Positions 1 through 64,000 of a stretch of 64,000 nt of DNA are shown here, in pieces. A program made the position numbers and the translations under genes. The notes under the pieces are model-generated. The model searched no databases, was not told where the DNA came from, and saw only the letters and a program-made list of their open reading frames with translations. Source of the DNA: a virus. The stretch covers positions 124,001-188,000 of IMG/VR virus record IMGVR_UViG_3300046005_000547. The stretch is one strand, 5' to 3'. Within the stretch, counting starts at the first letter, position 1; every line of letters starts with the position of its first letter.

Positions 1-2025
1 CATTGGTGAAATACCATACACATCTTCATAAACATCATTTGCCAATAATGCGATTGCCGCAGGTACAGCAGTGGCAACTGAACCTAAACCAGATACGGCA
101 GCCAATCCTGCTCCAGCGATATCTCCTTTTACCAATCTACTGATACCTTCCCCAACACCTAATGCAGCACCAATCAATGGAATAGATTTACCCAACATCC
201 CGCCCATGGCAGCAGGTAATCTTTTGGCAATAGAGGTTCCAATCAATGCAGAAGCACTTCCTTTCAATTTATTTCCAACACCGCCCAATACTTTACCGCC
301 AACAGATTTAACTACTCCACCCATCTTACCAACAACTGTTGATTCCTTTACTCCATTAACAACATTAGACGCTAAATTTCCAATAGAAGAACCAGCAACC
401 ATGGCAGCAGTAGCTCCACCAATCGCCTTTACTCCAGTTGATAATGGTTTGAATTTACCTCCGATTTTGGAGGCAATATCTTTTGTTGATTTTCCAAAGG
501 ATTTAGCTTTGTTCTTTAATTTACCACCTTCTTTCTTAGCGTTACCACCAAACAACCCACCCAATAATGATGTATCGGATTCTTCTTTCTCATTGACCCC
601 AAATTTACCCATTTTCAACAATTTGAAAATTTCTGTTTGAACATTCAATTGATTTTGTAATACATCAAATGTTTTGGATTTCTGTAAATTATCTTCAATT
701 TGAGATTCGGAAACTTCATTCGATATATTAGTTGATTCTTTAGAGGTTTCTTTAATTGAATCAGATAACGATTTGATTTCATCTTGTGTATTGGAAACGA
801 CAGTTGTTATCTTAGAGGACTCTTTAATTGAATCAGATAACGATTTGATTTCATCTTGTGTATTGGAAACGACAGTTGTTATCTTAGAGGTTTCTTTAAT
901 TGAATCAGATAATGATTTATTTTCATCTTGAACTTTAGATTCAACAGTTGTTATCTTAGAGGACTCTTTAATTGAATCAGATAATGATTTGATTTCATCT
1001 TGAACTTTAGATTCAACAGTTTCCTTTTTAATTGGAGATTCAACTGGAGTCGATTGAGATGGAATATCTTTAACTGGCTCTTCTTTGACAAATGTTTTAT
1101 CCGTATCCTCTATCTGTTTTCTTAGAGAGGAAAGTTCTTCAGATAATGTTTTAAACACTTCATTGGATTCATCCGTTTTTGGTAAATCTTTAAATGTATT
1201 AAGTTTATCAAACAATTCATTGTATGATTGTTTCATATTCAATAACATTTTGGATTCTTTAATTAGATCTTTCTCAACATCAGAACGTTTTTTATCTTTC
1301 AATAATTCTGGATTTTGTTCTATTGCTTGTTGTGCATATTCTAAATGAGTTTCTTTTACATTTTGTGATTGTAATAATACATCTTTCAAACCAACAATGT
1401 CCGCAAGTTTCTGTATATTTTCATTGGACCCAAACGACAATCCTTTTGTACCAATTTGTTTTATCACAGAAGAGGTTTTGAATTCATTATATCTTGGATC
1501 TTCTTTTACATTATACTTTGGGTTGATTCGTTTAGCTTCTTTAATGTAATCTTTGAACGATTCTCTATTGGATAGATATTTTCCTAATTTTGAATCTTCT
1601 TTTACACCAATAACATTTGTTGCGAATTTCTTTAATGAAGAAAGATTACCAATTGCTGATTTTTTAAACAATGATGAGATTACATTATCCGATTTATCAA
1701 CATCATATTTACCAGAAGGTTTATTTGTTGGTTGTTCTTTTGGTTTTGATTCTGGTGCGTTATCTTTCAAAACGGGTTTCGATTCAATTCTATCTTTAAT
1801 CTCAGATAACAAATCTATCATCTTCATGGAATTGTTGAATTGTTTCTCTTCCGCGAACCTTTCTTCAAATTGAATTTCTTTATCGGATTTACCGCCTGAA
1901 AATCTATTTGTTTCGTTTAATGAGATTTCTATATATTGTATCGCATCGGCAATAGTCGTTGTGTTATCATCTAATGACGATAAATGTTGTAATTGTTTCT
2001 TTAGTATGGAATCGATACTAGACAT
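1..2025 (-). CDS. Large structural protein, tape-measure-like (C-terminus outside window)
   Basis: An open minus-strand frame starts at ATG 2025 and is still open at base 1 (about 675 codons visible). It overlaps the stop of the upstream small gene by 8 bases. The N-terminal ~330 residues are charged and helix-rich. A block of four 24-residue repeats (KSLSDSIKE core) follows, then a Lys/Gly linker, then an Ala/Gly-rich hydrophobic stretch near the window edge. A long helical protein placed after gp26- and gp51-like genes fits a tape measure or hub protein of the gp29 kind, but no catalytic motif was recognised. The role is inferred from position and composition only. Confidence 0.5.
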   Translation of the reverse strand, partial: MSSIDSILKKQLQHLSSLDDNTTTIADAIQYIEISLNETNRFSGGKSDKEIQFEERFAEEKQFNNSMKMIDLLSEIKDRIESKPVLKDNAPESKPKEQPTNKPSGKYDVDKSDNVISSLFKKSAIGNLSSLKKFATNVIGVKEDSKLGKYLSNRESFKDYIKEAKRINPKYNVKEDPRYNEFKTSSVIKQIGTKGLSFGSNENIQKLADIVGLKDVLLQSQNVKETHLEYAQQAIEQNPELLKDKKRSDVEKDLIKESKMLLNMKQSYNELFDKLNTFKDLPKTDESNEVFKTLSEELSSLRKQIEDTDKTFVKEEPVKDIPSQSTPVESPIKKETVESKVQDEIKSLSDSIKESSKITTVESKVQDENKSLSDSIKETSKITTVVSNTQDEIKSLSDSIKESSKITTVVSNTQDEIKSLSDSIKETSKESTNISNEVSESQIEDNLQKSKTFDVLQNQLNVQTEIFKLLKMGKFGVNEKEESDTSLLGGLFGGNAKKEGGKLKNKAKSFGKSTKDIASKIGGKFKPLSTGVKAIGGATAAMVAGSSIGNLASNVVNGVKESTVVGKMGGVVKSVGGKVLGGVGNKLKGSASALIGTSIAKRLPAAMGGMLGKSIPLIGAALGVGEGISRLVKGDIAGAGLAAVSGLGSVATAVPAAIALLANDVYEDVYGISPM
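740..1027 (-). repeat. Four tandem 72-bp coding repeats
   Basis: Four consecutive 72-bp units begin near 740, 812, 884 and 956 inside the tape-measure-like gene. Each encodes 24 residues ending SDSIKE(T/S)SK and is in frame with the others. Two sub-types alternate at the E-T-S-K / E-S-S-K position. Confidence 0.85.
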
Positions 2026-2206
2026 TATTCTTTCCTTTCTTTAATCGGTCTTGTTCTTCTTTTAAATGATTCATCAATAAAGAAACATACACTTCGCGTT
2101 CAAATGGTAACATTGTCTCTATGTCATATAGACTATAATTATGATGTTGCATTAAAGAGAAATTCATCTTATAATGATTCATCAAATTATCATGACATAG
2201 AGCCAT
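2018..2206 (-). CDS. Small gp51-like baseplate/tail assembly protein
   Basis: A 62-residue protein translated directly after the gp26-like gene, with a 1-base overlap upstream and an 8-base overlap downstream. The central stretch LPFEREVYVSLLMNHLKEE resembles the conserved segment of small proteins that follow gp26 in T4-like phages (gp51, a hub assembly factor). It is much shorter than T4 gp51, so the name is tentative. A tape-measure chaperone is an alternative suggested by its position immediately before the long structural gene. Confidence 0.45.
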   Translation of the reverse strand: MALCHDNLMNHYKMNFSLMQHHNYSLYDIETMLPFEREVYVSLLMNHLKEEQDRLKKGKNNV

Positions 2207-2925
2207 TAAAAAAAATGTTCAATACCTTCCATAACTTTATCATGAACCAATCCACATTTAGGGCATGTATATTTCACTGATTGTGATAGTTTAGGCATCG
2301 TCTGGAAGAATAACATAATCTTTGTTAACATATCATCAGTCATATCTTCAACAAATTGAGATAATTCAATTTTCCATTTATCATCTGGTGTATTTTCTTG
2401 TCTGTATAATTCAGAATCATCATAGATATAATCAATGGAATCGATAATCATATCAAACGCTAATTGATAATCTTCTGTTTCCAAATCATTGAATTTCTTT
2501 AAGATAGCGAATGATGGATACTTCATTACGATACCAACATCATCAAATAATGGGATACGTTTTGAATGATTTTCATTTTTAACAATTTTGATATTTGTTA
2601 AATTAAATGAAACCTTCACTCTGGCTTTCTCATCATCACATTCATCACAAGCAAAAATCAATTCCGATATTTCACCAACACTCTTAGATCTTATCTGTAA
2701 AAATAAGTATTCAACATCAAAGATTGCCAATTTATAATCTAACTTGGTTACAAGGCAATTATCGACGATATCCGTAATTGTATCCAACATAACATCTTGG
2801 TCTTCAGATTGTTGAGCCAATAATAGATTCTTCTCGTCCTTCACGGTAAATGGTTTGAATTTAACGGTTTCTTCTGTTGAAGGTAAGATTGTTGTATAAA
2901 TTGGTAAATTAACTTTTGGTAACAT
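2206..2925 (-). CDS. 26: gp26-like baseplate hub protein
   Basis: A 239-residue protein of the T4_baseplate (gp26) type. It has a beta-rich N-terminus, a CDECDD pair of cysteines near residue 100 and a C-terminal zinc-ribbon-like CPKCGLVHD. T4 gp26 is a minor component in baseplate hub assembly and is of similar length. The start overlaps the gp16-like stop by 17 bases, and the next gene starts on its last base, indicating one translationally coupled block of virion genes. Confidence 0.75.
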   Translation of the reverse strand: MLPKVNLPIYTTILPSTEETVKFKPFTVKDEKNLLLAQQSEDQDVMLDTITDIVDNCLVTKLDYKLAIFDVEYLFLQIRSKSVGEISELIFACDECDDEKARVKVSFNLTNIKIVKNENHSKRIPLFDDVGIVMKYPSFAILKKFNDLETEDYQLAFDMIIDSIDYIYDDSELYRQENTPDDKWKIELSQFVEDMTDDMLTKIMLFFQTMPKLSQSVKYTCPKCGLVHDKVMEGIEHFF

Positions 2926-3385
2926 TTTTCATTCCCATTTGTTCAATGATATTATTCAAGTCGGCTGTAGTGCCGACAAACATAGTGTTATTCGTAACGG
3001 TTGCTGCTGGAGTATTAGTTGGTTGAGACACTTCTTTCTTCTTGACACTATCGTCCAAGTATTGGCGTTTTTGATGAAGACTTAAAATCTGTGAATTCAT
3101 CTCAGTCAATTGTTTCATAATGGTTGCAGCAACTTCAAATGATTTTGGTTGTTCAGATTCCCTTGCTATATGAATTGCGTCTTCTAATAGGTCAGTTCCT
3201 TGACTTAACAATTCATACATGTTGCGTCTGACTTGGTCAAAATCTTTCTCTTTTTGTTCTTCTGTTCCTAATTCAACAATTGGAACAATAGATGATTCCT
3301 TATATTCCACTGTTGTGATTTCACCTTCAATAGGTTCTTCTTCTAAATTGAATATCTTGGACATATTATCACTCAATTTACTCAT
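2909..3385 (-). CDS. 16: Terminase small subunit (gp16-like)
   Basis: A 158-residue protein matching the layout of T4 gp16 (164 residues). The central helical segment begins VRRNMYELLSQG and continues through LTEMNSQILSLH, followed by the C-terminal NTMFVGTTADLNNIIE, which corresponds to the ATVFMGSPTELMDEI motif of T4. gp16 forms a ring that recognises DNA and stimulates the packaging ATPase gp17. No gp17 gene lies in this window. It sits in a minus-strand block with tail and hub genes rather than beside gp17. Confidence 0.85.
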   Translation of the reverse strand: MSKLSDNMSKIFNLEEEPIEGEITTVEYKESSIVPIVELGTEEQKEKDFDQVRRNMYELLSQGTDLLEDAIHIARESEQPKSFEVAATIMKQLTEMNSQILSLHQKRQYLDDSVKKKEVSQPTNTPAATVTNNTMFVGTTADLNNIIEQMGMKNVTKS

Positions 3386-3397
3386 GTTGTAATATCC

Positions 3398-4009
3398 TTA
3401 TCGTTTAGACGCATCCGAAATTGGATCTATTGTATAGTATTTGTATGTCATTGTGACGGGCATCTCCGCGAATCCTTCTGAATCATAAGATAACGTCATT
3501 TCACCTAATGTCTTAGGATAACATTCATGTAACGTCAATTTAAATCGTTCATTGGTTGTCCTACCTAAACGTTCCATTGAAGATTTAGACGCACCATCAT
3601 TTACGGTGATAGTTATTGTTGCGATATAATTATCATAGTATTCTTGTACTCTGGTTTTAGTGTTGATTATACCACCAATCCAGTTTTCAAAGAATCGTTT
3701 AATCTTTAAATCAATATCCATCATAAATGTTAATGTTAAATTATCAAATGCTCTTTGATACGGAACTTCTCTGTTCTCACCAAACGTGGCAACTTCATTA
3801 GTCAATAAATTAGTGCCTGGTAAAGACGTTGCTTTACAGTACATCATATATTTCCCATCCAATGGATCCGCAATTTGTTTAACATTACCGCCTGGATCTT
3901 TAAAGATTTTCGGGGGATTTACAATATCAACATCATAATGACTTGATTTACTCAACCCTTCATTTTTGGTCAATGAAATGAATTCGTCTAATGTATTTCT
4001 AGATGACAT
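3398..4009 (-). CDS. Tail-tube family protein (gp19/gp54-like)
   Basis: 203 residues. MYCKATSLPG near residue 56 and the C-terminal beta-strand pattern ending MTYKYYTIDP match the tail-tube fold (T4 gp19 has QCKATALPAG at the equivalent site). It is about 40 residues longer than gp19 and shorter than gp54. It could therefore be the major tube protein, a second tube protein or the tube initiator. It abuts the gp2-like gene by one base. Confidence 0.7.
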   Translation of the reverse strand: MSSRNTLDEFISLTKNEGLSKSSHYDVDIVNPPKIFKDPGGNVKQIADPLDGKYMMYCKATSLPGTNLLTNEVATFGENREVPYQRAFDNLTLTFMMDIDLKIKRFFENWIGGIINTKTRVQEYYDNYIATITITVNDGASKSSMERLGRTTNERFKLTLHECYPKTLGEMTLSYDSEGFAEMPVTMTYKYYTIDPISDASKR

Positions 4010-4825
4010 TTAGTAACTCCATACTTGTTTTGCCGTAGCTCCCGTAAATAGCTCGTTTGGTAAGAGTACCGAGACTATCCAATTATCAGAATGAATCTTT
4101 TTCAACGGAGTTCTTAAATGTGAATACAAATATCTATGTACACATTTTTCAAATTTCTTATGATGTGCCATTTTTTGTAATAGATTATATGATAATTTCA
4201 ATTTGGTACTAACATCTGTTCTTTTACTTACAGCAATAGATTGTAATTCATCAAGTAAGATTATCCTGTCTTTATAATGGACGTAATGGAAGTTGATGCC
4301 GATAAATCCATCTGGTAGGATTCTGAACGGAAATACCAACGGAAATTTATCCCAGTAAGGTAAAATGTCTTTATGTTTGGCATCATAATAGAAAGAATAC
4401 ATAACACCAATTTCTGGTTTTAATGTGGTAGTGCCTCTTACGGACGCATCATTAGAACTTGCCAATTTTTTAACTTCAGAATTGAACCAAGCCTTTGATT
4501 GTTTTCTTAATTCAGAAATCTCGTATGAACTTGCTCTGGACAATTTATCTTTAATTGTTCTTTGTTGTTCTTTACGTTCTGGTGTTGGTTTCTTTTCAAC
4601 AGGTTTGATTGGTTCTTCTTTTGGAAGTTCCTTAGTTGGTTTTAATCTAACTTTGACTTTCTTTGCTGGTATTGATTTTGGTGTTTCTTTGGGTTCTTCT
4701 TTTGGAACCTTTAATCTAACTTTTAATTTTGGAGTAGGAGGAACTTGTTTTGGTTCTTCTTTTGGAGTTTCCTTCGGTGTCTTTAATTTGATTTTTAATT
4801 TTGGTTTTGTTTCTTGTTCGTTCAT
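4010..4825 (-). CDS. 2: gp2-like DNA end protector, with Lys/Pro-rich N-terminus
   Basis: 271 residues in two parts. Residues 1-90 are a low-complexity region with three KLKxKLK-type runs separated by PKE(E/T)PK. The C-terminal ~160 residues form a globular domain with the pattern YDAKHKDILPYWDKFPLVFP. That pattern resembles the T4 gp2 family, which protects DNA ends in the filled head. It overlaps the gp4-like gene by 4 bases, the same neighbour gene 2 has in T4. The family assignment is from memory of the motif and is moderate. The basic arm probably binds DNA. Confidence 0.5.
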   Translation of the reverse strand: MNEQETKPKLKIKLKTPKETPKEEPKQVPPTPKLKVRLKVPKEEPKETPKSIPAKKVKVRLKPTKELPKEEPIKPVEKKPTPERKEQQRTIKDKLSRASSYEISELRKQSKAWFNSEVKKLASSNDASVRGTTTLKPEIGVMYSFYYDAKHKDILPYWDKFPLVFPFRILPDGFIGINFHYVHYKDRIILLDELQSIAVSKRTDVSTKLKLSYNLLQKMAHHKKFEKCVHRYLYSHLRTPLKKIHSDNWIVSVLLPNELFTGATAKQVWSY

Positions 4826-5262
4826 TTGATTCCCAATTCATATTCTGTTAAGACAATAAATTCGTATCCTCTAACTTTACACCATTTATCCGCAGCTTCC
4901 CATTTAGACATATTCACCGCGTACACTTCCGTTTCTCGAATAAACGTCTTTCTTCTTCTACTGTTTGATGGATTTGCTTGAGAATGTGGTTTAATTTCAA
5001 CAAGGTAGGTTTTAACACCTTCTTTTGTTTTAATTGTCATTAGATTGTCTGGAAAATATCTATGCATCTTACCGTCTAATGGTGAAATATAGGGTATACA
5101 AAATGATTCAGACGACCAACTAATTACATTTGGATTTGAATCTACCCATTTACAAAAACGTCGTTCCCAAGAAGACCTTAAAATAATGGTAGACGGATCT
5201 CCAGCGTATTTTTCTGGATGTATTGGATTCCATTTAACTGGTTTAGGATATTTCTTTGCCAT
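4822..5262 (-). CDS. 4: Head completion protein gp4-like (TnsA-like nuclease fold)
   Basis: 146 residues, close to T4 gp4 (150). It has the family signatures YAGDPSTIILRSSWERRF, WSSESFCIPYISP, HRYFPDN and YLVEIKP. The spaced D and E-x-K residues are the endonuclease-like core shared with TnsA-type nucleases. gp4 acts with gp50 to finish packaged heads before tail joining. It is first in a minus-strand late block, directly downstream of a TAAATA element. Confidence 0.88.
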   Translation of the reverse strand: MAKKYPKPVKWNPIHPEKYAGDPSTIILRSSWERRFCKWVDSNPNVISWSSESFCIPYISPLDGKMHRYFPDNLMTIKTKEGVKTYLVEIKPHSQANPSNSRRRKTFIRETEVYAVNMSKWEAADKWCKVRGYEFIVLTEYELGIK

Positions 5263-5281
5263 TGATTCTTCCTTGTTTTAT

Positions 5282-5305
5282 TGTTATTTATGTATTAAAT
5301 AATAC
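5282..5305. promoter_or_regulatory. Divergent late promoters
   Basis: Between divergent genes, the minus strand reads ACATAAATAACA (5282-5293) and the plus strand GTATTAAATAATAC (5292-5305). Both contain the T4 late -10 core TAAATA and overlap by two bases. Each lies about 20-40 bases upstream of a virion gene start (gp4-like minus, gp48-like plus). Confidence 0.6.
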
Positions 5306-5325
5306 AAAACAAGAGGATATAACGA

Positions 5326-6354
5326 ATGCCGACATTACAACAGAGACGTTCCAATAAACAGTATTCAACTATTGGTTCCAAGACACAATTAATTGGTACA
5401 GAAGGTTCTAAATATAACATATCTTCTTATGTATATCCAATGGACATGCAGAATCCAGAAGAATATGGTGATAATTACGTTGTATTTTATGTTAATGTAC
5501 AAGAGAATTCTAAATTTGTACAAACAAAAAACATAGTGGAAGATGCGTTGAGAGTTCCAAAAACTATATCTCAAATTGCTAATTCTAGTATCGCAAGAGA
5601 TATTCTAAAGGCAATTAATCTATTGGACGCAAATACGCCAAAGGAAGAAGAAAAAACTACATCAGCTGATGCATCCAAAGATACAAAGGCTGCCGTTGAT
5701 GGGGTTCAAGCCAGTAACACAAAAGATAAGACTAATACAACAAAACGTATATCGGATGCTGTAATTTTACATATGCCCGTAGCTTTACAAGTTAGATACT
5801 CCGTGAATTATGACGAGATTGATTTAACTAAATTGACATTTGGATTGAATTTGATAGATCCTAACAGAGCAAATTCAATGGCAGGTACTGTTTCCACGGC
5901 AAAGGATATGTATTTGTTGAATAAGGATGATAAATTTAAAGCAGTGATGAATACCACCGTCAATCCAAAAACAGAATTGATTTTCAAATCTGTTGATTTA
6001 CGTCAATTTTCATTTTCATATAGATTTGCTCCGAAAAATGAAGCAGAAGCAGAAAATGTATTACGTATCATTGATTTATTCAAGACTCATATGCATCCAT
6101 CATATAAAGATGCTGATGGGTTCTTGTATATATTCCCTTCCGAATTTGATGTACAGTATTATTCAGGAACAGGTGAAAACACTGCATTACATAAACATAC
6201 ATCTTGCGTCTTGACTGGTATGACTGTTGATTATACACCAAATGGTTCTTTCAGTACATTTGCGGACGGAACTCCAACTCAGATTAACCTTACTTTGGAT
6301 TTCAAAGAATTAACAACTTTGGATAGCGGTTCAATTTCAGATTACGGATTCTAA
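5326..6354 (+). CDS. 48: Baseplate-tail tube cap (gp48-like)
   Basis: 342 residues. The C-terminal half carries the hallmark run of gp48: SYRFAPKNEAEAENVLRII, KTHMHPS, YIFPSEFDVQYY, LHKHTSCVLTGM, TPNGSFSTFADGTPTQ. gp48 caps the baseplate and starts tail-tube polymerisation. The region at residues 100-145 is a polar, Lys/Thr-rich insertion. The upstream sequence AGAGGATATAACGA gives a clear ribosome site. It is the first gene of a plus-strand baseplate operon. Confidence 0.85.
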   Translation: MPTLQQRRSNKQYSTIGSKTQLIGTEGSKYNISSYVYPMDMQNPEEYGDNYVVFYVNVQENSKFVQTKNIVEDALRVPKTISQIANSSIARDILKAINLLDANTPKEEEKTTSADASKDTKAAVDGVQASNTKDKTNTTKRISDAVILHMPVALQVRYSVNYDEIDLTKLTFGLNLIDPNRANSMAGTVSTAKDMYLLNKDDKFKAVMNTTVNPKTELIFKSVDLRQFSFSYRFAPKNEAEAENVLRIIDLFKTHMHPSYKDADGFLYIFPSEFDVQYYSGTGENTALHKHTSCVLTGMTVDYTPNGSFSTFADGTPTQINLTLDFKELTTLDSGSISDYGF

Positions 6355-6355
6355 A

Positions 6356-6937
6356 ATGTATTTTACAAATTTCAACAAAATAGATTATCCGTTTGTTAAT
6401 CCAGACGGAACAGTCAAAACAATTAACATTATTGATATATCAAAAAATGTTAGAATACGAAAATTGATGGAAGCTAATGTAACTACGTTCGAAGACTATA
6501 CAATCCAGAACGACGATACACCAGAAATTGTTTCCGAGAAATTATATGGATCTCCTTATTACCATTGGGTATTGATGTTGGTCAATTTCAAATTTCATTA
6601 TCTAAACGATTTCCCGATTTCATCAAAATCATTATTCAAATACGTAACGGATACATATGGTTCTGGTAAAGAATACGACACGCATCATTATGAACAAACA
6701 ATCAATGACATTAGATTAATCATAGATCCACCAGAAGAAGTCATCAAACCAATTGATGAGAATTCCCCGACGTATCAAGAAGATTTACAAAATTATAATT
6801 TGTATATTGATTTCATATCGAATCATAGAGTGACCAATTTAGACCACGAAACATTCTTAAACGATGAAAAAAGGAAAATCAAAGTGATTCCAAAAGTCGT
6901 TATTGATTCGATTATACAAGAGATGAATGCATTATGA
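6356..6937 (+). CDS. 53: Baseplate wedge protein gp53-like
   Basis: 193 residues, as in T4 gp53 (196). The N-terminal NFNKIDYPF, then PEIVSEKLYGSPYYHWVLML and NDFPIS, are characteristic of gp53, whose LysM-like domain joins the wedges around the hub. Its start is one base after the upstream stop, and its TGA overlaps the next ATG, so it is translationally coupled. This overlap also shows that TGA works as a stop in this phage. Confidence 0.88.
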   Translation: MYFTNFNKIDYPFVNPDGTVKTINIIDISKNVRIRKLMEANVTTFEDYTIQNDDTPEIVSEKLYGSPYYHWVLMLVNFKFHYLNDFPISSKSLFKYVTDTYGSGKEYDTHHYEQTINDIRLIIDPPEEVIKPIDENSPTYQEDLQNYNLYIDFISNHRVTNLDHETFLNDEKRKIKVIPKVVIDSIIQEMNAL

Positions 6938-8274
6938 TTAGTAATCATGAATTAAAAAGTGCGGGTGAGATTCAGGTCAAGAAATCTTATCTGATTACAA
7001 AAGATAATGATTTTGTTGATATACAGAATCAAGTGATTTCATATAACATTTACGAGGATCTATTTTCTCCATTTATAACTGGTAATATCGTTATCCAAGA
7101 TCCTCTTAGTATGATTGCTAATTTACCAATCATCGGCGAAGAGTTCTTGGAATTACTATTTGTTACGCCTGAATTAGACCAGAAGAAAGATTCCATATCT
7201 GGTAAATTTGCGATCTATAAGATAACAGATTATGAATATCTTCAGAATAGATTAGTTGGATATGTTATACATTTTGTATCCAAAGAAGCAATCATCGATC
7301 TTAATGTTAAGATATCTAAGAAATTTGATGATAAATCTATATCACATATTGCTTCTGATATTCTAAAGATGTATTCGACGTTCCAAGGTAAACCAGACGA
7401 AGTTACAGAAGAACAATTGAGTAGATTCAACATAGAAGAAACCCAAAATGGACATACGTATATTTCAAATTATTGGAGTCCAGTTAAGAATCTTAATTAC
7501 CTCGCGGAACACGCTATAACCAAAAATAGAACATTACCAGATGGAACTGTTGTTCCTGGAACTCCTTCTTATCTATTCTTTGAAAATAAAAATGGATTGA
7601 ATTTTATATCGTTGGAATCATTGTATATGGGGGATTCAACCAGAACATTCACATATAATGATTTCAATAGAAATTTCTCGTCAGACGGTAGTTCCACTAG
7701 AGATATTGAACGTAATTATTCAAATGTAATTGAGTTGAAAATCATTGAAGCATTTAATTACATGGATAGAATTAGAGGTGGTGCATTTACATCAAATTTG
7801 AATGTATATAATCTTACAACGAAAACGTATAAATCTTTCAATTATGATTACAAAGACCATTATGATGAAAGTATTCGATTGAATCCGTTTTCTTCTGTAT
7901 CCAAAAAGGTAATATCAACCAATCAATCTTGTATGATTAATGTTCCTAAGATGAATGGAATATATTCGGGTAGTCTTCATAACATTTCTAATTCTAATGT
8001 TATACAAAAACGAATGTCTATAATGTCATTGGCGCATTCCATGAGAGTTCAGATTACCGTTTATGGTAGAACTGATTACACCGTTGGACAGAAAGTTACA
8101 TTAGATCTATATAGAGAAGAACCAACATATCAAGACGATATGGATCTGAAAGATAATACATTAAGTGGTAATTATATTATAGGATCGTTGAGGCATTTCA
8201 TCGATAGAACATATCATGAATGTGTAATGGAATTGATTAAAGATTCATCAATTGTAAATTTGAATAGAGGATAG
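6934..8274 (+). CDS. 27: Baseplate hub protein (gp27-like)
   Basis: 446 residues. The N-terminal block with YNIYEDLFSPFITGNIVIQD and LPIIGEEFLELLF is the typical first tube-like domain of gp27-type hubs, and a C-terminal QITVYGRTDYTVGQ segment follows. gp27 forms the trimeric hub that holds the gp5 spike. It lies directly before the gp5 OB-domain gene and after gp53, consistent with a hub/spike operon. Confidence 0.7.
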   Translation: MISNHELKSAGEIQVKKSYLITKDNDFVDIQNQVISYNIYEDLFSPFITGNIVIQDPLSMIANLPIIGEEFLELLFVTPELDQKKDSISGKFAIYKITDYEYLQNRLVGYVIHFVSKEAIIDLNVKISKKFDDKSISHIASDILKMYSTFQGKPDEVTEEQLSRFNIEETQNGHTYISNYWSPVKNLNYLAEHAITKNRTLPDGTVVPGTPSYLFFENKNGLNFISLESLYMGDSTRTFTYNDFNRNFSSDGSSTRDIERNYSNVIELKIIEAFNYMDRIRGGAFTSNLNVYNLTTKTYKSFNYDYKDHYDESIRLNPFSSVSKKVISTNQSCMINVPKMNGIYSGSLHNISNSNVIQKRMSIMSLAHSMRVQITVYGRTDYTVGQKVTLDLYREEPTYQDDMDLKDNTLSGNYIIGSLRHFIDRTYHECVMELIKDSSIVNLNRG

Positions 8275-8277
8275 ATT

Positions 8278-9081
8278 GTGGGAAGATTATATACTGGAGT
8301 TGTTGAGGATAGACTAGATCCTCTTCAATTAGGTAGGGTGAGAGTAAGGATTCATGGTAATATGACATCCAATAAGAAAGAATTATCAACAGAAGATTTA
8401 CCTTGGAGTCCTGTGATGGGATCCGTCTATTCGGCTTCTATATCAGGATTAGGGCATGCTCCAGTTGGTATTGTACCTGGAACTACAATTGTCGGTCAAT
8501 ACTTGGATGATTATGAACAACAATTTCTGGTGATGGGAACATTATATGGAATATCCATGACCAAATCTGCTGAATCTATTTCTGAGATGACAGGAGGTGT
8601 TGTATTTACAGACGGAGAAGGATTATTGGATTCAACTATTGGTATCGTTGGATCTGCGTTGGATTTAATGATAGATTCGTCTGCTGCCGAAAATCTAGGT
8701 ATACCAAAAAATGATGAACAATCAAATGAGACTCTTCTTGAATTCTATAAAATGGTACAAGTTCCTATAACAGAATTAGATACCATATACGAAATAAGAG
8801 CAACATCCGATTTAGATAATTCTGGTGTAGTTTATTTTACTGGTAAATTCGATACCAATTTGAATAAATTTATATTCTATATGAACGAACCGTCGAAATG
8901 GGATAATGTTGATTCTGAAATGTTCTCAAATATAAATCCATCCGATGAAACAGATACCAAAAAATATATGTACTTTTTGTATTCAGAAAATCCACCGTTA
9001 GTTACAGACCATCCTGAATCTGATGTTGCATTGAATTTCTTCGATACAAATTTACCACCGAATAAAATGGTACAAGGATAA
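8278..9081 (+). CDS. gp5 N-terminal OB-fold spike protein, separate gene
   Basis: 267 residues from a GTG start preceded by AGAGG at 8266-8270. Residues 1-95 (GRLYTGVVEDRLDPLQLGRV ... GTTIVGQY) are the OB-fold domain found at the N-terminus of T4 gp5 and of gpV/VgrG-like spikes. In T4 this domain is fused to the lysozyme and beta-helix. Here it ends at residue 267, and the lytic and helical parts are encoded in the next gene, three bases downstream. The C-terminal half (residues 150-267) is of unknown function. Confidence 0.75.
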   Translation: MGRLYTGVVEDRLDPLQLGRVRVRIHGNMTSNKKELSTEDLPWSPVMGSVYSASISGLGHAPVGIVPGTTIVGQYLDDYEQQFLVMGTLYGISMTKSAESISEMTGGVVFTDGEGLLDSTIGIVGSALDLMIDSSAAENLGIPKNDEQSNETLLEFYKMVQVPITELDTIYEIRATSDLDNSGVVYFTGKFDTNLNKFIFYMNEPSKWDNVDSEMFSNINPSDETDTKKYMYFLYSENPPLVTDHPESDVALNFFDTNLPPNKMVQG

Positions 9082-9084
9082 TCC

Positions 9085-11853
9085 ATGACAATAAACACAG
9101 ATACTTTACCAAAAGGATTGTATGTACCAAAACGATATGCAAAACAATCTAATATCAAACAGATTCAATTAGCCAATGTCAAAAGATTAGTTATTGCGTT
9201 AGAGGAAGCTGGTGTAACAAATGATGTATGTCAAGCTGCTGTATTAGGGATTTGTTCTGTTGAATCGGGATTTCTTCCTATTGAAGAATTGTATTCTGGT
9301 AACGATAAACAAGCGTATTTTACTCAACAATATTGTACAAGGAAAGGATTACCTGCGTCTCAATGGATTTACTATGGTAAAGGTATTATACAATTAACGG
9401 GTCTGGCTACATATAAAGATACAACAAAATGGTACAAGATAATCTACAAGGAAGATCCAGGAATTATCGAGGATCCGTTTAAAGTAATGAAAGATGATAT
9501 GATGATGAAAATTGTTGTATCTTTCCTATTCATGAAATTACCAAAATTAAGAGATATCCAATCATCACCCGATATTTTCACTATCATACAACAAAAGGTT
9601 AATAGTGGAACCAAAGATAAACATTTCTCCGAGAAACGTCAACGATATGAATTCTTCAAGTCGTTAGGTTCCGGATCAAAACCGACAACAGAAGGTCTTG
9701 CTTCTTTACCTCAAGTTAAAGAAGCATCAATGCCTCCAGAATATTCTCCTGTTACGCCTAAACCATCATACAAAGATTCTGGTAACACCGAACCCCAAAG
9801 AACTGATTCTGAAATATCAAAAGAACCTGCTCATAAACAAGAAGCATTCAGGGAAAATAGAGATGCCAATTTTTCTGAAATTGGATTTACAGATCCACAA
9901 GGTAAATATCCTCTAAGAGAATACATGAATGAATCTGACGTCAATAGATTATCAAGAGGTGTGTTAAGAAGGACTTGTATTGAATTTAAAGATTCAATTA
10001 GAAATGTTGGTATAGATCTACCATTTGGGAAGGAATATGAACAACCAAAATGTCCTATTTCGGCTCAATATCCATTTAATAAAGTAACGGAAACAGAATC
10101 TGGACATGTAATTGAATTAGATGATACACCAGGTAATGAACGTACACATTATTTCCATAGATCTGGTACATTCACCGAAATTGATGCCAATGGTACTACA
10201 GTTAATCAAATCATTGGTGATAATTATTCTATAATGGAAAGGAATGGATATGTTTATGTCAAAGGATCTTGTAATCTAACGGTAGAAGGACAAATTAACA
10301 TTAAATGTAATTCAGATGTTAATTTAGAAGTCAATGGTGATGCAAATTGCGCTTTCCATAATGATGTCACGGTTGGTGTAGCAAACGATTTAAATTTTAA
10401 TGTTGGTAACAATTTCAATCTTTCTATTGGTGGAGATTATAACCTAGAAACTGGAACTGTTGATAACAATCCAAAAGATACCAAAGAAGAAGATAAAGTG
10501 TATGGTGGATTTACGTATCGTTCGAAAGGTATACTCGGATTTGAATCTTCCGCTGGTATTTTCTTTAAATCTGGTAAAGATATAACATCATCTTCTTCTG
10601 GCGTGACATCGATAAGTTCTGGTGACAATTTGATTTTGTCTACGGGTAAAAGTTATTATCTTACTGCTTCATCTAATGTAACATTATCAAGTGGGTCCGA
10701 TATATTCTTATCGGCGTCATCTACTAACATATCAGGAGATTTACCATTAGAAGGATTCGTGACAAATAATCATGATACTGGTAATAGAACTGGTGCGAGT
10801 AATTCAGCACCAAAATCTCCAGACAATTCCCCTAAGATAGAGGAATTAGATATTTCGTTCAATCCTGTTTCCACTGTTAAAGTTGGCGATGAAGACGAAA
10901 GTAAGAATTTAGTTTCGGAAAATAGTAATTTCAAACGTAAATCTTTCAACAGGAAGTATCCAGAAGTGTTATCTTCTAATCAATCCATATTGGAACAATT
11001 ACAACCACCGGAGAGATCCGTCAGAGAAAATTCTAAATTCGAAAATGAAGATAATATGTCAAGAGAATTTAAAGAATATGATGAACGTAAATCTGCTGCT
11101 TTCCCAGATTTAAAAGATAAAGAAAAAGAACCAACTCCTCCACCAAACCCAGAAGCAAAACCAGATGAAAAAGTGGACGAAGATAAAGGTATGTCCGATA
11201 CGCATAAATCTCCTGAAGAAGTTTCCAAACCAACATCTAATCCTGAGATTCATAAAACTATTAGGAATAGTAAAGATTTTCCTTTGTCATTTAAAATCAG
11301 TAAGAATTTCACGTTGGGATCTTTTGTACCATTGAATGCGATGCCGCAGGATATACAATTACCAAAAGGATTAACGGATACTGGACCATCTCATATATTA
11401 TACAAACGAGAAGATCTAGTGGATAATCTAGCGTATCTAGCTGAAAATGTTGCTGAGGTATTATATGAAATGTTAGGTCCATCTAGAGGTAAGTATTCTT
11501 GTCAATCTCAAACTGGGGTATGGTGTGTGAATGATGGGTTGAGAACTAAGGCATCCGAGAATGGTAAGATTACTGGGTCAGACCATTTCAAAGGTAGGGC
11601 AATGGATATGAGATTGGATCCTAAGAAATCAAGATCTCAGATGTATAATCTTGTTCTTGATATTAAGAAGGCTTTACCTACATGGAAGCATTTGATATTG
11701 GAATATAGGGGAAGTGACCAGAATTGGATTCATATTTCATACGGAACTGAAACTGTTATGTCCACTGGTCAATCTGATGGTTCGTCAAACGAAAAAAGAA
11801 CATACACTTACGTAAATGATAAGAAAGTGTCCGAGAAGTTTGTATTGTATTAA
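9085..11853 (+). CDS. 5: Tail lysin/spike: GH19-like lysozyme, beta-helix, M15-type peptidase
   Basis: 922 residues with three parts. Residues ~15-200 resemble a GH19/lysozyme-type muramidase, with a VESGF glutamate near residue 60 and YYGKGIIQLTG at ~97-106. Residues ~320-560 contain GHVIELDDTPG followed by short N/V/G-rich strands, like the gp5/VgrG beta-helix needle. After a charged linker, residues ~775-900 have SDHFKGRAMDMRLDP and NWIHISY, the H...D...H zinc pattern of M15 D-Ala-D-Ala peptidases. It probably opens peptidoglycan during infection with two chemistries. AAGGAT precedes the ATG. Confidence 0.75.
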   Translation: MTINTDTLPKGLYVPKRYAKQSNIKQIQLANVKRLVIALEEAGVTNDVCQAAVLGICSVESGFLPIEELYSGNDKQAYFTQQYCTRKGLPASQWIYYGKGIIQLTGLATYKDTTKWYKIIYKEDPGIIEDPFKVMKDDMMMKIVVSFLFMKLPKLRDIQSSPDIFTIIQQKVNSGTKDKHFSEKRQRYEFFKSLGSGSKPTTEGLASLPQVKEASMPPEYSPVTPKPSYKDSGNTEPQRTDSEISKEPAHKQEAFRENRDANFSEIGFTDPQGKYPLREYMNESDVNRLSRGVLRRTCIEFKDSIRNVGIDLPFGKEYEQPKCPISAQYPFNKVTETESGHVIELDDTPGNERTHYFHRSGTFTEIDANGTTVNQIIGDNYSIMERNGYVYVKGSCNLTVEGQINIKCNSDVNLEVNGDANCAFHNDVTVGVANDLNFNVGNNFNLSIGGDYNLETGTVDNNPKDTKEEDKVYGGFTYRSKGILGFESSAGIFFKSGKDITSSSSGVTSISSGDNLILSTGKSYYLTASSNVTLSSGSDIFLSASSTNISGDLPLEGFVTNNHDTGNRTGASNSAPKSPDNSPKIEELDISFNPVSTVKVGDEDESKNLVSENSNFKRKSFNRKYPEVLSSNQSILEQLQPPERSVRENSKFENEDNMSREFKEYDERKSAAFPDLKDKEKEPTPPPNPEAKPDEKVDEDKGMSDTHKSPEEVSKPTSNPEIHKTIRNSKDFPLSFKISKNFTLGSFVPLNAMPQDIQLPKGLTDTGPSHILYKREDLVDNLAYLAENVAEVLYEMLGPSRGKYSCQSQTGVWCVNDGLRTKASENGKITGSDHFKGRAMDMRLDPKKSRSQMYNLVLDIKKALPTWKHLILEYRGSDQNWIHISYGTETVMSTGQSDGSSNEKRTYTYVNDKKVSEKFVLY

Positions 11854-11860
11854 TTGAAAA

Positions 11861-11890
11861 ATCCCGATAGATGAAAATGTCTATCGGGAT
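11861..11890. terminator. Bidirectional stem-loop terminator
   Basis: ATCCCGATAGA at 11861-11871 pairs exactly with TCTATCGGGAT at 11880-11890, with A-rich and T-rich flanks on the two sides. It separates the plus-strand baseplate operon from the convergent minus gene. Confidence 0.9.
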
Positions 11891-11895
11891 TCGTT

Positions 11896-12258
11896 TTATT
11901 TGTAATTTAATCTAACATCAGATAAATCATTCAATTGTAAAGGATCTACTTTAAGTGTCTTCTTGAATCTATCAAATTCATCATCATCCCAATTATCACC
12001 TTCTTTCCAAAATTTGATAATCTTAGACGAGTTCAATTCAACATATCTAATAACAATTTTCTTTTCTTTATCAGACATTTTAGTTTTATCTACCACTATT
12101 CTGAGTTGAGGAACAGATATTGTTAATTGTTCTTGTTTATCAGGGAAATTTGGATAGTATTTCACTCTACATCCATGAGACCCTTGTTCTGTTGAAATAT
12201 ATACAACACCTTTAGATAATCCAGTTTTAGATGGACCCAAATTTGCCATTTCAAACAT
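11896..12258 (-). CDS. Unknown protein; N-terminal peptide cut by in-frame TGA
   Basis: The 120-residue frame starts at ATG 12258 and reads MFEMANLGPSKTGL. An in-frame ATG at 12303 with a much stronger ribosome site (GGAGGTAATAAAA) reads MKTFKE, then TGA at 12283-12285, then REEIEDST into this frame. The interrupted leader matches the MKTFKEFRE start of the gene at 29.4 kb. A nonsense change has therefore apparently separated a capsid-targeting-like leader from the body. Translation may restart at 12258. No function is recognised for the body. Confidence 0.6.
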   Translation of the reverse strand: MFEMANLGPSKTGLSKGVVYISTEQGSHGCRVKYYPNFPDKQEQLTISVPQLRIVVDKTKMSDKEKKIVIRYVELNSSKIIKFWKEGDNWDDDEFDRFKKTLKVDPLQLNDLSDVRLNYK

Positions 12259-12335
12259 TGTTGAATCTTCTATTTCTTCGCGTCATTCTTTAAATGTTTT
12301 CATTTTTATTACCTCCAAATACATATTTTTATTCT

Positions 12336-12363
12336 ATTATAATGATTTTTAGATTCATCGAAA
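12336..12363 (-). promoter_or_regulatory. Early-type promoter
   Basis: Minus strand TTTCGA (12358-12363), 16-nt spacer, TATAAT (12336-12341), followed by AGA. The same arrangement recurs at 13.3, 36.4 and 63.7 kb. It lies 33 bases upstream of the ATG at 12303. Confidence 0.7.
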
Positions 12364-12386
12364 GACTTTTCTTTACGCAATAAAAA

Positions 12387-12410
12387 CCATTAGACTTTTA
12401 CATCTAATGG
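12387..12410. terminator. Stem-loop terminator
   Basis: CCATTAGA (12387-12394) pairs with TCTAATGG (12403-12410), followed by GATTTTTATT on plus and preceded by a run of A, so it can act on both strands. Confidence 0.8.
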
Positions 12411-12420
12411 GATTTTTATT

Positions 12421-12900
12421 TTAATTTTCTTCAGGTAATCGTTTAGGATAGAATGAAATTGATACATATCCTTTATTTGGTACAACTTCAGCGGGTTGTA
12501 CATATTCATGTTTAGAACACATACCAGATACATGAGATTGTAATTGTTTGAATTTAGATAGTTCCATGATGGTAGTATTATCATCAACCATTGTTTTATT
12601 TGGCGGTGTTACGATAAATGGATATGTGATTACAATTTTACCACCCGTTTTCTTAACATATGATTCTGTATTAGAATCATCAACATAGTCTTCGATAACA
12701 CCAATCAATCTACCAAGATCGTTACCAGATCTTGGATCTTTCTTTTTCAAATCGGTTAATACGGATCCTCCGAATTTTTCACCAAATTTGGTTGGGTCTA
12801 ATTTCTTATCTTTCATTTTAAATGATGTCATCGGATCTACGGCAATCTCGTTGACAAATTGTTCCATGACGATTGCTTGGAATTGTTTAAATGTACTCAT
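12421..12900 (-). CDS. Putative head-associated protein with CTS-like N-terminus
   Basis: 159 residues. It begins MSTFKQFQAIVMEQF, similar to the MKTFKEF starts elsewhere in this genome and to the capsid-targeting peptide of T4 internal proteins (MKTYQEF). Possible gp21-type cleavage sites are VME|Q and VNE|I. The rest is a mixed alpha/beta domain ending SISFYPKRLPEEN that I do not recognise. A late TAAATA element lies ~35 bases upstream, consistent with a virion protein. Confidence 0.55.
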   Translation of the reverse strand: MSTFKQFQAIVMEQFVNEIAVDPMTSFKMKDKKLDPTKFGEKFGGSVLTDLKKKDPRSGNDLGRLIGVIEDYVDDSNTESYVKKTGGKIVITYPFIVTPPNKTMVDDNTTIMELSKFKQLQSHVSGMCSKHEYVQPAEVVPNKGYVSISFYPKRLPEEN

Positions 12901-12934
12901 TGTTTTGTTTCCCTATATTATATGTTATTATATG

Positions 12935-12942
12935 TTATTTAG
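12935..12942 (-). promoter_or_regulatory. Late promoter element
   Basis: The minus strand reads CACTAAATAACA around 12935-12942, the T4-type late -10 core TAAATA, about 35 bases before the start at 12900. Two TATAATA stretches sit just downstream. Confidence 0.5.
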
Positions 12943-12959
12943 TGTTTCAATAACAAAAA

Positions 12960-12987
12960 TGCCGAAACAACCTAAGTCATTTCGGCA
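12960..12987. terminator. Stem-loop terminator
   Basis: TGCCGAAA (12960-12967) pairs with TTTCGGCA (12980-12987), flanked by A and T runs. It ends the small minus gene at 12993. Confidence 0.85.
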
Positions 12988-12992
12988 TTTTA

Positions 12993-13199
12993 TTAACCAA
13001 CGTTTGCTTCGATAATAAGTTTAGAAGCTAACAACGCTTGACCAATTTTCAAATCAAGACCAATTCTGTGTAACAATTCAATAATAAGGAATTGGAAATT
13101 TACATTACAATTTTCGGTCATCACTAGATCCATAATTGAATCTAATTGAGTTTCTGTTAATTGGTCTTCAAATTCTTTTAAAGTAGCGAAAATGTTCAT
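12993..13199 (-). CDS. Small unknown helical protein
   Basis: 68 residues, MNIFATLKEFEDQLTETQLD and onwards, predicted mostly helical with a hydrophobic C-terminal third. It lies between a terminator and an early-type promoter at 13340-13367, so it forms a one-gene early unit. No family recognised. Confidence 0.6.
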   Translation of the reverse strand: MNIFATLKEFEDQLTETQLDSIMDLVMTENCNVNFQFLIIELLHRIGLDLKIGQALLASKLIIEANVG

Positions 13200-13339
13200 T
13201 TTAACATCCTATAAGATAAAGTTTAAGCTCAAACGAGCGATTAAGTTTAATTTATAAGAATTAACCTATAATCAACCGATTTTAGTCGGGATATAGATTA
13301 GGAACTTATCCAAATTGTTAAAGAGCTAACTTAAAATCT

Positions 13340-13367
13340 ATTATAAATGTTTTCTTTAACATCGAAA
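13340..13367 (-). promoter_or_regulatory. Early-type promoter
   Basis: Minus TTTCGA (13362-13367), 16-nt spacer, TATAAT-like TTATAATAGA with the -10 at 13340-13345. It drives the 68-residue gene. The 227-base gap also contains an AACCGATTTTAGTCGGG-like short stem near 13280. Confidence 0.6.
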
Positions 13368-13389
13368 GAAATATCTTATAATCGTCGTG

Positions 13390-13400
13390 TTAAATAATAA
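13390..13400 (+). promoter_or_regulatory. Late promoter element
   Basis: TTAAATAATAA at 13390-13400, a T4-type TAAATA core 27 bases before the ATG at 13427. Confidence 0.5.
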
Positions 13401-13426
13401 CATCAAACACATTAAAGGAAATTCCA

Positions 13427-13783
13427 ATGAATTCAAAAATGCCACAACTAATTGCTTTATTATTCGACGCAAGAAATAAAGCCCATTATGCTCATCTTCA
13501 GACGACATCTTACGCACAACACATTGCATTAGGAAGTTATTATGAATCAATTGTAGGATTAGCTGATTCTTTAGTTGAAAATCATCAAGGTCGATACGGT
13601 ATCATTCAACAATATCCTACGGTCAATAATCCAACAGATCCAATTTTGTTGATTACAACTGTTCGTTCTTGGATTGACGCAAATAGAGCAGAATGTTCAG
13701 AGTTCTCAGAAATCCAAAACATCATCGATGAAGTTCAATCGTTAAACAATTCTACATTGTATAAATTGAACACTTTAAAATAA
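13427..13783 (+). CDS. DUF5856-like / Dps-like small helical protein
   Basis: 118 residues. The start (LLFDARNKAHYAHLQTTSYA ... HIALGSYYESIVGLADSLVE) resembles the phage DUF5856 family, whose helices and His/Glu spacing recall a Dps/ferritin-type bundle. The function is unknown. It is preceded by AAAGGAA and a late element, and followed nine bases later by the frameshifted structural gene. Confidence 0.6.
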   Translation: MNSKMPQLIALLFDARNKAHYAHLQTTSYAQHIALGSYYESIVGLADSLVENHQGRYGIIQQYPTVNNPTDPILLITTVRSWIDANRAECSEFSEIQNIIDEVQSLNNSTLYKLNTLK

Positions 13784-13792
13784 GGGGTAATT

Positions 13793-14057
13793 ATGAAGAA
13801 AGTTTTTCTTAAAAAATCAATCGACAACTAATGGCCAAGAGATAACCCAATTCTTCGGAGGTGCAGCTTCCGCTATCCAAGTGAATGGTACAGGAACTTA
13901 TAACGTGTCACTATATGGATCTTTAGACGGTGTGTTCTATTCTCATATGATTACGGTTACTTCTAATGAAATCTATCAATTAGATTCTTTATCTGACGCA
14001 CATTTCAAATTAGTTGTTAATTCTAACAACGGTCTTCTTACGGTTATAATTTCATGA
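13793..14057 (+). pseudogene. Frameshifted small structural protein
   Basis: ATG 13793, with a GGGG ribosome site, reads MKKVFLKKSIDN and stops. Skipping one base after the A6 run (13811-13816) gives MKKVFLKKQSTTNGQEITQ and an open frame of ~87 residues to the TGA at 14055-14057. That stop overlaps the next gene's ATG. The restored protein has the GTGTYNVSLYGSLDGVFYS pattern seen in small phage surface proteins. It could be a mutation, an assembly indel or a +1 programmed shift. Confidence 0.65.
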
Positions 14058-14731
14058 TTACTTTAAGTGATTTAAAAGTGCTCACTTGGGCAGAGCGTCC
14101 AGTTGCAACAAGCGTTAAACCGTATGTTGATAGATTATTTTTTACGGATATCGGTGTGGGTGGCTCGGAATGGTATAGCGATGGTACTAGATGGTGCGCG
14201 GTTGGTGGTCAAGTTATTTTAAAATCACTTAAAACAACCGTTTCAATTCCAACTGTAAGCTGGTCAGCGAGTACAGGCACAAAAGATTTTGCACTCGACT
14301 ATAGTATTCCAGCGGGTTTATTAAACGCTGGCGATATTATCGAGTGCGAAGCGTTGGTGAATTGCTCTGAGGGAACATCCGTACAAGGGTTATATTTAAA
14401 TTTTTTTGTCGCAGGTTCGATTCAAATATCACAAATATCAAACGCGACACTGACATATAACGCTAATGCAAATACTAATATCAACACAAATTCACGAGCG
14501 TGCATGATTGGCGCAGCGCGATTAGATTCTAGCACGCTAATTTCAGGGGTAAGACCTGCATCACCTGCTGGTTTTGGTGTTCAAGCTAACTCAATGGTGC
14601 TTAGACAAGCTGTAATAAGCAACGTCAGTACAAACGCACTACCGATTACCGCAAAAGCAACTGCGACTACAGCATCGACAGGAACGTTAGCCATTGAATC
14701 GTACACAATTACACTCAAAACCTGCGGATAA
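14054..14731 (+). CDS. Fibre-like structural protein, foreign composition
   Basis: 225 residues: a short N-terminal attachment-like region (WYSDGTRWCAVGG), then a Ser/Thr/Ala-rich beta domain. It uses more GC-rich codons (GCG, CGT, GGC) than its neighbours, like the module at 45.5-47 kb, suggesting transfer from another phage. It is coupled by ATGA to the preceding broken gene. Probably a virion surface or tail-fibre component; no catalytic motif seen. Confidence 0.55.
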   Translation: MITLSDLKVLTWAERPVATSVKPYVDRLFFTDIGVGGSEWYSDGTRWCAVGGQVILKSLKTTVSIPTVSWSASTGTKDFALDYSIPAGLLNAGDIIECEALVNCSEGTSVQGLYLNFFVAGSIQISQISNATLTYNANANTNINTNSRACMIGAARLDSSTLISGVRPASPAGFGVQANSMVLRQAVISNVSTNALPITAKATATTASTGTLAIESYTITLKTCG

Positions 14732-14732
14732 G

Positions 14733-14828
14733 GATAAGCTCGAACTGTTAGCTGTTTTGGAAGAACGCACATTACGTCAACGTAAGATTTTGTCGTATCT
14801 AACCGACATTGAGTTTTCTCTAATGTAG
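14733..14828 (+). pseudogene. Short 3' gene fragment
   Basis: Right after the upstream stop, the -1 frame encodes 31 residues (DKLELLAVLEERTLRQRKIL ...) to a TAG at 14826. It has no good start codon. It shares the higher-GC composition of the preceding gene, so it is likely the tail end of an imported neighbour. Confidence 0.4.
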
Positions 14829-14849
14829 TTTTAACCGAATGTCAAAGAA

Positions 14850-14878
14850 ATCCCAGACAATTTAACGTTGTCTGGGAT
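14850..14878. terminator. Bidirectional terminator
   Basis: ATCCCAGACAA (14850-14860) pairs with TTGTCTGGGAT (14868-14878) between convergent transcription units. Confidence 0.9.
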
Positions 14879-14901
14879 TCTTCTATAATTGGTATCTATG
14901 T

Positions 14902-15165
14902 TTAAATCTTCTTAAATTTGGTTGGTTTGAATGGTTCACTTGTTACGATTCTAACGGAATAACTATGAAATGATTTGTATACATCAACTCCGATAATACA
15001 TCGTTTGTTGTCCGTTTCCATCGGCAATAAACCGGATTCCCATAATTGTTCTATCTTACCATTCAATCGTTTTTCAAGTTCAGGTTGACAATTTCCATAA
15101 TAATCAGATTCAGGAAAATGACAACATCTCCAAATCTTATCAAATATAAATTGAACATTTTTCAT
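14902..15165 (-). CDS. Unknown small protein
   Basis: 87 residues (MKNVQFIFDKIWRCCHFPES ...). It is the last gene of a three-gene minus operon (14902-16083) whose nearest upstream promoter is cassette A at 16203-16231. Start ATG; it immediately follows the upstream gene's stop. No motif recognised. Confidence 0.6.
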   Translation of the reverse strand: MKNVQFIFDKIWRCCHFPESDYYGNCQPELEKRLNGKIEQLWESGLLPMETDNKRCIIGVDVYKSFHSYSVRIVTSEPFKPTKFKKI

Positions 15166-15729
15166 TTAGATTACCATTCTATCAACATTAACTGATTCAA
15201 TCCTTTCGAAATATCCACTCCAAGGAAACGTATTAAATACAATTTCTTGTCCATCTTCTGCTCTGTATGTAATAATCCACGAATTAGACCAATCAGAATA
15301 ATGTTTATCATTATCTTTTAAATTGATTTCAACATTATCAAATTGTGGATACTCCGATTTAAATTTATCTCTCAATTCAGTTAATGATATTTTGGTTCTA
15401 TTACATCTAAACAATTCTTCAATATCTTTTGTTTCCTCGATAAATTCACTGAATCTATCGGCAATCTTCTCATCTAAGAATACACCTAGTCCTTCTGTTT
15501 GTCCGCAATACGAATACCCAAACGAATCTCCTGTTGAATATTCTATCCAGACAACATATAATCTATCACCAGATTGAATATCCAATGATGTTACGATATC
15601 CGGTTGTTGATTGACAAATTTAATTGATTTTAATTTGTTTTTATAACTTTCATGCCATTCGCCATATAGTTCTTCCGCTACTCTGGAATCTGTTAAATTA
15701 GAACTAATTACACATTCAATACCTTTCAT
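15166..15729 (-). CDS. Unknown protein
   Basis: 187 residues, mixed alpha/beta. The GDSFGYSYCGQTEGLGVFLD segment and a closing PWSGYFERIESV resemble a phage protein family of unknown role seen in early regions. It abuts its two neighbours by 0-3 bases, so it is operonic. Confidence 0.65.
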   Translation of the reverse strand: MKGIECVISSNLTDSRVAEELYGEWHESYKNKLKSIKFVNQQPDIVTSLDIQSGDRLYVVWIEYSTGDSFGYSYCGQTEGLGVFLDEKIADRFSEFIEETKDIEELFRCNRTKISLTELRDKFKSEYPQFDNVEINLKDNDKHYSDWSNSWIITYRAEDGQEIVFNTFPWSGYFERIESVNVDRMVI

Positions 15730-15732
15730 ATC

Positions 15733-16083
15733 TCACCATTCAACAATAATTCTAATGCCATCATCTTCCTTCTTAGAGGAAACCTTATACCCTAATTCAA
15801 TCAATTTATCTAAAGATCGTTTTTGATAACAATAAGAACCTTTATAGAAGTATTTGAATGAACATTTGAACTCACCTTTAGCTGCTTTCTTTTTGATTTG
15901 GAATAACCAATTATCAACAAACATTTGTAATTTGTTCTGTTGACGTTTAGAGATCCAATGAGCCCGTTTTGCTGTAAATATAGAATCCCAAGGTTCATTA
16001 TCGCAATAATCGAATCCTGGATCTATAATTTCATTTGTGTCTTCAAACATTCCTGAATCTTTAATACCTTTTAAACTATACAT
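15733..16083 (-). CDS. Unknown basic protein
   Basis: 116 residues, lysine-rich, containing WISKRQQNKLQMFVDNWLFQ. First gene of the operon. AGGAGAAAG precedes the ATG. A weak TTTTAT-N17-TATAAT promoter lies at 16107-16135, and cassette A's promoter is ~120 bases upstream. No family recognised. Confidence 0.6.
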   Translation of the reverse strand: MYSLKGIKDSGMFEDTNEIIDPGFDYCDNEPWDSIFTAKRAHWISKRQQNKLQMFVDNWLFQIKKKAAKGEFKCSFKYFYKGSYCYQKRSLDKLIELGYKVSSKKEDDGIRIIVEW

Positions 16084-16202
16084 TTGCTTTCTCCTAAGTT
16101 GAAATTATTATATGTTAAATTGATAAAATATAAAAGTCGAGGAAGATACTATAAGAATATTAAAAACCATTAATAACTCTAGCTGAAACATCGACATAGT
16201 CT

Positions 16203-16231
16203 AGTATACGCTTGTTTTATCGATTTCGAAA
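16203..16231 (-). promoter_or_regulatory. Cassette A promoter
   Basis: TTTCGA at 16226-16231, 17-nt spacer, TATACT at 16203-16208, then AGACTATGTCGATG. It faces the 14902-16083 operon. Confidence 0.7.
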
Positions 16232-16479
16232 GGAGTTTCTCGATGATTGTAATTTACACATTCGATTAACATTTCATCTTAAAGGCTCTTTCGATACATG
16301 GTATCTATTGATTCGATGTTATCGTTTAATTTAACAGTCCATATTGTTGATTTAAGATGGATTGATTATATCTTGTAGAGTTGATTGACATAATACAGGA
16401 AGATTCCACTAGGATGGATTATTGGACAAATAATGGATGTTAACAATTCAACATAGAACTATTATAATGTAAATTCCAA

Positions 16480-16660
16480 ACAATAAAAATCCCGAAAGAA
16501 CTTTTGATTCAATCGGGATCTGAATGGCAGAGATTTTATGTTGAATAATTGATTAAATTAATACTCGATAAAGACATATTATTGTTCTTGTAGTAATATA
16601 AAAGACATTAAAGAATACTAAAACGTATTAATAGAACTAACTCAAACCGTCGACATAGTC
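16480..16660 (-). ncRNA. Predicted cassette B transcript
   Basis: The promoter here is TTGACT (16685-16690), N17, TATACT (16662-16667), a canonical sigma70 version. The transcript would run to the stem ATCCCGA/TCGGGAT at 16489-16519, whose minus strand continues TTTTTATTG. The micro-frame at the 5' end is broken (MSTV then stop), so a non-coding or decayed product is likely. Confidence 0.5.
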
Positions 16661-16949
16661 TAGTATACGCTCGTTTTATCGAAAAGTCAAGAGAAAACTT
16701 TAACTTGTAATAATCATATTCGATGTCTAAGATTATCTTTCGATACGTTTAAGACTCTTTCGATGTTTGATTATAGTTGATTCGATACCCTCACTTAATT
16801 TAACATGGAAATTTGTTGATTTAAGATGGATTGGTTATATCCTGTAGAGTTGAATGATGTATATTGGAAAGATTCCACTAGGATGGATTATTGGACAAAT
16901 AACGGTTGTTATGTGAATGATTTGGAATAGGTATATTGTAAATTTTAAA

Positions 16950-17105
16950 CAATAAAAATCCCACTCAGAATAAATCTGGTGGGATCTGATACGCAGAGAT
17001 TTTAATGTTGAATTATTGTATAGAATATACTCGATAAAGAGTCTTGTAGTAATATAGAAGAACACTTAATGAAAGTAAAGGTAATAACTGAAACGTCGAC
17101 ATAGT
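16950..17105 (-). ncRNA. Predicted cassette C transcript
   Basis: Promoter TTTCGA (17131-17136), N17, TATAGT (17108-17113). Stop signal at stem CCCAC-CAGA/TCTG-GTGGG, 16958-16985, with a T tail on minus. A 29-codon frame starts at 17102 almost on the predicted first transcribed base (MSTFQLLPLLSLSVLLYYYK ...). Whether it is translated is unknown. Confidence 0.5.
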
Positions 17106-17394
17106 CTACTATACTACATTTTCTAGGATTTCGAAAGGAGTATTCTTATCCTGTAATAATCATATTCGATATGTCGTACATCGAAAGGATTATCTTAAGA
17201 TGTCCTCGATACATGATGATTACAGTTTCGATGTTCTTGTTTAATATAGACATCCATATTTGGATTTTAAGATGGATTGATTATATGACATAGAGTTGAT
17301 TGGTATATATTGTTTAAACTCCATTAGGATGGAATAACGAGCAAATAATGATTGTTATCAAACCAATATGGAATTGATATATTGTAAATTGAAT

Positions 17395-17565
17395 CCAATA
17401 AAAATCCTGATGGAGTGGTTGGTTCTCATCAGGATTTGGAAGTAGAGATTTTAATGTTGAATTATAGTAATATAATAATGTCGATAAAGAATCTTGTAGT
17501 AATATAGAAGACATTAAAGAATATAAAAATGACCTTAAAGGCAATAACTGAAACGTCGACATAGT
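17395..17565 (-). ncRNA. Predicted cassette D transcript
   Basis: Promoter TTTCGA (17591-17596), N17, TATACT (17568-17573). Terminator AAATCCTGATG/CATCAGGATTT at 17402-17437, followed by TTTATTGG on minus. An open frame from ATG 17562 (MSTFQLLPLRSF ...) runs through the terminator, so only its first part could be made. Confidence 0.5.
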
Positions 17566-17829
17566 CTAGTATACCCGAGTTTCTAACATTTCGAAAGGAG
17601 TAATTAGACTCTGTAATAATCATATTCGATACCATATACATCGAAATACTATCTTAAGATGTCCTCGATACATGATTATAATTGATTCGATGTTAACATT
17701 AAATCCTGTCCAGAAATTTGCCAATATAAGATGGATTCAATATATCCTGTAGAGTTTCTTGTTTATTATACAAAGATTCCATTAACATGGAGTATTAACC
17801 AAACAATGACGATATTATACAATGGATAC

Positions 17830-17837
17830 TATAAATA
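17830..17837 (+). promoter_or_regulatory. Late promoter (TATAAATA)
   Basis: Exact T4 late consensus TATAAATA at 17830-17837, 25 bases before the start of the Ntn-hydrolase gene. AGAGGAG follows as ribosome site. Confidence 0.75.
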
Positions 17838-17861
17838 AATTAAAATTAGAGGAGAAAAATA

Positions 17862-18827
17862 ATGTGCGTTATTGCTTGTAAGTATTTGACTGGTATCGGA
17901 TGGGTTGGTGTAAAGGATAGAGATAGAAATTACAAACCAGTGATTTCCATTATCCAAGACGCAAGAGAAGGTGTTGAATCTATCTTCATAAAAGATTCTG
18001 TCACCAAATACTCTGAAGGTATAAATGAATTCGGTGTTGGTATTTTGAATGCAGCCACTTCCGTTAGAAACGATGAAAGTGCAGCAGCAGCCGCAAGAAG
18101 ATATGAGAGAGAACGTAAGAAATCCAAAGGAACTTACATTGAACCAGATGGCATTAAAATTAGACATGCATTAAGATTCAAAACTCCGAAGGAATCTGCT
18201 GAGTATTTGGCATCTGTTGAATTGAGAGGTCACACTTTGGTATTCAACAAAGAAGAATGTTATATCTTAGAGGGAACTGATAAGAAATTGGATTTTGATT
18301 ATAATAAAAAGATGGCAGCGGAGAACCCAGACCATGAATGGGAACCGATGGAATATGAATTTGTAATTAAAAAAATTCAAAAAGATAGATTTGTTGTAAG
18401 AACAAATCACGGCAATTTCCTACCATGGTCTGGATACCAAAAAGACTCTGATGATTCAAAACAAATGTTTTCTAGAATGTCTTCTGAAACCAGACATAAC
18501 ACAGTCATCAAGAATTTACAAAATGTTGATTCCATCGAAGGTATGTTAGATGCGATTTCGGATACATCTAATGAAGATAAACAATTGAATCCAGTTAGAA
18601 CAGGCGATTATCAAGATAGAACTAAATTGAAAACAACCGGTCAATTATGTTTAATACCAGATAAATGTACGTTGATTTACAGACCTATCTGGTGTGAAAT
18701 GGATTTATCTTATGTTGATAAAATCAATTCATTAACAACTAAAACATTCTTTGAATTGAAACCTTTTAGATTAACTGAAAACATCATGATGTCTTTCAAA
18801 GATTACCAATTCAATTACAATTTGTAA
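17862..18827 (+). CDS. Ntn-hydrolase (penicillin V acylase / C45-like)
   Basis: 321 residues. It begins Met-Cys (MCVIACKYLTGIGWVGVKDR), so Cys2 would become the N-terminal nucleophile. The VKDRDRNY segment corresponds to the NRDR site of acylase- and acyltransferase-type Ntn hydrolases, and GVGILNAATS and GHTLVF fit the core strands. The substrate is unknown (an amide bond is expected). It is a single-gene unit with a perfect late promoter and its own terminator, so it is expressed with virion genes. Role in lysis, envelope modification or the virion is inference. Confidence 0.65.
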   Translation: MCVIACKYLTGIGWVGVKDRDRNYKPVISIIQDAREGVESIFIKDSVTKYSEGINEFGVGILNAATSVRNDESAAAAARRYERERKKSKGTYIEPDGIKIRHALRFKTPKESAEYLASVELRGHTLVFNKEECYILEGTDKKLDFDYNKKMAAENPDHEWEPMEYEFVIKKIQKDRFVVRTNHGNFLPWSGYQKDSDDSKQMFSRMSSETRHNTVIKNLQNVDSIEGMLDAISDTSNEDKQLNPVRTGDYQDRTKLKTTGQLCLIPDKCTLIYRPIWCEMDLSYVDKINSLTTKTFFELKPFRLTENIMMSFKDYQFNYNL

Positions 18828-18843
18828 ATCCCAAACAATAAAA

Positions 18844-18872
18844 ATCCCGTAAGACATATCATCTTACGGGAT
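18844..18872. terminator. Bidirectional terminator
   Basis: ATCCCGTAAGA (18844-18854) pairs with TCTTACGGGAT (18862-18872). It lies between convergent genes. Confidence 0.9.
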
Positions 18873-18875
18873 CTT

Positions 18876-19109
18876 TTATTTCAATAAAATGTTGAGAAAT
18901 CCATCCTCAAGTATATTTGGTTGGTAAATCAGTTCCTTTGTTTTCATCCAATTATCGAATTCCTTGATATCAAATTTGGATAATTCATTTTTATGGATAT
19001 CTGTCTTTATAATAACAAATGTTGTTTCCTTATTGTAACTGATACGAAAGGAAACAACTCGCATTATACAATTTTCTATTACATTTAAGATATGTTCGTT
19101 ATTTGGCAT
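18876..19109 (-). CDS. Unknown protein, 5' end abutting a repeat relic
   Basis: 77 residues from ATG 19109 (MPNNEHILNVIENCIMRVVS ...). The frame is open upstream to a TTG at 19178, but those 23 codons are the antisense of a partial cassette repeat. ATG 19109 has no clear ribosome site. The gene may have lost its own 5' end when the repeat arrived. Function unknown. Confidence 0.45.
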   Translation of the reverse strand: MPNNEHILNVIENCIMRVVSFRISYNKETTFVIIKTDIHKNELSKFDIKEFDNWMKTKELIYQPNILEDGFLNILLK

Positions 19110-19200
19110 ATATTTGGATTTTAAGATGGATTCAGGATATCCTGTAGAGTTGATTGACATATAACGTAAAGATTCCAATATGGTTGATTAATGTTCAAAT
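19105..19200 (+). repeat. Partial copy of cassette block
   Basis: Contains TATTTGGATTTTAAGATGG, then CCTGTAGAGTTGATTGACAT and AAAGATTCCA in the same order and spacing as the cassette blocks at 16-17.8 and 37.9-39.3 kb. It lacks a promoter and stem-loop. Confidence 0.8.
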
Positions 19201-19237
19201 TACGATACATTAACGAATCTGTAATTTTGTATAACAA

Positions 19238-19245
19238 TATAAATA
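19238..19245 (+). promoter_or_regulatory. Late promoter (TATAAATA)
   Basis: Exact TATAAATA at 19238-19245, about 30 bases before the ATG of the SGNH tail gene. GAAAGGAAAC is the ribosome site. Confidence 0.75.
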
Positions 19246-19275
19246 ATTCTATACAATAACGAAAGGAAACAATAG

Positions 19276-20901
19276 ATGACAACATATAAATTATTTGCGG
19301 ATAAATTAGGCGGAACAAATCCAAATGAATTTATAGGAAATAAAGGTGATTTATTTTACGATCCAGACACAGGTAAATTGAGATTATCGGATGGAGTTGC
19401 CGGCGGAAAGAATATAGACATTTTATCAGATAGACCGAAATTATTAGTTTTCGGTAATTCAATCGCTTCAACGCACGCATATAATGCAATATACACAGGA
19501 CAAACCGTAACTGCATTTAATGCAGGCGTAAATACTATAACTTTGTCTGCGGGTGGTGTCGCTGCCGGTGGATATGTTGTTGGGGATACAATAGCCATTG
19601 GTTTAGCAAATATATCACATTTAATTGCTAAAATAACAACTATCGTTGGTGAGGTATTGACTTTAGACAAGTTTACTCCATTACCTTCGAGAACAACAGG
19701 TTCCACTTGCGTTAAATTGACAGCGTCTACTCAATTTAATTTAACGCAAATTAGAGATAATTCTGGATTCTTTTCTATTGCCAATTCGTTATTAGGTTCA
19801 CCATGTAAAACAGTTGGTGCATTTGGATGGGGTGGATCGTGTTTTATAAACAATATCTCACATTTGGGAAATTTCTTGGATTATTATAAACCCAACTATG
19901 TTGCATTTATAGTGTTAGAAAATGATATTGGAGCAGGTCAATCTTCGGATTCATTAATTCGTGCGATAAATCAAGCGGCATTGATGTGCACGTCAAAAGG
20001 AATAACACCAATTTTTAATTATTGTTTACCATCAAATTCAATTGATGATGTAGGTAAATCTACAATTTTTGACACGGTTAATGCATATTTGGAAAATATT
20101 AAAAATGTAATTCCAGGAGCAAAAAGTGTCGATTTTGGTGTAGGTTTGTATTTAGATACATCAGTTAGTGCATCAAGACGACCTTTATCTGGTTGGTCTG
20201 ATGGAGTTCATCCAAATGGAAATAGATATTTATCAATGGCGAAATATGCGTTACCTGAATTATCAAAAATTATTGGAATCAGAGATACAAATACGTCATT
20301 TAATCTCATTTCATCTAACCCGTTATTAACGGGAATCGGTGGAACACAATCTGGTTTGCAAGCAAATTCAATTAGTCCGGCATCTACGTCGATTACTGCT
20401 CCAGCTGGTGTAACGTGTACAACAAGTCGAGATGCGAATGGGTTTTTGAAAGTTGATTTTACAATATCAGGCGCGTCAGATATTTTGAACACTCAAATTA
20501 CAGTTTCACAAACATTAACCAATTTACACACACAAGTGAGTGGGGAAAAATCTCCATGTAGCGCAAATACGTTAATTAGAGGTATTGTGGTATTGGATAA
20601 CGTTTCTATGCATAACGTATCAATGTTACAACTAAGCGTAACTAGTGGTTCGATGGTCGCGGATGTTAGGAACACAGCAAATTATGGTAACGGACTAACA
20701 CAAGTTAACGATTTAATCGATGACGTATTTGTTATTGAAACACCCCCTCTATTGTTATCTGATTCAACTGCAACAAATGTTAGTATAAAGTTATCGATAC
20801 GACCATTAACTTTATCATCACCTTCTGGAGTGACTGGAAGTTTTGTAATCAAGGAGTTTGGATTACAAATTAGTGATGACGTATTACCATTATACAAATA
20901 A
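19276..20901 (+). CDS. Tail spike/fibre with SGNH (GDSL-type) hydrolase domain
   Basis: 541 residues. The N-terminus NEFIGNKGDLFYDPDTGKLR is a virion-attachment motif common in phage fibres. LLVFGNSIA (~residue 55) is the SGNH block I with the nucleophilic Ser, and SDGVHPNGNRYLSM (~308) supplies the Asp-x-x-His pair of block V. The C-terminal third is Ser/Thr-rich beta sequence. Likely a receptor-binding protein that removes acyl groups from a host surface polymer; substrate unknown. Late promoter upstream, terminator downstream. Confidence 0.75.
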   Translation: MTTYKLFADKLGGTNPNEFIGNKGDLFYDPDTGKLRLSDGVAGGKNIDILSDRPKLLVFGNSIASTHAYNAIYTGQTVTAFNAGVNTITLSAGGVAAGGYVVGDTIAIGLANISHLIAKITTIVGEVLTLDKFTPLPSRTTGSTCVKLTASTQFNLTQIRDNSGFFSIANSLLGSPCKTVGAFGWGGSCFINNISHLGNFLDYYKPNYVAFIVLENDIGAGQSSDSLIRAINQAALMCTSKGITPIFNYCLPSNSIDDVGKSTIFDTVNAYLENIKNVIPGAKSVDFGVGLYLDTSVSASRRPLSGWSDGVHPNGNRYLSMAKYALPELSKIIGIRDTNTSFNLISSNPLLTGIGGTQSGLQANSISPASTSITAPAGVTCTTSRDANGFLKVDFTISGASDILNTQITVSQTLTNLHTQVSGEKSPCSANTLIRGIVVLDNVSMHNVSMLQLSVTSGSMVADVRNTANYGNGLTQVNDLIDDVFVIETPPLLLSDSTATNVSIKLSIRPLTLSSPSGVTGSFVIKEFGLQISDDVLPLYK

Positions 20902-20920
20902 GATTTCTTTACTCAATAAA

Positions 20921-20952
20921 AATCCCATCAGACTTTTACATCTAATGGGATT
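20921..20952. terminator. Bidirectional terminator
   Basis: AATCCCATcAGA (20921-20932) pairs with TCTaATGGGATT (20941-20952) with one mismatch. It lies between convergent genes. Confidence 0.85.
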
Positions 20953-20955
20953 CTT

Positions 20956-22011
20956 TTATTTCATTTTCAACAATAATTGTTCATATACATTTGTAGCAAC
21001 GTTTGCCATCATAACAGGAGGTACAGACATACCACAAGCATAATCTGGTTTTACCTTACCAAAATTGAAATCCAATGGAAACGAACTAGCCAATATGAAT
21101 TCTTTATCAGTCATTGTTCTTGGAATAAAATGATGATAACAAGATTTACCAGAAGTCAATGTATTACAAGGTTTATCTGGGTGTAATTTCTTATATGAAA
21201 AGAAATTACCATTCGATAATTCTGATTTATCAAATCCAGATCCAGGTTCCACTGATGGATATATATCACGAATCGAAGGTGGTAATTCTTTATCTGGAAA
21301 TACATCATCTTCAGATATATCTTTAAATGGAATAATCGGTTCATTAAATTCCATTTGTATTCTTGGTAATAATTCTAATCCTTTATATTCCAAGAATTGT
21401 TCGCCTAGATCCTTCCTCACACAAATAAAGAACACCCGTTCCCTTTTTTGCGGTAATCCCATCTTAGAACCATCTAATAAGAAATGTTGACAGTAATATC
21501 CAGCTTCATCAAATTCCTTGTATATTCTATCAACATATTTCATTGCCTTACCGAGAATCAACCCTTTGACATTTTCTGCCACGACAATCTTCGGTTGAAG
21601 TTTCTTTGCCAAATCAATGAAATCAAAGAACAATGTATCCAAGACTTGTTTTGCTTGACCTTCCGAGAAGACTTTTTCCTTACCCCAATCTTTATCTCTA
21701 TTACCATTCATGGAAAAAGAAGAGCAGGGTGGACTACCATCAAGGATATCCAAGTTGTATAATTCTTCAGGAATATCATCTCTCTTGACGAATTCCCGTA
21801 TATCCTGAATGAAGGAATACTTTGGATTATGATTCAGATTGTAAATTTCATTCATTCTTGGATCTATCTCAACGCAACCTAAGACATTACCTCCAGCTAG
21901 TTTATATCCCATTGTAGAACCACCACAACAAGCGAAACAACTGAATACGGTAAATTTATCTTTGGTGAATGTCGTTTCCGATAAATTCCATTCATATGGG
22001 AATTTATGCAT
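20956..22011 (-). CDS. DNA (cytosine-5) methyltransferase
   Basis: 351 residues with the ordered C5-MTase motifs: FSCFACCGGSTMGYKLAG (I), GSPPCSSFS with the catalytic Cys96 (IV), VVAENVKGL (VI), LPQKRERVFF at ~187 (VIII), and a C-terminal YACGMSVPPVMMANVA (X). The target-recognition region is short. It probably methylates phage DNA against host restriction. Its ATG overlaps the stop of the small gene upstream. No cognate endonuclease is visible, so it is an orphan enzyme. Confidence 0.9.
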   Translation of the reverse strand: MHKFPYEWNLSETTFTKDKFTVFSCFACCGGSTMGYKLAGGNVLGCVEIDPRMNEIYNLNHNPKYSFIQDIREFVKRDDIPEELYNLDILDGSPPCSSFSMNGNRDKDWGKEKVFSEGQAKQVLDTLFFDFIDLAKKLQPKIVVAENVKGLILGKAMKYVDRIYKEFDEAGYYCQHFLLDGSKMGLPQKRERVFFICVRKDLGEQFLEYKGLELLPRIQMEFNEPIIPFKDISEDDVFPDKELPPSIRDIYPSVEPGSGFDKSELSNGNFFSYKKLHPDKPCNTLTSGKSCYHHFIPRTMTDKEFILASSFPLDFNFGKVKPDYACGMSVPPVMMANVATNVYEQLLLKMK

Positions 22012-22174
22012 ATTCAGATTTAACCATTTTCTGGAAGATATGCGTAATCAACGCATAATCATCTTTGTGTTCATCGCCGACAGCAGATTTAGCTTTATCC
22101 CAGATACGTTCAACATCATCCACTGGTTTACCATATTTCTGTGCCACTTTTTCAATGTATGGGGTTGGCATCAT
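22004..22174 (-). CDS. Small unknown protein (56 aa)
   Basis: MMPTPYIEKVAQKYGKPVDD continues to a stop that overlaps the methyltransferase ATG. The pattern K-Y-G-K-x-V-D-D-V-E-R-I-W-D-K-A is a short helical motif found in several phage proteins. The upstream GGAAT is a weak ribosome site. It is coupled to the 57-residue gene before it. Confidence 0.65.
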   Translation of the reverse strand: MMPTPYIEKVAQKYGKPVDDVERIWDKAKSAVGDEHKDDYALITHIFQKMVKSEYA

Positions 22175-22178
22175 ATTC

Positions 22179-22352
22179 CTATAACAATTCTTTCAATTTA
22201 TCGGATACACCAGTCTTTCTGATTTCATCCAAGAATGCTTGTCGTAACATTTCTTCTTCGACTTTATTGCTGGTAAGGAATTCAATGAGTTCTTGGACAT
22301 CCTTACGAATTCTGTTGAGATATAATTCTTTATAATCAATAATGTTTTCCAT
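22179..22352 (-). CDS. Small unknown helical protein (57 aa)
   Basis: MENIIDYKELYLNRIRKDVQ ... ends KLKELL. Charged and helical throughout, with no motif recognised. It ends five bases before the next start and forms a short operon with the methyltransferase. Confidence 0.6.
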   Translation of the reverse strand: MENIIDYKELYLNRIRKDVQELIEFLTSNKVEEEMLRQAFLDEIRKTGVSDKLKELL

Positions 22353-22362
22353 TGATTATTCT

Positions 22363-22725
22363 CTATACAAAATTTGTTAAATCTGGTTTGAAATAAGATT
22401 CTGGTTTCTGTACTTTACCGTATTCATTTTTGATACATTTACCAGTTTCTTTATCAATTTTAGACATATTAGATGAAGCAACTTCATTCCATGCTCCATT
22501 AAAATCTAATCCAGCAGCTTTACAATAACAGACTAGACACCAAATTGTATCAACAACTCCGTCTAATGTTTCAATTCTATCATTGTTTTTAATACCTTCA
22601 ACAAATTCTTTATATTCTTCTTCAATCAATTTAACATATAATTCAGATGTTTCTTGATTTGAAGGTTGGTCGCAAGCATCCATGAATAATGAGATGTCGT
22701 TAAAAAGATTTGGATGATTTGTCAT
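22363..22725 (-). CDS. MazG-like nucleotide pyrophosphohydrolase
   Basis: 120 residues. KLIEEEYKEFVEGI followed by ETLDGVVDTIWCL gives the EExxE and ExxD metal-binding pairs of all-alpha NTP pyrophosphatases. The C-terminal SSNMSKIDKETGK and KPESYFKPDL are typical of the phage subgroup. It probably hydrolyses (d)NTPs or alarmone-type nucleotides. Neighbour of other nucleotide enzymes. Confidence 0.75.
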   Translation of the reverse strand: MTNHPNLFNDISLFMDACDQPSNQETSELYVKLIEEEYKEFVEGIKNNDRIETLDGVVDTIWCLVCYCKAAGLDFNGAWNEVASSNMSKIDKETGKCIKNEYGKVQKPESYFKPDLTNFV

Positions 22726-22734
22726 AATATATTC

Positions 22735-22917
22735 CTATTTTAAAGATTTATGAATTTTTACTGCATCTAAGAAAGATCCTTTGGTAGGATCGTAATAAAC
22801 TACTTTGTTATTGACATCTCTAAACGGTCCGTCAAATTGTGGAACTTTACCATATCCGTCCATTACAACGGCTTCCGATATAATTGTTTTAACTTTATGG
22901 TAATGAAATTGAGTCAC
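22735..22917 (-). CDS. Small unknown protein
   Basis: 60 residues (MTQFHYHKVKTIISEAVVMD ...), Lys/Val-rich. In line with the MazG-like gene at 9 bases spacing. No family recognised. Confidence 0.5.
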   Translation of the reverse strand: MTQFHYHKVKTIISEAVVMDGYGKVPQFDGPFRDVNNKVVYYDPTKGSFLDAVKIHKSLK

Positions 22918-22934
22918 ACCAAATCCCTTTCAAG

Positions 22935-23081
22935 TCAAAATAACATTTCAAACAATATCGATAATGGAAAATACAACAACCAATATCCGATTCCATATAG
23001 AATGAACAAGACGACAAATAACACAAGAAGATAGAACAGAACCAATAATGTTACAGTCAGACCAATGTAAAATATACTCAT
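22935..23081 (-). CDS. Tiny membrane protein (48 aa)
   Basis: Start MSIFYIGLTVTLLVLFYLLV. Almost entirely hydrophobic, one or two membrane helices. Its ATG overlaps the stop of the phosphoesterase gene (ATGA), so it is translationally coupled. Function unknown. Confidence 0.6.
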   Translation of the reverse strand: MSIFYIGLTVTLLVLFYLLVLFVVLFILYGIGYWLLYFPLSILFEMLF

Positions 23082-23905
23082 AATATGAATGTTTTCAATT
23101 CAAATTGTTCATGATATTCTTCCACAGGATATCCATATACATTTAACAAGATATTGGTTTCTCCTATTTTATAATTTCTTGGAACATCATGAACATGACC
23201 ATGGATCCAATAATTTATCCGTTCATTCTGAATTATATAGTCATCAAAATGATTTGTGAATAAATCGTTCCAGAAATTACCTTTAAATTTATCTGGAATA
23301 CCTTGTGGAGTGGGACAATGATGCGATATTACAATAACATTATCTACATCAGTTGATTCAATCTGTTTAGATACGTAATAGATGAAATTGTCACATTTCA
23401 TTGAAGTGTCGGATGGCAACAATTTCCCTAATTTATTGGTATAATATCCAGTTGTATTTCTATCCGAATTTGAAATGTAAATGTAATCAGAGAATCTGTT
23501 TAATGCTTCTACTTCCAATACAGGATCTTTTATCTTTGTCCAACAAGTACCACCAATGAATAGATTATTATCTATTGTAATGGATTCATTCTCAAGGATA
23601 TGAAGATTTGTATATTGTTTAAGAGTTTTACGTAAAACGGAAACATCGTTTATATCTGAATCATAAAATTCATGATTACCTAATACGTAAATGATATGTT
23701 CAAATTGATTTGTTATGTTATCGAAGAATTCTGTAATGTAATTTGATTCACCATTCATCTTCAAATCATTGAATGCAAGACGTGTATATTTTATTGGTAT
23801 AATATCACCAGCAAGGATTAACATATCAGCATTATTTGTATTGAACAACGATAGATCTTTATTATGTTCTAAATGTAAATCTGAACAATAATTTACAATC
23901 ATCAA
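23078..23905 (-). CDS. Calcineurin-like metallophosphoesterase
   Basis: 275 residues with the full metallophosphoesterase motif set in order: CSDLHLE, AGDIIP, VLGNHEFYD, VISHHCP, WIHGHVHD. These bind two metal ions. The substrate cannot be told; DNA/RNA ends or cyclic nucleotides are typical for phage relatives. It lies two genes downstream of the PseT-like kinase in the same minus operon. Confidence 0.85.
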   Translation of the reverse strand: MMIVNYCSDLHLEHNKDLSLFNTNNADMLILAGDIIPIKYTRLAFNDLKMNGESNYITEFFDNITNQFEHIIYVLGNHEFYDSDINDVSVLRKTLKQYTNLHILENESITIDNNLFIGGTCWTKIKDPVLEVEALNRFSDYIYISNSDRNTTGYYTNKLGKLLPSDTSMKCDNFIYYVSKQIESTDVDNVIVISHHCPTPQGIPDKFKGNFWNDLFTNHFDDYIIQNERINYWIHGHVHDVPRNYKIGETNILLNVYGYPVEEYHEQFELKTFIL

Positions 23906-24084
23906 ACATCTCCGTTAATGGAAATCTCAAACAATAACATCATTATGGAAAATAACATCATAGATAATCCAACCAATAAAATGATGAATTCCCCAGTTGA
24001 AAGAAACAGACATAATCCAAAGACTGTGATACATACACCAATGATGGATTCTGTATCAATCATTGATTCGTTAAAATGTTTCAT
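23902..24084 (-). CDS. Small membrane protein
   Basis: 60 residues from MKHFNESM (an ATG at 24099 is in frame but deep inside the upstream gene). Residues ~15-55 form two hydrophobic helices (VCITVFGLCLFLS and FIILLVGLSMMLFSIMML). It overlaps the preceding gene's end and the phosphoesterase start. Function unknown. Confidence 0.55.
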   Translation of the reverse strand: MKHFNESMIDTESIIGVCITVFGLCLFLSTGEFIILLVGLSMMLFSIMMLLFEISINGDV

Positions 24085-24970
24085 AATAATTACCAACATT
24101 TAATAATTTACAACCCAAGTCAGTCCATAACCTGACAACTTGTTTTCTATCGTCTATTACAACTTCAACATTCCAATTATCCGATACATGATTAAAGAAC
24201 AGTTCCTGTTTGGCAATTCTATCTTTACGAGTATCACCTTCTGCTCTCATGTACAATAGATAATTCCCACCAAAATGTTTATTCAACCATTCTGTTGTAA
24301 CATCTCTGGAAATTGAATCTCTACCCGATAAAAAGATAATCTTGAAACCATCTCGTCTGTACATGTCGATGATGTTTAAGATTTCCTTGATAGGTTCATC
24401 AGTTCCTGCTTTCCCGAAGTCGTATGGATTTCTATTTACCATTTTAGCGACTGTTCCATCAATATCACAGACAACTGCTTTTGGTTTAGATGTATCTTTG
24501 ATATATTCGGGAATCTCAATACAATCTCTTGGGAATTGTAACCACTGGAACCATTGTTTATCAATTACATCAATACCAACTGATTCTGTACGTTTCTTAT
24601 CTCGTTGGATAGCAGTTTCATAATCAACTGGAAAGTATTTTAATTTAGTTGTATATCCATGAGATTCCATTTCCTTGATATTTTTATCAAGATACTTCTT
24701 ATTGAGATTTGTATTGGAGAAGATGATGTCTTTACCTTCAGATACGTATTTTTCAAGTAGAGTGTCTATTCTTTTGTCAACAATATGTTCATTTTTGAAA
24801 TTCCATATCTTCCATAGAAATCCTTCCTTGTAGATATTTTCTTCTTGTAATATCTGTTTACGAATCTGGTCGCGTTCGATGATAACGTAATTTGGATTTT
24901 CTTTAACAAAATGTTCAGCCCAGTAAGATTTACCAGAAGCAGAAACCCCAATTGTGAAAATTGTTTTCAT
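24071..24970 (-). CDS. pseT: Polynucleotide kinase / 3'-phosphatase (PseT)
   Basis: 299 residues, same size and order as T4 PseT (301). P-loop GVSASGKS at residues 8-15, kinase lid region RDKKR, then the acyl-phosphatase CDIDGTVA at ~168-175 and SGRDS. It heals broken RNA or DNA ends by adding 5' phosphate and removing 3' phosphate. In T4 it works with RNA ligase Rnl1 against tRNA-cleaving defence. No Rnl1-like gene was recognised here. Confidence 0.92.
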   Translation of the reverse strand: MKTIFTIGVSASGKSYWAEHFVKENPNYVIIERDQIRKQILQEENIYKEGFLWKIWNFKNEHIVDKRIDTLLEKYVSEGKDIIFSNTNLNKKYLDKNIKEMESHGYTTKLKYFPVDYETAIQRDKKRTESVGIDVIDKQWFQWLQFPRDCIEIPEYIKDTSKPKAVVCDIDGTVAKMVNRNPYDFGKAGTDEPIKEILNIIDMYRRDGFKIIFLSGRDSISRDVTTEWLNKHFGGNYLLYMRAEGDTRKDRIAKQELFFNHVSDNWNVEVVIDDRKQVVRLWTDLGCKLLNVGNYYETF

Positions 24971-24991
24971 TTTATTTTTTTCCCATAAAAT

Positions 24992-25022
24992 AACCGAAAT
25001 AGAATCATACCCTATTTCGGTT
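24992..25022. terminator. Stem-loop terminator
   Basis: AACCGAAATAG (24992-25002) pairs with CTATTTCGGTT (25012-25022). It lies between the 59-residue gene and pseT. Confidence 0.8.
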
Positions 25023-25038
25023 CTAGAATCAATACATT

Positions 25039-25218
25039 TTATTCAGATTCATGTAAGATATTCATTGAATCTTGGTCAAAATCGACTTCATTCAATTTTT
25101 GTTTCTTAGGTTTCTTTTCGTCTTTCTTACCGAAGATTCTATCCCAATTTTCATTATATTTTTCTACATCCGTTGGTCTAGTCGAAGACCCTTTACCACC
25201 ATGCCATTTTTCGCTCAT
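25039..25218 (-). CDS. Small conserved phage protein (59 aa)
   Basis: MSEKWHGGKGSSTRPTDVEK ... NWDRIFGKK. The GKGSxxRP ... NWDRIFG pattern recurs in many unrelated phages, usually near nucleotide or DNA enzymes. Function unknown. A late TAAATAA element lies at 25250-25256. Confidence 0.75.
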   Translation of the reverse strand: MSEKWHGGKGSSTRPTDVEKYNENWDRIFGKKDEKKPKKQKLNEVDFDQDSMNILHESE

Positions 25219-25249
25219 TTATTTTCTCTAATGTTATTACAATACAACT

Positions 25250-25256
25250 TTATTTA
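25250..25256 (-). promoter_or_regulatory. Late-type promoter element
   Basis: The minus strand reads AATTAAATAAAG about 32 bases before the 59-residue gene. Confidence 0.4.
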
Positions 25257-25258
25257 AT

Positions 25259-25681
25259 TCAAATTTGTTCAATCAATACACCACATTTTTTAAAGAAATC
25301 GATACTGGAATCATCTCTATACATGTGTCTGTAATAAACAGCTTTGAATCCAGCGGCAACCACTAATCTAGCGCATTTGATGCACGGCAATACGTTACAG
25401 AACAAGATGGCATCCTTAGATGATTCATTGTTTCTTGCTAGATATGCAATCAAGTTTTCCTCTGAATGTAATACAGTGGATTTTGTAATCAATTCGCCAT
25501 CAATAATATCTTCACATTCATCTAGGTCTAATTCGATGTTATTTCCATTATATCCGCAACCAATAATTCGTCCATCCTTTACCGCAACAGAACCAACTTT
25601 CAATTTATTTGCATGAGATAATCTGGAAGTCAATTCAGCAACTTCCATGAAATACATTTTGAATTTATCTTTCATTATCAT
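25259..25681 (-). CDS. cd: dCMP deaminase
   Basis: 140 residues. Zinc site LHSEENL (His72, catalytic Glu74) and PCIKCARLV (Cys100, Cys103), with GCGYNG as the substrate loop. Converts dCMP to dUMP, feeding thymidylate made by ThyX encoded at 54 kb. The family normally has HAE; HSE here is a common variant. Overlaps the upstream gene by 17 bases. Confidence 0.9.
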   Translation of the reverse strand: MIMKDKFKMYFMEVAELTSRLSHANKLKVGSVAVKDGRIIGCGYNGNNIELDLDECEDIIDGELITKSTVLHSEENLIAYLARNNESSKDAILFCNVLPCIKCARLVVAAGFKAVYYRHMYRDDSSIDFFKKCGVLIEQI

Positions 25682-26030
25682 TCATTACACCTTCAATATA
25701 ACCAAGACATTCTAATTCAATAGATTCATCAACAAATTTGATATGATTCTTTAGATATTCTTTATTGAATCCCATTCTAACTAGACCTCCAAAACATTCT
25801 TCCAACCAATTAGAAGCAATCCCATTACATGATTCAAAATCCACGATAATGTAAATCTGAGATACCAATAATGGAACCAAATACATATCTCTAAATTTGA
25901 TTGCGTTGTATTCTCCATCTTCGGTTGTTCTTCCAAGGGGATTTTTAGAATAAACATTACCAACATCAATTCCTGTATAGATTAACAATGTTTCATTATC
26001 ATATACAATTTTAGATTCTAATTCAATCAT
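25665..26030 (-). CDS. Unknown protein
   Basis: 121 residues, alpha/beta (MIELESKIVYDNETLLIYTG ...). Overlaps the dCMP deaminase and, by 4 bases, the gene upstream. No motif recognised. Confidence 0.6.
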   Translation of the reverse strand: MIELESKIVYDNETLLIYTGIDVGNVYSKNPLGRTTEDGEYNAIKFRDMYLVPLLVSQIYIIVDFESCNGIASNWLEECFGGLVRMGFNKEYLKNHIKFVDESIELECLGYIEGVMNDNER

Positions 26031-26452
26031 TTTAAAATTCCAGGTCTAGTGTAAATGGAACAACTTGGATTTGGATGTTTGTATGTAATGTGTGATTCTT
26101 TGTTGAAATCATCACCATTTTCTAATTCGTAACCATTGAACATCCATTCTTCGTCATCATAATGAATAGTGTCAACATTAAACGAATTCCAACCACCATT
26201 GCCATCCATTCTCAAATGGTCATATTTGATGTTAGACCAATCTGGTTGCCATTCTTCTTTAAACGATTCAACTCCATTCAAACATAACTTTAACACATTA
26301 TTAAACATAATCTCGCCATGTTTTCTTGTTTCAATTAAGAATTTTTGATATTCCTCTTCAATCAATAGTAATCGAGCATTTTCTTTTTCAAGATCATTGT
26401 TGCGTTCAACGAGTTGTTGTATCTCAGCAACTAACGACAATAAATTATTCAT
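26027..26452 (-). CDS. Unknown protein with N-terminal coiled coil
   Basis: 141 residues. Residues 1-40 (LVAEIQQLVERNNDLEKENA) are a heptad-type coiled coil, then a Trp/Asp-rich domain. Four-base overlaps on both sides. Function unknown. Confidence 0.6.
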   Translation of the reverse strand: MNNLLSLVAEIQQLVERNNDLEKENARLLLIEEEYQKFLIETRKHGEIMFNNVLKLCLNGVESFKEEWQPDWSNIKYDHLRMDGNGGWNSFNVDTIHYDDEEWMFNGYELENGDDFNKESHITYKHPNPSCSIYTRPGILK

Positions 26453-26703
26453 TTCAATTCCTTCAATGGTTTAAACGCTTCAGACATTAGGTAAACAGTA
26501 TTATTCATTCCAGATGCAGTAAATTGAATATCAAATCCTCTTTCATTAAGATATTCAATGGCAACATCAAAGATTTGAGAATGAGTACTACCATAATCAA
26601 TTACAACAGATTGTTCATATCGTTCCGATGTAATCTTTACTCTACTACCTTTGGTGTCGGTTGGTCCAATATACTTGATTTTAAATGTGTGTAAATTTTT
26701 CAT
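26449..26703 (-). CDS. Unknown small protein
   Basis: 84 residues from MKNLHTFKIKYIGPTDTKGS, the more typical start (ATG 26703; an ATG at 26715 is also in frame). Small beta-rich domain. It overlaps both neighbours, so it is coupled. Confidence 0.6.
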   Translation of the reverse strand: MKNLHTFKIKYIGPTDTKGSRVKITSERYEQSVVIDYGSTHSQIFDVAIEYLNERGFDIQFTASGMNNTVYLMSEAFKPLKELK

Positions 26704-26914
26704 AATAATTCTCAAATGATTTATCTAATGTTCGTTTATGACAAGCAATATAATACCGTTTTAAATCATCTAAAGAAACCATATACAATTCAGAAGTTTC
26801 TTTCATCAAACGTTCATGTTGATTGAAAAACCAATCCATTGGTCTATCTGTTGGGATCTTACAAACCTTTCTTCTAAAGGAAAGACAAGCAAAGAATACA
26901 TTTCCTGTTAACAT
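26681..26914 (-). CDS. Unknown small protein
   Basis: 77 residues from MLTGNVFFACLSFRRKVCKI. The start ATG 26914 has AAGGG seven bases upstream, so it is preferred over 26929. Overlaps the DenV-like stop. No family recognised. Confidence 0.6.
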   Translation of the reverse strand: MLTGNVFFACLSFRRKVCKIPTDRPMDWFFNQHERLMKETSELYMVSLDDLKRYYIACHKRTLDKSFENYYEKFTHI

Positions 26915-26916
26915 AA

Positions 26917-27369
26917 TTACCCTTTCCATACAAAATATGGATTTAAAATTTTATCATTATTTTTAATTGGATACCCATAGTGTTTGTACCAATCAACTTT
27001 CATGTCAATCTTTTGTTTAATGCGTTCGACGTTTATCTTAAGAGCATTTTCATCTGGTGTCCAATCGTTGTATAGATTATGTTGTTTGAATATATCAAAA
27101 TCAACTTCTCTATTTTCATCAAGATTGTATCCTCTATGTTTCAATTCAACAATTAATGCTTGATAACGACGTTCCAAGAATTTACCCAGAGTATAAAAAT
27201 AGGTAACATGACCGGCGTTTAACGTATATTGTTTTGGGATCTTTGGTAATCCATTTTTAGAACGCAAAGAACGTTTCAACGCAGATCCAACCATCGGCAA
27301 TTCTCTATACTCTGCCATGAGATGTTGGTCTGTTAATACTTCTGGTTCAACTACATTAATTCTGGTCAT
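26917..27369 (-). CDS. denV: Pyrimidine-dimer DNA glycosylase/AP lyase (endonuclease V)
   Basis: 150 residues. The start MTRINVV and TDQHLMAEYRELP, then LNAGHVTYFY and the C-terminal DWYKHYGYPI, match T4 DenV closely. Thr2 (imine-forming after Met removal), Arg3, Arg22 and Glu23 are present; the T4 Arg26 position is Met. Repairs UV-induced dimers. A complete repair enzyme, about 12 residues longer than T4's. Confidence 0.93.
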   Translation of the reverse strand: MTRINVVEPEVLTDQHLMAEYRELPMVGSALKRSLRSKNGLPKIPKQYTLNAGHVTYFYTLGKFLERRYQALIVELKHRGYNLDENREVDFDIFKQHNLYNDWTPDENALKINVERIKQKIDMKVDWYKHYGYPIKNNDKILNPYFVWKG

Positions 27370-27379
27370 GTTATATTCC

Positions 27380-27613
27380 TCAATGATAAAATAAAGTCAC
27401 TTTGATGCCAAGATAATCATTGTCATCAAAAATGGTATACTCTTCAGAAATGTATCTATCAAGTTCGTGTTTCAATTCATTTATTGAAACAGAATTGTAT
27501 AATACATTCTTACATCTAATTGAATATCCTTTGTCGATATATTCAACATTTGTATCTATTGTCCTGTTTAATTTAGAACTTACGATACATTTAATCTGAT
27601 ATGAATCAATCAT
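27380..27613 (-). CDS. Unknown small protein
   Basis: 77 residues (MIDSYQIKCIVSSKLNRTID ...), beta-rich, ending LGIKVTLFYH. First gene after a promoter-like TATAATAGA at 27630-27640 on minus. No family recognised. Confidence 0.55.
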   Translation of the reverse strand: MIDSYQIKCIVSSKLNRTIDTNVEYIDKGYSIRCKNVLYNSVSINELKHELDRYISEEYTIFDDNDYLGIKVTLFYH

Positions 27614-27670
27614 ATCTCAACTCCATGAAATCTATTATACCTAAGATCCCTCTAAAATAAAAGAATTAAA

Positions 27671-28021
27671 TTAGAATGGAACTGTATGAATTTTGAATTT
27701 GAATTGTTCCGAAGAGTAAATTTTGATTCGTTCTTCAAAATGATTCAATGTATGATTCCTCCAGCTCTTGTGTGATAGATTATCTGCAATATCAAATAAT
27801 TTACAGACCGTCTTACCTTCTTTTAAACGTAATCCACGACCAATAGATTGTAATGCTCTAATCTTTGATTTGGATGGACTGGCAAAAATGATATTGGAAA
27901 TGCTTGGGATAGATACACCAGTGGATAATGTAGCAAATGATGCAACTAGAATTGGTTCTGGTTGTCGTTCAACTTTGGTTGGTTTCATGTCATTCCTTAA
28001 AGAGAAAAACCTTGACGCCAT
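27671..28021 (-). pseudogene. uvsW: UvsW helicase C-terminal remnant
   Basis: 116 residues. ILVASFATLSTGVSIPSIS, SKIRALQSIGRGLR and the closing EQFKFKIHTVPF correspond to motifs V-VI and the C-terminus of UvsW-type SF2 helicases. The P-loop, DEAD-like and other N-terminal motifs (about 380 residues) are missing upstream. Its only ATG lies in the loop of a terminator hairpin. It is most likely a decayed remnant rather than a working gene. Confidence 0.8.
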
Positions 28022-28039
28022 ATTCTGATGTCAAGGTTT
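28007..28039 (-). terminator. Terminator overlapping uvsW remnant start
   Basis: AAACCTTGAC (28007-28016) pairs perfectly with GTCAAGGTTT (28030-28039). On minus it is followed by TTCTC. It ends the acidic 54-residue gene upstream. Confidence 0.8.
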
Positions 28040-28043
28040 CTTA

Positions 28044-28208
28044 TCAATCTAAATCGGTGTCTTGTTTGACTTTAGATTCTTTGGTTTCATCTTCGGAGTC
28101 TTCTTCAGTTTTGGTTTCATCTTCCTTAGACGTTTCCTTCTTTGCTTCAGTTAATTTACCAGAAAATTCTTCCATTACAGATTGTTTGAATTTTTCAAAA
28201 TCACTCAT
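28044..28208 (-). CDS. Small acidic protein with CTS-like start (54 aa)
   Basis: MSDFEKFKQSVMEEFSGKLT followed by a Glu/Asp/Lys/Thr-rich tail. The start resembles MSTFKQFQAIVMEQF at 12.9 kb. The acidic composition recalls T4 prohead core protein gp67. Candidate internal head or core protein. Shares its start base with the end of the upstream gene. Confidence 0.55.
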   Translation of the reverse strand: MSDFEKFKQSVMEEFSGKLTEAKKETSKEDETKTEEDSEDETKESKVKQDTDLD

Positions 28209-28777
28209 TATTGTTTCCTTTTTGGCCTTCCACCTTTATTCTTAGGTGGTTCTGGTTGTTGAATTTGTTCTTCTGAAGATTCTGTTGATGAATCTTCTTG
28301 TTTTTCTAAAAAACTTGGTTTGACAACTTCTGGTTCATAGAACTTCCATCCTTCTGGGATCCACGGCATTACATAAAATCCAGCTTCAACAGTTAATTCT
28401 AATGTGATGTTAGGATACAATCTGCGTAAGTTCTGGTCTTTAATACAGATTAAAACTTCAGATTCAGATGGATGAAGATCTTCAAGTAATTGAATAAACA
28501 ATTTCTCAAGATGAACTCGTTTCATGTCAGTTCGCAAGAACGTCTGAAACTTTCTCACTTCTTGATTGAAGTTAGACGCTGTTGTCCCAATTGGATTAGA
28601 TGATGGTTTATATGGTGGTATTCCCTCAGGTAGTAAAAATTTACACTTCGGAAAAAACCCCCATGCAAAAACCAATTTTAATGTTTCATCATCAAGATAT
28701 CCTTTTAATGCTTCCAATACATTAGGTGCATCATTGATTTCTTGTAAAATTTCTGGAATAAACTTCTTAGCTGCCAT
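28208..28777 (-). CDS. DUF6433-like conserved phage protein
   Basis: 189 residues. FIPEILQEINDAPNVLEALK, FAWGFFPKCKFLLPEG and PPYKP follow the pattern of a family common in T4-like phages (remembered as DUF6433). The C-terminus ends KNKGGRPKRKQ, an AT-hook-like GRPK motif that could bind AT-rich DNA. Function unknown. Confidence 0.7.
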   Translation of the reverse strand: MAAKKFIPEILQEINDAPNVLEALKGYLDDETLKLVFAWGFFPKCKFLLPEGIPPYKPSSNPIGTTASNFNQEVRKFQTFLRTDMKRVHLEKLFIQLLEDLHPSESEVLICIKDQNLRRLYPNITLELTVEAGFYVMPWIPEGWKFYEPEVVKPSFLEKQEDSSTESSEEQIQQPEPPKNKGGRPKRKQ

Positions 28778-29066
28778 TATATAATCTCTCTTTCAATGCG
28801 TACCCTTCAAGACTCCAAATTTTATTTACAGCAGATTTTCTGGCAATCTTTTCGCCAAGTTCTTTGTCGAAGTTTTCAATACTCGCGCAAGCACTTTCCC
28901 CTGTTACATTAAATCCATTCTTTAACGTAAGACAACAGACCGTTAAACATGTTCCTGGAAATACATAATAATCTTCTTTGACAATAACAGATTCAATATG
29001 CTCTGCGATAACGCGAGGAGCAGTTAATCCTTTCTCTTGGATCTCATTTTCAATTTCGCCTTTCAT
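28767..29066 (-). CDS. Phage_gp49_66 family protein
   Basis: 99 residues. LTVCCLTLKNGFNVTGESAC and EKIARKSAVNKIWSLEGY are the signature of the phage gp49/66 family of unknown function, found in many tailed phages. Overlaps the downstream gene by 11 bases. Confidence 0.8.
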   Translation of the reverse strand: MKGEIENEIQEKGLTAPRVIAEHIESVIVKEDYYVFPGTCLTVCCLTLKNGFNVTGESACASIENFDKELGEKIARKSAVNKIWSLEGYALKERLYNGS

Positions 29067-29088
29067 TCAATTTTCCTATGATAAAATT

Positions 29089-29430
29089 TTATTTAATGGA
29101 TAAAACAACGTTGATGAACAATCTATCCTTGATTTGTTGATATTCTGATAATTCATCAAATGGAATCAGACAAGGATGAGTTTTCAACACTTCGTCTTTA
29201 ATGGATCCATATTTCCATCCATTGTTTAGTTTATCATTCATCCATTGAATATGCATCATTTCATCTGTAATGTTATCATGATTATCTAATACAAATTTCA
29301 CATTTTCGATAGCCGATTGTTTCTGCCAATCAGGACATTCATCCCAATGTAAATTAGTTAATTCAGTGGATACATCACAGAATGATTTGATAGTTTCATG
29401 AGCAACTTGAGCTATCTGTTCAACATTCAT
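29089..29430 (-). CDS. RyR-domain protein
   Basis: 113 residues. The order IAQVAHETIKSFCD, DWQKQSAIENV, GWKYGSIKDEVLKTHPCLIP, LSEYQQIKDRLF matches the Ryanodine-receptor (RyR) domain, which occurs as small phage proteins. In other proteins the domain may bind nucleotide-like ligands. Role here unknown. Four-base overlap with the ParB-like gene. Confidence 0.8.
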   Translation of the reverse strand: MNVEQIAQVAHETIKSFCDVSTELTNLHWDECPDWQKQSAIENVKFVLDNHDNITDEMMHIQWMNDKLNNGWKYGSIKDEVLKTHPCLIPFDELSEYQQIKDRLFINVVLSIK

Positions 29431-29753
29431 TCGGCAACAAGAGCATTGATTGTTTTATCTTTACGTAAATACGCGGCAGCTAATCTATGCCAACCATCAA
29501 TCACAGTCAAATCATCATCACCATAATCTTGTAATAAAATTGGAGGTGATGTTTTAGGATCCATATTAGAATACATATCAACTTTAATCTTATCTTGTTG
29601 ATTCATATTGTAATTATTTTTAATCCATCCTTCAATTTTTGTTTTTAACTTAATTAATTCGATACGTTGTTCCTTTGCGTTAGGGTGTTTCGATTTAAAT
29701 CGACTTAACATATCAGATTGAACGCTTTCTCTAAATTCTTTAAATGTTTTCAT
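29427..29753 (-). CDS. ParB/sulfiredoxin-like protein with CTS-like start
   Basis: 108 residues. It starts MKTFKEFRESVQSDML, the best example of the capsid-targeting-like leader. The C-terminal half PPILLQDYGDDDLTVIDGWH with RLAAAYLRK matches the ParB-type G-x-H-R-x-x-A nuclease/NTP-binding motif. If packaged in the head it could enter the host with DNA; that is inference. Confidence 0.65.
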   Translation of the reverse strand: MKTFKEFRESVQSDMLSRFKSKHPNAKEQRIELIKLKTKIEGWIKNNYNMNQQDKIKVDMYSNMDPKTSPPILLQDYGDDDLTVIDGWHRLAAAYLRKDKTINALVAE

Positions 29754-29854
29754 TTTTCTTTAGTTCCTTCGATTTGTTTATGATTGTCTGCGATATAATG
29801 AAATGCATACGACAATCCTAATCCAGCAACAACTGTAAAAAGTAATAATGGCAT
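29750..29854 (-). CDS. Tiny membrane protein (34 aa)
   Basis: MPLLLFTVVAGLGLSYAFHY, then a polar tail. One membrane helix. Start overlaps the RNase H stop; stop overlaps the next ATG (ATGA). Coupling on both sides supports translation. Confidence 0.55.
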   Translation of the reverse strand: MPLLLFTVVAGLGLSYAFHYIADNHKQIEGTKEK

Positions 29855-30750
29855 TATTTCCAATCCTGTAATGTTTCTAATAACAAACGACATTTGTTCT
29901 TCATGAAGTATTCCATAATGAGGTTCAAATCCTTAACAGGTTTGGCATTATGATATTCTTTTAAGATTTCATCTTTCACTCTCTGAGGAACAAAATCGAA
30001 ATCGACTAACATTTGATTACGTTGATAATTCCGCCGCTCTGTATCATTTTTACACGCATCAATCCCTTTCTCAAAGAATTCATCTAATCGTTTTTGGGAT
30101 ACAGGAGTCTGTCTAATTTTATCTACAAAAACATTATCACCACTGAACATATTGGGTACGCCGTCGTTCGCGTCACCTTTGACGATATGAGTCATTCGTT
30201 TTTCATGAATTTCTTTTTTGTTGAATTTAACGAGTTTCTTTTTAAATGGTGAAAACTGTTCAACATTACTATACTTTTGTAATTGTCCGAAATCTCCATC
30301 CGAAGAAATAATAATCATTGGTCTTGGTTCAGACACTAGAATTTCTTCAATCAAATCGTTGTCTTGACTGTACTCAATTAATGATGCGATTGCGTCATCC
30401 GCCTCAGCTTCATTAACAAAGATTACCTTGAAAGGAAAGAATGCTTTGAGTTCATCTCTAATCTGATTAAGACAATCATATACAATTTGCCAATCAACCA
30501 TTTCATCTTTGGTCTTCTTTCTGTTGGATTTGTAATTAGGAAATTCCTGTTTGCGCCAGTAATTTCTTCCATCCAAACAGATTACCATTTCGCCATATTT
30601 TTGTTCATACTTCTTTTTGTATACAAGCAATTGAGATAAAATTGTATGTCTACATAGATCCAAGATACGTTCTTTATCATTTGTTCTAAGATCTGCTTGG
30701 AATGCAGTGACGTGCGGCATTGTAACGCCATTAAAATCAATTAAAATCAT
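29854..30750 (-). CDS. rnh: RNase H / 5'-3' exonuclease (FEN-1 type)
   Basis: 298 residues, as T4 RNase H (305). MILIDFNGV, CLDGRNYWRKQEFPNYKSNR, NEAEADDAIASLIEY, IISSDGDFGQL and VKGDANDGVPN hold the acidic metal ligands of the family. Removes RNA primers during lagging-strand synthesis. Complete. Confidence 0.92.
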   Translation of the reverse strand: MILIDFNGVTMPHVTAFQADLRTNDKERILDLCRHTILSQLLVYKKKYEQKYGEMVICLDGRNYWRKQEFPNYKSNRKKTKDEMVDWQIVYDCLNQIRDELKAFFPFKVIFVNEAEADDAIASLIEYSQDNDLIEEILVSEPRPMIIISSDGDFGQLQKYSNVEQFSPFKKKLVKFNKKEIHEKRMTHIVKGDANDGVPNMFSGDNVFVDKIRQTPVSQKRLDEFFEKGIDACKNDTERRNYQRNQMLVDFDFVPQRVKDEILKEYHNAKPVKDLNLIMEYFMKNKCRLLLETLQDWK

Positions 30751-31302
30751 TTAAACTCCGTATCGTGTAATTAAACCATGTAACAATGTTTGAACATCGT
30801 CAATGGAATTTGCGTCTTTTGTATATTCAACCAAGAACGATTTGTCTTTACCAATTCGAACTACCAATGGATTGACCGTGTATCCATGTTCATCTTTATA
30901 TTCAATGAAAATTGATGCACATATATCATAATTTGGATTTATATTTGTTTTAATCTCATACCCAGATTCTTTTAATGATTCTTGGATCTTTGAGATATGA
31001 ATATCAAACCATTCATCTAGTTTTTGTTTGGGAAATTCTTGTTTTATTGAATTGACGATATCCGTTACATTATCAGTTTTAAATGATACTCGTCTTTCAT
31101 CTTCTGGGAATACAATTTCATATGCATCTTCCGTTACATTAATTTCGACTTCCAACGTTTCGTGATACATATCGTAAAATGAATTACATGTAATACACAC
31201 TTGATGTTGAATTGTATAATCATCGTTTATGATAGTGTCTACATTCCAGATATTGAATTTCTGAATTTCGGGATGTTTACATAATTCTTTTAATTTATTC
31301 AT
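30751..31302 (-). CDS. Unknown protein
   Basis: 183 residues, alpha/beta, acidic (MNKLKELCKHPEIQKFNIWN ...). Abuts RNase H and shares a base with the next gene. No motif recognised. Confidence 0.6.
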   Translation of the reverse strand: MNKLKELCKHPEIQKFNIWNVDTIINDDYTIQHQVCITCNSFYDMYHETLEVEINVTEDAYEIVFPEDERRVSFKTDNVTDIVNSIKQEFPKQKLDEWFDIHISKIQESLKESGYEIKTNINPNYDICASIFIEYKDEHGYTVNPLVVRIGKDKSFLVEYTKDANSIDDVQTLLHGLITRYGV

Positions 31303-31493
31303 TATAAATCTTCATTTTCAAAATATGAATAATAAATGGTATCAACATCATGATTATGCATAATGTTTAGGAACTTCTTATTATTGATAATGTATTTCAT
31401 GCCAACAGAATCAATTTCCTTTCTGCTTACATATTCAACATGATATAATCCATCAACAGGCACTAACTTTACCCATTGTTCTTCTACTTTCAT
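31302..31493 (-). CDS. Unknown small protein
   Basis: 63 residues (MKVEEQWVKLVPVDG ...). Overlaps both neighbours by 1-4 bases. No family recognised. Confidence 0.55.
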   Translation of the reverse strand: MKVEEQWVKLVPVDGLYHVEYVSRKEIDSVGMKYIINNKKFLNIMHNHDVDTIYYSYFENEDL

Positions 31494-31705
31494 TGTAATT
31501 GTCCTATAATAAAATTCATCTGTCTAGTGGTAAGGAATTTACCACCTAACAATTCAACTGGTTTACCATCTCCAAAATCATAATCGCAATCCAATAACGA
31601 AACCAATTCTCCATTTTCAATTTTAGCTGAAACATAATATATTTCAGTAGTTCGTCTTGGGTCTATCACTTCATGCCACCCATCTGGTCTCATCTTATTT
31701 CCCAA
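31490..31705 (-). CDS. Unknown small protein
   Basis: 71 residues (MGNKMRPDGWHEVIDPRRTT ...), with a Gly/Asp-rich centre DCDYDFGDGK. It may start at MRPDGW four codons later. Coupled at both ends. Confidence 0.55.
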   Translation of the reverse strand: MGNKMRPDGWHEVIDPRRTTEIYYVSAKIENGELVSLLDCDYDFGDGKPVELLGGKFLTTRQMNFIIGQLQ

Positions 31706-32016
31706 TTCTCATTATATATCACAAGAAGTTCTTCTCTTGTAAATTCAGTTGTAATCAATTCGTCTTTGTTTGAATTTAAACAGGATCTACCAACTCTAAT
31801 CAATTTATTGTTTGGATTATCCAATAAGATAAACGAATTGATAACATCAATGGATTGAGTTGATACAATCCAGTCTTTATCGTCAGTGAATCTATCAAAT
31901 GAGATATCCTTGTAATACATATCATGTCCGAAATTCTTAAAATGAATCTTTTCGTGATGATTCAAATCAATCCATTCATCAATTAGTTCTGGTCTTCCTA
32001 TGTATAATGTAATCAT
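31690..32016 (-). CDS. Unknown protein
   Basis: 108 residues (MITLYIGRPELIDEWIDLNH ...). Overlaps both flanking genes. No motif recognised. Confidence 0.55.
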   Translation of the reverse strand: MITLYIGRPELIDEWIDLNHHEKIHFKNFGHDMYYKDISFDRFTDDKDWIVSTQSIDVINSFILLDNPNNKLIRVGRSCLNSNKDELITTEFTREELLVIYNENWEIR

Positions 32017-32276
32017 TTATTGTTTCCCTTTTGAGATTCAAGTTCAACAAATTCATCAATAAATGAAAGTTCTCTGTAATCTTTACACCCAGAGAACTTA
32101 AAGTAGGTGAATGTTTCATTACATCCTTCCAATTCTTGTCTAATCTTATTTTGTAGGTATACGATTGCATCGTTAGCAAATCTTGATTTAATGCATTCAA
32201 CGTCAACACGTTCCCAATTTCTTTCAGATTTACTTTTATCGAAGACTGTAACTAAAGTGACGATATAATAATTCAT
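32013..32276 (-). CDS. Unknown small protein
   Basis: 87 residues (MNYYIVTLVTVFDKSKSERN ...). N-terminal beta strands, then a helical region. Four-base overlaps upstream and downstream. Confidence 0.55.
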   Translation of the reverse strand: MNYYIVTLVTVFDKSKSERNWERVDVECIKSRFANDAIVYLQNKIRQELEGCNETFTYFKFSGCKDYRELSFIDEFVELESQKGNNK

Positions 32277-32443
32277 AATATATTCACCTCTTCAATATAC
32301 ATATCAATCATCACCAACCCCATCATACCAATATATAATAGACCCAAATCCATGAATGTACCAACTAAAAATGAATACCATATAAACAATAAATATAGAT
32401 AATAATTTAATTCATCATAATCATATTTCGCAGTTTTACTCAT
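32273..32443 (-). CDS. Small membrane protein (56 aa)
   Basis: MSKTAKYDYDELNYYLYLLF, then two hydrophobic helices to VMIDMYIEEVNIL. Its TGA overlaps the next ATG (ATGA), and its start overlaps the upstream stop. Function unknown. Confidence 0.55.
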   Translation of the reverse strand: MSKTAKYDYDELNYYLYLLFIWYSFLVGTFMDLGLLYIGMMGLVMIDMYIEEVNIL

Positions 32444-32853
32444 TATCCTTTCATCCTGTTAATTGAATCAATACATTTAGTATGAAGATCCCATAATAAC
32501 TTCTGTCTTTGGATGTTCCACACAGTTTGGTCTGTTTTCAACATATCAACTTGTTTCATCATATTAAATTGTCGTTTGGTTGATTGTCTTGTCCATTTTA
32601 ATTGAGATTCAATCTTGTATATCTTAGCTCGATTTATCTCTTTATCAAAATGACAATCATCCATCAAATACATTTTATTGCGTTTCTGAATCAGACAATT
32701 CAGCTTGTTGTTTAGGTTGATGATTCGTTTTGTATTGTTTCTAACGTAATTAGTTCTTGTGAATACTTCTTCATAATTTGTATCATACAATTCATGTATA
32801 TCGAGATACAAATTTAAAATTTTAATATCTAATAAGTCTTTAGACCATTTCAT
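32443..32853 (-). CDS. Unknown helical protein
   Basis: 136 residues, strongly helical and Lys/Asn-rich (RIINLNNKLNCLIQKRNKMY). Possibly a coiled coil. No family recognised. Confidence 0.6.
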   Translation of the reverse strand: MKWSKDLLDIKILNLYLDIHELYDTNYEEVFTRTNYVRNNTKRIINLNNKLNCLIQKRNKMYLMDDCHFDKEINRAKIYKIESQLKWTRQSTKRQFNMMKQVDMLKTDQTVWNIQRQKLLWDLHTKCIDSINRMKG

Positions 32854-32861
32854 AACAACCT

Positions 32862-33779
32862 CTAAAATCTAGTTAAATGACATTCTTTAACGAAATCATC
32901 CCAAAACGTTCTGTCAACAGTTTCTGGATAATCAGATTTGTTTGCCAGCATAGTGACTTCTTCCACCAGAGCAGATAACATTGGTTCAACTTCATTGAAA
33001 TCTATTTTACCTTGTTTGACATCTAAAAGAAACTTCGATTCTACCAATGGATATTCAAATCCTCCCTTGGTATAGATATCTCTAGCCTGGTAGCCGGCTC
33101 TTAGGGAATGTCCGATGGCCTTCCAGTCCACGTTCATATTCAATTTAGCTAATTTAGAACGTTCTCCATACGTATCATAATGTTTCCGTAAAGAATCTTT
33201 AAGATGGAACAATTTCAGATTGTCCTGATACTTACTACCACAAATCTCCAAGTATCGATTATCCTTATAATCAACCCATTTTACGACATCAGATTCATCT
33301 AATACAATTTCAGATACAGTTTGATTGTCCGACATTTTTAAGATGATATTCAACACTCGTTCAATCTCACCTAATCGACTACCTTTGGAACCATATTTGG
33401 CTGCTTGTTTTCTTACGTAACCAATATAAGATTTCATTGATTTGGTATAGAATCGATGTCTGTTTGATACAAGGAATTCCCATATCTCTGAAGTATGAAT
33501 CCATTTATCGGAACTACCAGCTAAAAGATCTAGACAGACCGTTTCTCCAGAACAAGCCATGTTAATGAAATACTGTAAAGAGTAATATGTTCTATCAACA
33601 TCTTCTTTTGAATTCTTGATGGCAGATGTATTGGTTGATTTATCGATATGGTAAGATGTTTTACCTAGTAAGATTTCATCTCTGGTTGGTAATACAATTC
33701 CCTTATAATCATAATCTGATTCAGGAGTTTCCAAACCATATAGTCTTGAACCAAATAAAGATTCACATAAAATAACCAT
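32862..33779 (-). CDS. DNA polymerase beta-like nucleotidyltransferase (RlaP/COG3541-like)
   Basis: 305 residues from ATG 33779, chosen because GAGAG sits ~9 bases upstream; a TTG at 33848 is also in frame. CESLFGSRLYGLETPESDYD is the G-S ... S-D-x-D site of the family, with a later KxxRH-type helix. Relatives are linked to RNA ligases in phage RNA-repair loci. With PseT nearby, RNA end repair is a reasonable inference. Confidence 0.7.
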   Translation of the reverse strand: MVILCESLFGSRLYGLETPESDYDYKGIVLPTRDEILLGKTSYHIDKSTNTSAIKNSKEDVDRTYYSLQYFINMACSGETVCLDLLAGSSDKWIHTSEIWEFLVSNRHRFYTKSMKSYIGYVRKQAAKYGSKGSRLGEIERVLNIILKMSDNQTVSEIVLDESDVVKWVDYKDNRYLEICGSKYQDNLKLFHLKDSLRKHYDTYGERSKLAKLNMNVDWKAIGHSLRAGYQARDIYTKGGFEYPLVESKFLLDVKQGKIDFNEVEPMLSALVEEVTMLANKSDYPETVDRTFWDDFVKECHLTRF

Positions 33780-33817
33780 GTAATTGCTCTCTAATGTTGT
33801 TTTAATATGTTTGCTGT

Positions 33818-33853
33818 GTAGTTGATTGTCATTTATATAAACAATCAACTACG
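33818..33853. other. Perfect 12-bp hairpin upstream of nucleotidyltransferase
   Basis: GTAGTTGATTGT (33818-33829) and ACAATCAACTAC (33842-33853) are exact complements around a 12-base loop, 39 bases before the preferred start codon. No T tract follows, so an operator or mRNA leader structure is as likely as a terminator. Confidence 0.6.
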
Positions 33854-33881
33854 TCCATTTTAGATGGACTATACAATGAAT

Positions 33882-34076
33882 TTAAACCTTATACCACACT
33901 GGTCTTTCATATCTACCAGTGTCGGATCTATAGATGGAGATTAGATGACCATCTTCTGATATCATTCGAACAGTCTGCCCATAAGAAATGTTAAGACCAA
34001 GTTTCCATTTATCAACTAGATTTTCAGACTCTAATGCTGCATTTAATGTTTCGAAATAAGATTGTTTAATTGACAT
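33882..34076 (-). CDS. Unknown small protein
   Basis: 64 residues (MSIKQSYFETLNAALESENL ...), first gene after the promoter at 34111-34138. Contains SYGQTVRMISEDGHLISIYR, a small beta domain. No family recognised. Confidence 0.55.
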   Translation of the reverse strand: MSIKQSYFETLNAALESENLVDKWKLGLNISYGQTVRMISEDGHLISIYRSDTGRYERPVWYKV

Positions 34077-34110
34077 TTAATACTCTCCATGTGATATATA
34101 AGATGATTCT

Positions 34111-34138
34111 ATTATAATGTATTCTGGTCTAATCTAAA
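34111..34138 (-). promoter_or_regulatory. Early-type promoter
   Basis: Minus TTTAGA (34133-34138), 16-nt spacer, TATAAT (34111-34116), then AGA. A one-base variant of the TTTCGA class. Confidence 0.5.
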
Positions 34139-34212
34139 GAATTATTTTAGATGAAGTATTAATGTATATAGATGACAACCTAAGAATGACTATGTATAAT
34201 TGAATCCAATAA

Positions 34213-34246
34213 AAATCCCACTCAGATTAAATTTCTGGTGGGATTT
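34213..34246. terminator. Stem-loop terminator
   Basis: AAATCCCAC-CAGA pairs with TCTG-GTGGGATTT around 34213-34246, with one bulged T. Nearly identical to the cassette terminators. Confidence 0.85.
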
Positions 34247-34276
34247 GGATTATTCTATCTTCTTAACATGTTTAAA

Positions 34277-34316
34277 CTAAATAAAATGACAACCGCGAAG
34301 CGCGAACTTCCGTTGT
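34277..34316 (+). promoter_or_regulatory. Late element plus GC-rich hairpin before the homing endonuclease
   Basis: CTAAATAAAA (34277-34286) is late-like. It is followed at once by a hairpin closed by GACAAC/GTTGTC (34288-34316) containing CGCGAAGCGCG. It sits 25 bases before the endonuclease ATG and may limit its expression. Confidence 0.4.
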
Positions 34317-34341
34317 CTCTAATCACATCTAAAGGAATTTT

Positions 34342-35463
34342 ATGACCAGCAATAATATCTATATCGATAAAATAATCGAATTATGTTCAGATAATGAACA
34401 AACAGCAGAGTATATCTCCATCGTATCCAATGCTCGAATTCGATCATCTAATAAAAAAGAAGCAAAGGTGATTTTGGGATACACCGAAGAACACCATATA
34501 TTACCCAAATCGTTTAAGATGGGTGGAGAAACAGATAAATTAAATTACGCTTATCTATCTGCAAGAGAACATTATCGCGTCCATCAATTGTTAATAGAAA
34601 TGGGATTGAAACGTAATTTACACGAGAAGATGATTCATGCGTTTTGGTTGTTAAGTGTGTTGGACAAACACAAGTCCATATCCGAAGAAGAATATCAAGA
34701 GTTGAAGATTTTAAGAAGCAAATATCATAATTGGAAAGATCCCGAATGTATTCAAAAATGTAGAGATACGTATTTCGAGAAAACTGGATTCACCCATAAT
34801 ATGAAAGATCCAGAATGTAAAGAAAAAAGTAGAGATACACATTTTGAGAAAACTGGATATACTCATTATATGAAAGATCCCGAATGTATCCAAAAGTGTA
34901 AAGATACTCTTTTTGAAAGAACTGGATACACACATCATATGAAAGATCCAGAATGTATCCAAAAGGGTAAAGATACCAATTTTGAGAAAACTGGATACGA
35001 CAATCCTATGAAAAATCCAGAATGTAAAGAAAAGAATAAACGAGCCTTGGAAATAAAATATGCTAGACCATTAGTCTTACAGATTCTACAAGACGTAGAA
35101 AAATATAATATTATTAATCCAAGAAAAATTATGGGAATCAATGACCCTAATTGGAGACACGTCGATGATGAAAAACTGGAAGAAGGATCTATCAAGTTCT
35201 ATAAACATTTAGATGAACGTAAAATCAAGATAAAGGAATACGAATGTAGGATAAACGAGATTAGTTCCACATTTAAATCAATAGATGATAAACGATCCTT
35301 GATTTCATATATCAAAGAAATCAAGGATTTTTATAATATAACAAATTATACTGGTATAATGGAAGTGGATAGAAAGTGGAAAAGGGGTTTAAATGTGCTA
35401 GAATTACAAATTGCATTAGAAAAATTATTGAAACATACCGTTGATAAATTCTATATGAATTAG
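34342..35463 (+). CDS. HNH homing endonuclease
   Basis: 373 residues. YTEEHHILPKSFKMGG is the HNH-like His-His-Asn core. AYLSAREHYRVHQLL continues the metal finger. Residues ~131-235 hold five 23-residue repeats (MKDPECIQK ... FEKTGYTH) that resemble DNA-contacting modules of phage endonucleases. It is an invasive gene. It ends with a TAG directly in frame with a phoH fragment, suggesting it entered or replaced part of phoH. Confidence 0.8.
   Translation: MTSNNIYIDKIIELCSDNEQTAEYISIVSNARIRSSNKKEAKVILGYTEEHHILPKSFKMGGETDKLNYAYLSAREHYRVHQLLIEMGLKRNLHEKMIHAFWLLSVLDKHKSISEEEYQELKILRSKYHNWKDPECIQKCRDTYFEKTGFTHNMKDPECKEKSRDTHFEKTGYTHYMKDPECIQKCKDTLFERTGYTHHMKDPECIQKGKDTNFEKTGYDNPMKNPECKEKNKRALEIKYARPLVLQILQDVEKYNIINPRKIMGINDPNWRHVDDEKLEEGSIKFYKHLDERKIKIKEYECRINEISSTFKSIDDKRSLISYIKEIKDFYNITNYTGIMEVDRKWKRGLNVLELQIALEKLLKHTVDKFYMN
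34732..35035 (+). repeat. 69-bp coding repeats in endonuclease
   Basis: Four full copies and one diverged copy of a 69-bp unit, each starting near an AAAGATCC(C/A)GAATG and encoding KDPEC ... EKTGYTH. Confidence 0.8.
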
Positions 35464-35895
35464 ATTCACGTATATGGATTCCTTCCAGGTGAATTACATG
35501 AAAAGATTGAACCCTATTATCAACCAATCAAAGACATATTATACGCTCGATTAGGTAAGAGTCAAACAGAGTATTATATTAAGAGGAACATTATTGAATT
35601 CAGACCATTAGAATTCATGAGGGGGTCGACGTTTGATGATTGTATTATAGTTGCGGATGAATTTCAGAATACAACCAAAGAACAATGTTATATGTTCCTT
35701 TCGAGAATTGGTAATAACAGTAAGGTTATTATCACGGGAGATACCAAACAAACTGATTTAAAAGGTCAATCCGGTTTGGCTGATGCTGTATATAGATTAC
35801 GAGGAGTGAGGAGAATTGGTGTCACTGAATTTACAATTGATGATTGCGTTAGATCTGGTATCTGTAAAGATATATTGATTGCATATTCTGATTAA
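35464..35895 (+). pseudogene. phoH: PhoH C-terminal remnant
   Basis: Continuing in frame after the endonuclease TAG, 143 codons read IHVYGFLPGELHEKIEPYYQ ... EFMRGSTFDDCIIVADEFQN ... SRIGNNSKVIITGDTKQTDL. These are the middle and C-terminal parts of PhoH-type ATPases (Walker B ADEFQ, sensor TGD). The Walker A half is absent. The first ATG in frame is at 35617. Not expected to be an active ATPase. Confidence 0.8.
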
Positions 35896-35898
35896 AAC

Positions 35899-35932
35899 AA
35901 AACCGATACAGAACTTAATCTGTATCGGTTTT
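35899..35932. terminator. Bidirectional terminator
   Basis: AAAACCGATACAGA (35899-35912) pairs exactly with TCTGTATCGGTTTT (35919-35932) between convergent units. Confidence 0.92.
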
Positions 35933-35939
35933 CGATTGT

Positions 35940-36332
35940 TCAATGGTTGTAATCTAATGTTCTCAACACTTTATCAATATCCAATTCAGGATGATACGAG
36001 ATTGTTTTGATGTTGAAATATGCATCTTCAAATTTGTTTTGTTGTCTTGATTTGTATTCAGAGAATTTTATTCCATAATCATCTGTAACTTTATCTTTAT
36101 AAAATCTACTCAAGAAATCAACAAATCTGGATCTGTATAGAATTGTTTTGATTGCATTTCTATCTTCTAACAACCAAATAACAGGATTATATAAACCAGT
36201 TAATATGTTATCAACATCGCCAAAAGAATCGTAATTTCTACAATTACAGTTTACGACGATTTTACCAGAATCATATTTGTTTAATAATTCCAACAATGAA
36301 ATGTTATCATTGTATATAGTCAAATTTTCCAT
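35940..36332 (-). CDS. Unknown protein
   Basis: 130 residues (MENLTIYNDNISLLELLNKY ...), alpha/beta. Single-gene unit from the early promoter at 36367-36394 to the terminator at 35899. No family recognised. Confidence 0.6.
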   Translation of the reverse strand: MENLTIYNDNISLLELLNKYDSGKIVVNCNCRNYDSFGDVDNILTGLYNPVIWLLEDRNAIKTILYRSRFVDFLSRFYKDKVTDDYGIKFSEYKSRQQNKFEDAYFNIKTISYHPELDIDKVLRTLDYNH

Positions 36333-36366
36333 TATATCCTCTCACATTAAAAATTCATTGAAATCT

Positions 36367-36394
36367 ATTATAATGAATTTGGTTAACATCGAAA
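36367..36394 (-). promoter_or_regulatory. Early-type promoter
   Basis: Minus TTTCGA (36389-36394), 16-nt spacer, TATAAT (36367-36372), then AGATTTCA. Confidence 0.75.
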
Positions 36395-36402
36395 GAATTA
36401 TT

Positions 36403-36888
36403 TTATTTCTTCTTGAAGATAATGTAATCACCGTTTGTATGTGTTTCTACGAATCCTAATTTGCATGCTAATGTTATAGACGAACCGTTACATTTCCTGG
36501 ATGTCCAAACCTTAATGACATCAGGATATGATGAGAAGAATTGTTGACAAGCAAGATATCCTATATTTTTGTTCCTGTAATTTTCATCAACAAAAATGGC
36601 ACCAACTTTTATACATGGGATAGATTCTTTATAGAATAATTGGTCTATTCCATTTGGATTTGTATATCTTGGGAAACTCATACCAACTAATTTATCATCC
36701 ATGTAAATCAACATTATATCCAGTAGATTATCGGTGACGGATATATGATGTAAAATTTGTTTAAGATGTTTCTTGATTCTCCGAGTAGACTTAGATTTTG
36801 AACATCCAACATATCTGGCTTGTCTCATCTTGGTGTATATGTAAAGTAATTCATCTGAGTAGATGTTTGTGAATTGTATTTGTACCAT
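36403..36888 (-). CDS. GNAT-family N-acetyltransferase
   Basis: 161 residues. VGAIFVDENYRNKNIGYLAC is the acetyl-CoA pyrophosphate-binding motif A (R/Q-x-x-G-x-G/A type, here YRNKNIG), then TSRKCNGSSITLACKLGFVE as motif B. Acceptor unknown (protein or small molecule). Its gene is divergent from the structured RNA. Confidence 0.75.
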   Translation of the reverse strand: MVQIQFTNIYSDELLYIYTKMRQARYVGCSKSKSTRRIKKHLKQILHHISVTDNLLDIMLIYMDDKLVGMSFPRYTNPNGIDQLFYKESIPCIKVGAIFVDENYRNKNIGYLACQQFFSSYPDVIKVWTSRKCNGSSITLACKLGFVETHTNGDYIIFKKK

Positions 36889-36950
36889 TCCTTTGTAATC
36901 TCATGAAATTTATATTGTATATGTATTATTTACAATCATCGAGAAAACTC

Positions 36951-36979
36951 TTGACTTTTTAATTAAAATAGTTTATACT
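36951..36979 (+). promoter_or_regulatory. Consensus-like sigma70 promoter of the structured RNA
   Basis: TTGACT (36951-36956), exactly 17 bases, TATACT (36974-36979), then AGAT. Predicted start near 36986. Confidence 0.8.
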
Positions 36980-36985
36980 AGATAA

Positions 36986-37618
36986 GAACCAAAACTTTTA
37001 ACTAAATAAGATTGAACAATTAAAAACTTTGAAACGCACGAAACTCCATATAAAACGAACAAAAATATAAATAAATTTAAAAAATATAAAATTGAATACG
37101 TAGAAACATCATAAAGTAAAAATCTAGTTCCAAAGCTGAATAGAAGTCCAACGAAAGAGGTCCGTCGAATAGTTGGCACACATTGAAAGGTTCCTCCCAA
37201 ATAATTGTAAACAATTAGATAACTATTGACTTATAGGTAAGTATAGCGATGTCTACGGGGTATGCAAACGTCAAATTGTGTGATAAAAGTCTTTATTTTT
37301 AAAGACAGGATGTGGGTGACTATAAGTTTGACCACACCATTGTTGAAGTCGCTAGAATTGGCTCAACAATGCCCCGTTTGAATCGCGAGATTGTAGACAG
37401 TCGTAAAAGGAAACCGGCAAACCCTCCTTACTTTTTCAGAAGTTGACTAATTCTAGAGTGCCTTTCGGAAGAAGCACACTTTACTCTGGTAGGGTAAGAA
37501 GTGCCTTTCGGGTTGCACTCGATGCAACATCTATATACAAAAAGCGACAGATAATCTGCGTAAGCGCAGCGTCGTAGATTATTAAACGAGCGAAGCGAGT
37601 TTATGGCTTTTGCTTTTT
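36986..37618 (+). ncRNA. Large structured non-coding RNA (ROOL/GOLLD-like class by size and context)
   Basis: About 630 bases without a credible ORF, richer in G+C than the flanks. After an A-rich 5' part, many helices can be drawn. ACGGGG (37255-37260) pairs with CCCCGT (37372-37377) and can be extended by GTCTAC/GTAGAC (37251-37256/37393-37398). This encloses GTCTTTA/TAAAGAC near 37290-37309, TGTGG/CCACA (37311-37337) and CATTGTTGA/TCAACAATG (37338-37371). Further hairpins follow at 37454-37530. A branched 3' element closed by AAAAGC/GCTTTT (37540-37611) ends in T5. Giant phage RNAs such as ROOL and GOLLD have this size; class assignment is inference. Confidence 0.7.
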
Positions 37619-37752
37619 ACTAATACTCTTCCTCGATCTTCTCCGACCTCATCCGAAATTCATTAGAATCATCTTATGTTAAATGTATCGATAAAGACAT
37701 CTTAAAATCAATATACAGATTAATCTTTAAATGACACTTAACAAAAATCAAA

Positions 37753-37795
37753 AGCAATGGTTTAGATGAACAAAAAAATGTTCATCTAAACTGCT
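37753..37795. other. Perfect 13-bp hairpin with A6 loop
   Basis: GTTTAGATGAACA (37760-37772), loop A6, TGTTCATCTAAAC (37779-37791). AGCA/TGCT (37753-37756/37792-37795) extends the stem past a 3-base bulge. It stands alone in a 260-base gap between the structured RNA and the cassette array. No T tract follows. Confidence 0.75.
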
Positions 37796-37881
37796 TCGCA
37801 AGGTTTCTGTTAACATTATTATATTAAGATGACCTTTAAATGGAGAATAGAATATACATTAAAGATATTCTATATCAAATA

Positions 37882-37916
37882 AAAATCCCACTCAGAAATT
37901 TATCTGGTGGGATTTT
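37882..37916. terminator. Stem-loop terminator of cassette G transcript
   Basis: AAAATCCCAC-CAGA/TCTG-GTGGGATTTT. The minus strand continues TTATTTG. Confidence 0.85.
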
Positions 37917-38400
37917 AAGATTAATATACATTAGAATGATTCTAGTTAAATTTAACATTGATATTTGTTGTTTTAAGACAGATTCATTACATCCTGTAGA
38001 GTTTCTTGTCATATTATACAAAGATTCAATTAAGATGGATTATTGGACAAATAATGGATGTATTATAATACATTTAAAACATCCTATATGAATTTAAACA
38101 TATTAAATGAATCTCTATCGCATTCGATACATTAAATGTGTCTTAAGATGTTCTTGTTAAATTTAACATGGAAATTTGTTGATTTAAGATAGATTTATAA
38201 TATGACATAGAGTTGATTGACATATATTGTTGAAATTCCACTAGAGTGGATTATTGGACAAATTATGATGGAATTAAATGATGTTTAGAATCATATTAAA
38301 TGAAATTAATGATTTATATTATGTCTATAAAGACTCTTGAAGTAATATAATAAACTCTTAAAAACCATTAATAACTCTACCTGAAACATCGACATAGTCT

Positions 38401-38429
38401 AGTATACTGTCTTTTCTACCATTTCGAAA
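38401..38429 (-). promoter_or_regulatory. Cassette G promoter
   Basis: TTTCGA (38424-38429), N17, TATACT (38401-38406), then AGACTATGTCGATG. A 29-codon frame (MSMFQVELLMVFKSLLYYFK ...) starts at 38395 essentially without leader. The transcript would run ~510 bases to 37882. Confidence 0.65.
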
Positions 38430-38694
38430 GGAGTATTCTTATACTGTAATATACAGACTCGATATCTAGTTTATCGAATGACATCTTAAGACTCTTTTCG
38501 ATACATGATTATTACTCATTCGATGTTAATGTTTAATTCTATACAGTTATTTGTTGATTTAAGGTGGATTCATTATAACCTGTAGAGTTGATTGATGTAT
38601 ATTGGAAAGATTCCATTAAGATGGATTAACGAACAAATAATGGATGTTATCAAAGTTGTATACAATTCATAATCTGTAAATTTAAAACAATAAA

Positions 38695-38726
38695 AATCCC
38701 ACTCAGAAATTCATCTGGTGGGATTT
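38695..38726. terminator. Stem-loop terminator of cassette H
   Basis: AATCCCAC-CAGA/TCTG-GTGGGATT with T-rich minus tail, just after the 44-residue gene. Confidence 0.85.
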
Positions 38727-38730
38727 TAAA

Positions 38731-38865
38731 TTATACTCGACTCCAATAAAATGTATATCGATAATCAGAAACATCTGATGAATCATAAAGATGCCCTCTT
38801 CCGATATACCCCATTACGATTCTATCGTCGAATAATCCATAATATTGATTCTTAAACATATTCAT
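38731..38865 (-). CDS. Small unknown protein carried by cassette H (44 aa)
   Basis: MNMFKNQYYGLFDDRIVMGY ... TFYWSRV, ending five bases before the terminator. It is the only cassette in the two arrays with a convincing ordinary small gene between promoter and stem-loop. Ribosome site is weak. Function unknown. Confidence 0.5.
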   Translation of the reverse strand: MNMFKNQYYGLFDDRIVMGYIGRGHLYDSSDVSDYRYTFYWSRV

Positions 38866-38985
38866 AATAGATCTATAGAGAATGATTACTATTATTTATT
38901 CTGTAGTAATATATTAATGTCTATAAAGAATCTAAGTTAAAAACTAATAACAATAGATACATTAACTGAAACGTCGACATAGTCT

Positions 38986-39014
38986 AGCATATCCGAGTTT
39001 CTGACATTTCGAAA
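38986..39014 (-). promoter_or_regulatory. Cassette H promoter
   Basis: TTTCGA (39009-39014), N17, TATGCT (38986-38991), then AGACTATGTCGACG. Confidence 0.6.
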
Positions 39015-39276
39015 GGAGTAATTAGACTCTGTAATAATCATATTCGATATGTCTTACATCGAAAGACTATCTTAAGATGTTCTCGATACATGATTACAGT
39101 TTCGATGTTATTGTTTATTATAGACATCCATATTTGGATTTTAAGATGGATTAGAATTATGATGTAGAGTTGATTGACATATTACAAGAAGATTCCATTA
39201 AAATGGATTATTGGACAAATAAAAGATGAATTAAGAATGGTTTGAAATGTTAATTCTGTAAATTTTATCCAATAAA

Positions 39277-39308
39277 AAGCCGAATGTCCTTTTCAAGACA
39301 TTCGGCTT
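39277..39308. terminator. Terminator after recQ-like gene
   Basis: AAGCCGAATGTC (39277-39288) pairs with GACATTCGGCTT (39297-39308). The minus strand continues TTTATTGG. Confidence 0.9.
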
Positions 39309-39311
39309 CGA

Positions 39312-40523
39312 TTATCTACAATTGTCGCATTTACCACATTTCTTAAAATTAGGATGTTCATCGAAATACTTCAACAATGACACTCTTCTACATGTATATT
39401 GTTCAGCAAAACTAACCATGGCATCTAATTTATTATTTTCAATACGTTTTTGATCTGGATGGGAATTGGTTTCATTTATCCATCTTCTTAACATAGTAAC
39501 ATCTGATTGAGACCATAATAATAAAGAACTCGCACTTTGTGAACTCCTTCCACCCCTTCCCGAACTCTGATAATATTCTTCAATGGTTTTTGGTAATCCA
39601 ATGTTAATAACAAAATCGATATAAGGGTGGTCAATACCAACTCCAAATGATGCCAATGTAGCAACAATCACTTTATATTGACCGCCGATGAACTTACGTT
39701 GAATATCATTACGTTCTTCTGGTTTAAATCCAGCGTGATATGCAACTGAATTGATTCCATTATCTTGTAGATGTTGATTAATTTCTTCCGTGGATTTTCG
39801 TGACATACAATAAACGATACCATTACTTTGTCTATGATTACGTTTGATGTAATCCAATGTTTGTTTCAATTCAGAACCTTTGGATTTAGTTTTCACTTCA
39901 TAATAGATATTTGGTCTATCAAAACTTGTTACAAATACTTTATCATTTTCCATTTTCAACGTTCTTAAGATATCTGCTTTTACAGCCGAATCCGCCGTTG
40001 CTGTCATTCCCAAAATGGGAACATCAGGGAAATGTTCAGGAATTACATGTAATTTCATATAATCTTCTCTGAATGAATGACCAAATTGTGAAATAGAATG
40101 AACTTCATCAATAGTGAACAATGAAATCTTTAATGTCTTAAGAAAATTGATTGTCCCTCGTTTATTGAGGCGTTCTGGTGAGATATACAATAAATCAATT
40201 TCATTATTTTGTAATGCATATTCAATACGTTCGATTTCATTTGATTTCAATGATGAATTTAAGAACTCTGCTCTGACTCCGCGTTTCTTAAGATTATCCA
40301 CTTGGTCTTGCATCAATGATATTAAAGGGGAAATAACAATACCAACTCCATCCATAACAATAGAGGGGATCTGGAAGCATAAACTTTTGCCAGCACCGGT
40401 TGGGAATAATACTAGAGCATTCTTACCAGATACGACGTGTTCAATGACTTCTCTTTGTAATTGTCTGAAATTCAAGTAACCAAAGTTTTCTTTTAGAGTA
40501 ACTAATAATGGATCTGTTGACAT
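39312..40523 (-). CDS. RecQ-family DNA helicase
   Basis: 403 residues. Motif 0 NFRQLQREVI, Walker A FPTGAGKS (~40), ISPLISLMQDQ, DEVH box TIDEVHSISQFGHSFR, TATAD, motif V VATLASFGVGID and motif VI QSSGRGGRSSQ. The C-terminal CRRVSLLKYFDE ... CGKCDNC keeps the RecQ zinc ligands, but winged-helix and HRDC domains are missing, so it is a short RecQ. A 3'-5' helicase probably used in recombination-dependent replication. Unusual for a T4-like phage. Confidence 0.9.
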   Translation of the reverse strand: MSTDPLLVTLKENFGYLNFRQLQREVIEHVVSGKNALVLFPTGAGKSLCFQIPSIVMDGVGIVISPLISLMQDQVDNLKKRGVRAEFLNSSLKSNEIERIEYALQNNEIDLLYISPERLNKRGTINFLKTLKISLFTIDEVHSISQFGHSFREDYMKLHVIPEHFPDVPILGMTATADSAVKADILRTLKMENDKVFVTSFDRPNIYYEVKTKSKGSELKQTLDYIKRNHRQSNGIVYCMSRKSTEEINQHLQDNGINSVAYHAGFKPEERNDIQRKFIGGQYKVIVATLASFGVGIDHPYIDFVINIGLPKTIEEYYQSSGRGGRSSQSASSLLLWSQSDVTMLRRWINETNSHPDQKRIENNKLDAMVSFAEQYTCRRVSLLKYFDEHPNFKKCGKCDNCR

Positions 40524-40778
40524 TTAATACCTTATGTGTTTTAATAATTCATCTAATGAACTATCTACCATGATTTGTCTTTCGACTGAGAGTAGATATC
40601 CGTTCTGGTAATCTTTAATTTGTTTCAATTCATAATTATTTTGTATCAAATAACAATCAATTATATCAGCTCGTTGAATATCATCTGAAGATTCAACGCA
40701 AACTGCTTCATATACATTGAAAGGAAATACATCACATATGAATAATCTATCCTTCCAAATTTTAACTTGTAAAATCAT
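40524..40778 (-). CDS. Unknown small protein
   Basis: 84 residues (MILQVKIWKDRLFICDVFPF ...). Directly abuts the helicase start and overlaps the upstream gene by 4 bases. No family recognised. Confidence 0.6.
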   Translation of the reverse strand: MILQVKIWKDRLFICDVFPFNVYEAVCVESSDDIQRADIIDCYLIQNNYELKQIKDYQNGYLLSVERQIMVDSSLDELLKHIRY

Positions 40779-41533
40779 TGTATGAATCCCATTAACGATT
40801 CATACAATTCCTTTTCATGTTTGTCTGGTTTGTAATTCTTCAACAATTCAGATAATCCAGATGTTTTATCTTTTGTGGTTCTTGGTTTCCTTTCTGACAT
40901 CCCAAACATTTCCTTCATTGATGTATAATGTCTATCCGATTCAACCTTATCTTTCATGATAATATCAACGCAATACACTTTGTCGCCATACTCTTCACTA
41001 TTATACCAATTCAACTGGTAATCGGGAATCATCTCTTTGGATAATACATTAAACTCCATACATTTCTTCTTTGAATAAAATGTACATGTGAATCCAGTCA
41101 ATGTTTTCTTGTATCCTCTAACAACTTTATTGGCATTGAATCTATCTGGGCTAAAATAATCAATTAAACATTTATCATATAGAGGATCTGTTGTATCGGA
41201 TAACCATTCATACGTTTTAATGTTTATATGTTTACCAGTCGATACAAATAACGCTCTGGTGGATCCGTCTAATGAATAACCAATATCCTCAAATTTATCT
41301 AAAATGTTAATAATCTTTCTTGTGTGATATAGATAATTGCGTCTATCTTTAAAGTAGAATCTATACCAACTTGATTTAGGATACATGTCAATACAATAAT
41401 CCCTTGCTGATTTATTATACCCTTGTTCCAAATTACAATCATCAAGATATTGATTAACCAATTTCAATGATTGATATAAAACAACAGATTGCATTGGAAG
41501 ATAGTGTCTAAAATGTTCATCTATCTTATCCAT
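40775..41533 (-). CDS. Unknown protein
   Basis: 252 residues from MDKIDEHFRHYLPMQSVVLY. ATG 41533 is preferred over the in-frame GTG 41578, because GGAATATTTCT gives a ribosome site and the upstream small gene ends there. Contains CTFYSKKKCMEF and a basic C-terminal helix. No family recognised. Confidence 0.6.
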   Translation of the reverse strand: MDKIDEHFRHYLPMQSVVLYQSLKLVNQYLDDCNLEQGYNKSARDYCIDMYPKSSWYRFYFKDRRNYLYHTRKIINILDKFEDIGYSLDGSTRALFVSTGKHINIKTYEWLSDTTDPLYDKCLIDYFSPDRFNANKVVRGYKKTLTGFTCTFYSKKKCMEFNVLSKEMIPDYQLNWYNSEEYGDKVYCVDIIMKDKVESDRHYTSMKEMFGMSERKPRTTKDKTSGLSELLKNYKPDKHEKELYESLMGFIQ

Positions 41534-41627
41534 AGAAATATTCCAACAAATATCGAATGGAATTATACATAAACCCACCGAAAATAATTAAAATTGTTAA
41601 ATGTATGATAAATTCATTTGTTTTCAT
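41526..41627 (-). CDS. Tiny membrane protein (33 aa)
   Basis: MKTNEFIIHLTILIIFGGFM plus a short tail. One membrane helix. Overlaps the next gene's ATG and shares its start base with the upstream stop. Confidence 0.5.
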   Translation of the reverse strand: MKTNEFIIHLTILIIFGGFMYNSIRYLLEYFYG

Positions 41628-42226
41628 TAGAAACTAATCCATCCTGATAATAAATTGACTGGAATTTCTGTATAAGAACTTAAACCATTATCGTATTGTT
41701 TTTCAATTGTATGTCCTTTAGAATCTTCATTCAACATTGTTTCCAAACTTTTAATAACATCTTCCTTGGAATCAGTTGTCCTAAATTTTCCAATAGAACA
41801 ATCGGATGTATCGCAATCAAACCAGAAGAATATAAAATGATTCATATTAGATAATTCTTTATATTCATCATCTTCGTATTCCCAATCATTATATTTAAAA
41901 TCATATTCGGCAAGAATGATACAATCATCATCAAACATTTTTAAATTTGTATGTGAGAATTTTAATTCACCGTCGATGAAACTTTTAATTGCTTCTCGTT
42001 TGGTGTATCGACCTAATGCAGTTTCATCTAATGAATCAATTTCCCAATCAAGATTAGTGTATCTATCTAATGCATACCATTTAATTGGTTTAACATAATT
42101 GATGAATGCATTTAAAATATCACTTGAAACATAATTCCACATTTCGTTAATTGGTAACGGATTGTGGATAATATCACTCGGATAATCAATATGTTCTTCA
42201 AAATATTTGTTGAAAAAATCCGTCAT
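41627..42226 (-). CDS. Unknown acidic protein
   Basis: 199 residues, rich in Asp/Glu/Tyr (ALDRYTNLDWEIDSLDETAL). Four-base overlap with the upstream gene. No family recognised. Confidence 0.6.
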   Translation of the reverse strand: MTDFFNKYFEEHIDYPSDIIHNPLPINEMWNYVSSDILNAFINYVKPIKWYALDRYTNLDWEIDSLDETALGRYTKREAIKSFIDGELKFSHTNLKMFDDDCIILAEYDFKYNDWEYEDDEYKELSNMNHFIFFWFDCDTSDCSIGKFRTTDSKEDVIKSLETMLNEDSKGHTIEKQYDNGLSSYTEIPVNLLSGWISF

Positions 42227-42600
42227 TTTGTAATTTCCTGTTTAAAATCAATAAGATGTTGGATGAATTCATTTAATTTATATACTGGGAATTCAATATC
42301 ATGTGAATTTTCCATGAATGTAATTGTTTTATCCGACGCGGTATAAAACAATTCAACGGGTTCATAATCCTTTGTTCCATTAAACAATAACAATCGAATA
42401 TCCGTTAATTGGTTTGAATGGATAAAATTGTCAACTAGAATACCAATTACGTTATCAATTTGTTCTAATGGTATATAGATTCTATCGATGTAATTCTTAA
42501 ACAACCAACTCCATTTACGTAATTTTAAATCATTATAACCAAATGATTCACTAATGTAAATTCTATCTAAATTATCGAATTCATGAAATAAAATTCTCAT
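42223..42600 (-). CDS. Unknown protein
   Basis: 125 residues (MRILFHEFDNLDRIYISESF ...), alpha/beta, ATGA-type overlaps on both sides. Confidence 0.6.
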   Translation of the reverse strand: MRILFHEFDNLDRIYISESFGYNDLKLRKWSWLFKNYIDRIYIPLEQIDNVIGILVDNFIHSNQLTDIRLLLFNGTKDYEPVELFYTASDKTITFMENSHDIEFPVYKLNEFIQHLIDFKQEITK

Positions 42601-42971
42601 GGACGTTCCCTCAATGTATCTTTGAACAATTTATCACCAAGATATACATTCGAGAATCCTACATGTTCTTCATCAGAAGAAGCGTCATCCATCCATAAAT
42701 TACCATCACCGTAATAATTTTGAAATTTTGGTTCTTTAGTGAATAACCAGATAGTTGGACCTTTACCTTTTACGTAAATATCAACGGCGGAGTATTGATA
42801 TTCAGGATCTATTCCTTCCCATAATTCTTCATCTGAAATATCAAAGTAATTTACTCTAAGATTACCATATACATCTCTCATCTTCAGATAATCGTTACAG
42901 AATTTAAAGATTTCAACATCTGTATATTGTTCTTTCTTCAACAACGATTCAATTTGCCCTTCTAATACCAT
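42597..42971 (-). CDS. Unknown protein
   Basis: 124 residues (MVLEGQIESLLKKEQYTDVE ...). First gene after a TTTAAA-N16-TATAAT promoter-like sequence near 42990-43020. No family recognised. Confidence 0.6.
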   Translation of the reverse strand: MVLEGQIESLLKKEQYTDVEIFKFCNDYLKMRDVYGNLRVNYFDISDEELWEGIDPEYQYSAVDIYVKGKGPTIWLFTKEPKFQNYYGDGNLWMDDASSDEEHVGFSNVYLGDKLFKDTLRERP

Positions 42972-43058
42972 GATATAATCCTCTAATTAAAAACAACATT
43001 ATAACCTAATCAATACATCTTTAAAACTTATTTGTTAGATATCTTCTTACACTTTACA

Positions 43059-43607
43059 TTATAAAATCAATCGAAGATATTCATCCACTTTATTATCTGA
43101 TTCATCAAATTGGTAGATAGACGGTTCTGGTACATCGAAATCTGTACAACCAACCACTTTTAAGAACACCGTACGATTTGGATGATACCTCCAATACTTT
43201 CTAATATCAGATCCATGTGTTTGATATTCATACACATTACCATCAAAATCCAATAGACATTCTAAGGCAGAAGCCGCTCCAGCGGATCTTGAGATACCAG
43301 CGGAACAATGGACGGCAAATCGTTTATCTTTGTTGTTAAAAATGAATCGTCTAATTGTCCTGGAGATTTCATCTGATATAATCTTGTCAGATCCATTATC
43401 CTTTGTTATATCCCAGAATTGAACATTTAAACATTCTGAATATTGTTGTCTGATTGATTCATCAATGTAATCAGTTCCAGGTTCTGTGATTGAAATCAAT
43501 ACAGAGTTCTCTTTGTCTTCTACTTGTACATGTTCGATTTCGTTCTTACCGACGATGGCAATAATTCTATCTGTGACAATAGAAGGTAATGTAGGATGTA
43601 TTTTCAT
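43059..43607 (-). CDS. Protein tyrosine / dual-specificity phosphatase-like
   Basis: 182 residues. VHCSAGISRSAGAASALEC holds the C-x5-R-S active site of cysteine phosphatases. An upstream VQFWDITKD supplies a possible general acid Asp. It could dephosphorylate host proteins or act on phosphorylated nucleic acid ends. Its ATG overlaps the stop of the broken gene before it. Confidence 0.75.
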   Translation of the reverse strand: MKIHPTLPSIVTDRIIAIVGKNEIEHVQVEDKENSVLISITEPGTDYIDESIRQQYSECLNVQFWDITKDNGSDKIISDEISRTIRRFIFNNKDKRFAVHCSAGISRSAGAASALECLLDFDGNVYEYQTHGSDIRKYWRYHPNRTVFLKVVGCTDFDVPEPSIYQFDESDNKVDEYLRLIL

Positions 43608-43763
43608 GTATTAAAAATCCATAATGTGGATAATAAGATTACTCCGTAAATCAACGGATAATTTAGTTCTAACGGTTGTACAACCCGTTTCTTCTGATTT
43701 CTAGTTGGTGGTATACCAAGAAGGATAAATTGTATTCTTATTGAATTTAACTTTACTTGTCAT
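43604..43763 (-). pseudogene. Frameshifted small membrane protein
   Basis: ATG 43763, overlapping the upstream TGA, reads MTSKVK then drifts to a stop after 20 codons. Skipping one T at AAATTC gives SIRIQFILLGIPPTRNQKKR ... GVILLSTLWIFNT, ending at a TGA (43604-43606) that overlaps the phosphatase ATG. Perfect coupling at both ends shows that the longer frame was the gene. One-base insertion or assembly error. Confidence 0.65.
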
Positions 43764-44434
43764 TTTCTATTCCTAAAACTTTGTTTAATATCAAATCCAT
43801 GACCAACAATCTTATCTTTATCAGAGATTTCAACTGGTGGTAAGATATCCGCATTTTCAACCATAACATTACTGATGAATTGTGATATTTCCTGATAGAT
43901 TTGTTCTGGTGAATATAATCGACCAATACCAAGTTCGCCTAAATTTACAGTCCAATAATCAGAATCTAATAATGTCCTGTTATTATAAAACATGAATACG
44001 GGAACATTCAACATTTTATGTAATTCAATTAGATAATCTTTAGGTTGGTGTCTTCCGATACAATCATCATATAATGGATCTCTATCATATTTACTTTGTT
44101 TCCATCCCATTTCGCGATAATCTTGTATGGTAATTAGATGAAATTTATCATTTTTATCATATACATTTTTCACTATTGTATGTAATCTACCACAAATCGA
44201 AACGTAATAAATTTCATATTCGTATTCTTTATATCTAGAATGGAACATTCGCTTGTCACCAACATATCTATTATGTCGTTCTGCGTCAGGGATTGTATAT
44301 TCCATTTTCTCTATTCGACGATGTTGTTCTTTGGTTAATTGTCTACATGCTCGCTTGAAGATAACTTTCTCATCAACTCCGTACAAATATGAGATATGGT
44401 CGTAGTAATCTTTAAATTTAGAAATAATTAACAT
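43760..44434 (-). CDS. Unknown protein
   Basis: 224 residues from MLIISKFKDYYDHISYLYGV. ATG 44434 is chosen because AGAGG lies seven bases upstream; in-frame starts at 44440 and 44479 overlap the previous gene more. Basic, Tyr-rich. No family recognised. Confidence 0.6.
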   Translation of the reverse strand: MLIISKFKDYYDHISYLYGVDEKVIFKRACRQLTKEQHRRIEKMEYTIPDAERHNRYVGDKRMFHSRYKEYEYEIYYVSICGRLHTIVKNVYDKNDKFHLITIQDYREMGWKQSKYDRDPLYDDCIGRHQPKDYLIELHKMLNVPVFMFYNNRTLLDSDYWTVNLGELGIGRLYSPEQIYQEISQFISNVMVENADILPPVEISDKDKIVGHGFDIKQSFRNRK

Positions 44435-44687
44435 CTTCATTCCTCTGTAATATAAAACGTTTCTTTTTAAAAATGTCAATCTCTACAATCCGACCATCTA
44501 ACAAATCGTTAAATGCTTTGATGTATTCGGATTTGTACGGTTCATTATAACTTGAAATTGGATTTATTAAAAATAAATTTTCAATTTCGTTGTATGTTGG
44601 TTTGTCGTTGTATTCTCTGACTATATGTTTAATACCATCAGAATCCACTTTATACAACAACCATTTAAAATTTGACTTGTATATCAT
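44418..44687 (-). CDS. Unknown small protein
   Basis: 89 residues (MIYKSNFKWLLYKVDSDGIK ...), with REYNDKPTYNEIENLF. Its layout resembles the 69-residue protein at 53.8 kb (EFNHKPSFQEICKI), suggesting a small paralogous pair. Confidence 0.55.
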   Translation of the reverse strand: MIYKSNFKWLLYKVDSDGIKHIVREYNDKPTYNEIENLFLINPISSYNEPYKSEYIKAFNDLLDGRIVEIDIFKKKRFILQRNEDVNYF

Positions 44688-44712
44688 ATTCTAGAACTCA
44701 CATAAAAAAACA

Positions 44713-44722
44713 ATTAAATAAT
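44713..44722 (+). promoter_or_regulatory. Late promoter element
   Basis: ATTAAATAATT at 44713-44722, ~50 bases before the ATG at 44772. It starts the plus module 44.8-49 kb. Confidence 0.45.
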
Positions 44723-44771
44723 TATATGATGTTTGAGAGAACTAATCAATTTAATTTTATAGGATGACAAA

Positions 44772-44951
44772 ATGTTAACAACACTAGGTGAAATAGAAGA
44801 ATCGTTATTGGAAAAAGAAATTATCGAAAATGAGAATGGTAATGAGATTTCTAAAGTTACGATTTATAAATTTGAAGGTGAAATTGTAAAACGCGATGTT
44901 GATTTAATTATCAAACCAATTACATCTTCTTCAGAAATCGGTAAATTTTAA
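44772..44951 (+). CDS. Small unknown protein (59 aa)
   Basis: MLTTLGEIEESLLEKEIIEN ... SSSEIGKF, acidic helical start and beta end. AGGATGACAAA precedes the ATG. First gene of the plus module. Confidence 0.55.
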   Translation: MLTTLGEIEESLLEKEIIENENGNEISKVTIYKFEGEIVKRDVDLIIKPITSSSEIGKF

Positions 44952-44989
44952 TTTACCACATTTAACAATTATCAAAAAGGAAAATTCAT

Positions 44990-45448
44990 ATGGCCAACGT
45001 ACAATCAATGTGCACTTCATTTAAACAAGATTTAATGAACGGATTACATGCATTCGGAACATCTGTTGTTAGAGGTACAACAACTCCAGATACATTTAAA
45101 GCTGCGTTGTATCTAGCGTCAGCGTCTTTGGGTGCAGGGACAACTGCTTATTCGACAACTGGTGAAGTTTCTGGTACAGGATACACTGCTGGTGGTGTTG
45201 CTGTCACATTCGGAACTGCTCCTGCTACAGCAAATGGTACTGCTTATGTCACCCCATCTGCTTCTATTGTATTCAGTGGTGTTACATTATCTACAGCGTT
45301 TGATGCTGTGTTAATTTATAATAATACATCAACTGGTAAAAATGCGGTATCTGTTCACACGTTTGGTAGTCAAATTGTGACGGCTGGAACATTCACTTTG
45401 ACTATGCCAGTAAATAATGACACCACTGGTTTAATTAGATTGTCTTAA
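44990..45448 (+). CDS. Minor structural protein
   Basis: 152 residues. MCTSFKQDLMNGLHAF and FKAALYLASASLGAGTTAYS, then GEVSGTGYTAGGV, match a family of small surface proteins seen in many phages (KAALYT ... TGEVSGTGYTAGG). Probably on the virion or fibre. AAAGGAAAATTC precedes the start. Confidence 0.65.
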   Translation: MANVQSMCTSFKQDLMNGLHAFGTSVVRGTTTPDTFKAALYLASASLGAGTTAYSTTGEVSGTGYTAGGVAVTFGTAPATANGTAYVTPSASIVFSGVTLSTAFDAVLIYNNTSTGKNAVSVHTFGSQIVTAGTFTLTMPVNNDTTGLIRLS

Positions 45449-45497
45449 TATGAATGAGGAATTTTTTTAATTCCTCATTTATCACAAGGAGAAGAAT

Positions 45498-45908
45498 ATG
45501 TCATTATTGACTGAAATACAAAATGTAGGTTTATCGGATGATGCTGCGATTGTGGAGTATTTCAACACGCCGTCAGTTGCCGCAAAGGGTAGCATTGAAA
45601 CCAAGTTAATCAAGCAGTATTTGATTCTTAGAGATTTGAGAGTTGCAATTAAAAACGGCACAAGTGTAGCGTGCCAGCAAGTGAATTTATCACTCGATGA
45701 TTTTGAAACGTTTGATTGTTCTAATCCAATGATTTTAGCGAAATTGAGTCAAGTGTTAGATGATTTGATTGCGGATAATTTAGTTCCTGCATTCGTTCAA
45801 GCTGATAAAGATTATATTTTATCTATGGCTGACACATTGATTACACCTGCACAGTCACTGGGTTTAACTGTGAATTTTGAAACCGTCAACACTGCTTTGA
45901 GAGGTTAG
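45498..45908 (+). CDS. Unknown protein of imported tail module
   Basis: 136 residues (MSLLTEIQNVGLSDDAAIVE ...). Composition shifts to more GC-rich codons from here to ~47.09 kb. Ribosome site AAGGAGAAG. Position between small structural genes suggests a tail-associated protein. Confidence 0.55.
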   Translation: MSLLTEIQNVGLSDDAAIVEYFNTPSVAAKGSIETKLIKQYLILRDLRVAIKNGTSVACQQVNLSLDDFETFDCSNPMILAKLSQVLDDLIADNLVPAFVQADKDYILSMADTLITPAQSLGLTVNFETVNTALRG

Positions 45909-45911
45909 AAA

Positions 45912-46373
45912 ATGGGAACAATGAAATCGGAGCAATCTGCACCCGTACCACTAACAGCAACAGGTTTAGCCACTTTAGCGGCTGCAACGTATTGTGTGTC
46001 GGACACCAAAACCAATACAACTAACCAACCGTATGACGTGATTTTAAATGTCAACGTTAAATGTGCAACAGGCGGTACGCTTGCAAATCGTCAAGTCGTC
46101 GTGTTTGGTCAAGCAAGTTTGGATGGTACGACGTGGCAAACAGGCGCAACAAGCGGCACATCAACGGTTAATGAAGGTGACTTAACGTTTTTAGGAACAG
46201 TATCGGTTGCTGAACAAAACGTTAGCCACATTAGAAATTTTAGTGTATTGCAAGCGTTTGGCTTCGTCCCTGCTCATGTGCGATTTGTGATTAAAAATGA
46301 CATCGGTACAGGTACCTTGCCGCTTGTGGAAGGCACATTATCAACGTCTGAAATCACAATGACGTATGCCTAG
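45912..46373 (+). CDS. Structural protein of imported tail module
   Basis: 153 residues, Thr/Ala-rich beta protein with VVVFGQASLDGTTWQTGATS, a pattern of small phage surface domains. Overlaps the next gene by 8 bases. Foreign codon use as in its neighbours. Confidence 0.55.
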   Translation: MGTMKSEQSAPVPLTATGLATLAAATYCVSDTKTNTTNQPYDVILNVNVKCATGGTLANRQVVVFGQASLDGTTWQTGATSGTSTVNEGDLTFLGTVSVAEQNVSHIRNFSVLQAFGFVPAHVRFVIKNDIGTGTLPLVEGTLSTSEITMTYA

Positions 46374-48651
46374 CGTTAGCCAGCGAACTGTCCGTACCAC
46401 ACAACCGCAAACCGCAGTCGGAATTGATTGGTCAAATCCGATAACACGCGGTTTAGTTGCGTGTCTTGATGCGAATAGACGGGTATTGATAAACGGTAGT
46501 GAAACCCGACCGCTAACGCTAACTAATCCCGTCCGTCGTGCGTCACAACAAGAATATGGCTCGACGACATATCAAGGAACAATGCAAGCAATTAAAGCAC
46601 CGCCTGCTGCGTCGTCAAACGTTACCATGTTGTCGCTTTTCATTCCATCGACCGAAGTTGCAGAAAGAACTTACGGACAGTTAGGGCAAACCGCATCGGG
46701 TAATATGTTTTCTGTTGCGTCTGGGGACGGCACAACGGCTGGTGTTGTTAGGTTTAAAATTTATCTTGGTAGTACGCGAATAATTGGCGCATCGCAAGCT
46801 AATGCAGGTGTACCGAACCTTGCTATCGCACGTCATATCAATGGACAGTCGCAGAATTTGTGGTTGAACGGTGTAAAAGATACCTCAGGTGGTGCATTTA
46901 CAGGCAATAGTGTTGGTTTTGGGTATTACGGATTTAATCATAGTAGCGGTACAGGCGCGTCTATTCTTAACGCTGTTTGGAATCGCGCATTAACTGATAC
47001 TGAAATCAAATCGTTATCTGAAAATCCTTGGCAAATTTTCGTGCCTGAACGTCGTATTGTTGCGTTTGATGCGGCTGTTGTTAGTGGGGTGATTGATTTA
47101 CCTATTTTTGGTGTAGAAATAGATTCTAATGTTGAATCCCCAATTATTTCAACATTAGAATCCCCAATTAATTCTGTATTGAGCGTATGTTCTGCAGAAA
47201 ATGTAATACATTCATCTTTTAATGATTTATCCAATACTCAATCGATTTCATTTATTGGTATTCCAAATGTAATTGGTTCATTTAATTTATCTTCGATTGG
47301 TTTGACCGGTGGTGTAGGGAATGTATCTGTTTCCGTAAATGAATCGTCTTCGATAGAATTATCAGGGATCTCATCAGGATTCGGAGATGGATTCGTTACA
47401 AAATTGATAAATGTGTCGTTGAATGGATTATCTTCTAATGTTGGAATTGGTGATATTTTTAAAAATGTACAGAAATCTATCACCAATATACAATCTAATG
47501 GATTATTAAATTCATTTAATGTATTAAATGATGGTTTCGTAATAGGTTCATCAGCGAATGTATATATTGGATTAACATCAAGTCTAATAAATAAACAAAT
47601 TTCTGATGTAAATTCTATTTCTGATGTAAATGATTTGTTGAATACAAGAAGTAATTTATTGAATGGGATATCGTTAAATTCGAGTTCTGGAACCATGAGT
47701 AACGGATCGCTGAAAATTATTCAATCTTTATATTCAAACGTTTCATTAGGTAATATCGCAAACGATACAAATAAAATTATTGTTGGTAATAATTCAACAC
47801 ACAACGTTGGAATTTTACAAATTTTAGCAGCCAATGATATATCTTCAACAATTTCCTCTGTAATGGGATTATTGAATTTAGGATTATTGCCGTCATCTAG
47901 TTCTTCTGTTGTATCATTGACAAATAATGCATCTATTTTAAATTTTGGAATTATTAATAAATCTATATCAAGAAACGTATTATCAAATAATGTAAATGTT
48001 TATTCTGGTAATCTAGATAAATCGTTTAACAAAATTGTTAATGGAATTTTGATTAGTTCTAATGTAAATGGATTATCTTCTAAATTCGAAAAACAAATTA
48101 TACAAAACGTATCTTCTGTTTTAATCAATGGATTAAATGTTTCTTCAAATTTTGATATATCTTCGAATTTGATTACAAATAATCTATCATTTTTAGGTAA
48201 GAATGTAACTAAAATTATTCAACAAAATTCTATAAACGGATATGTTAATACGATGTATCCAGAATTGTTGGGATATTTTCAAGAATTAGTTGGTATATCC
48301 TCATCATTATATCAAGGAAATTTCAATAAAAATACCTCAAAAATGATTGATTCAATTTCTGGGTATTCTGAATTAGGGTTTATTGATGTGAATCTATTGT
48401 TTGGTTTGACGTCAGACAATATAAATGTATCGTTGAATGATTTAGATGATTTGTTTCGAGATAATGTTTTGTTACCAATTCTATTGAATTCTGAAATAGA
48501 TGGAATGTATACGTCTAAACAATTTTTGAAAATCTTGGCAACCGTCATTTATTTCAATTCCATAAAAGATAGTAAATTGAATTTCAACACAATAACAGAT
48601 ATTAATAGATTAAATTTTAATACCATAATAGACAAAAAGGGGAAATTTTAA
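46366..48651 (+). CDS. Chimeric tail-fibre-like protein with LamG-type N-terminal domain
   Basis: 761 residues. Residues 1-235 resemble a concanavalin/LamG-type carbohydrate-binding domain (WSNPITRGLVACLD ... LWLNGVKDTSGG ... VWNRALTDTEIKSLSENPWQ). The C-terminal ~520 residues are Ser/Asn/Ile-rich, low complexity, written in very AT-rich codons. The break lies near 47,090. It looks like a domain captured from a tail module and joined to a native repetitive shaft. Possible adhesin. Confidence 0.6.
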   Translation: MPSVSQRTVRTTQPQTAVGIDWSNPITRGLVACLDANRRVLINGSETRPLTLTNPVRRASQQEYGSTTYQGTMQAIKAPPAASSNVTMLSLFIPSTEVAERTYGQLGQTASGNMFSVASGDGTTAGVVRFKIYLGSTRIIGASQANAGVPNLAIARHINGQSQNLWLNGVKDTSGGAFTGNSVGFGYYGFNHSSGTGASILNAVWNRALTDTEIKSLSENPWQIFVPERRIVAFDAAVVSGVIDLPIFGVEIDSNVESPIISTLESPINSVLSVCSAENVIHSSFNDLSNTQSISFIGIPNVIGSFNLSSIGLTGGVGNVSVSVNESSSIELSGISSGFGDGFVTKLINVSLNGLSSNVGIGDIFKNVQKSITNIQSNGLLNSFNVLNDGFVIGSSANVYIGLTSSLINKQISDVNSISDVNDLLNTRSNLLNGISLNSSSGTMSNGSLKIIQSLYSNVSLGNIANDTNKIIVGNNSTHNVGILQILAANDISSTISSVMGLLNLGLLPSSSSSVVSLTNNASILNFGIINKSISRNVLSNNVNVYSGNLDKSFNKIVNGILISSNVNGLSSKFEKQIIQNVSSVLINGLNVSSNFDISSNLITNNLSFLGKNVTKIIQQNSINGYVNTMYPELLGYFQELVGISSSLYQGNFNKNTSKMIDSISGYSELGFIDVNLLFGLTSDNINVSLNDLDDLFRDNVLLPILLNSEIDGMYTSKQFLKILATVIYFNSIKDSKLNFNTITDINRLNFNTIIDKKGKF

Positions 48652-48959
48652 TGGCAAACTTTGTCGAAGGAGATACAGAATCCGCGTTACGCGTCACTTG
48701 TATGGACAATAATAATTCTTCCATAATAAACCTTAATGGAACTTCTGTTAAGATACGTTGGAAGAATAAATCGAATGTTATTAAATTGAAAGAAATGACG
48801 ATAATTGATGCACCTAAGGGTGTCGTTCAATATCAATTTGATGTTGGTGAATTAGAACCACCAGAAATGTATTTTGATATTATAATAACAAATCTTTCTT
48901 CTGGAAGAACCGTCACATGCGAAAATGTAGTGAAGATTATTGTAAGACATCATATTTGA
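48651..48959 (+). CDS. BppU-N-like Ig-fold structural protein
   Basis: 102 residues. FVEGDTESALRVTCMDNNNS, VKIRWKN and GVVQYQFDVGELEPPEMYFD match the N-terminal domain of baseplate upper proteins (BppU_N/DUF2479 type). Start overlaps the preceding stop. Likely a virion surface piece. Confidence 0.65.
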   Translation: MANFVEGDTESALRVTCMDNNNSSIINLNGTSVKIRWKNKSNVIKLKEMTIIDAPKGVVQYQFDVGELEPPEMYFDIIITNLSSGRTVTCENVVKIIVRHHI

Positions 48960-48966
48960 ATCCAAT

Positions 48967-49005
48967 AAAGAATCCCGTAAGACTAATCATCTTATGGGAT
49001 TCTTT
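48967..49005. terminator. Bidirectional terminator
   Basis: AAAGAATCCCgTAAGA pairs with TCTTAtGGGATTCTTT around a short loop, between convergent genes. Confidence 0.9.
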
Positions 49006-49465
49006 ATTTCAAACTTTTCAACAATTTTGGATATTCAACATTCCAATTGTTTAAGAAAACATGTTGAGCTTGTTTTAATGTAATCTTACCAGAACATAAC
49101 AATTTATGTACAGCATGTTCGATTACATCTTTTTGTTTGGCATTATCTAATGATTCGGGCCATAAATTATGTGGATCTGTTGGATGACCGGAAACGCTTA
49201 ACGGAATCCTATGGTCTTCTTGATAATGTTTAGGATTTGTATCTGAATATCCATACTCATGAATCTGTTGGATTTTCAATTTATTGGTATAATTTGATGA
49301 TGGTCTAATCTTAGTGGTAAATCCTGGAACACAAACTGTCTGATTCAAATTTTCCTGCGATACGTTTGTATTTAACGATCCTGGAGTTAATTCTCTGTTT
49401 GGTTCAACAGTATCCGCTGATACATTAGTTGTAATTAAAAGGAATAACATAAACAGTAATTTCAT
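49004..49465 (-). CDS. Secreted HNH-like nuclease
   Basis: 153 residues. MKLLFMLFLLITTNVSA is a Sec signal peptide with an A-D cleavage site. The mature part has QEDHRIPLSVSGHPTDPHNL and WPE, the D-H-x-x-P-L ... N-L-W-P signature of small exported HNH-type proteins, with two Cys that could form a disulfide. Four-base overlap with the GIY-YIG-like gene. Exported nuclease encoded by a phage is unusual. Confidence 0.7.
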   Translation of the reverse strand: MKLLFMLFLLITTNVSADTVEPNRELTPGSLNTNVSQENLNQTVCVPGFTTKIRPSSNYTNKLKIQQIHEYGYSDTNPKHYQEDHRIPLSVSGHPTDPHNLWPESLDNAKQKDVIEHAVHKLLCSGKITLKQAQHVFLNNWNVEYPKLLKSLK

Positions 49466-49881
49466 AATTTCACGTGTAATTGATGGACTCTACATTGTAT
49501 CTGGCGATTCAAGTATTCATCAGATTCCAACACTCTACGATCCATTTGTTCCCTTGCTTCCAAATAAGACATAGTCCCTAGATTACCACATAAATGTAAT
49601 ATCTCTCTGATGTAATTATCTTCACCTAATTGTTCTATTTCCAATTTCAAATCATCAGAACTTGAAAAGTAAGTCTTCCAATCAGATTCAGATTTCTTCT
49701 TCACTCGTTTCTTCTTTTTGGTTCCATTTTTCAATGTAACAGTTTTCATTGAAGAAGTGAATGAATAGAATTGTTTCTTACCAACGTATTTTCTGTTGTT
49801 AGATTTATTTGTGATAAGATATACAAATCCTATTTTACCTTCTGGTATATCTGTTAATTCGATTCCTTGATACAACCACAT
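49462..49881 (-). CDS. GIY-YIG-like endonuclease-type phage protein
   Basis: 139 residues. IGFVYLITNKSNNRKYVGKK is a variant GIY-YIG start (FVY ... YVG), followed by a long Lys-rich stretch (KKKKRVKKKSESDWKTYFSS) and a Glu in YLEAREQM. Free-standing relatives are widespread in T4-like phages; whether they cut DNA is unclear. Confidence 0.7.
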   Translation of the reverse strand: MWLYQGIELTDIPEGKIGFVYLITNKSNNRKYVGKKQFYSFTSSMKTVTLKNGTKKKKRVKKKSESDWKTYFSSSDDLKLEIEQLGEDNYIREILHLCGNLGTMSYLEAREQMDRRVLESDEYLNRQIQCRVHQLHVKL

Positions 49882-49934
49882 ATTTGATTCTCCATAGTAT
49901 GATATTATTACATATGAAGAATTTAATGATGGGT

Positions 49935-50597
49935 TTATTTGTGTGCAATTAAAACAAATCTTCTACCTTTACTGTTTGGTAACCAAATCTTATCGTCAGC
50001 CAAATTCTTTGTATCATAATTGATTACTTTACCAGAATCATCCTTTATGAAATCATGTTCTATTGTATCATAAACAAATACATTTAATGAAGGAACTATT
50101 GATAACTTCTTCCATAATCTTTTACCGCCTTCATATTGAACGTTATCGGAAACAATAACGTATCCATCATCCATCAATGCTTGGTATATAGAAGAAGCTA
50201 ATCCAAGTCCTTCTAAGTTGGGAACTGTTGCTACAATTGATATTTGTAATTGTTTCTTATGTTCCAATTCCGCTGGTAAATTATCAATCAAAGGGTGTTT
50301 AAAATGAACTAGACACGCAACATAATATATTTTAGCTCCGTCTTCTTGCCGTATAGTTGGTATATAAACGCCAGCCATCCCTTTTGTTTTTGTCAATAAA
50401 ATTGTATAATCACCAATAACACTCGAATTTTTTACAGTTTTAATCAAATCAAATCTTCTTTGAACTGTTTCATCTGTTATATATCTACCAGCATCACCTT
50501 CGGCCGATATTGTAATCCAAGCAGACTGGTCTTTCGTTTCTGGTCTATGTTCAGGCATTTCTAATATCATCTTTCTAATTTCTGCAAATGTTTTCAT
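49935..50597 (-). CDS. GNAT-like protein with CTS-like start
   Basis: 220 residues. It starts MKTFAEIRKMILEMPEH, with a possible I-L-E|M cleavage site, so it may be packaged in the head. ISIVATVPNLEGLGLASSIY is a plausible acetyl-CoA-binding motif (V-x-x-x-x-G-L-G-L-A), so a GNAT-like fold is suggested. TAAATAA element at 50630-50636 fits late expression. Confidence 0.55.
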   Translation of the reverse strand: MKTFAEIRKMILEMPEHRPETKDQSAWITISAEGDAGRYITDETVQRRFDLIKTVKNSSVIGDYTILLTKTKGMAGVYIPTIRQEDGAKIYYVACLVHFKHPLIDNLPAELEHKKQLQISIVATVPNLEGLGLASSIYQALMDDGYVIVSDNVQYEGGKRLWKKLSIVPSLNVFVYDTIEHDFIKDDSGKVINYDTKNLADDKIWLPNSKGRRFVLIAHK

Positions 50598-50629
50598 GTT
50601 ATATTTCCCCTTTAAATTTTATTATAGAT

Positions 50630-50636
50630 TTATTTA
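50630..50636 (-). promoter_or_regulatory. Late promoter element
   Basis: The minus strand reads GATTAAATAAATC, ~35 bases before the start at 50597. Confidence 0.45.
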
Positions 50637-50646
50637 ATCCAAAAAG

Positions 50647-50680
50647 AAACCCGTTAGAGCATTCAATCTCTAACGGGTTT
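50647..50680. terminator. Stem-loop terminator
   Basis: AAACCCGTTAGAG (50647-50659) pairs exactly with CTCTAACGGGTTT (50668-50680). Confidence 0.92.
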
Positions 50681-50691
50681 GGTATCACAAT

Positions 50692-50844
50692 CTATTCTTC
50701 ATCTTCTTCAATATCATCCAATAACGGCGTTCCGCAAATTGGACAACTTCTAATGTCATTTTCCGAAAAATCCTTTGATTTAATTGTAATAGATCCTTGC
50801 GCATCACAATGGTCGCAAGCGAAGTTCTTTTTTACTGATGCCAT
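50692..50844 (-). CDS. Zinc-ribbon protein (50 aa)
   Basis: MASVKKNFACDHCDAQGSIT ... SCPICGTPLLDDIEEDEE. Two CxxC pairs form a zinc ribbon, and the tail is acidic. Similar small ribbons are common in T4-like phages near nrd genes. Function unknown. Confidence 0.7.
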   Translation of the reverse strand: MASVKKNFACDHCDAQGSITIKSKDFSENDIRSCPICGTPLLDDIEEDEE

Positions 50845-50874
50845 TTTAATTCCTTTTAATGTGTTATTGTATAT

Positions 50875-50997
50875 TCATTTAATTGTATTTAATATGAAAT
50901 TATTCATGTCATTAGATAATTCTTCTATCTTTTTGAATAATAAATTTTTATTTTTAATTTCAAAATCCCAGATTACCAATACATTATAACCAGACAT
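50875..50997 (-). pseudogene. Possible Vsr-like homing endonuclease fragment (40 aa)
   Basis: MSGYNVLVIWDFEIKNKNLL ... starts inside the end of nrdB. GYNVLVIWDFEIKNKN resembles the C-terminal part of Vsr/EDxHD-type homing endonucleases (Y-x-V-L-V-I-W-E). The rest is missing. It may be the trace of an endonuclease once next to nrdB. Confidence 0.4.
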
Positions 50998-51952
50998 CAC
51001 CCCAAGAACCAGTTAATGCACCTTTTGAATAATCCGTAATTGTAGTTTCAAAGAAATTTCCATGAATTGGCGCATTAATCATTTCGTCAATCCAATTCAA
51101 TGGGTTTTTCTTAATTTTATAAATTCCTTTCAATCCCATGGAAATCAATCTTCTATCGCAAAGGTATCTAATGTATTGTTTAATATCACCTGCGGATAAA
51201 TTTTCCATGTCACCCATACTGAACGACAAATCAATGAATTTGTCTTCTAGTTCAACCATTTTTTCTGCGATAGAATATAATTCGGATTTTAATTTATCGT
51301 TCCAGATATGTCTATTTTCTTCGATATGAGTTCTAAACAGTTTAATCATACCTTCGCAATGCATTGATTCATCAACTAAACTCCAAGAAACTAATTGACC
51401 CATACCTTTCAATTTACCATGTCTAGGAAAATTTAATAACATAGCAAATGATGAGAATAATTGTAATCCTTCTGTGAATGCGCTGAATACTGCAATTTGC
51501 TGAGCAATAGTGGTGTTATCCATATGAGTGAATCTATCAACATAATCATGTTTTTCTTTCATCTCAGAATATTCATTAAATTCGTTGTATATTCTTTCTG
51601 GCATCCCAAGAGTTTCAATTAAATGCGAATATGCAGCAATATGAATTGATTCTCTTGCAGCAAATCCTAATAACATCATTCTTATTTCTGGTTGAGGGAA
51701 TGTTGGTAAATAATTTTTAACATATCCTCCAGCAACATCGATATCACCTTGAGTGAAGAATCTAAACAAATTTGTTAAAAAATGTTTGCTGGATTCATCT
51801 AATTTCGACCAATCTTTAATATCGTCTTGCATAGACACTTCAGTGAACATCCAATGACTTTGTTCATGAGTCAACCAATAATCATACGCCCATCCATATC
51901 TATGCGGTTTGTAATATGGTCTTTCGTCAGTTAATTTTAAATTTTTACTCAT
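50984..51952 (-). CDS. nrdB: Ribonucleotide reductase beta subunit
   Basis: 322 residues from MSKNLKLTDERPYY (ATG 51952, AGGGT upstream; an ATG at 51997 lies inside nrdA). AARESIHIAAYSHL keeps the E-x-x-H-x-x-x-Y arrangement of metal ligands and radical tyrosine, and DESMHCEGM the second E-x-x-H pair. Ends LTGSWGDVWL. Partner of NrdA, overlapping it by 8 bases at the 5' side given the ATG choice. Confidence 0.92.
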   Translation of the reverse strand: MSKNLKLTDERPYYKPHRYGWAYDYWLTHEQSHWMFTEVSMQDDIKDWSKLDESSKHFLTNLFRFFTQGDIDVAGGYVKNYLPTFPQPEIRMMLLGFAARESIHIAAYSHLIETLGMPERIYNEFNEYSEMKEKHDYVDRFTHMDNTTIAQQIAVFSAFTEGLQLFSSFAMLLNFPRHGKLKGMGQLVSWSLVDESMHCEGMIKLFRTHIEENRHIWNDKLKSELYSIAEKMVELEDKFIDLSFSMGDMENLSAGDIKQYIRYLCDRRLISMGLKGIYKIKKNPLNWIDEMINAPIHGNFFETTITDYSKGALTGSWGDVWL

Positions 51953-51959
51953 TTTATAG

Positions 51960-53756
51960 TTACCCTTCACAAGCCAAACAAGAATTTCCCTCGGCAACAG
52001 ACATCATATTCATTTCTTCAATAATATGTCGTTGAATTTGTTGTGACACTTTATCAGCCTTTCCGACTTTATTAGATCTCAAATAATACAAACTTTTTAA
52101 TCCGCGTTTCCACGCACTAAAATGGACGGCATGTAAGTATTTTATATGTGCATCTGGTCTGAAAAATACATTTATAGATTGTCCTTGGTCAATAATAGCT
52201 GCTCTATCCGCAGCTAAATCGATAATCCATCTTTGGTCAATCTCCATAGACGTTTTAAACACATCCTTTTCATCTTGAGATAAAATATCTAAATGTTGAA
52301 CAGATCCTTCATTTGCAATAACGCTTTTCCAAATATCGTCTAATTTTGATTCTGTTAATGATTTATTAGATAATAATTTTTCTAATTGTTTGTTTTTGTA
52401 AATTGAAAATCCTGAAAGTGTATCTTGTCTATATGCATTTGCTCTAAATGGTTCAACACTTGGTGATGTATTTCCGACCAAAATAGACGTAGATGCATTA
52501 GGTGCGATTGCCTGCATATGAGCAAATCTTTTACCATAACCAATTCCATCTGGACATTCCCCTCGTTCTAATGCCAATTCAGAATTACACTTATCTAAAT
52601 GAACTTTGATACTTTTAAAGATACGCAAATTTGTACTTTTTGCTAATGCGCATTCGAATGGTATATTTTTTTGTTGAAAATAATCGTGTAATCCTAATAC
52701 ACCTATACCAATAGAACGTTCATTCTTTGCGGATTCAACTGCTCTACGTAATTCTGGCGGAGCATTTTCGATAAAATGGGTTAAAACATTATCCAACATT
52801 TCGGCAACATCTCTATGAAATTGATAATCATCTTTCCATTCATCATAATAATTTAAGTTTAATGACGATAAACAACAAACCGCAGTTCTATCTTCAGAAG
52901 TTGCGAGTTCTACCTCTACGCAGAGATTCGAGCCATTGATTTTTAAGCCTTTTTTTCTTTGAAATTCTGGTAATGCTCTATTTGCCGTATCAATAAAATG
53001 CAAATATGGTTCACCGCGTTGAACTCTAGTTTCAATCAATAATTGCCAAACTTCTTTTGCCGAAACAGTTTGTGTTATTTCTTTGGTTGCTGGATCTATT
53101 AAATTCCAAGAATCGTCAAAATCTGGTTCAATCATACATTTTTCAATGATTTGCATAAAATCATCTGTTATATTTACACCATGATTCAAATTTGGACATC
53201 GGATATTTGGATCTCCAGTCGCCTTTCTCATTTCAATAAATGGTATAATTTCAGGATGAGAAATATCCAAGAATGCCGCGTAACTACCTCTTCGAGTAGA
53301 ACCTTGTTTATACGCTAAAGAAGACGCATCATATGTTTTTAAATGCGGGATGATTCCAGTTGATTTATCGCCAGCAGAACGAATATCCATATGGATACCA
53401 ACACCCCCACCTAACATGGATAATGTATTGACTTCAGATAATGTATCAATAAGGCCCTTTGATGTATCTGGTAAGTAAGACAAAAAACAAGAAATTGGTA
53501 ATCCTTTTTTATTTCTACCGAATGATAAAATCGGAGTCGAATAACTCAACCAATGCTTAGATGCATAATCATATAATCTTTGTGAATGTTCTTTATTAGT
53601 ACCAAACGCATTAGAAACATATGCATATCTTTGCTGAGGTGATGATTCATCAGACATCATGTACGATTCCTTAAATCGTTTATGTCCTAATTCATCTATC
53701 AAATTGTCTCGCGAATAATCAACATTTATTCCTAAATACAATTCCGTTATACTCAT
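51960..53756 (-). CDS. nrdA: Ribonucleotide reductase alpha subunit
   Basis: 598 residues. PISCFLSYLPD (first redox Cys), GSNLCVEVEL (thiyl Cys and Glu), AVCCLSSLNL (second redox Cys), SLYYLRSNKV (radical-transfer Tyr pair) and the C-terminal SCLACEG (reductant thiols) are all present. There is no N-terminal ATP-cone, so allosteric activity control is likely absent. Makes dNDPs for phage replication together with ThyX and dCMP deaminase. Confidence 0.93.
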   Translation of the reverse strand: MSITELYLGINVDYSRDNLIDELGHKRFKESYMMSDESSPQQRYAYVSNAFGTNKEHSQRLYDYASKHWLSYSTPILSFGRNKKGLPISCFLSYLPDTSKGLIDTLSEVNTLSMLGGGVGIHMDIRSAGDKSTGIIPHLKTYDASSLAYKQGSTRRGSYAAFLDISHPEIIPFIEMRKATGDPNIRCPNLNHGVNITDDFMQIIEKCMIEPDFDDSWNLIDPATKEITQTVSAKEVWQLLIETRVQRGEPYLHFIDTANRALPEFQRKKGLKINGSNLCVEVELATSEDRTAVCCLSSLNLNYYDEWKDDYQFHRDVAEMLDNVLTHFIENAPPELRRAVESAKNERSIGIGVLGLHDYFQQKNIPFECALAKSTNLRIFKSIKVHLDKCNSELALERGECPDGIGYGKRFAHMQAIAPNASTSILVGNTSPSVEPFRANAYRQDTLSGFSIYKNKQLEKLLSNKSLTESKLDDIWKSVIANEGSVQHLDILSQDEKDVFKTSMEIDQRWIIDLAADRAAIIDQGQSINVFFRPDAHIKYLHAVHFSAWKRGLKSLYYLRSNKVGKADKVSQQIQRHIIEEMNMMSVAEGNSCLACEG

Positions 53757-53765
53757 ATAATTTCC

Positions 53766-53975
53766 TTATGGTTTTTCTTTCAAGATAAAAACACCATCTG
53801 CCGCGCAGGTCATATATTCATTCATGATATAATCTTCACAATTGAATACAGTTGCCAAAGATGGAACAATTTTACATATTTCTTGAAATGATGGTTTATG
53901 ATTGAATTCTGTAATGATTTCAGTTTTAAAATCATTACCAGATTCGTTATAGATTTTATGTAATTGATACGTCAT
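53766..53975 (-). CDS. Unknown small protein
   Basis: 69 residues (MTYQLHKIYNESGNDFKTEI ...). Shares length class and a HKPSFQEICKI element with the 89-residue protein at 44.5 kb. Lies between nrdA and thyX. Confidence 0.55.
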   Translation of the reverse strand: MTYQLHKIYNESGNDFKTEIITEFNHKPSFQEICKIVPSLATVFNCEDYIMNEYMTCAADGVFILKEKP

Positions 53976-53983
53976 GATATAAT

Positions 53984-54565
53984 TTAGTTGAAAAGATTTG
54001 GAGCAACTTCTGTCATTTGACGTTCAATTTCCTGCGCAACTAATCTGATTTCATATTGAGCTTCTTTTGTGTTGCGCAATTTAATGAAATCCAACCATGC
54101 TTGGAAATTACCAACAACATTTAATGAGGTCGGCGAGAAATTCGGAAGCACCATTCTAGCGTCTTCTTTCTTTGCACCTAATGATAATAATTTATCATAT
54201 TGTTCATAAGAATGTTCTAATGATTCTTTTAATACAATAGATGCTTCTTCAGATGTTTCAAAAAATGGCGGAACTTCTAATTCCAAGAGTTCGGATACAT
54301 CTGATTTGGTGTAACGTTGACTCTTTTGAAGGAAGTCAAGATGTTTGGAACGAACCATTTGATGAGAACAGACTCTTGAGATGTCAGAGATTCTGAAGAC
54401 AGCATGAGCAAAACGTAATACCGCAAGATGACCTTTTGATGAACAATGTTTGGCACGTTTTACATTTTTATCAGGATCTGATATATCGGCACCATAACAT
54501 TCTCCTGCTACAATACCTAAGAATTCTTCTGCGTTTGGTGTAACAAATAACAATTCAACTTTCAT
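53984..54565 (-). CDS. thyX: Flavin-dependent thymidylate synthase ThyX
   Basis: 193 residues. RSKHLDFLQKSQRYT is the ThyX motif (R-H/K-R/H-x7-S-x-R) that binds FAD and dUMP, with SHQMVR before it and ARMVLPNFSPTSLNVVGN for the active-site loop. Converts dUMP to dTMP. T4 itself uses the unrelated Td enzyme. Confidence 0.9.
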   Translation of the reverse strand: MKVELLFVTPNAEEFLGIVAGECYGADISDPDKNVKRAKHCSSKGHLAVLRFAHAVFRISDISRVCSHQMVRSKHLDFLQKSQRYTKSDVSELLELEVPPFFETSEEASIVLKESLEHSYEQYDKLLSLGAKKEDARMVLPNFSPTSLNVVGNFQAWLDFIKLRNTKEAQYEIRLVAQEIERQMTEVAPNLFN

Positions 54566-54572
54566 ATTTCCC

Positions 54573-55103
54573 TTATTTTATTTCTTTAATTTTAGTCTTC
54601 TCTACGAATCCATAAAATTGTAAATCGATTAGTTTATCAGTTTCTTTACCAGTACAAATACATTCACCATTCATAAAACAAACTTTTTTGTTTTTAATGG
54701 ATTCATTATATTTCGCTTGGAATAAGAATTTCATTGGTATGTATATCGTTCCTCTTTTGGAATTATACGGATATTTCAATACATAATTTTTCAACCATTC
54801 AGACCACCATGGTATTTTAATTTCATATAATGTTTCAATACCTTGTTTGATGTATTTACCAGTACATTCAAATTCACCATTAAGATGTTGATGGTATCCC
54901 CCTGTTATACTTACTCGAGTTCCAATTCTACAATCCATTGTTTTATTATATTTGATTGGAATTAATTCATTATTCCATACAAATCGTTTTTCATAATCAA
55001 TTTGATATTTTCTGAAAAATAGAAATTTTGATATGAATTTATTTGTTTTCTCCGTTTGTACCACTATATTCCTGAACGGATCCGTTTTGAATAGGTAATT
55101 CAT
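54573..55103 (-). CDS. Unknown protein
   Basis: 176 residues from MNYLFKTDPFRNIVVQTEKT (ATG 55103 with AAGG upstream; overlaps the preceding gene by 65 bases). Contains TRVSITGGYHQHLNGEFECT and FMNGECICTGKETD, two KOW/SH3-like strands. Function unknown. Confidence 0.55.
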   Translation of the reverse strand: MNYLFKTDPFRNIVVQTEKTNKFISKFLFFRKYQIDYEKRFVWNNELIPIKYNKTMDCRIGTRVSITGGYHQHLNGEFECTGKYIKQGIETLYEIKIPWWSEWLKNYVLKYPYNSKRGTIYIPMKFLFQAKYNESIKNKKVCFMNGECICTGKETDKLIDLQFYGFVEKTKIKEIK

Positions 55104-55230
55104 TTTGAACCTTATTTGTATCAATTAAAGCGTTGATGATGTGTAATTCATTTTCATCATATTTCAATTTCATTAGATCTTTCAATTCTTTATCAACATC
55201 AAATTTACAAGGTTTATCTTCTTTCAACAT
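55039..55230 (-). CDS. Unknown small acidic protein
   Basis: 63 residues from MLKEDKPCKFDVDKELKDLM. ATG 55230 has GGAG five bases upstream and is preferred to TTG 55239. It overlaps both the primase and the next gene. Confidence 0.5.
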   Translation of the reverse strand: MLKEDKPCKFDVDKELKDLMKLKYDENELHIINALIDTNKVQNELPIQNGSVQEYSGTNGENK

Positions 55231-56237
55231 TTCCTCCAAGTGATATATTTCATGAGAGCGGATGCTCCGACGAATGTATTATTATCTATAATACTTTTTG
55301 CGTCTATACCATTCAAATACATATCATTGATGTCTTTTTGTTTTATCTTGGAATCCCAAATACAAACCGAATATCCAAATTTGATACTGTTTTCGAGTAA
55401 TCTCATTATTTCAATTGCTCTGGGTTCATTATCATAAACCAAGACAACATTGTCTTTATGTTCCTTAATGAACACATTACTGTTAAATGACGAACCAGAA
55501 ACAGCTATACAATTATCTATAAACAATGAATCAATTGGACCTTCAACAACGTATATCTTCTTAGAAGTATCAATTCTTTCTAAACCATATACAGGATAAT
55601 CCGTATCCATCAATTTGATATTAGAATATCTCATGAAGTTGTTATCAATTGCTCTACCCGTTAATTGGAATATATATCCTTCTGGATTGAAATATGGAAT
55701 AACAATTCTAGGTGAATCAATTACAGAATCAAACTTTTCTGGGATGATCGAATTGATTAACTTTTTGTATTCTGTTGTATAATACAATAGTTTCCATTTA
55801 TCCTCTGGTATATTTCTTCTTGAGAGAAATTCAATTGCTTCTTTAGATTCAGATGCTGGAATCAATTGAGATAGAATTTTGTTATTGTAAATTGATGATT
55901 CAGAAAATGATGGTTTTGAATCAGGAAGTTCAATTGTTTTGTTTGCTCTATGTTTATTGATTCCTTGTTTGTATCGTTCGACAACATAATCTGAATATAA
56001 CAAAGAATTGACTTCTTTTAGGAATGTACCAAACGATACAGAATACTGGCAATTGAAACATCTATAGAACATATCATTTTTAACGGTATAGATGAATCCT
56101 CTGGCTTTTCTGGTATTCTTTTTTGAATCCCCACAAATTGGACAACTCATCTTCCATGTTTCTTCATTTATCTTTCTGAAGTTGCGCATGGAAGATGAGA
56201 ACAAATGGATGTATTTCTTATCGATGTATAATGACAT
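55224..56237 (-). CDS. 61: DNA primase (gp61-like)
   Basis: 337 residues (T4 gp61 is 342). N-terminal zinc finger CPICGDSKKN ... CFNCQ, then the TOPRIM core YVVEGPIDSLF and LVYDNEPRAIE. Makes RNA primers for lagging-strand synthesis with the gp41 helicase, which is not in this window. Confidence 0.9.
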   Translation of the reverse strand: MSLYIDKKYIHLFSSSMRNFRKINEETWKMSCPICGDSKKNTRKARGFIYTVKNDMFYRCFNCQYSVSFGTFLKEVNSLLYSDYVVERYKQGINKHRANKTIELPDSKPSFSESSIYNNKILSQLIPASESKEAIEFLSRRNIPEDKWKLLYYTTEYKKLINSIIPEKFDSVIDSPRIVIPYFNPEGYIFQLTGRAIDNNFMRYSNIKLMDTDYPVYGLERIDTSKKIYVVEGPIDSLFIDNCIAVSGSSFNSNVFIKEHKDNVVLVYDNEPRAIEIMRLLENSIKFGYSVCIWDSKIKQKDINDMYLNGIDAKSIIDNNTFVGASALMKYITWRKC

Positions 56238-56240
56238 ACT

Positions 56241-56411
56241 TTACCATTTCTTTTGATTCTTGTTGTTATATTGTTTAGGAGGATGCGTCTGTTTTCCTGT
56301 CTTTGGAATTTCAATGTATCGTACATTAGCATCCACTCCATTACATGTTAATATAAACATTTCATCTTTTTGGATACCACCTAACATAATTCCTTCCAAT
56401 TCATTTATCAT
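56241..56411 (-). CDS. Unknown small protein (56 aa)
   Basis: MINELEGIMLGGIQKDEMFI ... QYNNKNQKKW. The start resembles the strand-turn that precedes a Walker A loop in some phage ATPases, but no P-loop follows. Ends three bases before the primase start; start overlaps the upstream TGA. Confidence 0.55.
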   Translation of the reverse strand: MINELEGIMLGGIQKDEMFILTCNGVDANVRYIEIPKTGKQTHPPKQYNNKNQKKW

Positions 56412-56563
56412 AATAATTTCATTCCAATTAAACCACTATACATAATCAAACAAATTCCAATGTAAAACAATTTGAACACTTCATGTAGTTTTAATCTACC
56501 AGAAAATAACATATCCATACAAAAATAAACCCCGATTAGATTTAATAAAATCAATAAATTCAT
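56408..56563 (-). CDS. Small membrane protein (51 aa)
   Basis: MNLLILLNLIGVYFCMDMLF, with a second helix LFYIGICLIMYSGLIG. ATGA overlaps on both ends show coupling. Function unknown. Confidence 0.55.
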   Translation of the reverse strand: MNLLILLNLIGVYFCMDMLFSGRLKLHEVFKLFYIGICLIMYSGLIGMKLL

Positions 56564-56889
56564 AATTCACCTTTAATGTAAGAAATGATTGAATCGAACG
56601 GTATATCTTCAACAGAATTGTATCTTGTATATCCAATATCGTTATATTCAATCCATATTAAAATGTCATCATTATTAACATTTATTTCAATGTAACAAGT
56701 CTCAGATTCATTATCCAATTCTATCTTAACTGATTTAAAATCTTCGGAAATATCCACGGTTTTGATATTCTGTTTTATATCATCTAATTCATATAGAATC
56801 CTTTTTGAATTAGAAATTATAACAAATGATGGATTATCCAATGAATCTAAATTATCTATTTCCTCTAAAAAAGAATCAATGTGAGACAT
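56560..56889 (-). CDS. Unknown acidic protein
   Basis: 109 residues, Asp/Glu/Asn-rich beta protein (MSHIDSFLEEIDNLDSLDNP ...). Shares one base with the upstream gene and four with the next. Confidence 0.6.
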   Translation of the reverse strand: MSHIDSFLEEIDNLDSLDNPSFVIISNSKRILYELDDIKQNIKTVDISEDFKSVKIELDNESETCYIEINVNNDDILIWIEYNDIGYTRYNSVEDIPFDSIISYIKGEL

Positions 56890-57107
56890 TATTCTAATCC
56901 ATCAGAATTCAAATTGTAAATTTGGTCAATAAACATTTGGAAATTCGATTCATTTAATTCATTACTTCTAATGCCTTTATAATAAACAGAAGATCCTTTT
57001 GAATGTAGAACCTCAATTTTGTTTTCATGAACGTCGAAATATGTAACATTGTCTACAATCAAAACTCGAACTACATTGTTGTTAAATTCAATCTTAATGG
57101 CTCTCAT
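56889..57107 (-). CDS. Unknown small protein
   Basis: 72 residues (MRAIKIEFNNNVVRVLIVDN ...), beta-rich. First gene after the early-type promoter at 57132-57159. No family recognised. Confidence 0.55.
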   Translation of the reverse strand: MRAIKIEFNNNVVRVLIVDNVTYFDVHENKIEVLHSKGSSVYYKGIRSNELNESNFQMFIDQIYNLNSDGLE

Positions 57108-57131
57108 ATTTTCTCCTAGTTGAAAAACTAT

Positions 57132-57159
57132 ATTATAATCTATTATATCAGAAACGAAA
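57132..57159 (-). promoter_or_regulatory. Early-type promoter
   Basis: Minus TTTCGT (57154-57159), 16-nt spacer, TATAAT (57132-57137). Confidence 0.6.
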
Positions 57160-57168
57160 GAATAAAGA

Positions 57169-57273
57169 TATAATACATCTTATTTGTTGAATACACAACG
57201 AAAACAATACATCCTGTATGATATATTGTTCTAATCATTAACATTGTTTAAACGACAAATAAGATGTATTATA
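57169..57273. repeat. Perfect 19-bp inverted repeat
   Basis: TATAATACATCTTATTTGT (57169-57187) and its exact reverse complement (57255-57273) flank 67 bases. The right arm's ACAAATAAGATGTATTATA resembles the TTGGACAAATAATGGATG part of the cassette block. It lies just upstream of an early promoter. Confidence 0.85.
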
Positions 57274-57294
57274 ACTGATATTTTATCCAAAAGA

Positions 57295-57320
57295 AATCCC
57301 ATCATTTTATTGATGGGATT
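57295..57320. terminator. Stem-loop terminator
   Basis: AATCCCATCA (57295-57304) pairs with TGATGGGATT (57311-57320). It follows the coiled-coil membrane protein gene. Confidence 0.85.
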
Positions 57321-57323
57321 ATC

Positions 57324-57770
57324 TTAAGGTTTTGACGCAAATACATTAAAATGTTCAATATAATAACCGATTGCGCCAGCTATACCAACAATAAACCATT
57401 TCCATTGTTCAATCTTAGAAATACGTTCTTCTAATTCTTCAATTTTATCTACAGTGTCTTCCAATTTATCTTTGTGAGCTTCAGCAAATTTTGAACCAAA
57501 TTCAGCAACGCTTTTATTGATTTGTTTATCAGATTCATCCACTTTAGAAGATACGGCTTTAACATCTTGAACTAGAGATTTATGTTGTTCTTCAAATTTA
57601 ATAATTTTTTCTTCATGTACAGCAACCATTTTATTCATGGTGATTGTATTTTCAGCAACCTTTTCAACAACTTTTTCTAATCTGTCGATTGTTCTTTGTT
57701 GGGATGCCAATTCAATATCGGCGACGTGGTCGGATGCTCTTCTTTTAACAATCTGCTCTTCCATATGCAT
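57324..57770 (-). CDS. Coiled-coil protein with C-terminal membrane anchor
   Basis: 148 residues. Residues ~20-120 are a long coiled coil (RLEKVVEKVAENTITMNKMV, DKIEELEERISKIE), then WFIVGIAGAIGYYIEHF as a membrane helix near the C-terminus. This layout is seen in phage tail-associated and holin-accessory proteins. No lysis gene was recognised nearby, so function is open. Confidence 0.6.
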   Translation of the reverse strand: MHMEEQIVKRRASDHVADIELASQQRTIDRLEKVVEKVAENTITMNKMVAVHEEKIIKFEEQHKSLVQDVKAVSSKVDESDKQINKSVAEFGSKFAEAHKDKLEDTVDKIEELEERISKIEQWKWFIVGIAGAIGYYIEHFNVFASKP

Positions 57771-58155
57771 TTTCCGTTAAAGTTAAAAAATCAATCACTT
57801 GAATTTCTTCTTGTAATCGTTTATTTGATGAGACAATATCTAAAAATTGTTCAGAAATTATATTCTCATCCATGTTGTTCTTGTATGATTCTTTGATTAA
57901 GAACATAGCAGCAGCTAAATTTTTAATTCTAGTGTCACCTCCAGGCAACATATTCATCATACGTTTTAAATTAAAAACTAATCTTTTTAGATAATTGACT
58001 GAATCTTTCTCTTCAGATGTTTTTAATGTATTGTATTTTTTCAACACTTTACCATTCTCATCAATGATGCCTAATTTAAAAGCATCAGTTTGATTAAATG
58101 GTGTGGTCAATAATGACAATATACGTAAAGCAATAAGATTATCGATAATTTTCAT
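57745..58155 (-). CDS. Conserved T4-like phage protein
   Basis: 136 residues. LIALRILSLLTTPFNQTDAF, KLGIIDENGKVLKK and RLVFNLKRMMNMLPGGDTRI follow the pattern of a conserved, mostly uncharacterised family of T4-like phages located near virion genes. It overlaps the membrane protein by 26 bases. Confidence 0.65.
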   Translation of the reverse strand: MKIIDNLIALRILSLLTTPFNQTDAFKLGIIDENGKVLKKYNTLKTSEEKDSVNYLKRLVFNLKRMMNMLPGGDTRIKNLAAAMFLIKESYKNNMDENIISEQFLDIVSSNKRLQEEIQVIDFLTLTENAYGRADC

Positions 58156-58496
58156 TACATTCCTCTTAACATGTTAAATGTTTTTTCATCATATTCCATT
58201 CCTTCATCTATATCATAATTAAGAAACATTACAACAGAAGCAATTACACCCCAATGTTTCTTATCTATTTTATTGTAGAGGAATTCTGTTGTATTAACAC
58301 CAAAAACATTATATAGAATTATGATATGATTGACTATCAATTTAATACAAGATTCTTCATTGTTTGTATATCTGACAAGCAATTTCCTCAATAAATTAAA
58401 TCTTGCATAATCATATTTGAATTCAAAGATATTATTACATTGAAGATTATTATAAGAATTTTTTGCTTTATCGAAGAAATCATTGTCGTCATTCAT
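58155..58496 (-). CDS. Conserved phage protein (DUF7207-like)
   Basis: 113 residues. CIKLIVNHIIILYNVFGVNT and WGVIASVVMFLNYDI match a small helical family (remembered as DUF7207) that often accompanies the upstream Ig-like gene in related phages. Shares one base with the next gene. Confidence 0.6.
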   Translation of the reverse strand: MNDDNDFFDKAKNSYNNLQCNNIFEFKYDYARFNLLRKLLVRYTNNEESCIKLIVNHIIILYNVFGVNTTEFLYNKIDKKHWGVIASVVMFLNYDIDEGMEYDEKTFNMLRGM

Positions 58497-58498
58497 TT

Positions 58499-59368
58499 TT
58501 ACACCACAGTCAACGTTGCAGCTGTTGTTAATTTAGGTGTAGCATTTGTTGCCGTCACATTACACGTATACTTTTTACCATTCAAACCAGTTGTATTTGA
58601 AATGGTCAATGTCGCGGTCGTTGTGCCGGTATAAACACCCACGTTTGTTAAATCAACGCCATCGACTTTCCATTGGTAACTTAATGTACCACCACCAGCC
58701 GAAATTGTAGCAGTCGTCGCAAATGTTGTTCCAGCAGGAGCAGTAATTGTTCTATTTGTTGGAGCAGACGCTGAAATTACAAATGGATCTTTCATTCGCA
58801 ATTCGCCAAATTTAGTAGTCACAGTATCAGCATTAGCTGCAGTTACAATACAACGATATTTCTTACCAATCAAACCAGTCGTAGAAGAAATAGATAACGT
58901 ATTTGTCGTCGCTCCTAAATAAACACCAGTATTGGATACGTTGGCGAATGTTTTATTCGAAGCAGAAACTTGCCATTGGTAACTTAATGCACCACCACCA
59001 ACCGAAATAGTCGCTGTTGTTGAAACGGTTGCTGCAGTTCCTTCGAAGATTACACTTGATGCTGGATCTGTAGCTGAAATTACATAAGTTTGAGTCGCAG
59101 TTAAATTGGCATCCACTGCTCTGGTGACACCAATTGAATATCCAGAATTCGATGCTGGATTTAACAATTCAGCTTTATGTCGAGTTGTTCCAGCGGAATC
59201 TTTATACGTAAAGTATTTCCAATATCCTGAACATGTAATCCCTTTCAATTTAGTGTCTGGATCGTCAGCTTCCGCTTGAGATACAAAAATTACATTTCTT
59301 CTATCATCTTCCGATAGAAATGACGGTAAATTGGTTTCCGTATCTGTTCCAAATTTCCATGTACCCAT
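58499..59368 (-). CDS. Ig-like domain virion protein
   Basis: 289 residues. The N-terminal ~85 residues (MGTWKFGTDTETNLPSFLSE ... ELLNP) are a head/tail attachment-like region. Two Ig-like domains of ~95 residues follow, each with ISxGGGxLSYQW and GKKYxCxVTA. Such repeats decorate capsids or tails (Hoc-like). TATAAATA late promoter on minus at 59404-59414. Confidence 0.7.
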   Translation of the reverse strand: MGTWKFGTDTETNLPSFLSEDDRRNVIFVSQAEADDPDTKLKGITCSGYWKYFTYKDSAGTTRHKAELLNPASNSGYSIGVTRAVDANLTATQTYVISATDPASSVIFEGTAATVSTTATISVGGGALSYQWQVSASNKTFANVSNTGVYLGATTNTLSISSTTGLIGKKYRCIVTAANADTVTTKFGELRMKDPFVISASAPTNRTITAPAGTTFATTATISAGGGTLSYQWKVDGVDLTNVGVYTGTTTATLTISNTTGLNGKKYTCNVTATNATPKLTTAATLTVV

Positions 59369-59403
59369 TTTGTTTGTTCCTTATAAAAATAATAGTGGTA
59401 TGG

Positions 59404-59414
59404 AATTATTTATA
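59404..59414 (-). promoter_or_regulatory. Late promoter (TATAAATA)
   Basis: The minus strand reads TATAAATAATT, ~40 bases before the Ig-like gene start. Confidence 0.7.
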
Positions 59415-59423
59415 TGGATGTAT

Positions 59424-60356
59424 CTAACGATGCGCAGATAATCTCGCAGATTCAATTTTCTTGATTTTTGGTAACAATTTATTTGCCAATTTTGTGATAG
59501 TTGCTCGTTTCTTCTGAACCATCTTTTCCAATCTTTCTTTTTCAGGAATCGATAATGTATTCAGAGGTTTCTTAGCCATTTTTGTTTTAAACGCAATAAT
59601 GGCAGCATGTCTTGCTCTGGAAGCAATTTTAGCTGGAGATGATTTTGTATGTAATGCCAATTTCATTTTAGCGGTTCGTTTCGATTGAGATTGATGAAAT
59701 TTAACAGCCATTTTCAATCGAGCCATTCTACTTAACATTTCATCAAGACGTTCCACAGATTCATTAGTTGGTACATAAGGATCTACAATACCTGGATGAA
59801 TATACCCCATATGATTATCTTCATCATCAACAATATGTAATTCATCGTCGTCATATACATCCATACCAATTAAATCTTCTAAATCTCCGATACTGTCGTA
59901 AATATCATCAACAACATCATCGTTAATTCCAATTAAATTCCCGAAAATATCTTCTGTTGTTGTATCGTCTTCTAAATCATATTCTAATTCTTCAACTTTA
60001 CCGTCATTGTCGATATCTCCATCAATCTTACCATCTTTATTCTTATCTTGTAAATGATCTGGAATATCATCATCATTGAAATCTGTATAAGATTTTCTTG
60101 GTACATTATATAATGAATCCATTGTACCACTAGATGTGGCTTCATTTACTCGTTTTCTTAATTCTTTGAATGTTTGCATTGGTTTAACCGATTCTGATAC
60201 TGTTGAAATAATGACATTCGATGCCGTCTTTTTAAGAGCATCGGGGATTGTCTTGTCGTCTTTTAATCTTACCATCATTTTCTTCTTAAAATCTTTATCT
60301 TTTGGATTTAAGTCAAATGTATCGGCAAGCATCTGTAATAATTGTTCGTCTTTCAT
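59424..60356 (-). CDS. EF-hand-like, CTS-containing putative head protein
   Basis: 310 residues. Residues ~60-75 hold an internal MQTFKELRKRVNEATSS, a leader-like element with V-N-E|A. Residues ~92-115 carry DFNDDDIPDHLQD and DKNKDGKIDGDIDNDGK, Asp-rich calcium-binding loops of EF-hand/dockerin type. The C-terminal ~90 residues are very basic and helical. Late promoter ACATAAATAATA at 60381-60390. Possibly a scaffold or internal protein. Confidence 0.55.
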   Translation of the reverse strand: MKDEQLLQMLADTFDLNPKDKDFKKKMMVRLKDDKTIPDALKKTASNVIISTVSESVKPMQTFKELRKRVNEATSSGTMDSLYNVPRKSYTDFNDDDIPDHLQDKNKDGKIDGDIDNDGKVEELEYDLEDDTTTEDIFGNLIGINDDVVDDIYDSIGDLEDLIGMDVYDDDELHIVDDEDNHMGYIHPGIVDPYVPTNESVERLDEMLSRMARLKMAVKFHQSQSKRTAKMKLALHTKSSPAKIASRARHAAIIAFKTKMAKKPLNTLSIPEKERLEKMVQKKRATITKLANKLLPKIKKIESARLSAHR

Positions 60357-60380
60357 GAGATTCCTCTATTCAATATGTTA

Positions 60381-60390
60381 TTATTTATGT
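60381..60390 (-). promoter_or_regulatory. Late promoter element
   Basis: The minus strand reads ACATAAATAA inside the 3' end of the upstream gene, ~25 bases before the start at 60356. Confidence 0.55.
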
Positions 60391-60926
60391 ATTAAACATT
60401 CCCATATTTCAAGAGCTTCCCTATAATGACATTCATGGGGTAACATTTTATAGAAAGAATTGTAATCATTATTTTCAACATATTCTCTCATTTTAGAACT
60501 GGAATAGGATGACGGTCCAATACCAAATCTTTCACCTCTTGATACAATTTCAACAGATTTGAATTCAAAATAATCTCTTGTATTTAAAAACAAATCGAAT
60601 CGAGTTTTATATTCATCAAATCTATCTTCACCGCATACCACTATTACTTTTTCATATTGATTTTGATGTGCGTAATGTAATAGATTGATTGGTTGTTTTA
60701 CTTTTTTATCATAATCAATCTTAACAAGTCCGTCTGTCCATTTGTTCATCAACAACGATTTAATCTCATATGGTAAAGGATTTTTGTTATTGTCTTCTGT
60801 GTGAGATAAGAACATAGCAGAATCAGCATTGTATTTCTTAGCCAACTCCTTGATTTTAGAAATCAATAAGAAATGTCCTTTATGTGGTGGATTGCATCTG
60901 GCAAATGAACAGACTAATGTTTTCAT
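60381..60926 (-). CDS. Nucleotidylyltransferase, NMNAT/cytidylyltransferase fold
   Basis: 181 residues. CSFARCNPPHKGHFLLISKI is the (G/A)RxxPxHxGH motif, and SSSKMREYVEN is the C-terminal S-x-x-K-x-R-E motif of HIGH-type nucleotidyltransferases. Substrate not certain (NMN, CTP-choline type or other). Four-base overlap with the ligase-like gene. Confidence 0.8.
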   Translation of the reverse strand: MKTLVCSFARCNPPHKGHFLLISKIKELAKKYNADSAMFLSHTEDNNKNPLPYEIKSLLMNKWTDGLVKIDYDKKVKQPINLLHYAHQNQYEKVIVVCGEDRFDEYKTRFDLFLNTRDYFEFKSVEIVSRGERFGIGPSSYSSSKMREYVENNDYNSFYKMLPHECHYREALEIWECLIHK

Positions 60927-61774
60927 TGTTTCATCAACTCCTTAAATTCTAATGTTGTAACTTTATACCATGTATCGTTAATCTTAAACATAATACCTTC
61001 AAACATTTCTCCCATTAAATTGGTTCCGACAACCTGAGATAAAATATATTCAGAAAACAAATCTTTACGTTCTTGTAATACATGTTTGATTGATTCTTTT
61101 TGAACCTTATCTATTTTCTTTCTTGATGTTAAAATTTGTTCAACATTTGGTATGTCCAATACTTTGAACACCCATTCTAATTCTTTCAGAATATTGACAT
61201 TTTTGAATGAGATGAACGGATTAATGAATTTGTAATTATTATTTGATTCCATTAACAAACCATCAATTATTTGTTTTGATTCAGGATGTTCTTCATTATA
61301 CACTGAATCTAAGACAGTGTGTGGGAATAATGTAGCAACTTGCCCCAATAATGGACAAGGATATGCGATATGTACAAATTTGATTGTATTCATTCGCATT
61401 GGAGTCAATCCATTTTTGTACATTAGAACTTCCATACAAACTTCTGTATCACAAGGAATACACAAAAATCCATTCAAATATGAATCAGCCAAATCTCTAT
61501 ACATTTCTGCTCGTTTGATTTGTAAAGGATCTGTAATTCCTTTCAATTCGATATAATCAATGAATTCTTGACCTCTGTAAATTTCACCAGAATTGCTTGT
61601 TTTAACATAAAGTTTTCCTGATAATTCTTTACCAATTCTGAATCCAAATCCATCAATTTTTAACATGACTGGAATATCAGAAAGGATGTCCCCTTTTTGT
61701 TTAATTGTTTTTAACATATTGATGAATTCAATATCTTTCATCTTATGTACATGTTGAACAGATTTTCTAGTCAT
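60923..61774 (-). CDS. Ligase-like nucleotidyltransferase
   Basis: 283 residues. MLKIDGFGFRIGKE gives a K-x-D-G motif I (Lys39), then GKLYVKTSNSG, CMEVLMY (motif III-like), EGIMFKI (motif IV, ~262) and YKVTT (motif V). This is the order in ATP-dependent ligases and capping enzymes. Lacks a recognisable OB domain, so it may adenylate or ligate an unusual substrate. Part of a three-gene nucleotidyl-transfer operon. Confidence 0.65.
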   Translation of the reverse strand: MTRKSVQHVHKMKDIEFINMLKTIKQKGDILSDIPVMLKIDGFGFRIGKELSGKLYVKTSNSGEIYRGQEFIDYIELKGITDPLQIKRAEMYRDLADSYLNGFLCIPCDTEVCMEVLMYKNGLTPMRMNTIKFVHIAYPCPLLGQVATLFPHTVLDSVYNEEHPESKQIIDGLLMESNNNYKFINPFISFKNVNILKELEWVFKVLDIPNVEQILTSRKKIDKVQKESIKHVLQERKDLFSEYILSQVVGTNLMGEMFEGIMFKINDTWYKVTTLEFKELMKQ

Positions 61775-62831
61775 TGTTTAATCCTCTTGAATAATAATCA
61801 GATATTATCTTACTATAATTTACATCTAAATCAATATCTAATTTTTCGCATATAAACATCAATCCTGTAACTTTTTCATCATAATCTTTAACAGGATTAT
61901 CTCTTACAATCATCTGAGAGTTGACACTAAACATCCTACCAACATAATCATCTACAATCGATTTAATATGTTCTGGTAGGAATCGTTGAATCAATCTAAT
62001 ACATCCATTGAATGATTTTATTTCATTCTTATACATCAATGATTTTACTCCAAACAATATCTCAAGGATACTATCCAAATCTGTATGGAATATCGATTCA
62101 TCAGATGTCAGTTCATTAAATACAGGAATTCCATTATCAAACAATTCAGTTGGTATGTATCGCCAACGTAATCCTCGTTGAACAGAAAATGCTAATTGAC
62201 TTTTTTCAACAATTTTTGGTTTCTTTGTTTTTCCTGTTAACAATACAATTCGTTCTTTTGTCCTTGAAGCGGCAATAGATTGTAACATGTATTTGTGATG
62301 GAATCCTTTAATGTCTTGAATTATATCATCCCATGAACTAGAATGTGAAAATTTACTCCATTCAGTGGGTTCTCCGTTTTCAAATTCAACCAGTTCAAAA
62401 TCAATCTGAATGTTGAGATTAAATTGATTGAAATGCCATAATGTGATGTATTGACCAGCAGATGTCTTATATCCAATTAGTTTCCATTTTTCAAAATCAA
62501 CATATCCAGTCAGACTATCAAGCATTCTTCTGATTGAATCTTTCGTGTTAATATCAACCATCAAATCAATATCACCAACTGTATCCTTTTTCAATACAAA
62601 TTGATATGTTGGTATATCATCTACGTTGAATAGATGATATGATGAACCAGAAAGGAATTGTTTGGAATTGAATAATGAATCATTCCAAATTTGTCGTTTA
62701 TTGAACGTATTATGTAATTGATTCAATGTTGATAACAATTCATCAACTTCTTGGACTAGGGTATCTCTGTCAACATGTAATAAATCAATCCTGTCTGCTT
62801 TGATACCATCAATTATAACATTTCCACCCAT
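61767..62831 (-). CDS. DNA polymerase beta-like nucleotidyltransferase
   Basis: 354 residues. FLSGSSYHLFN and KDTVGDIDLMVDI form the G-S ... D-x-D catalytic site. A third acidic residue may lie in IQIDFELVEF. C-terminal ~200 residues helical, unknown. Overlaps the ligase-like gene by 8 bases. A gene of this type is found in marine T4-like phages without known role. Confidence 0.7.
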   Translation of the reverse strand: MGGNVIIDGIKADRIDLLHVDRDTLVQEVDELLSTLNQLHNTFNKRQIWNDSLFNSKQFLSGSSYHLFNVDDIPTYQFVLKKDTVGDIDLMVDINTKDSIRRMLDSLTGYVDFEKWKLIGYKTSAGQYITLWHFNQFNLNIQIDFELVEFENGEPTEWSKFSHSSSWDDIIQDIKGFHHKYMLQSIAASRTKERIVLLTGKTKKPKIVEKSQLAFSVQRGLRWRYIPTELFDNGIPVFNELTSDESIFHTDLDSILEILFGVKSLMYKNEIKSFNGCIRLIQRFLPEHIKSIVDDYVGRMFSVNSQMIVRDNPVKDYDEKVTGLMFICEKLDIDLDVNYSKIISDYYSRGLNND

Positions 62832-63031
62832 TAGATTTTACCTTTACGTTCTTCAAATGCATATGACTGTATTTTATCCACTAAATCTGGTCTACGTTTT
62901 TTATAGAATACATCGGTACAACGTTCATCAATCGCAGAGTAAATTTGTTTTATCACATTAAAAGGATCTTCTCCTTTACGGATATGATTTTTTAATATGA
63001 TGTTCAATAACCATTTTTCTAATCTATTCAT
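62831..63031 (-). CDS. Unknown small basic protein
   Basis: 66 residues (MNRLEKWLLNIILKNHIRKG ...). Shares one base with the nucleotidyltransferase start and overlaps the upstream gene by 8. No family recognised. Confidence 0.6.
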   Translation of the reverse strand: MNRLEKWLLNIILKNHIRKGEDPFNVIKQIYSAIDERCTDVFYKKRRPDLVDKIQSYAFEERKGKI

Positions 63032-63251
63032 TTTTAAATACCTGATGGAAGAAACGTTCGTCGGATAATTTGAAACCTAATTCAACGCAATTCAAATATA
63101 CATCTATATCAGAATCAATGATATTGTCATTGGTGTTGACATATTTCATGATTGATTTATACACTGATGTTGAACTTCTGCTACCAGAATAAAATCCAGT
63201 TAACATCTGTTTGAATTGCTTGGAGTTGATATATTCAGAAATTGATAACAT
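63024..63251 (-). CDS. Unknown small protein
   Basis: 75 residues from MLSISEYINSKQFKQMLTGF (ATG 63251 with AAGGA upstream, preferred to 63272). Helical. No family recognised. Confidence 0.6.
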   Translation of the reverse strand: MLSISEYINSKQFKQMLTGFYSGSRSSTSVYKSIMKYVNTNDNIIDSDIDVYLNCVELGFKLSDERFFHQVFKNE

Positions 63252-63261
63252 TTGAGTTCCT

Positions 63262-63687
63262 TTAAGATTCATGACGTAAAGAGTTTTTCTTTACTTTACC
63301 AGTTGATGTTAATGAGACATTCCATAAAATACCAGTATCAGAATTGATATGGAACCAGACATATTTCTGAGTTTGGTCAACAATTTTGATTTCATCTGAT
63401 TCCAGTAAATCCGCTTCTTTTTTGATTTGTGTTGTTAAATCAGAAACGGTATTTTCTACATATAAAATTTTAATCAAAGCTGTTTGGATGTGATTGTCAT
63501 CAAGGTATTCATAAAACGTATCAGACAATGTATAATTTTCTAATTTATTGATGTGATGGAAGATTCTCCATGCTTGTTGGACTCTTGATTGGTCAGAAAC
63601 CAAAGACAATGGTAATTTGAACTCTGAGATACCATGCATTTCAATAGCAGTTTTCAACATTGTTTGATGTTCAGATGTCATTTTCAT
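63262..63687 (-). CDS. Unknown protein
   Basis: 141 residues (MKMTSEHQTMLKTAIEMHGI ...), helical N-terminal two thirds then a small beta domain. GGAGGAATTAAAA precedes the start. First gene downstream of the promoter at 63723-63750. Confidence 0.6.
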   Translation of the reverse strand: MKMTSEHQTMLKTAIEMHGISEFKLPLSLVSDQSRVQQAWRIFHHINKLENYTLSDTFYEYLDDNHIQTALIKILYVENTVSDLTTQIKKEADLLESDEIKIVDQTQKYVWFHINSDTGILWNVSLTSTGKVKKNSLRHES

Positions 63688-63722
63688 TTTTAATTCCTCC
63701 GATATAATTCAACATGAAATCT

Positions 63723-63750
63723 ATTATAATGTTTTTTAGATTCATCGAAA
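63723..63750 (-). promoter_or_regulatory. Early-type promoter
   Basis: Minus TTTCGA (63745-63750), 16-nt spacer, TATAAT (63723-63728), then AGATTTCATG. The surrounding ~35 bases are nearly identical to the promoter at 12.34 kb. Confidence 0.78.
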
Positions 63751-63771
63751 GACTTTTCTTTATCTAAAAAG

Positions 63772-63804
63772 AAACCCGATAGAGATTTTCGCTCTATCGG
63801 GTTT
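63772..63804. terminator. Stem-loop terminator
   Basis: AAACCCGATAGAG (63772-63784) pairs exactly with CTCTATCGGGTTT (63792-63804). It ends the partial gene that enters from the right edge. Confidence 0.92.
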
Positions 63805-63808
63805 GGTG

Positions 63809-64000
63809 TCATGAAATTTTGTAGAACACAGAACTAAAATGATTTTGTTTCTTAGAGGATAAACATAACATCTTTAATGTTTCTCTCATGTTAGTTTGTT
63901 CTAAACAATATAAGAAATGTAATAACACAAGACATCTTTTAATTGTATATTGATTATCAGGTTCTTCAGTTTCCAACGTTTGAATGTCAATGAATACAAA
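63809..64000 (-). CDS. C-terminal part of unknown protein (start outside window)
   Basis: 63 codons open from the right edge to TGA 63809-63811 (FVFIDIQTLETEEPDNQYTI ... SSVFYKIS). Directly followed by a terminator. Contains a helical CLVLLHFLYCLEQT. No family recognised. Confidence 0.5.
   Translation of the reverse strand, partial: FVFIDIQTLETEEPDNQYTIKRCLVLLHFLYCLEQTNMRETLKMLCLSSKKQNHFSSVFYKIS

Follow-up and report, generated by a model that had tools for sequence, protein, structure and literature searches.

A candidate autonomous structured noncoding RNA gene behind a cassette-family promoter in a T4-like jumbo phage

To our knowledge large structured RNAs of phages are few and their roles unknown; ROOL and GOLLD form RNA-only cages. 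ROOL (RF03087), described by a 574-position model, is a large noncoding RNA that folds in a complex manner and occurs in phages and prophages, GOLLD is a giant noncoding RNA of phages and prophages whose 3′ part is structured and whose 5′ part is less constrained, the known giant RNA classes assemble into multimeric nanocages, and ROOL, GOLLD and OLE all have Rfam models (PMC12286853). A further system that bears on the present locus is that of the promoter-terminator cassettes of T4-like phages (PeSLs; Arbiol 2010, Comeau 2014, as cited in PMC4503421), which are presented as promoter plus stem-loop units arrayed at shuffled loci and as mediators of the shuffling of T4-like genomes.

The locus that we describe, 36951-37618, lies in a stretch of 64,000 nucleotides (the window, G000:C1:124001-188000) within a virus record of 234,735 bp that stems from a metagenome, and all positions are those of the window unless a genome is named. 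Judged from its baseplate and tail proteins (phrog_230, 350, 430) and its Gp23 capsid protein, the virus, G000, is a T4-like jumbo phage. Its nearest usable relative is G001 (249,362 bp), with a capsid protein 88% and a helicase, encoded next to the locus in G000, 86% identical to those of G000; G003 (149 kb) hardly differs from G000 across the shared parts, and the candidate RNA locus is outside its coverage. The promoter and the surroundings of the locus comprise the following features.

36403-36888, minus strand: divergent neighbouring gene, 161 aa, with a weak match to an acetyltransferase-like PHROG.
36929-36982, plus strand: extended promoter of the candidate RNA, with an upstream box TTTACAATCATCGAGAAAACTC, -35 TTGACT, 17 nt, -10 TATACT and AGA.
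37760-37791, minus strand: opposite-strand terminator hairpin that parts the candidate RNA from a convergent promoter array.
37878-39306, minus strand: convergent cassette array of the same promoter family, with -10 boxes near 38406 and 38991 and hairpins at 37878-37918 and 38689-38729.
39312-40523: RecQ-type helicase gene, the neighbour on the far side of the convergent array.
37878-39306 and 16084-17861 in the window, and 41.5-43.9, 72.5-74, 104-106, 140-142, 162-163, 196 and 228-230 kb in G000: cassette array loci.

The predicted promoter is the firmest evidence for the candidate RNA gene. A first-pass annotation had proposed that the RNA has its own promoter, TTGACT-N17-TATACT, and the two hexamers are indeed exact on the plus strand (36951-36956 and 36974-36979, with a 17-nt spacer). 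Matches to the hexamers only are common, 76 having been found in 8 kb versus 51.6 expected. A PWM was built from 48 G000 and G001 cassette promoters with the candidate promoter left out; the candidate scores 14.9 bits on it as compared with a maximum of -6.5 in the shuffled genome, so that the promoter call stands on more than two hexamers, the extended 54-nt family motif lying far beyond chance. G000 has this motif at 24 further sites, mostly in tandem noncoding promoter-terminator cassette arrays, where the units share the form ..TTACAATCATCGAGAAACTC-(TTGACTTTTCGA or CTTTCGAAAT)-..-TATACTAGACTATGTCGAC; the candidate is an isolated, divergent copy of the family and the sole match in G000 without the cassette body CTATGTCGAC behind it.

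The arrays consist of dispersed tandem noncoding units of ~460 nt each at eight or so loci of G000, and likewise in G001 and G003, with 24 promoters counted in G000 and about 25 in G001. Many units end in a terminator-like hairpin and the last unit often, in several arrays, lies directly upstream of small genes, which together with the sigma-70-like form of the promoter suggests that the candidate promoter is an early one, probably read by the host RNA polymerase. The units look similar to PeSL cassettes, but those described here are larger and tandem, and none has a match among INPHARED phages. One array unit contains a small ORF (38731-38865, minus strand; 44 aa, MNMFKNQYYGLFDDRIVMGYIGRGHLYDSSDVSDYRYTFYWSRV) with a 42-aa counterpart in a G001 array near 137.2 kb, suggesting that some cassettes carry tiny genes. 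When the candidate is itself examined as a PeSL-type cassette the recurrent family promoter is present, at the score given above, and a short body with a terminator stem-loop is absent, the sequence 3′ of the promoter being unrelated to the cassette body; there is no second copy of this downstream sequence in G000. Relative to PeSL units (PMC4503421) the candidate shares the use of a cassette-family promoter but differs in that a 640-nt folded sequence of raised G+C replaces the cassette body, and in an orientation opposite to that of the local array. Such an arrangement could also be read as a cis-regulatory or insulator unit, in which what counts would be that transcription from 36982 opposes the divergent gene at 36403-36888 and the convergent array, and not the RNA that is made. 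The promoter is only 60 nt from the start of the divergent gene, two cassette promoters are in convergent orientation and in G001 the orthologue of 36403-36888 is driven directly by cassettes, as such a unit might lead one to expect; however, the region already has insulation in the minus-strand terminators 37760-37791 and 37878-37918, and 400 nt of folded sequence with raised G+C would be left unaccounted for, and we consider this reading improbable.

Downstream of the promoter the candidate RNA is predicted to comprise the following elements.

36980-37129, plus strand: unstructured, A-rich leader at the 5′ end of the predicted transcript, GC 0.207, AT skew 0.39.
37145-37448, plus strand: predicted multibranch domain with a putative closing helix, 37145-37159/37431-37448 (probability 0.64-0.76).
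37246-37386, plus strand: long-range helix, 37246-37250/37382-37386 and 37255-37263/37369-37377, pair probabilities 0.87-0.99.
37289-37306, 37308-37338 and 37341-37368, plus strand: three hairpins inside the long-range helix, from the predicted fold.
37389-37402 and 37407-37429, plus strand: two small hairpins, probabilities 0.82 and 0.68.
37456-37520, plus strand: long hairpin GAGUGC...GCACUC that holds both GTGCCTTTCGG copies, pair probabilities 0.93-0.99.
37539-37618, plus strand: branched, T-rich 3′ end and probable non-canonical terminator, AAAAAGC...GCTTTTT closing hairpins at 37550-37583 and about 37583-37603.

Promoter and 3′ end together give a predicted transcript of ~640 nt, with a start predicted to within a few bases. 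An own terminator with a branched, T-tailed end had been part of the original proposal; a branched and T-rich end is found, but it is not canonical, no plus-strand terminator being called in 37539-37618 by consensus scan. Protein coding is not suggested by any frame, in keeping with the initial view that there is no credible ORF: none exceeds 45 aa on the plus or 75 aa on the minus strand of the candidate region, and the codon-usage score is negative for every one of them, as compared with +0.12 to +0.44 for 30-codon pieces of phage genes. The raised G+C that had been noted is borne out as well, with a value of 0.435 for 37301-37500 that ranks among the highest 1.1% of genome windows and a peak (0.46) that is the highest among noncoding regions of at least 450 nt in G000 and G003, the others reaching at most 0.38. 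The leader, 36980-37129, is of a very different kind, falling in the bottom 0.5% of genome windows in G+C and in the top 0.4% in A-over-T skew, and it folds less than its shuffles (z +1.8). The first plus-strand ATG is at 37249, and an ATG-free stretch from 36980 to 37248 has P of about 0.01 by dinucleotide shuffling. In RNA complementarity to the rest of the phage genome 13-mers are slightly above shuffles, and the 14-mers are mostly low-complexity leader sequence.

A stretch of 20.7% GC directly behind a promoter, with a RecQ-type helicase gene as neighbour past the array, also brings to mind a replication origin or R-loop primer, in which promoter, AT-rich unwinding element and structured preprimer RNA would act together (cf. 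T4 ori, ColE1 RNA II). Against this there is no GC-skew inflection at G000 161 kb, the predicted transcript is A-rich and not G-rich, and the element is missing from G001, which is unlikely for an essential origin; we regard an origin as improbable.

That the region is structured, as the first-pass annotation had claimed, is upheld by local folding, which beats shuffles and does so more strongly on the plus strand. For 37246-37402 the z value is -5.05 on the plus strand (0/200 shuffles as good) and -3.30 on the minus strand, for 37450-37535 it is -3.63 (0/200 shuffles) and -2.48, respectively, and for 37440-37620 it is -3.02 on the plus versus -0.58 on the minus strand. Over the full 651 nt the advantage over shuffles shrinks to a mild one (z -1.9), owing to a leader with unusually little structure. 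The MFE of 37250-37400, -48.7, is below that of every 150-nt window on both strands of the first 91 kb of G000, where the lowest scanned value, beside tRNA-Met, is -47.7. Approximately 1% of the 150-nt windows in the same scan reach z <= -4, so folding by itself is no proof of an RNA gene. The long-range stem over three hairpins that had been described at the outset is predicted with high probability, but with pairs slightly shifted from those first given.

Given its phage location, ~640 nt size and multibranched predicted fold, the candidate could be viewed as belonging, in divergent form, to the ROOL, GOLLD or OLE classes, and a fit to the ROOL/GOLLD type had in fact been put forward, with membership left unconfirmed. 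Searches do not bear this out. No Rfam model matches anywhere in the window at gathering thresholds, and with E up to 10 in a 721-base region ROOL, GOLLD and OLE are absent, Methylobacterium-1 being the sole match; ROOL (gathering score 99.1 bits) is unmatched at E up to 10 in G000 and six related phage records, searched without a positive control. A tRNA island, the typical ROOL/GOLLD setting, is absent, the 234,735-bp record having one tRNA-Met, ~124 kb off. The likeness to ROOL is therefore that of another large, phage-borne RNA, with no covariance-model match and no nearby tRNA island, and the likeness to GOLLD that of a structured 3′ part preceded by a 5′ part that is less constrained, again with no covariance-model match and no tRNA island, and at ~640 nt as opposed to the typical 800 nt or more. 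Membership is strongly disfavoured, to the point of being highly improbable; the candidate may work like ROOL/GOLLD-type RNAs, yet is no member of these classes by the tests made.

Two other known RNA types were considered and set aside. Methylobacterium-1 RNA (RF01712) is the best sub-threshold match, covering three consecutive hairpins at 37286-37381 with 24.3 bits and E 0.061 in the 721-base search; this falls short of the gathering score of 40 bits, neighbouring terminators give chance matches with a similar E, and the model has zero matches across 26 phage records. A self-splicing intron (group I/II) has no Rfam match, the group II intron model RF01998 is absent from seven phage records and the candidate sits between genes, not within one.

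Searches for homologues gave no relative of the candidate RNA. A DNA search of INPHARED phages and plasmids (PLSDB) returned only chance pieces of 30-36 nt, 39 T4-like contigs collected via the capsid protein have no DNA match, and in G001 the RNA is absent both by DNA search and by covariance model. Pattern seeds run over IMG/VR gave only chance matches whose flanks are without similarity, and over GTDB genomes 57 matches with unrelated flanks, many in one protein-coding context (VEKETGKP motif). With single-sequence covariance models of two domains the window itself is the sole accepted match; the first domain model also gave three 14.5-bit matches elsewhere, all within or beside the capsid genes of other contigs, which we put down to chance. 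G001 143279-143965, considered as a G+C-rich noncoding analogue, turned out to be a tail-type coding region of foreign composition. The surrounding 143-144 kb of G001 (L002 15498-19726) is a tail-fibre-like gene block whose G+C of 0.46, well above the rest of the phage, suggests recent acquisition.

Comparison with G001 does place the locus in its genomic history. The G001 orthologue of the 36403-36888 gene is directly behind three cassettes, with the candidate RNA missing, and the orthologue of the helicase gene 39312-40523 is next to another array, ~57 kb from the first. Missing at both flank sites and elsewhere in G001, the RNA would be an accessory element, located at a rearrangement point associated with arrays, which fits the role in genome shuffling ascribed to PeSLs (PMC4503421). 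Near the locus there is a homing-endonuclease-like ORF (34342-35463, phrog_655), several relatives of which are present in G001, around 80, 84 and 187 kb and in some cases as fragments. Right after the stop of the ORF at 34342-35463 a PhoH gene starts without its N-terminal part (35473-35895, plus strand; profile 65-204 of 205); the G001 copy of PhoH is likewise truncated and has an in-frame stop in addition.

A rearrangement point is also the basis of the chief rival explanation, that the sequence is a non-functional spacer left by recombination between arrays, in which a stray promoter cassette adjoins DNA that is foreign or has decayed, any transcript being functionless. The ~57 kb that separate the two flanks in G001, each beside cassette arrays, the shuffling mediated by cassettes of the PeSL kind in T4-like phages (PMC4503421) and the absence of a homologue from every collection searched (by seed-based scans for IMG/VR and GTDB) are all compatible with such a spacer. 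However, the three-hairpin core and the 65-nt hairpin each beat 200/200 shuffles, the composition of the leader, the avoidance of ATG and the rise in G+C all follow the boundaries predicted for the transcript, and other spacers this long in these jumbo phages are AT-rich promoter arrays. We consider a spacer unlikely, although less so than the other alternatives discussed above.

On balance we favor, with moderate confidence, the reading of 36951-37618 as a real, autonomous structured noncoding RNA gene of a T4-like jumbo phage. The promoter-family match, lack of coding potential and strand-biased folding argue for an RNA gene, as do the low MFE, raised G+C, ATG-free and A-skewed leader and separating terminator hairpins; the lack of a homologue, a minus-strand core z of -3.3, the non-canonical terminator and absence from G001 argue against it, and the orphan status of the prediction limits its weight. 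In the proposed mechanism a copy of the recurrent sigma-70-like cassette promoter would drive early transcription of about 640 nt, ending at the predicted terminator, and the product would consist of a ~150-nt A-rich single-stranded leader and a compact folded 3′ part made up, in order, of the helix with three hairpins, the 65-nt hairpin and the branched T-rich end. The folded RNA would most likely act in trans during infection, with the leader as the putative site at which a protein or RNA partner binds. The gene would be accessory, the orthologous site in G001 holding ordinary promoter cassettes.

Beyond this, we suggest only tentatively that the RNA represents a hitherto unseen class of large, structured RNAs of phages, unrelated to ROOL, GOLLD and OLE, and that it is expressed early from a mobile cassette promoter and acts on the host in trans, for instance through sequestration of an RNA-binding protein or as a multimeric RNA particle. 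If this possibility, which we hold to be doubtful at present, were true, it would mean that in T4-like jumbo phages such RNAs are acquired as accessory cargo via promoter cassettes.
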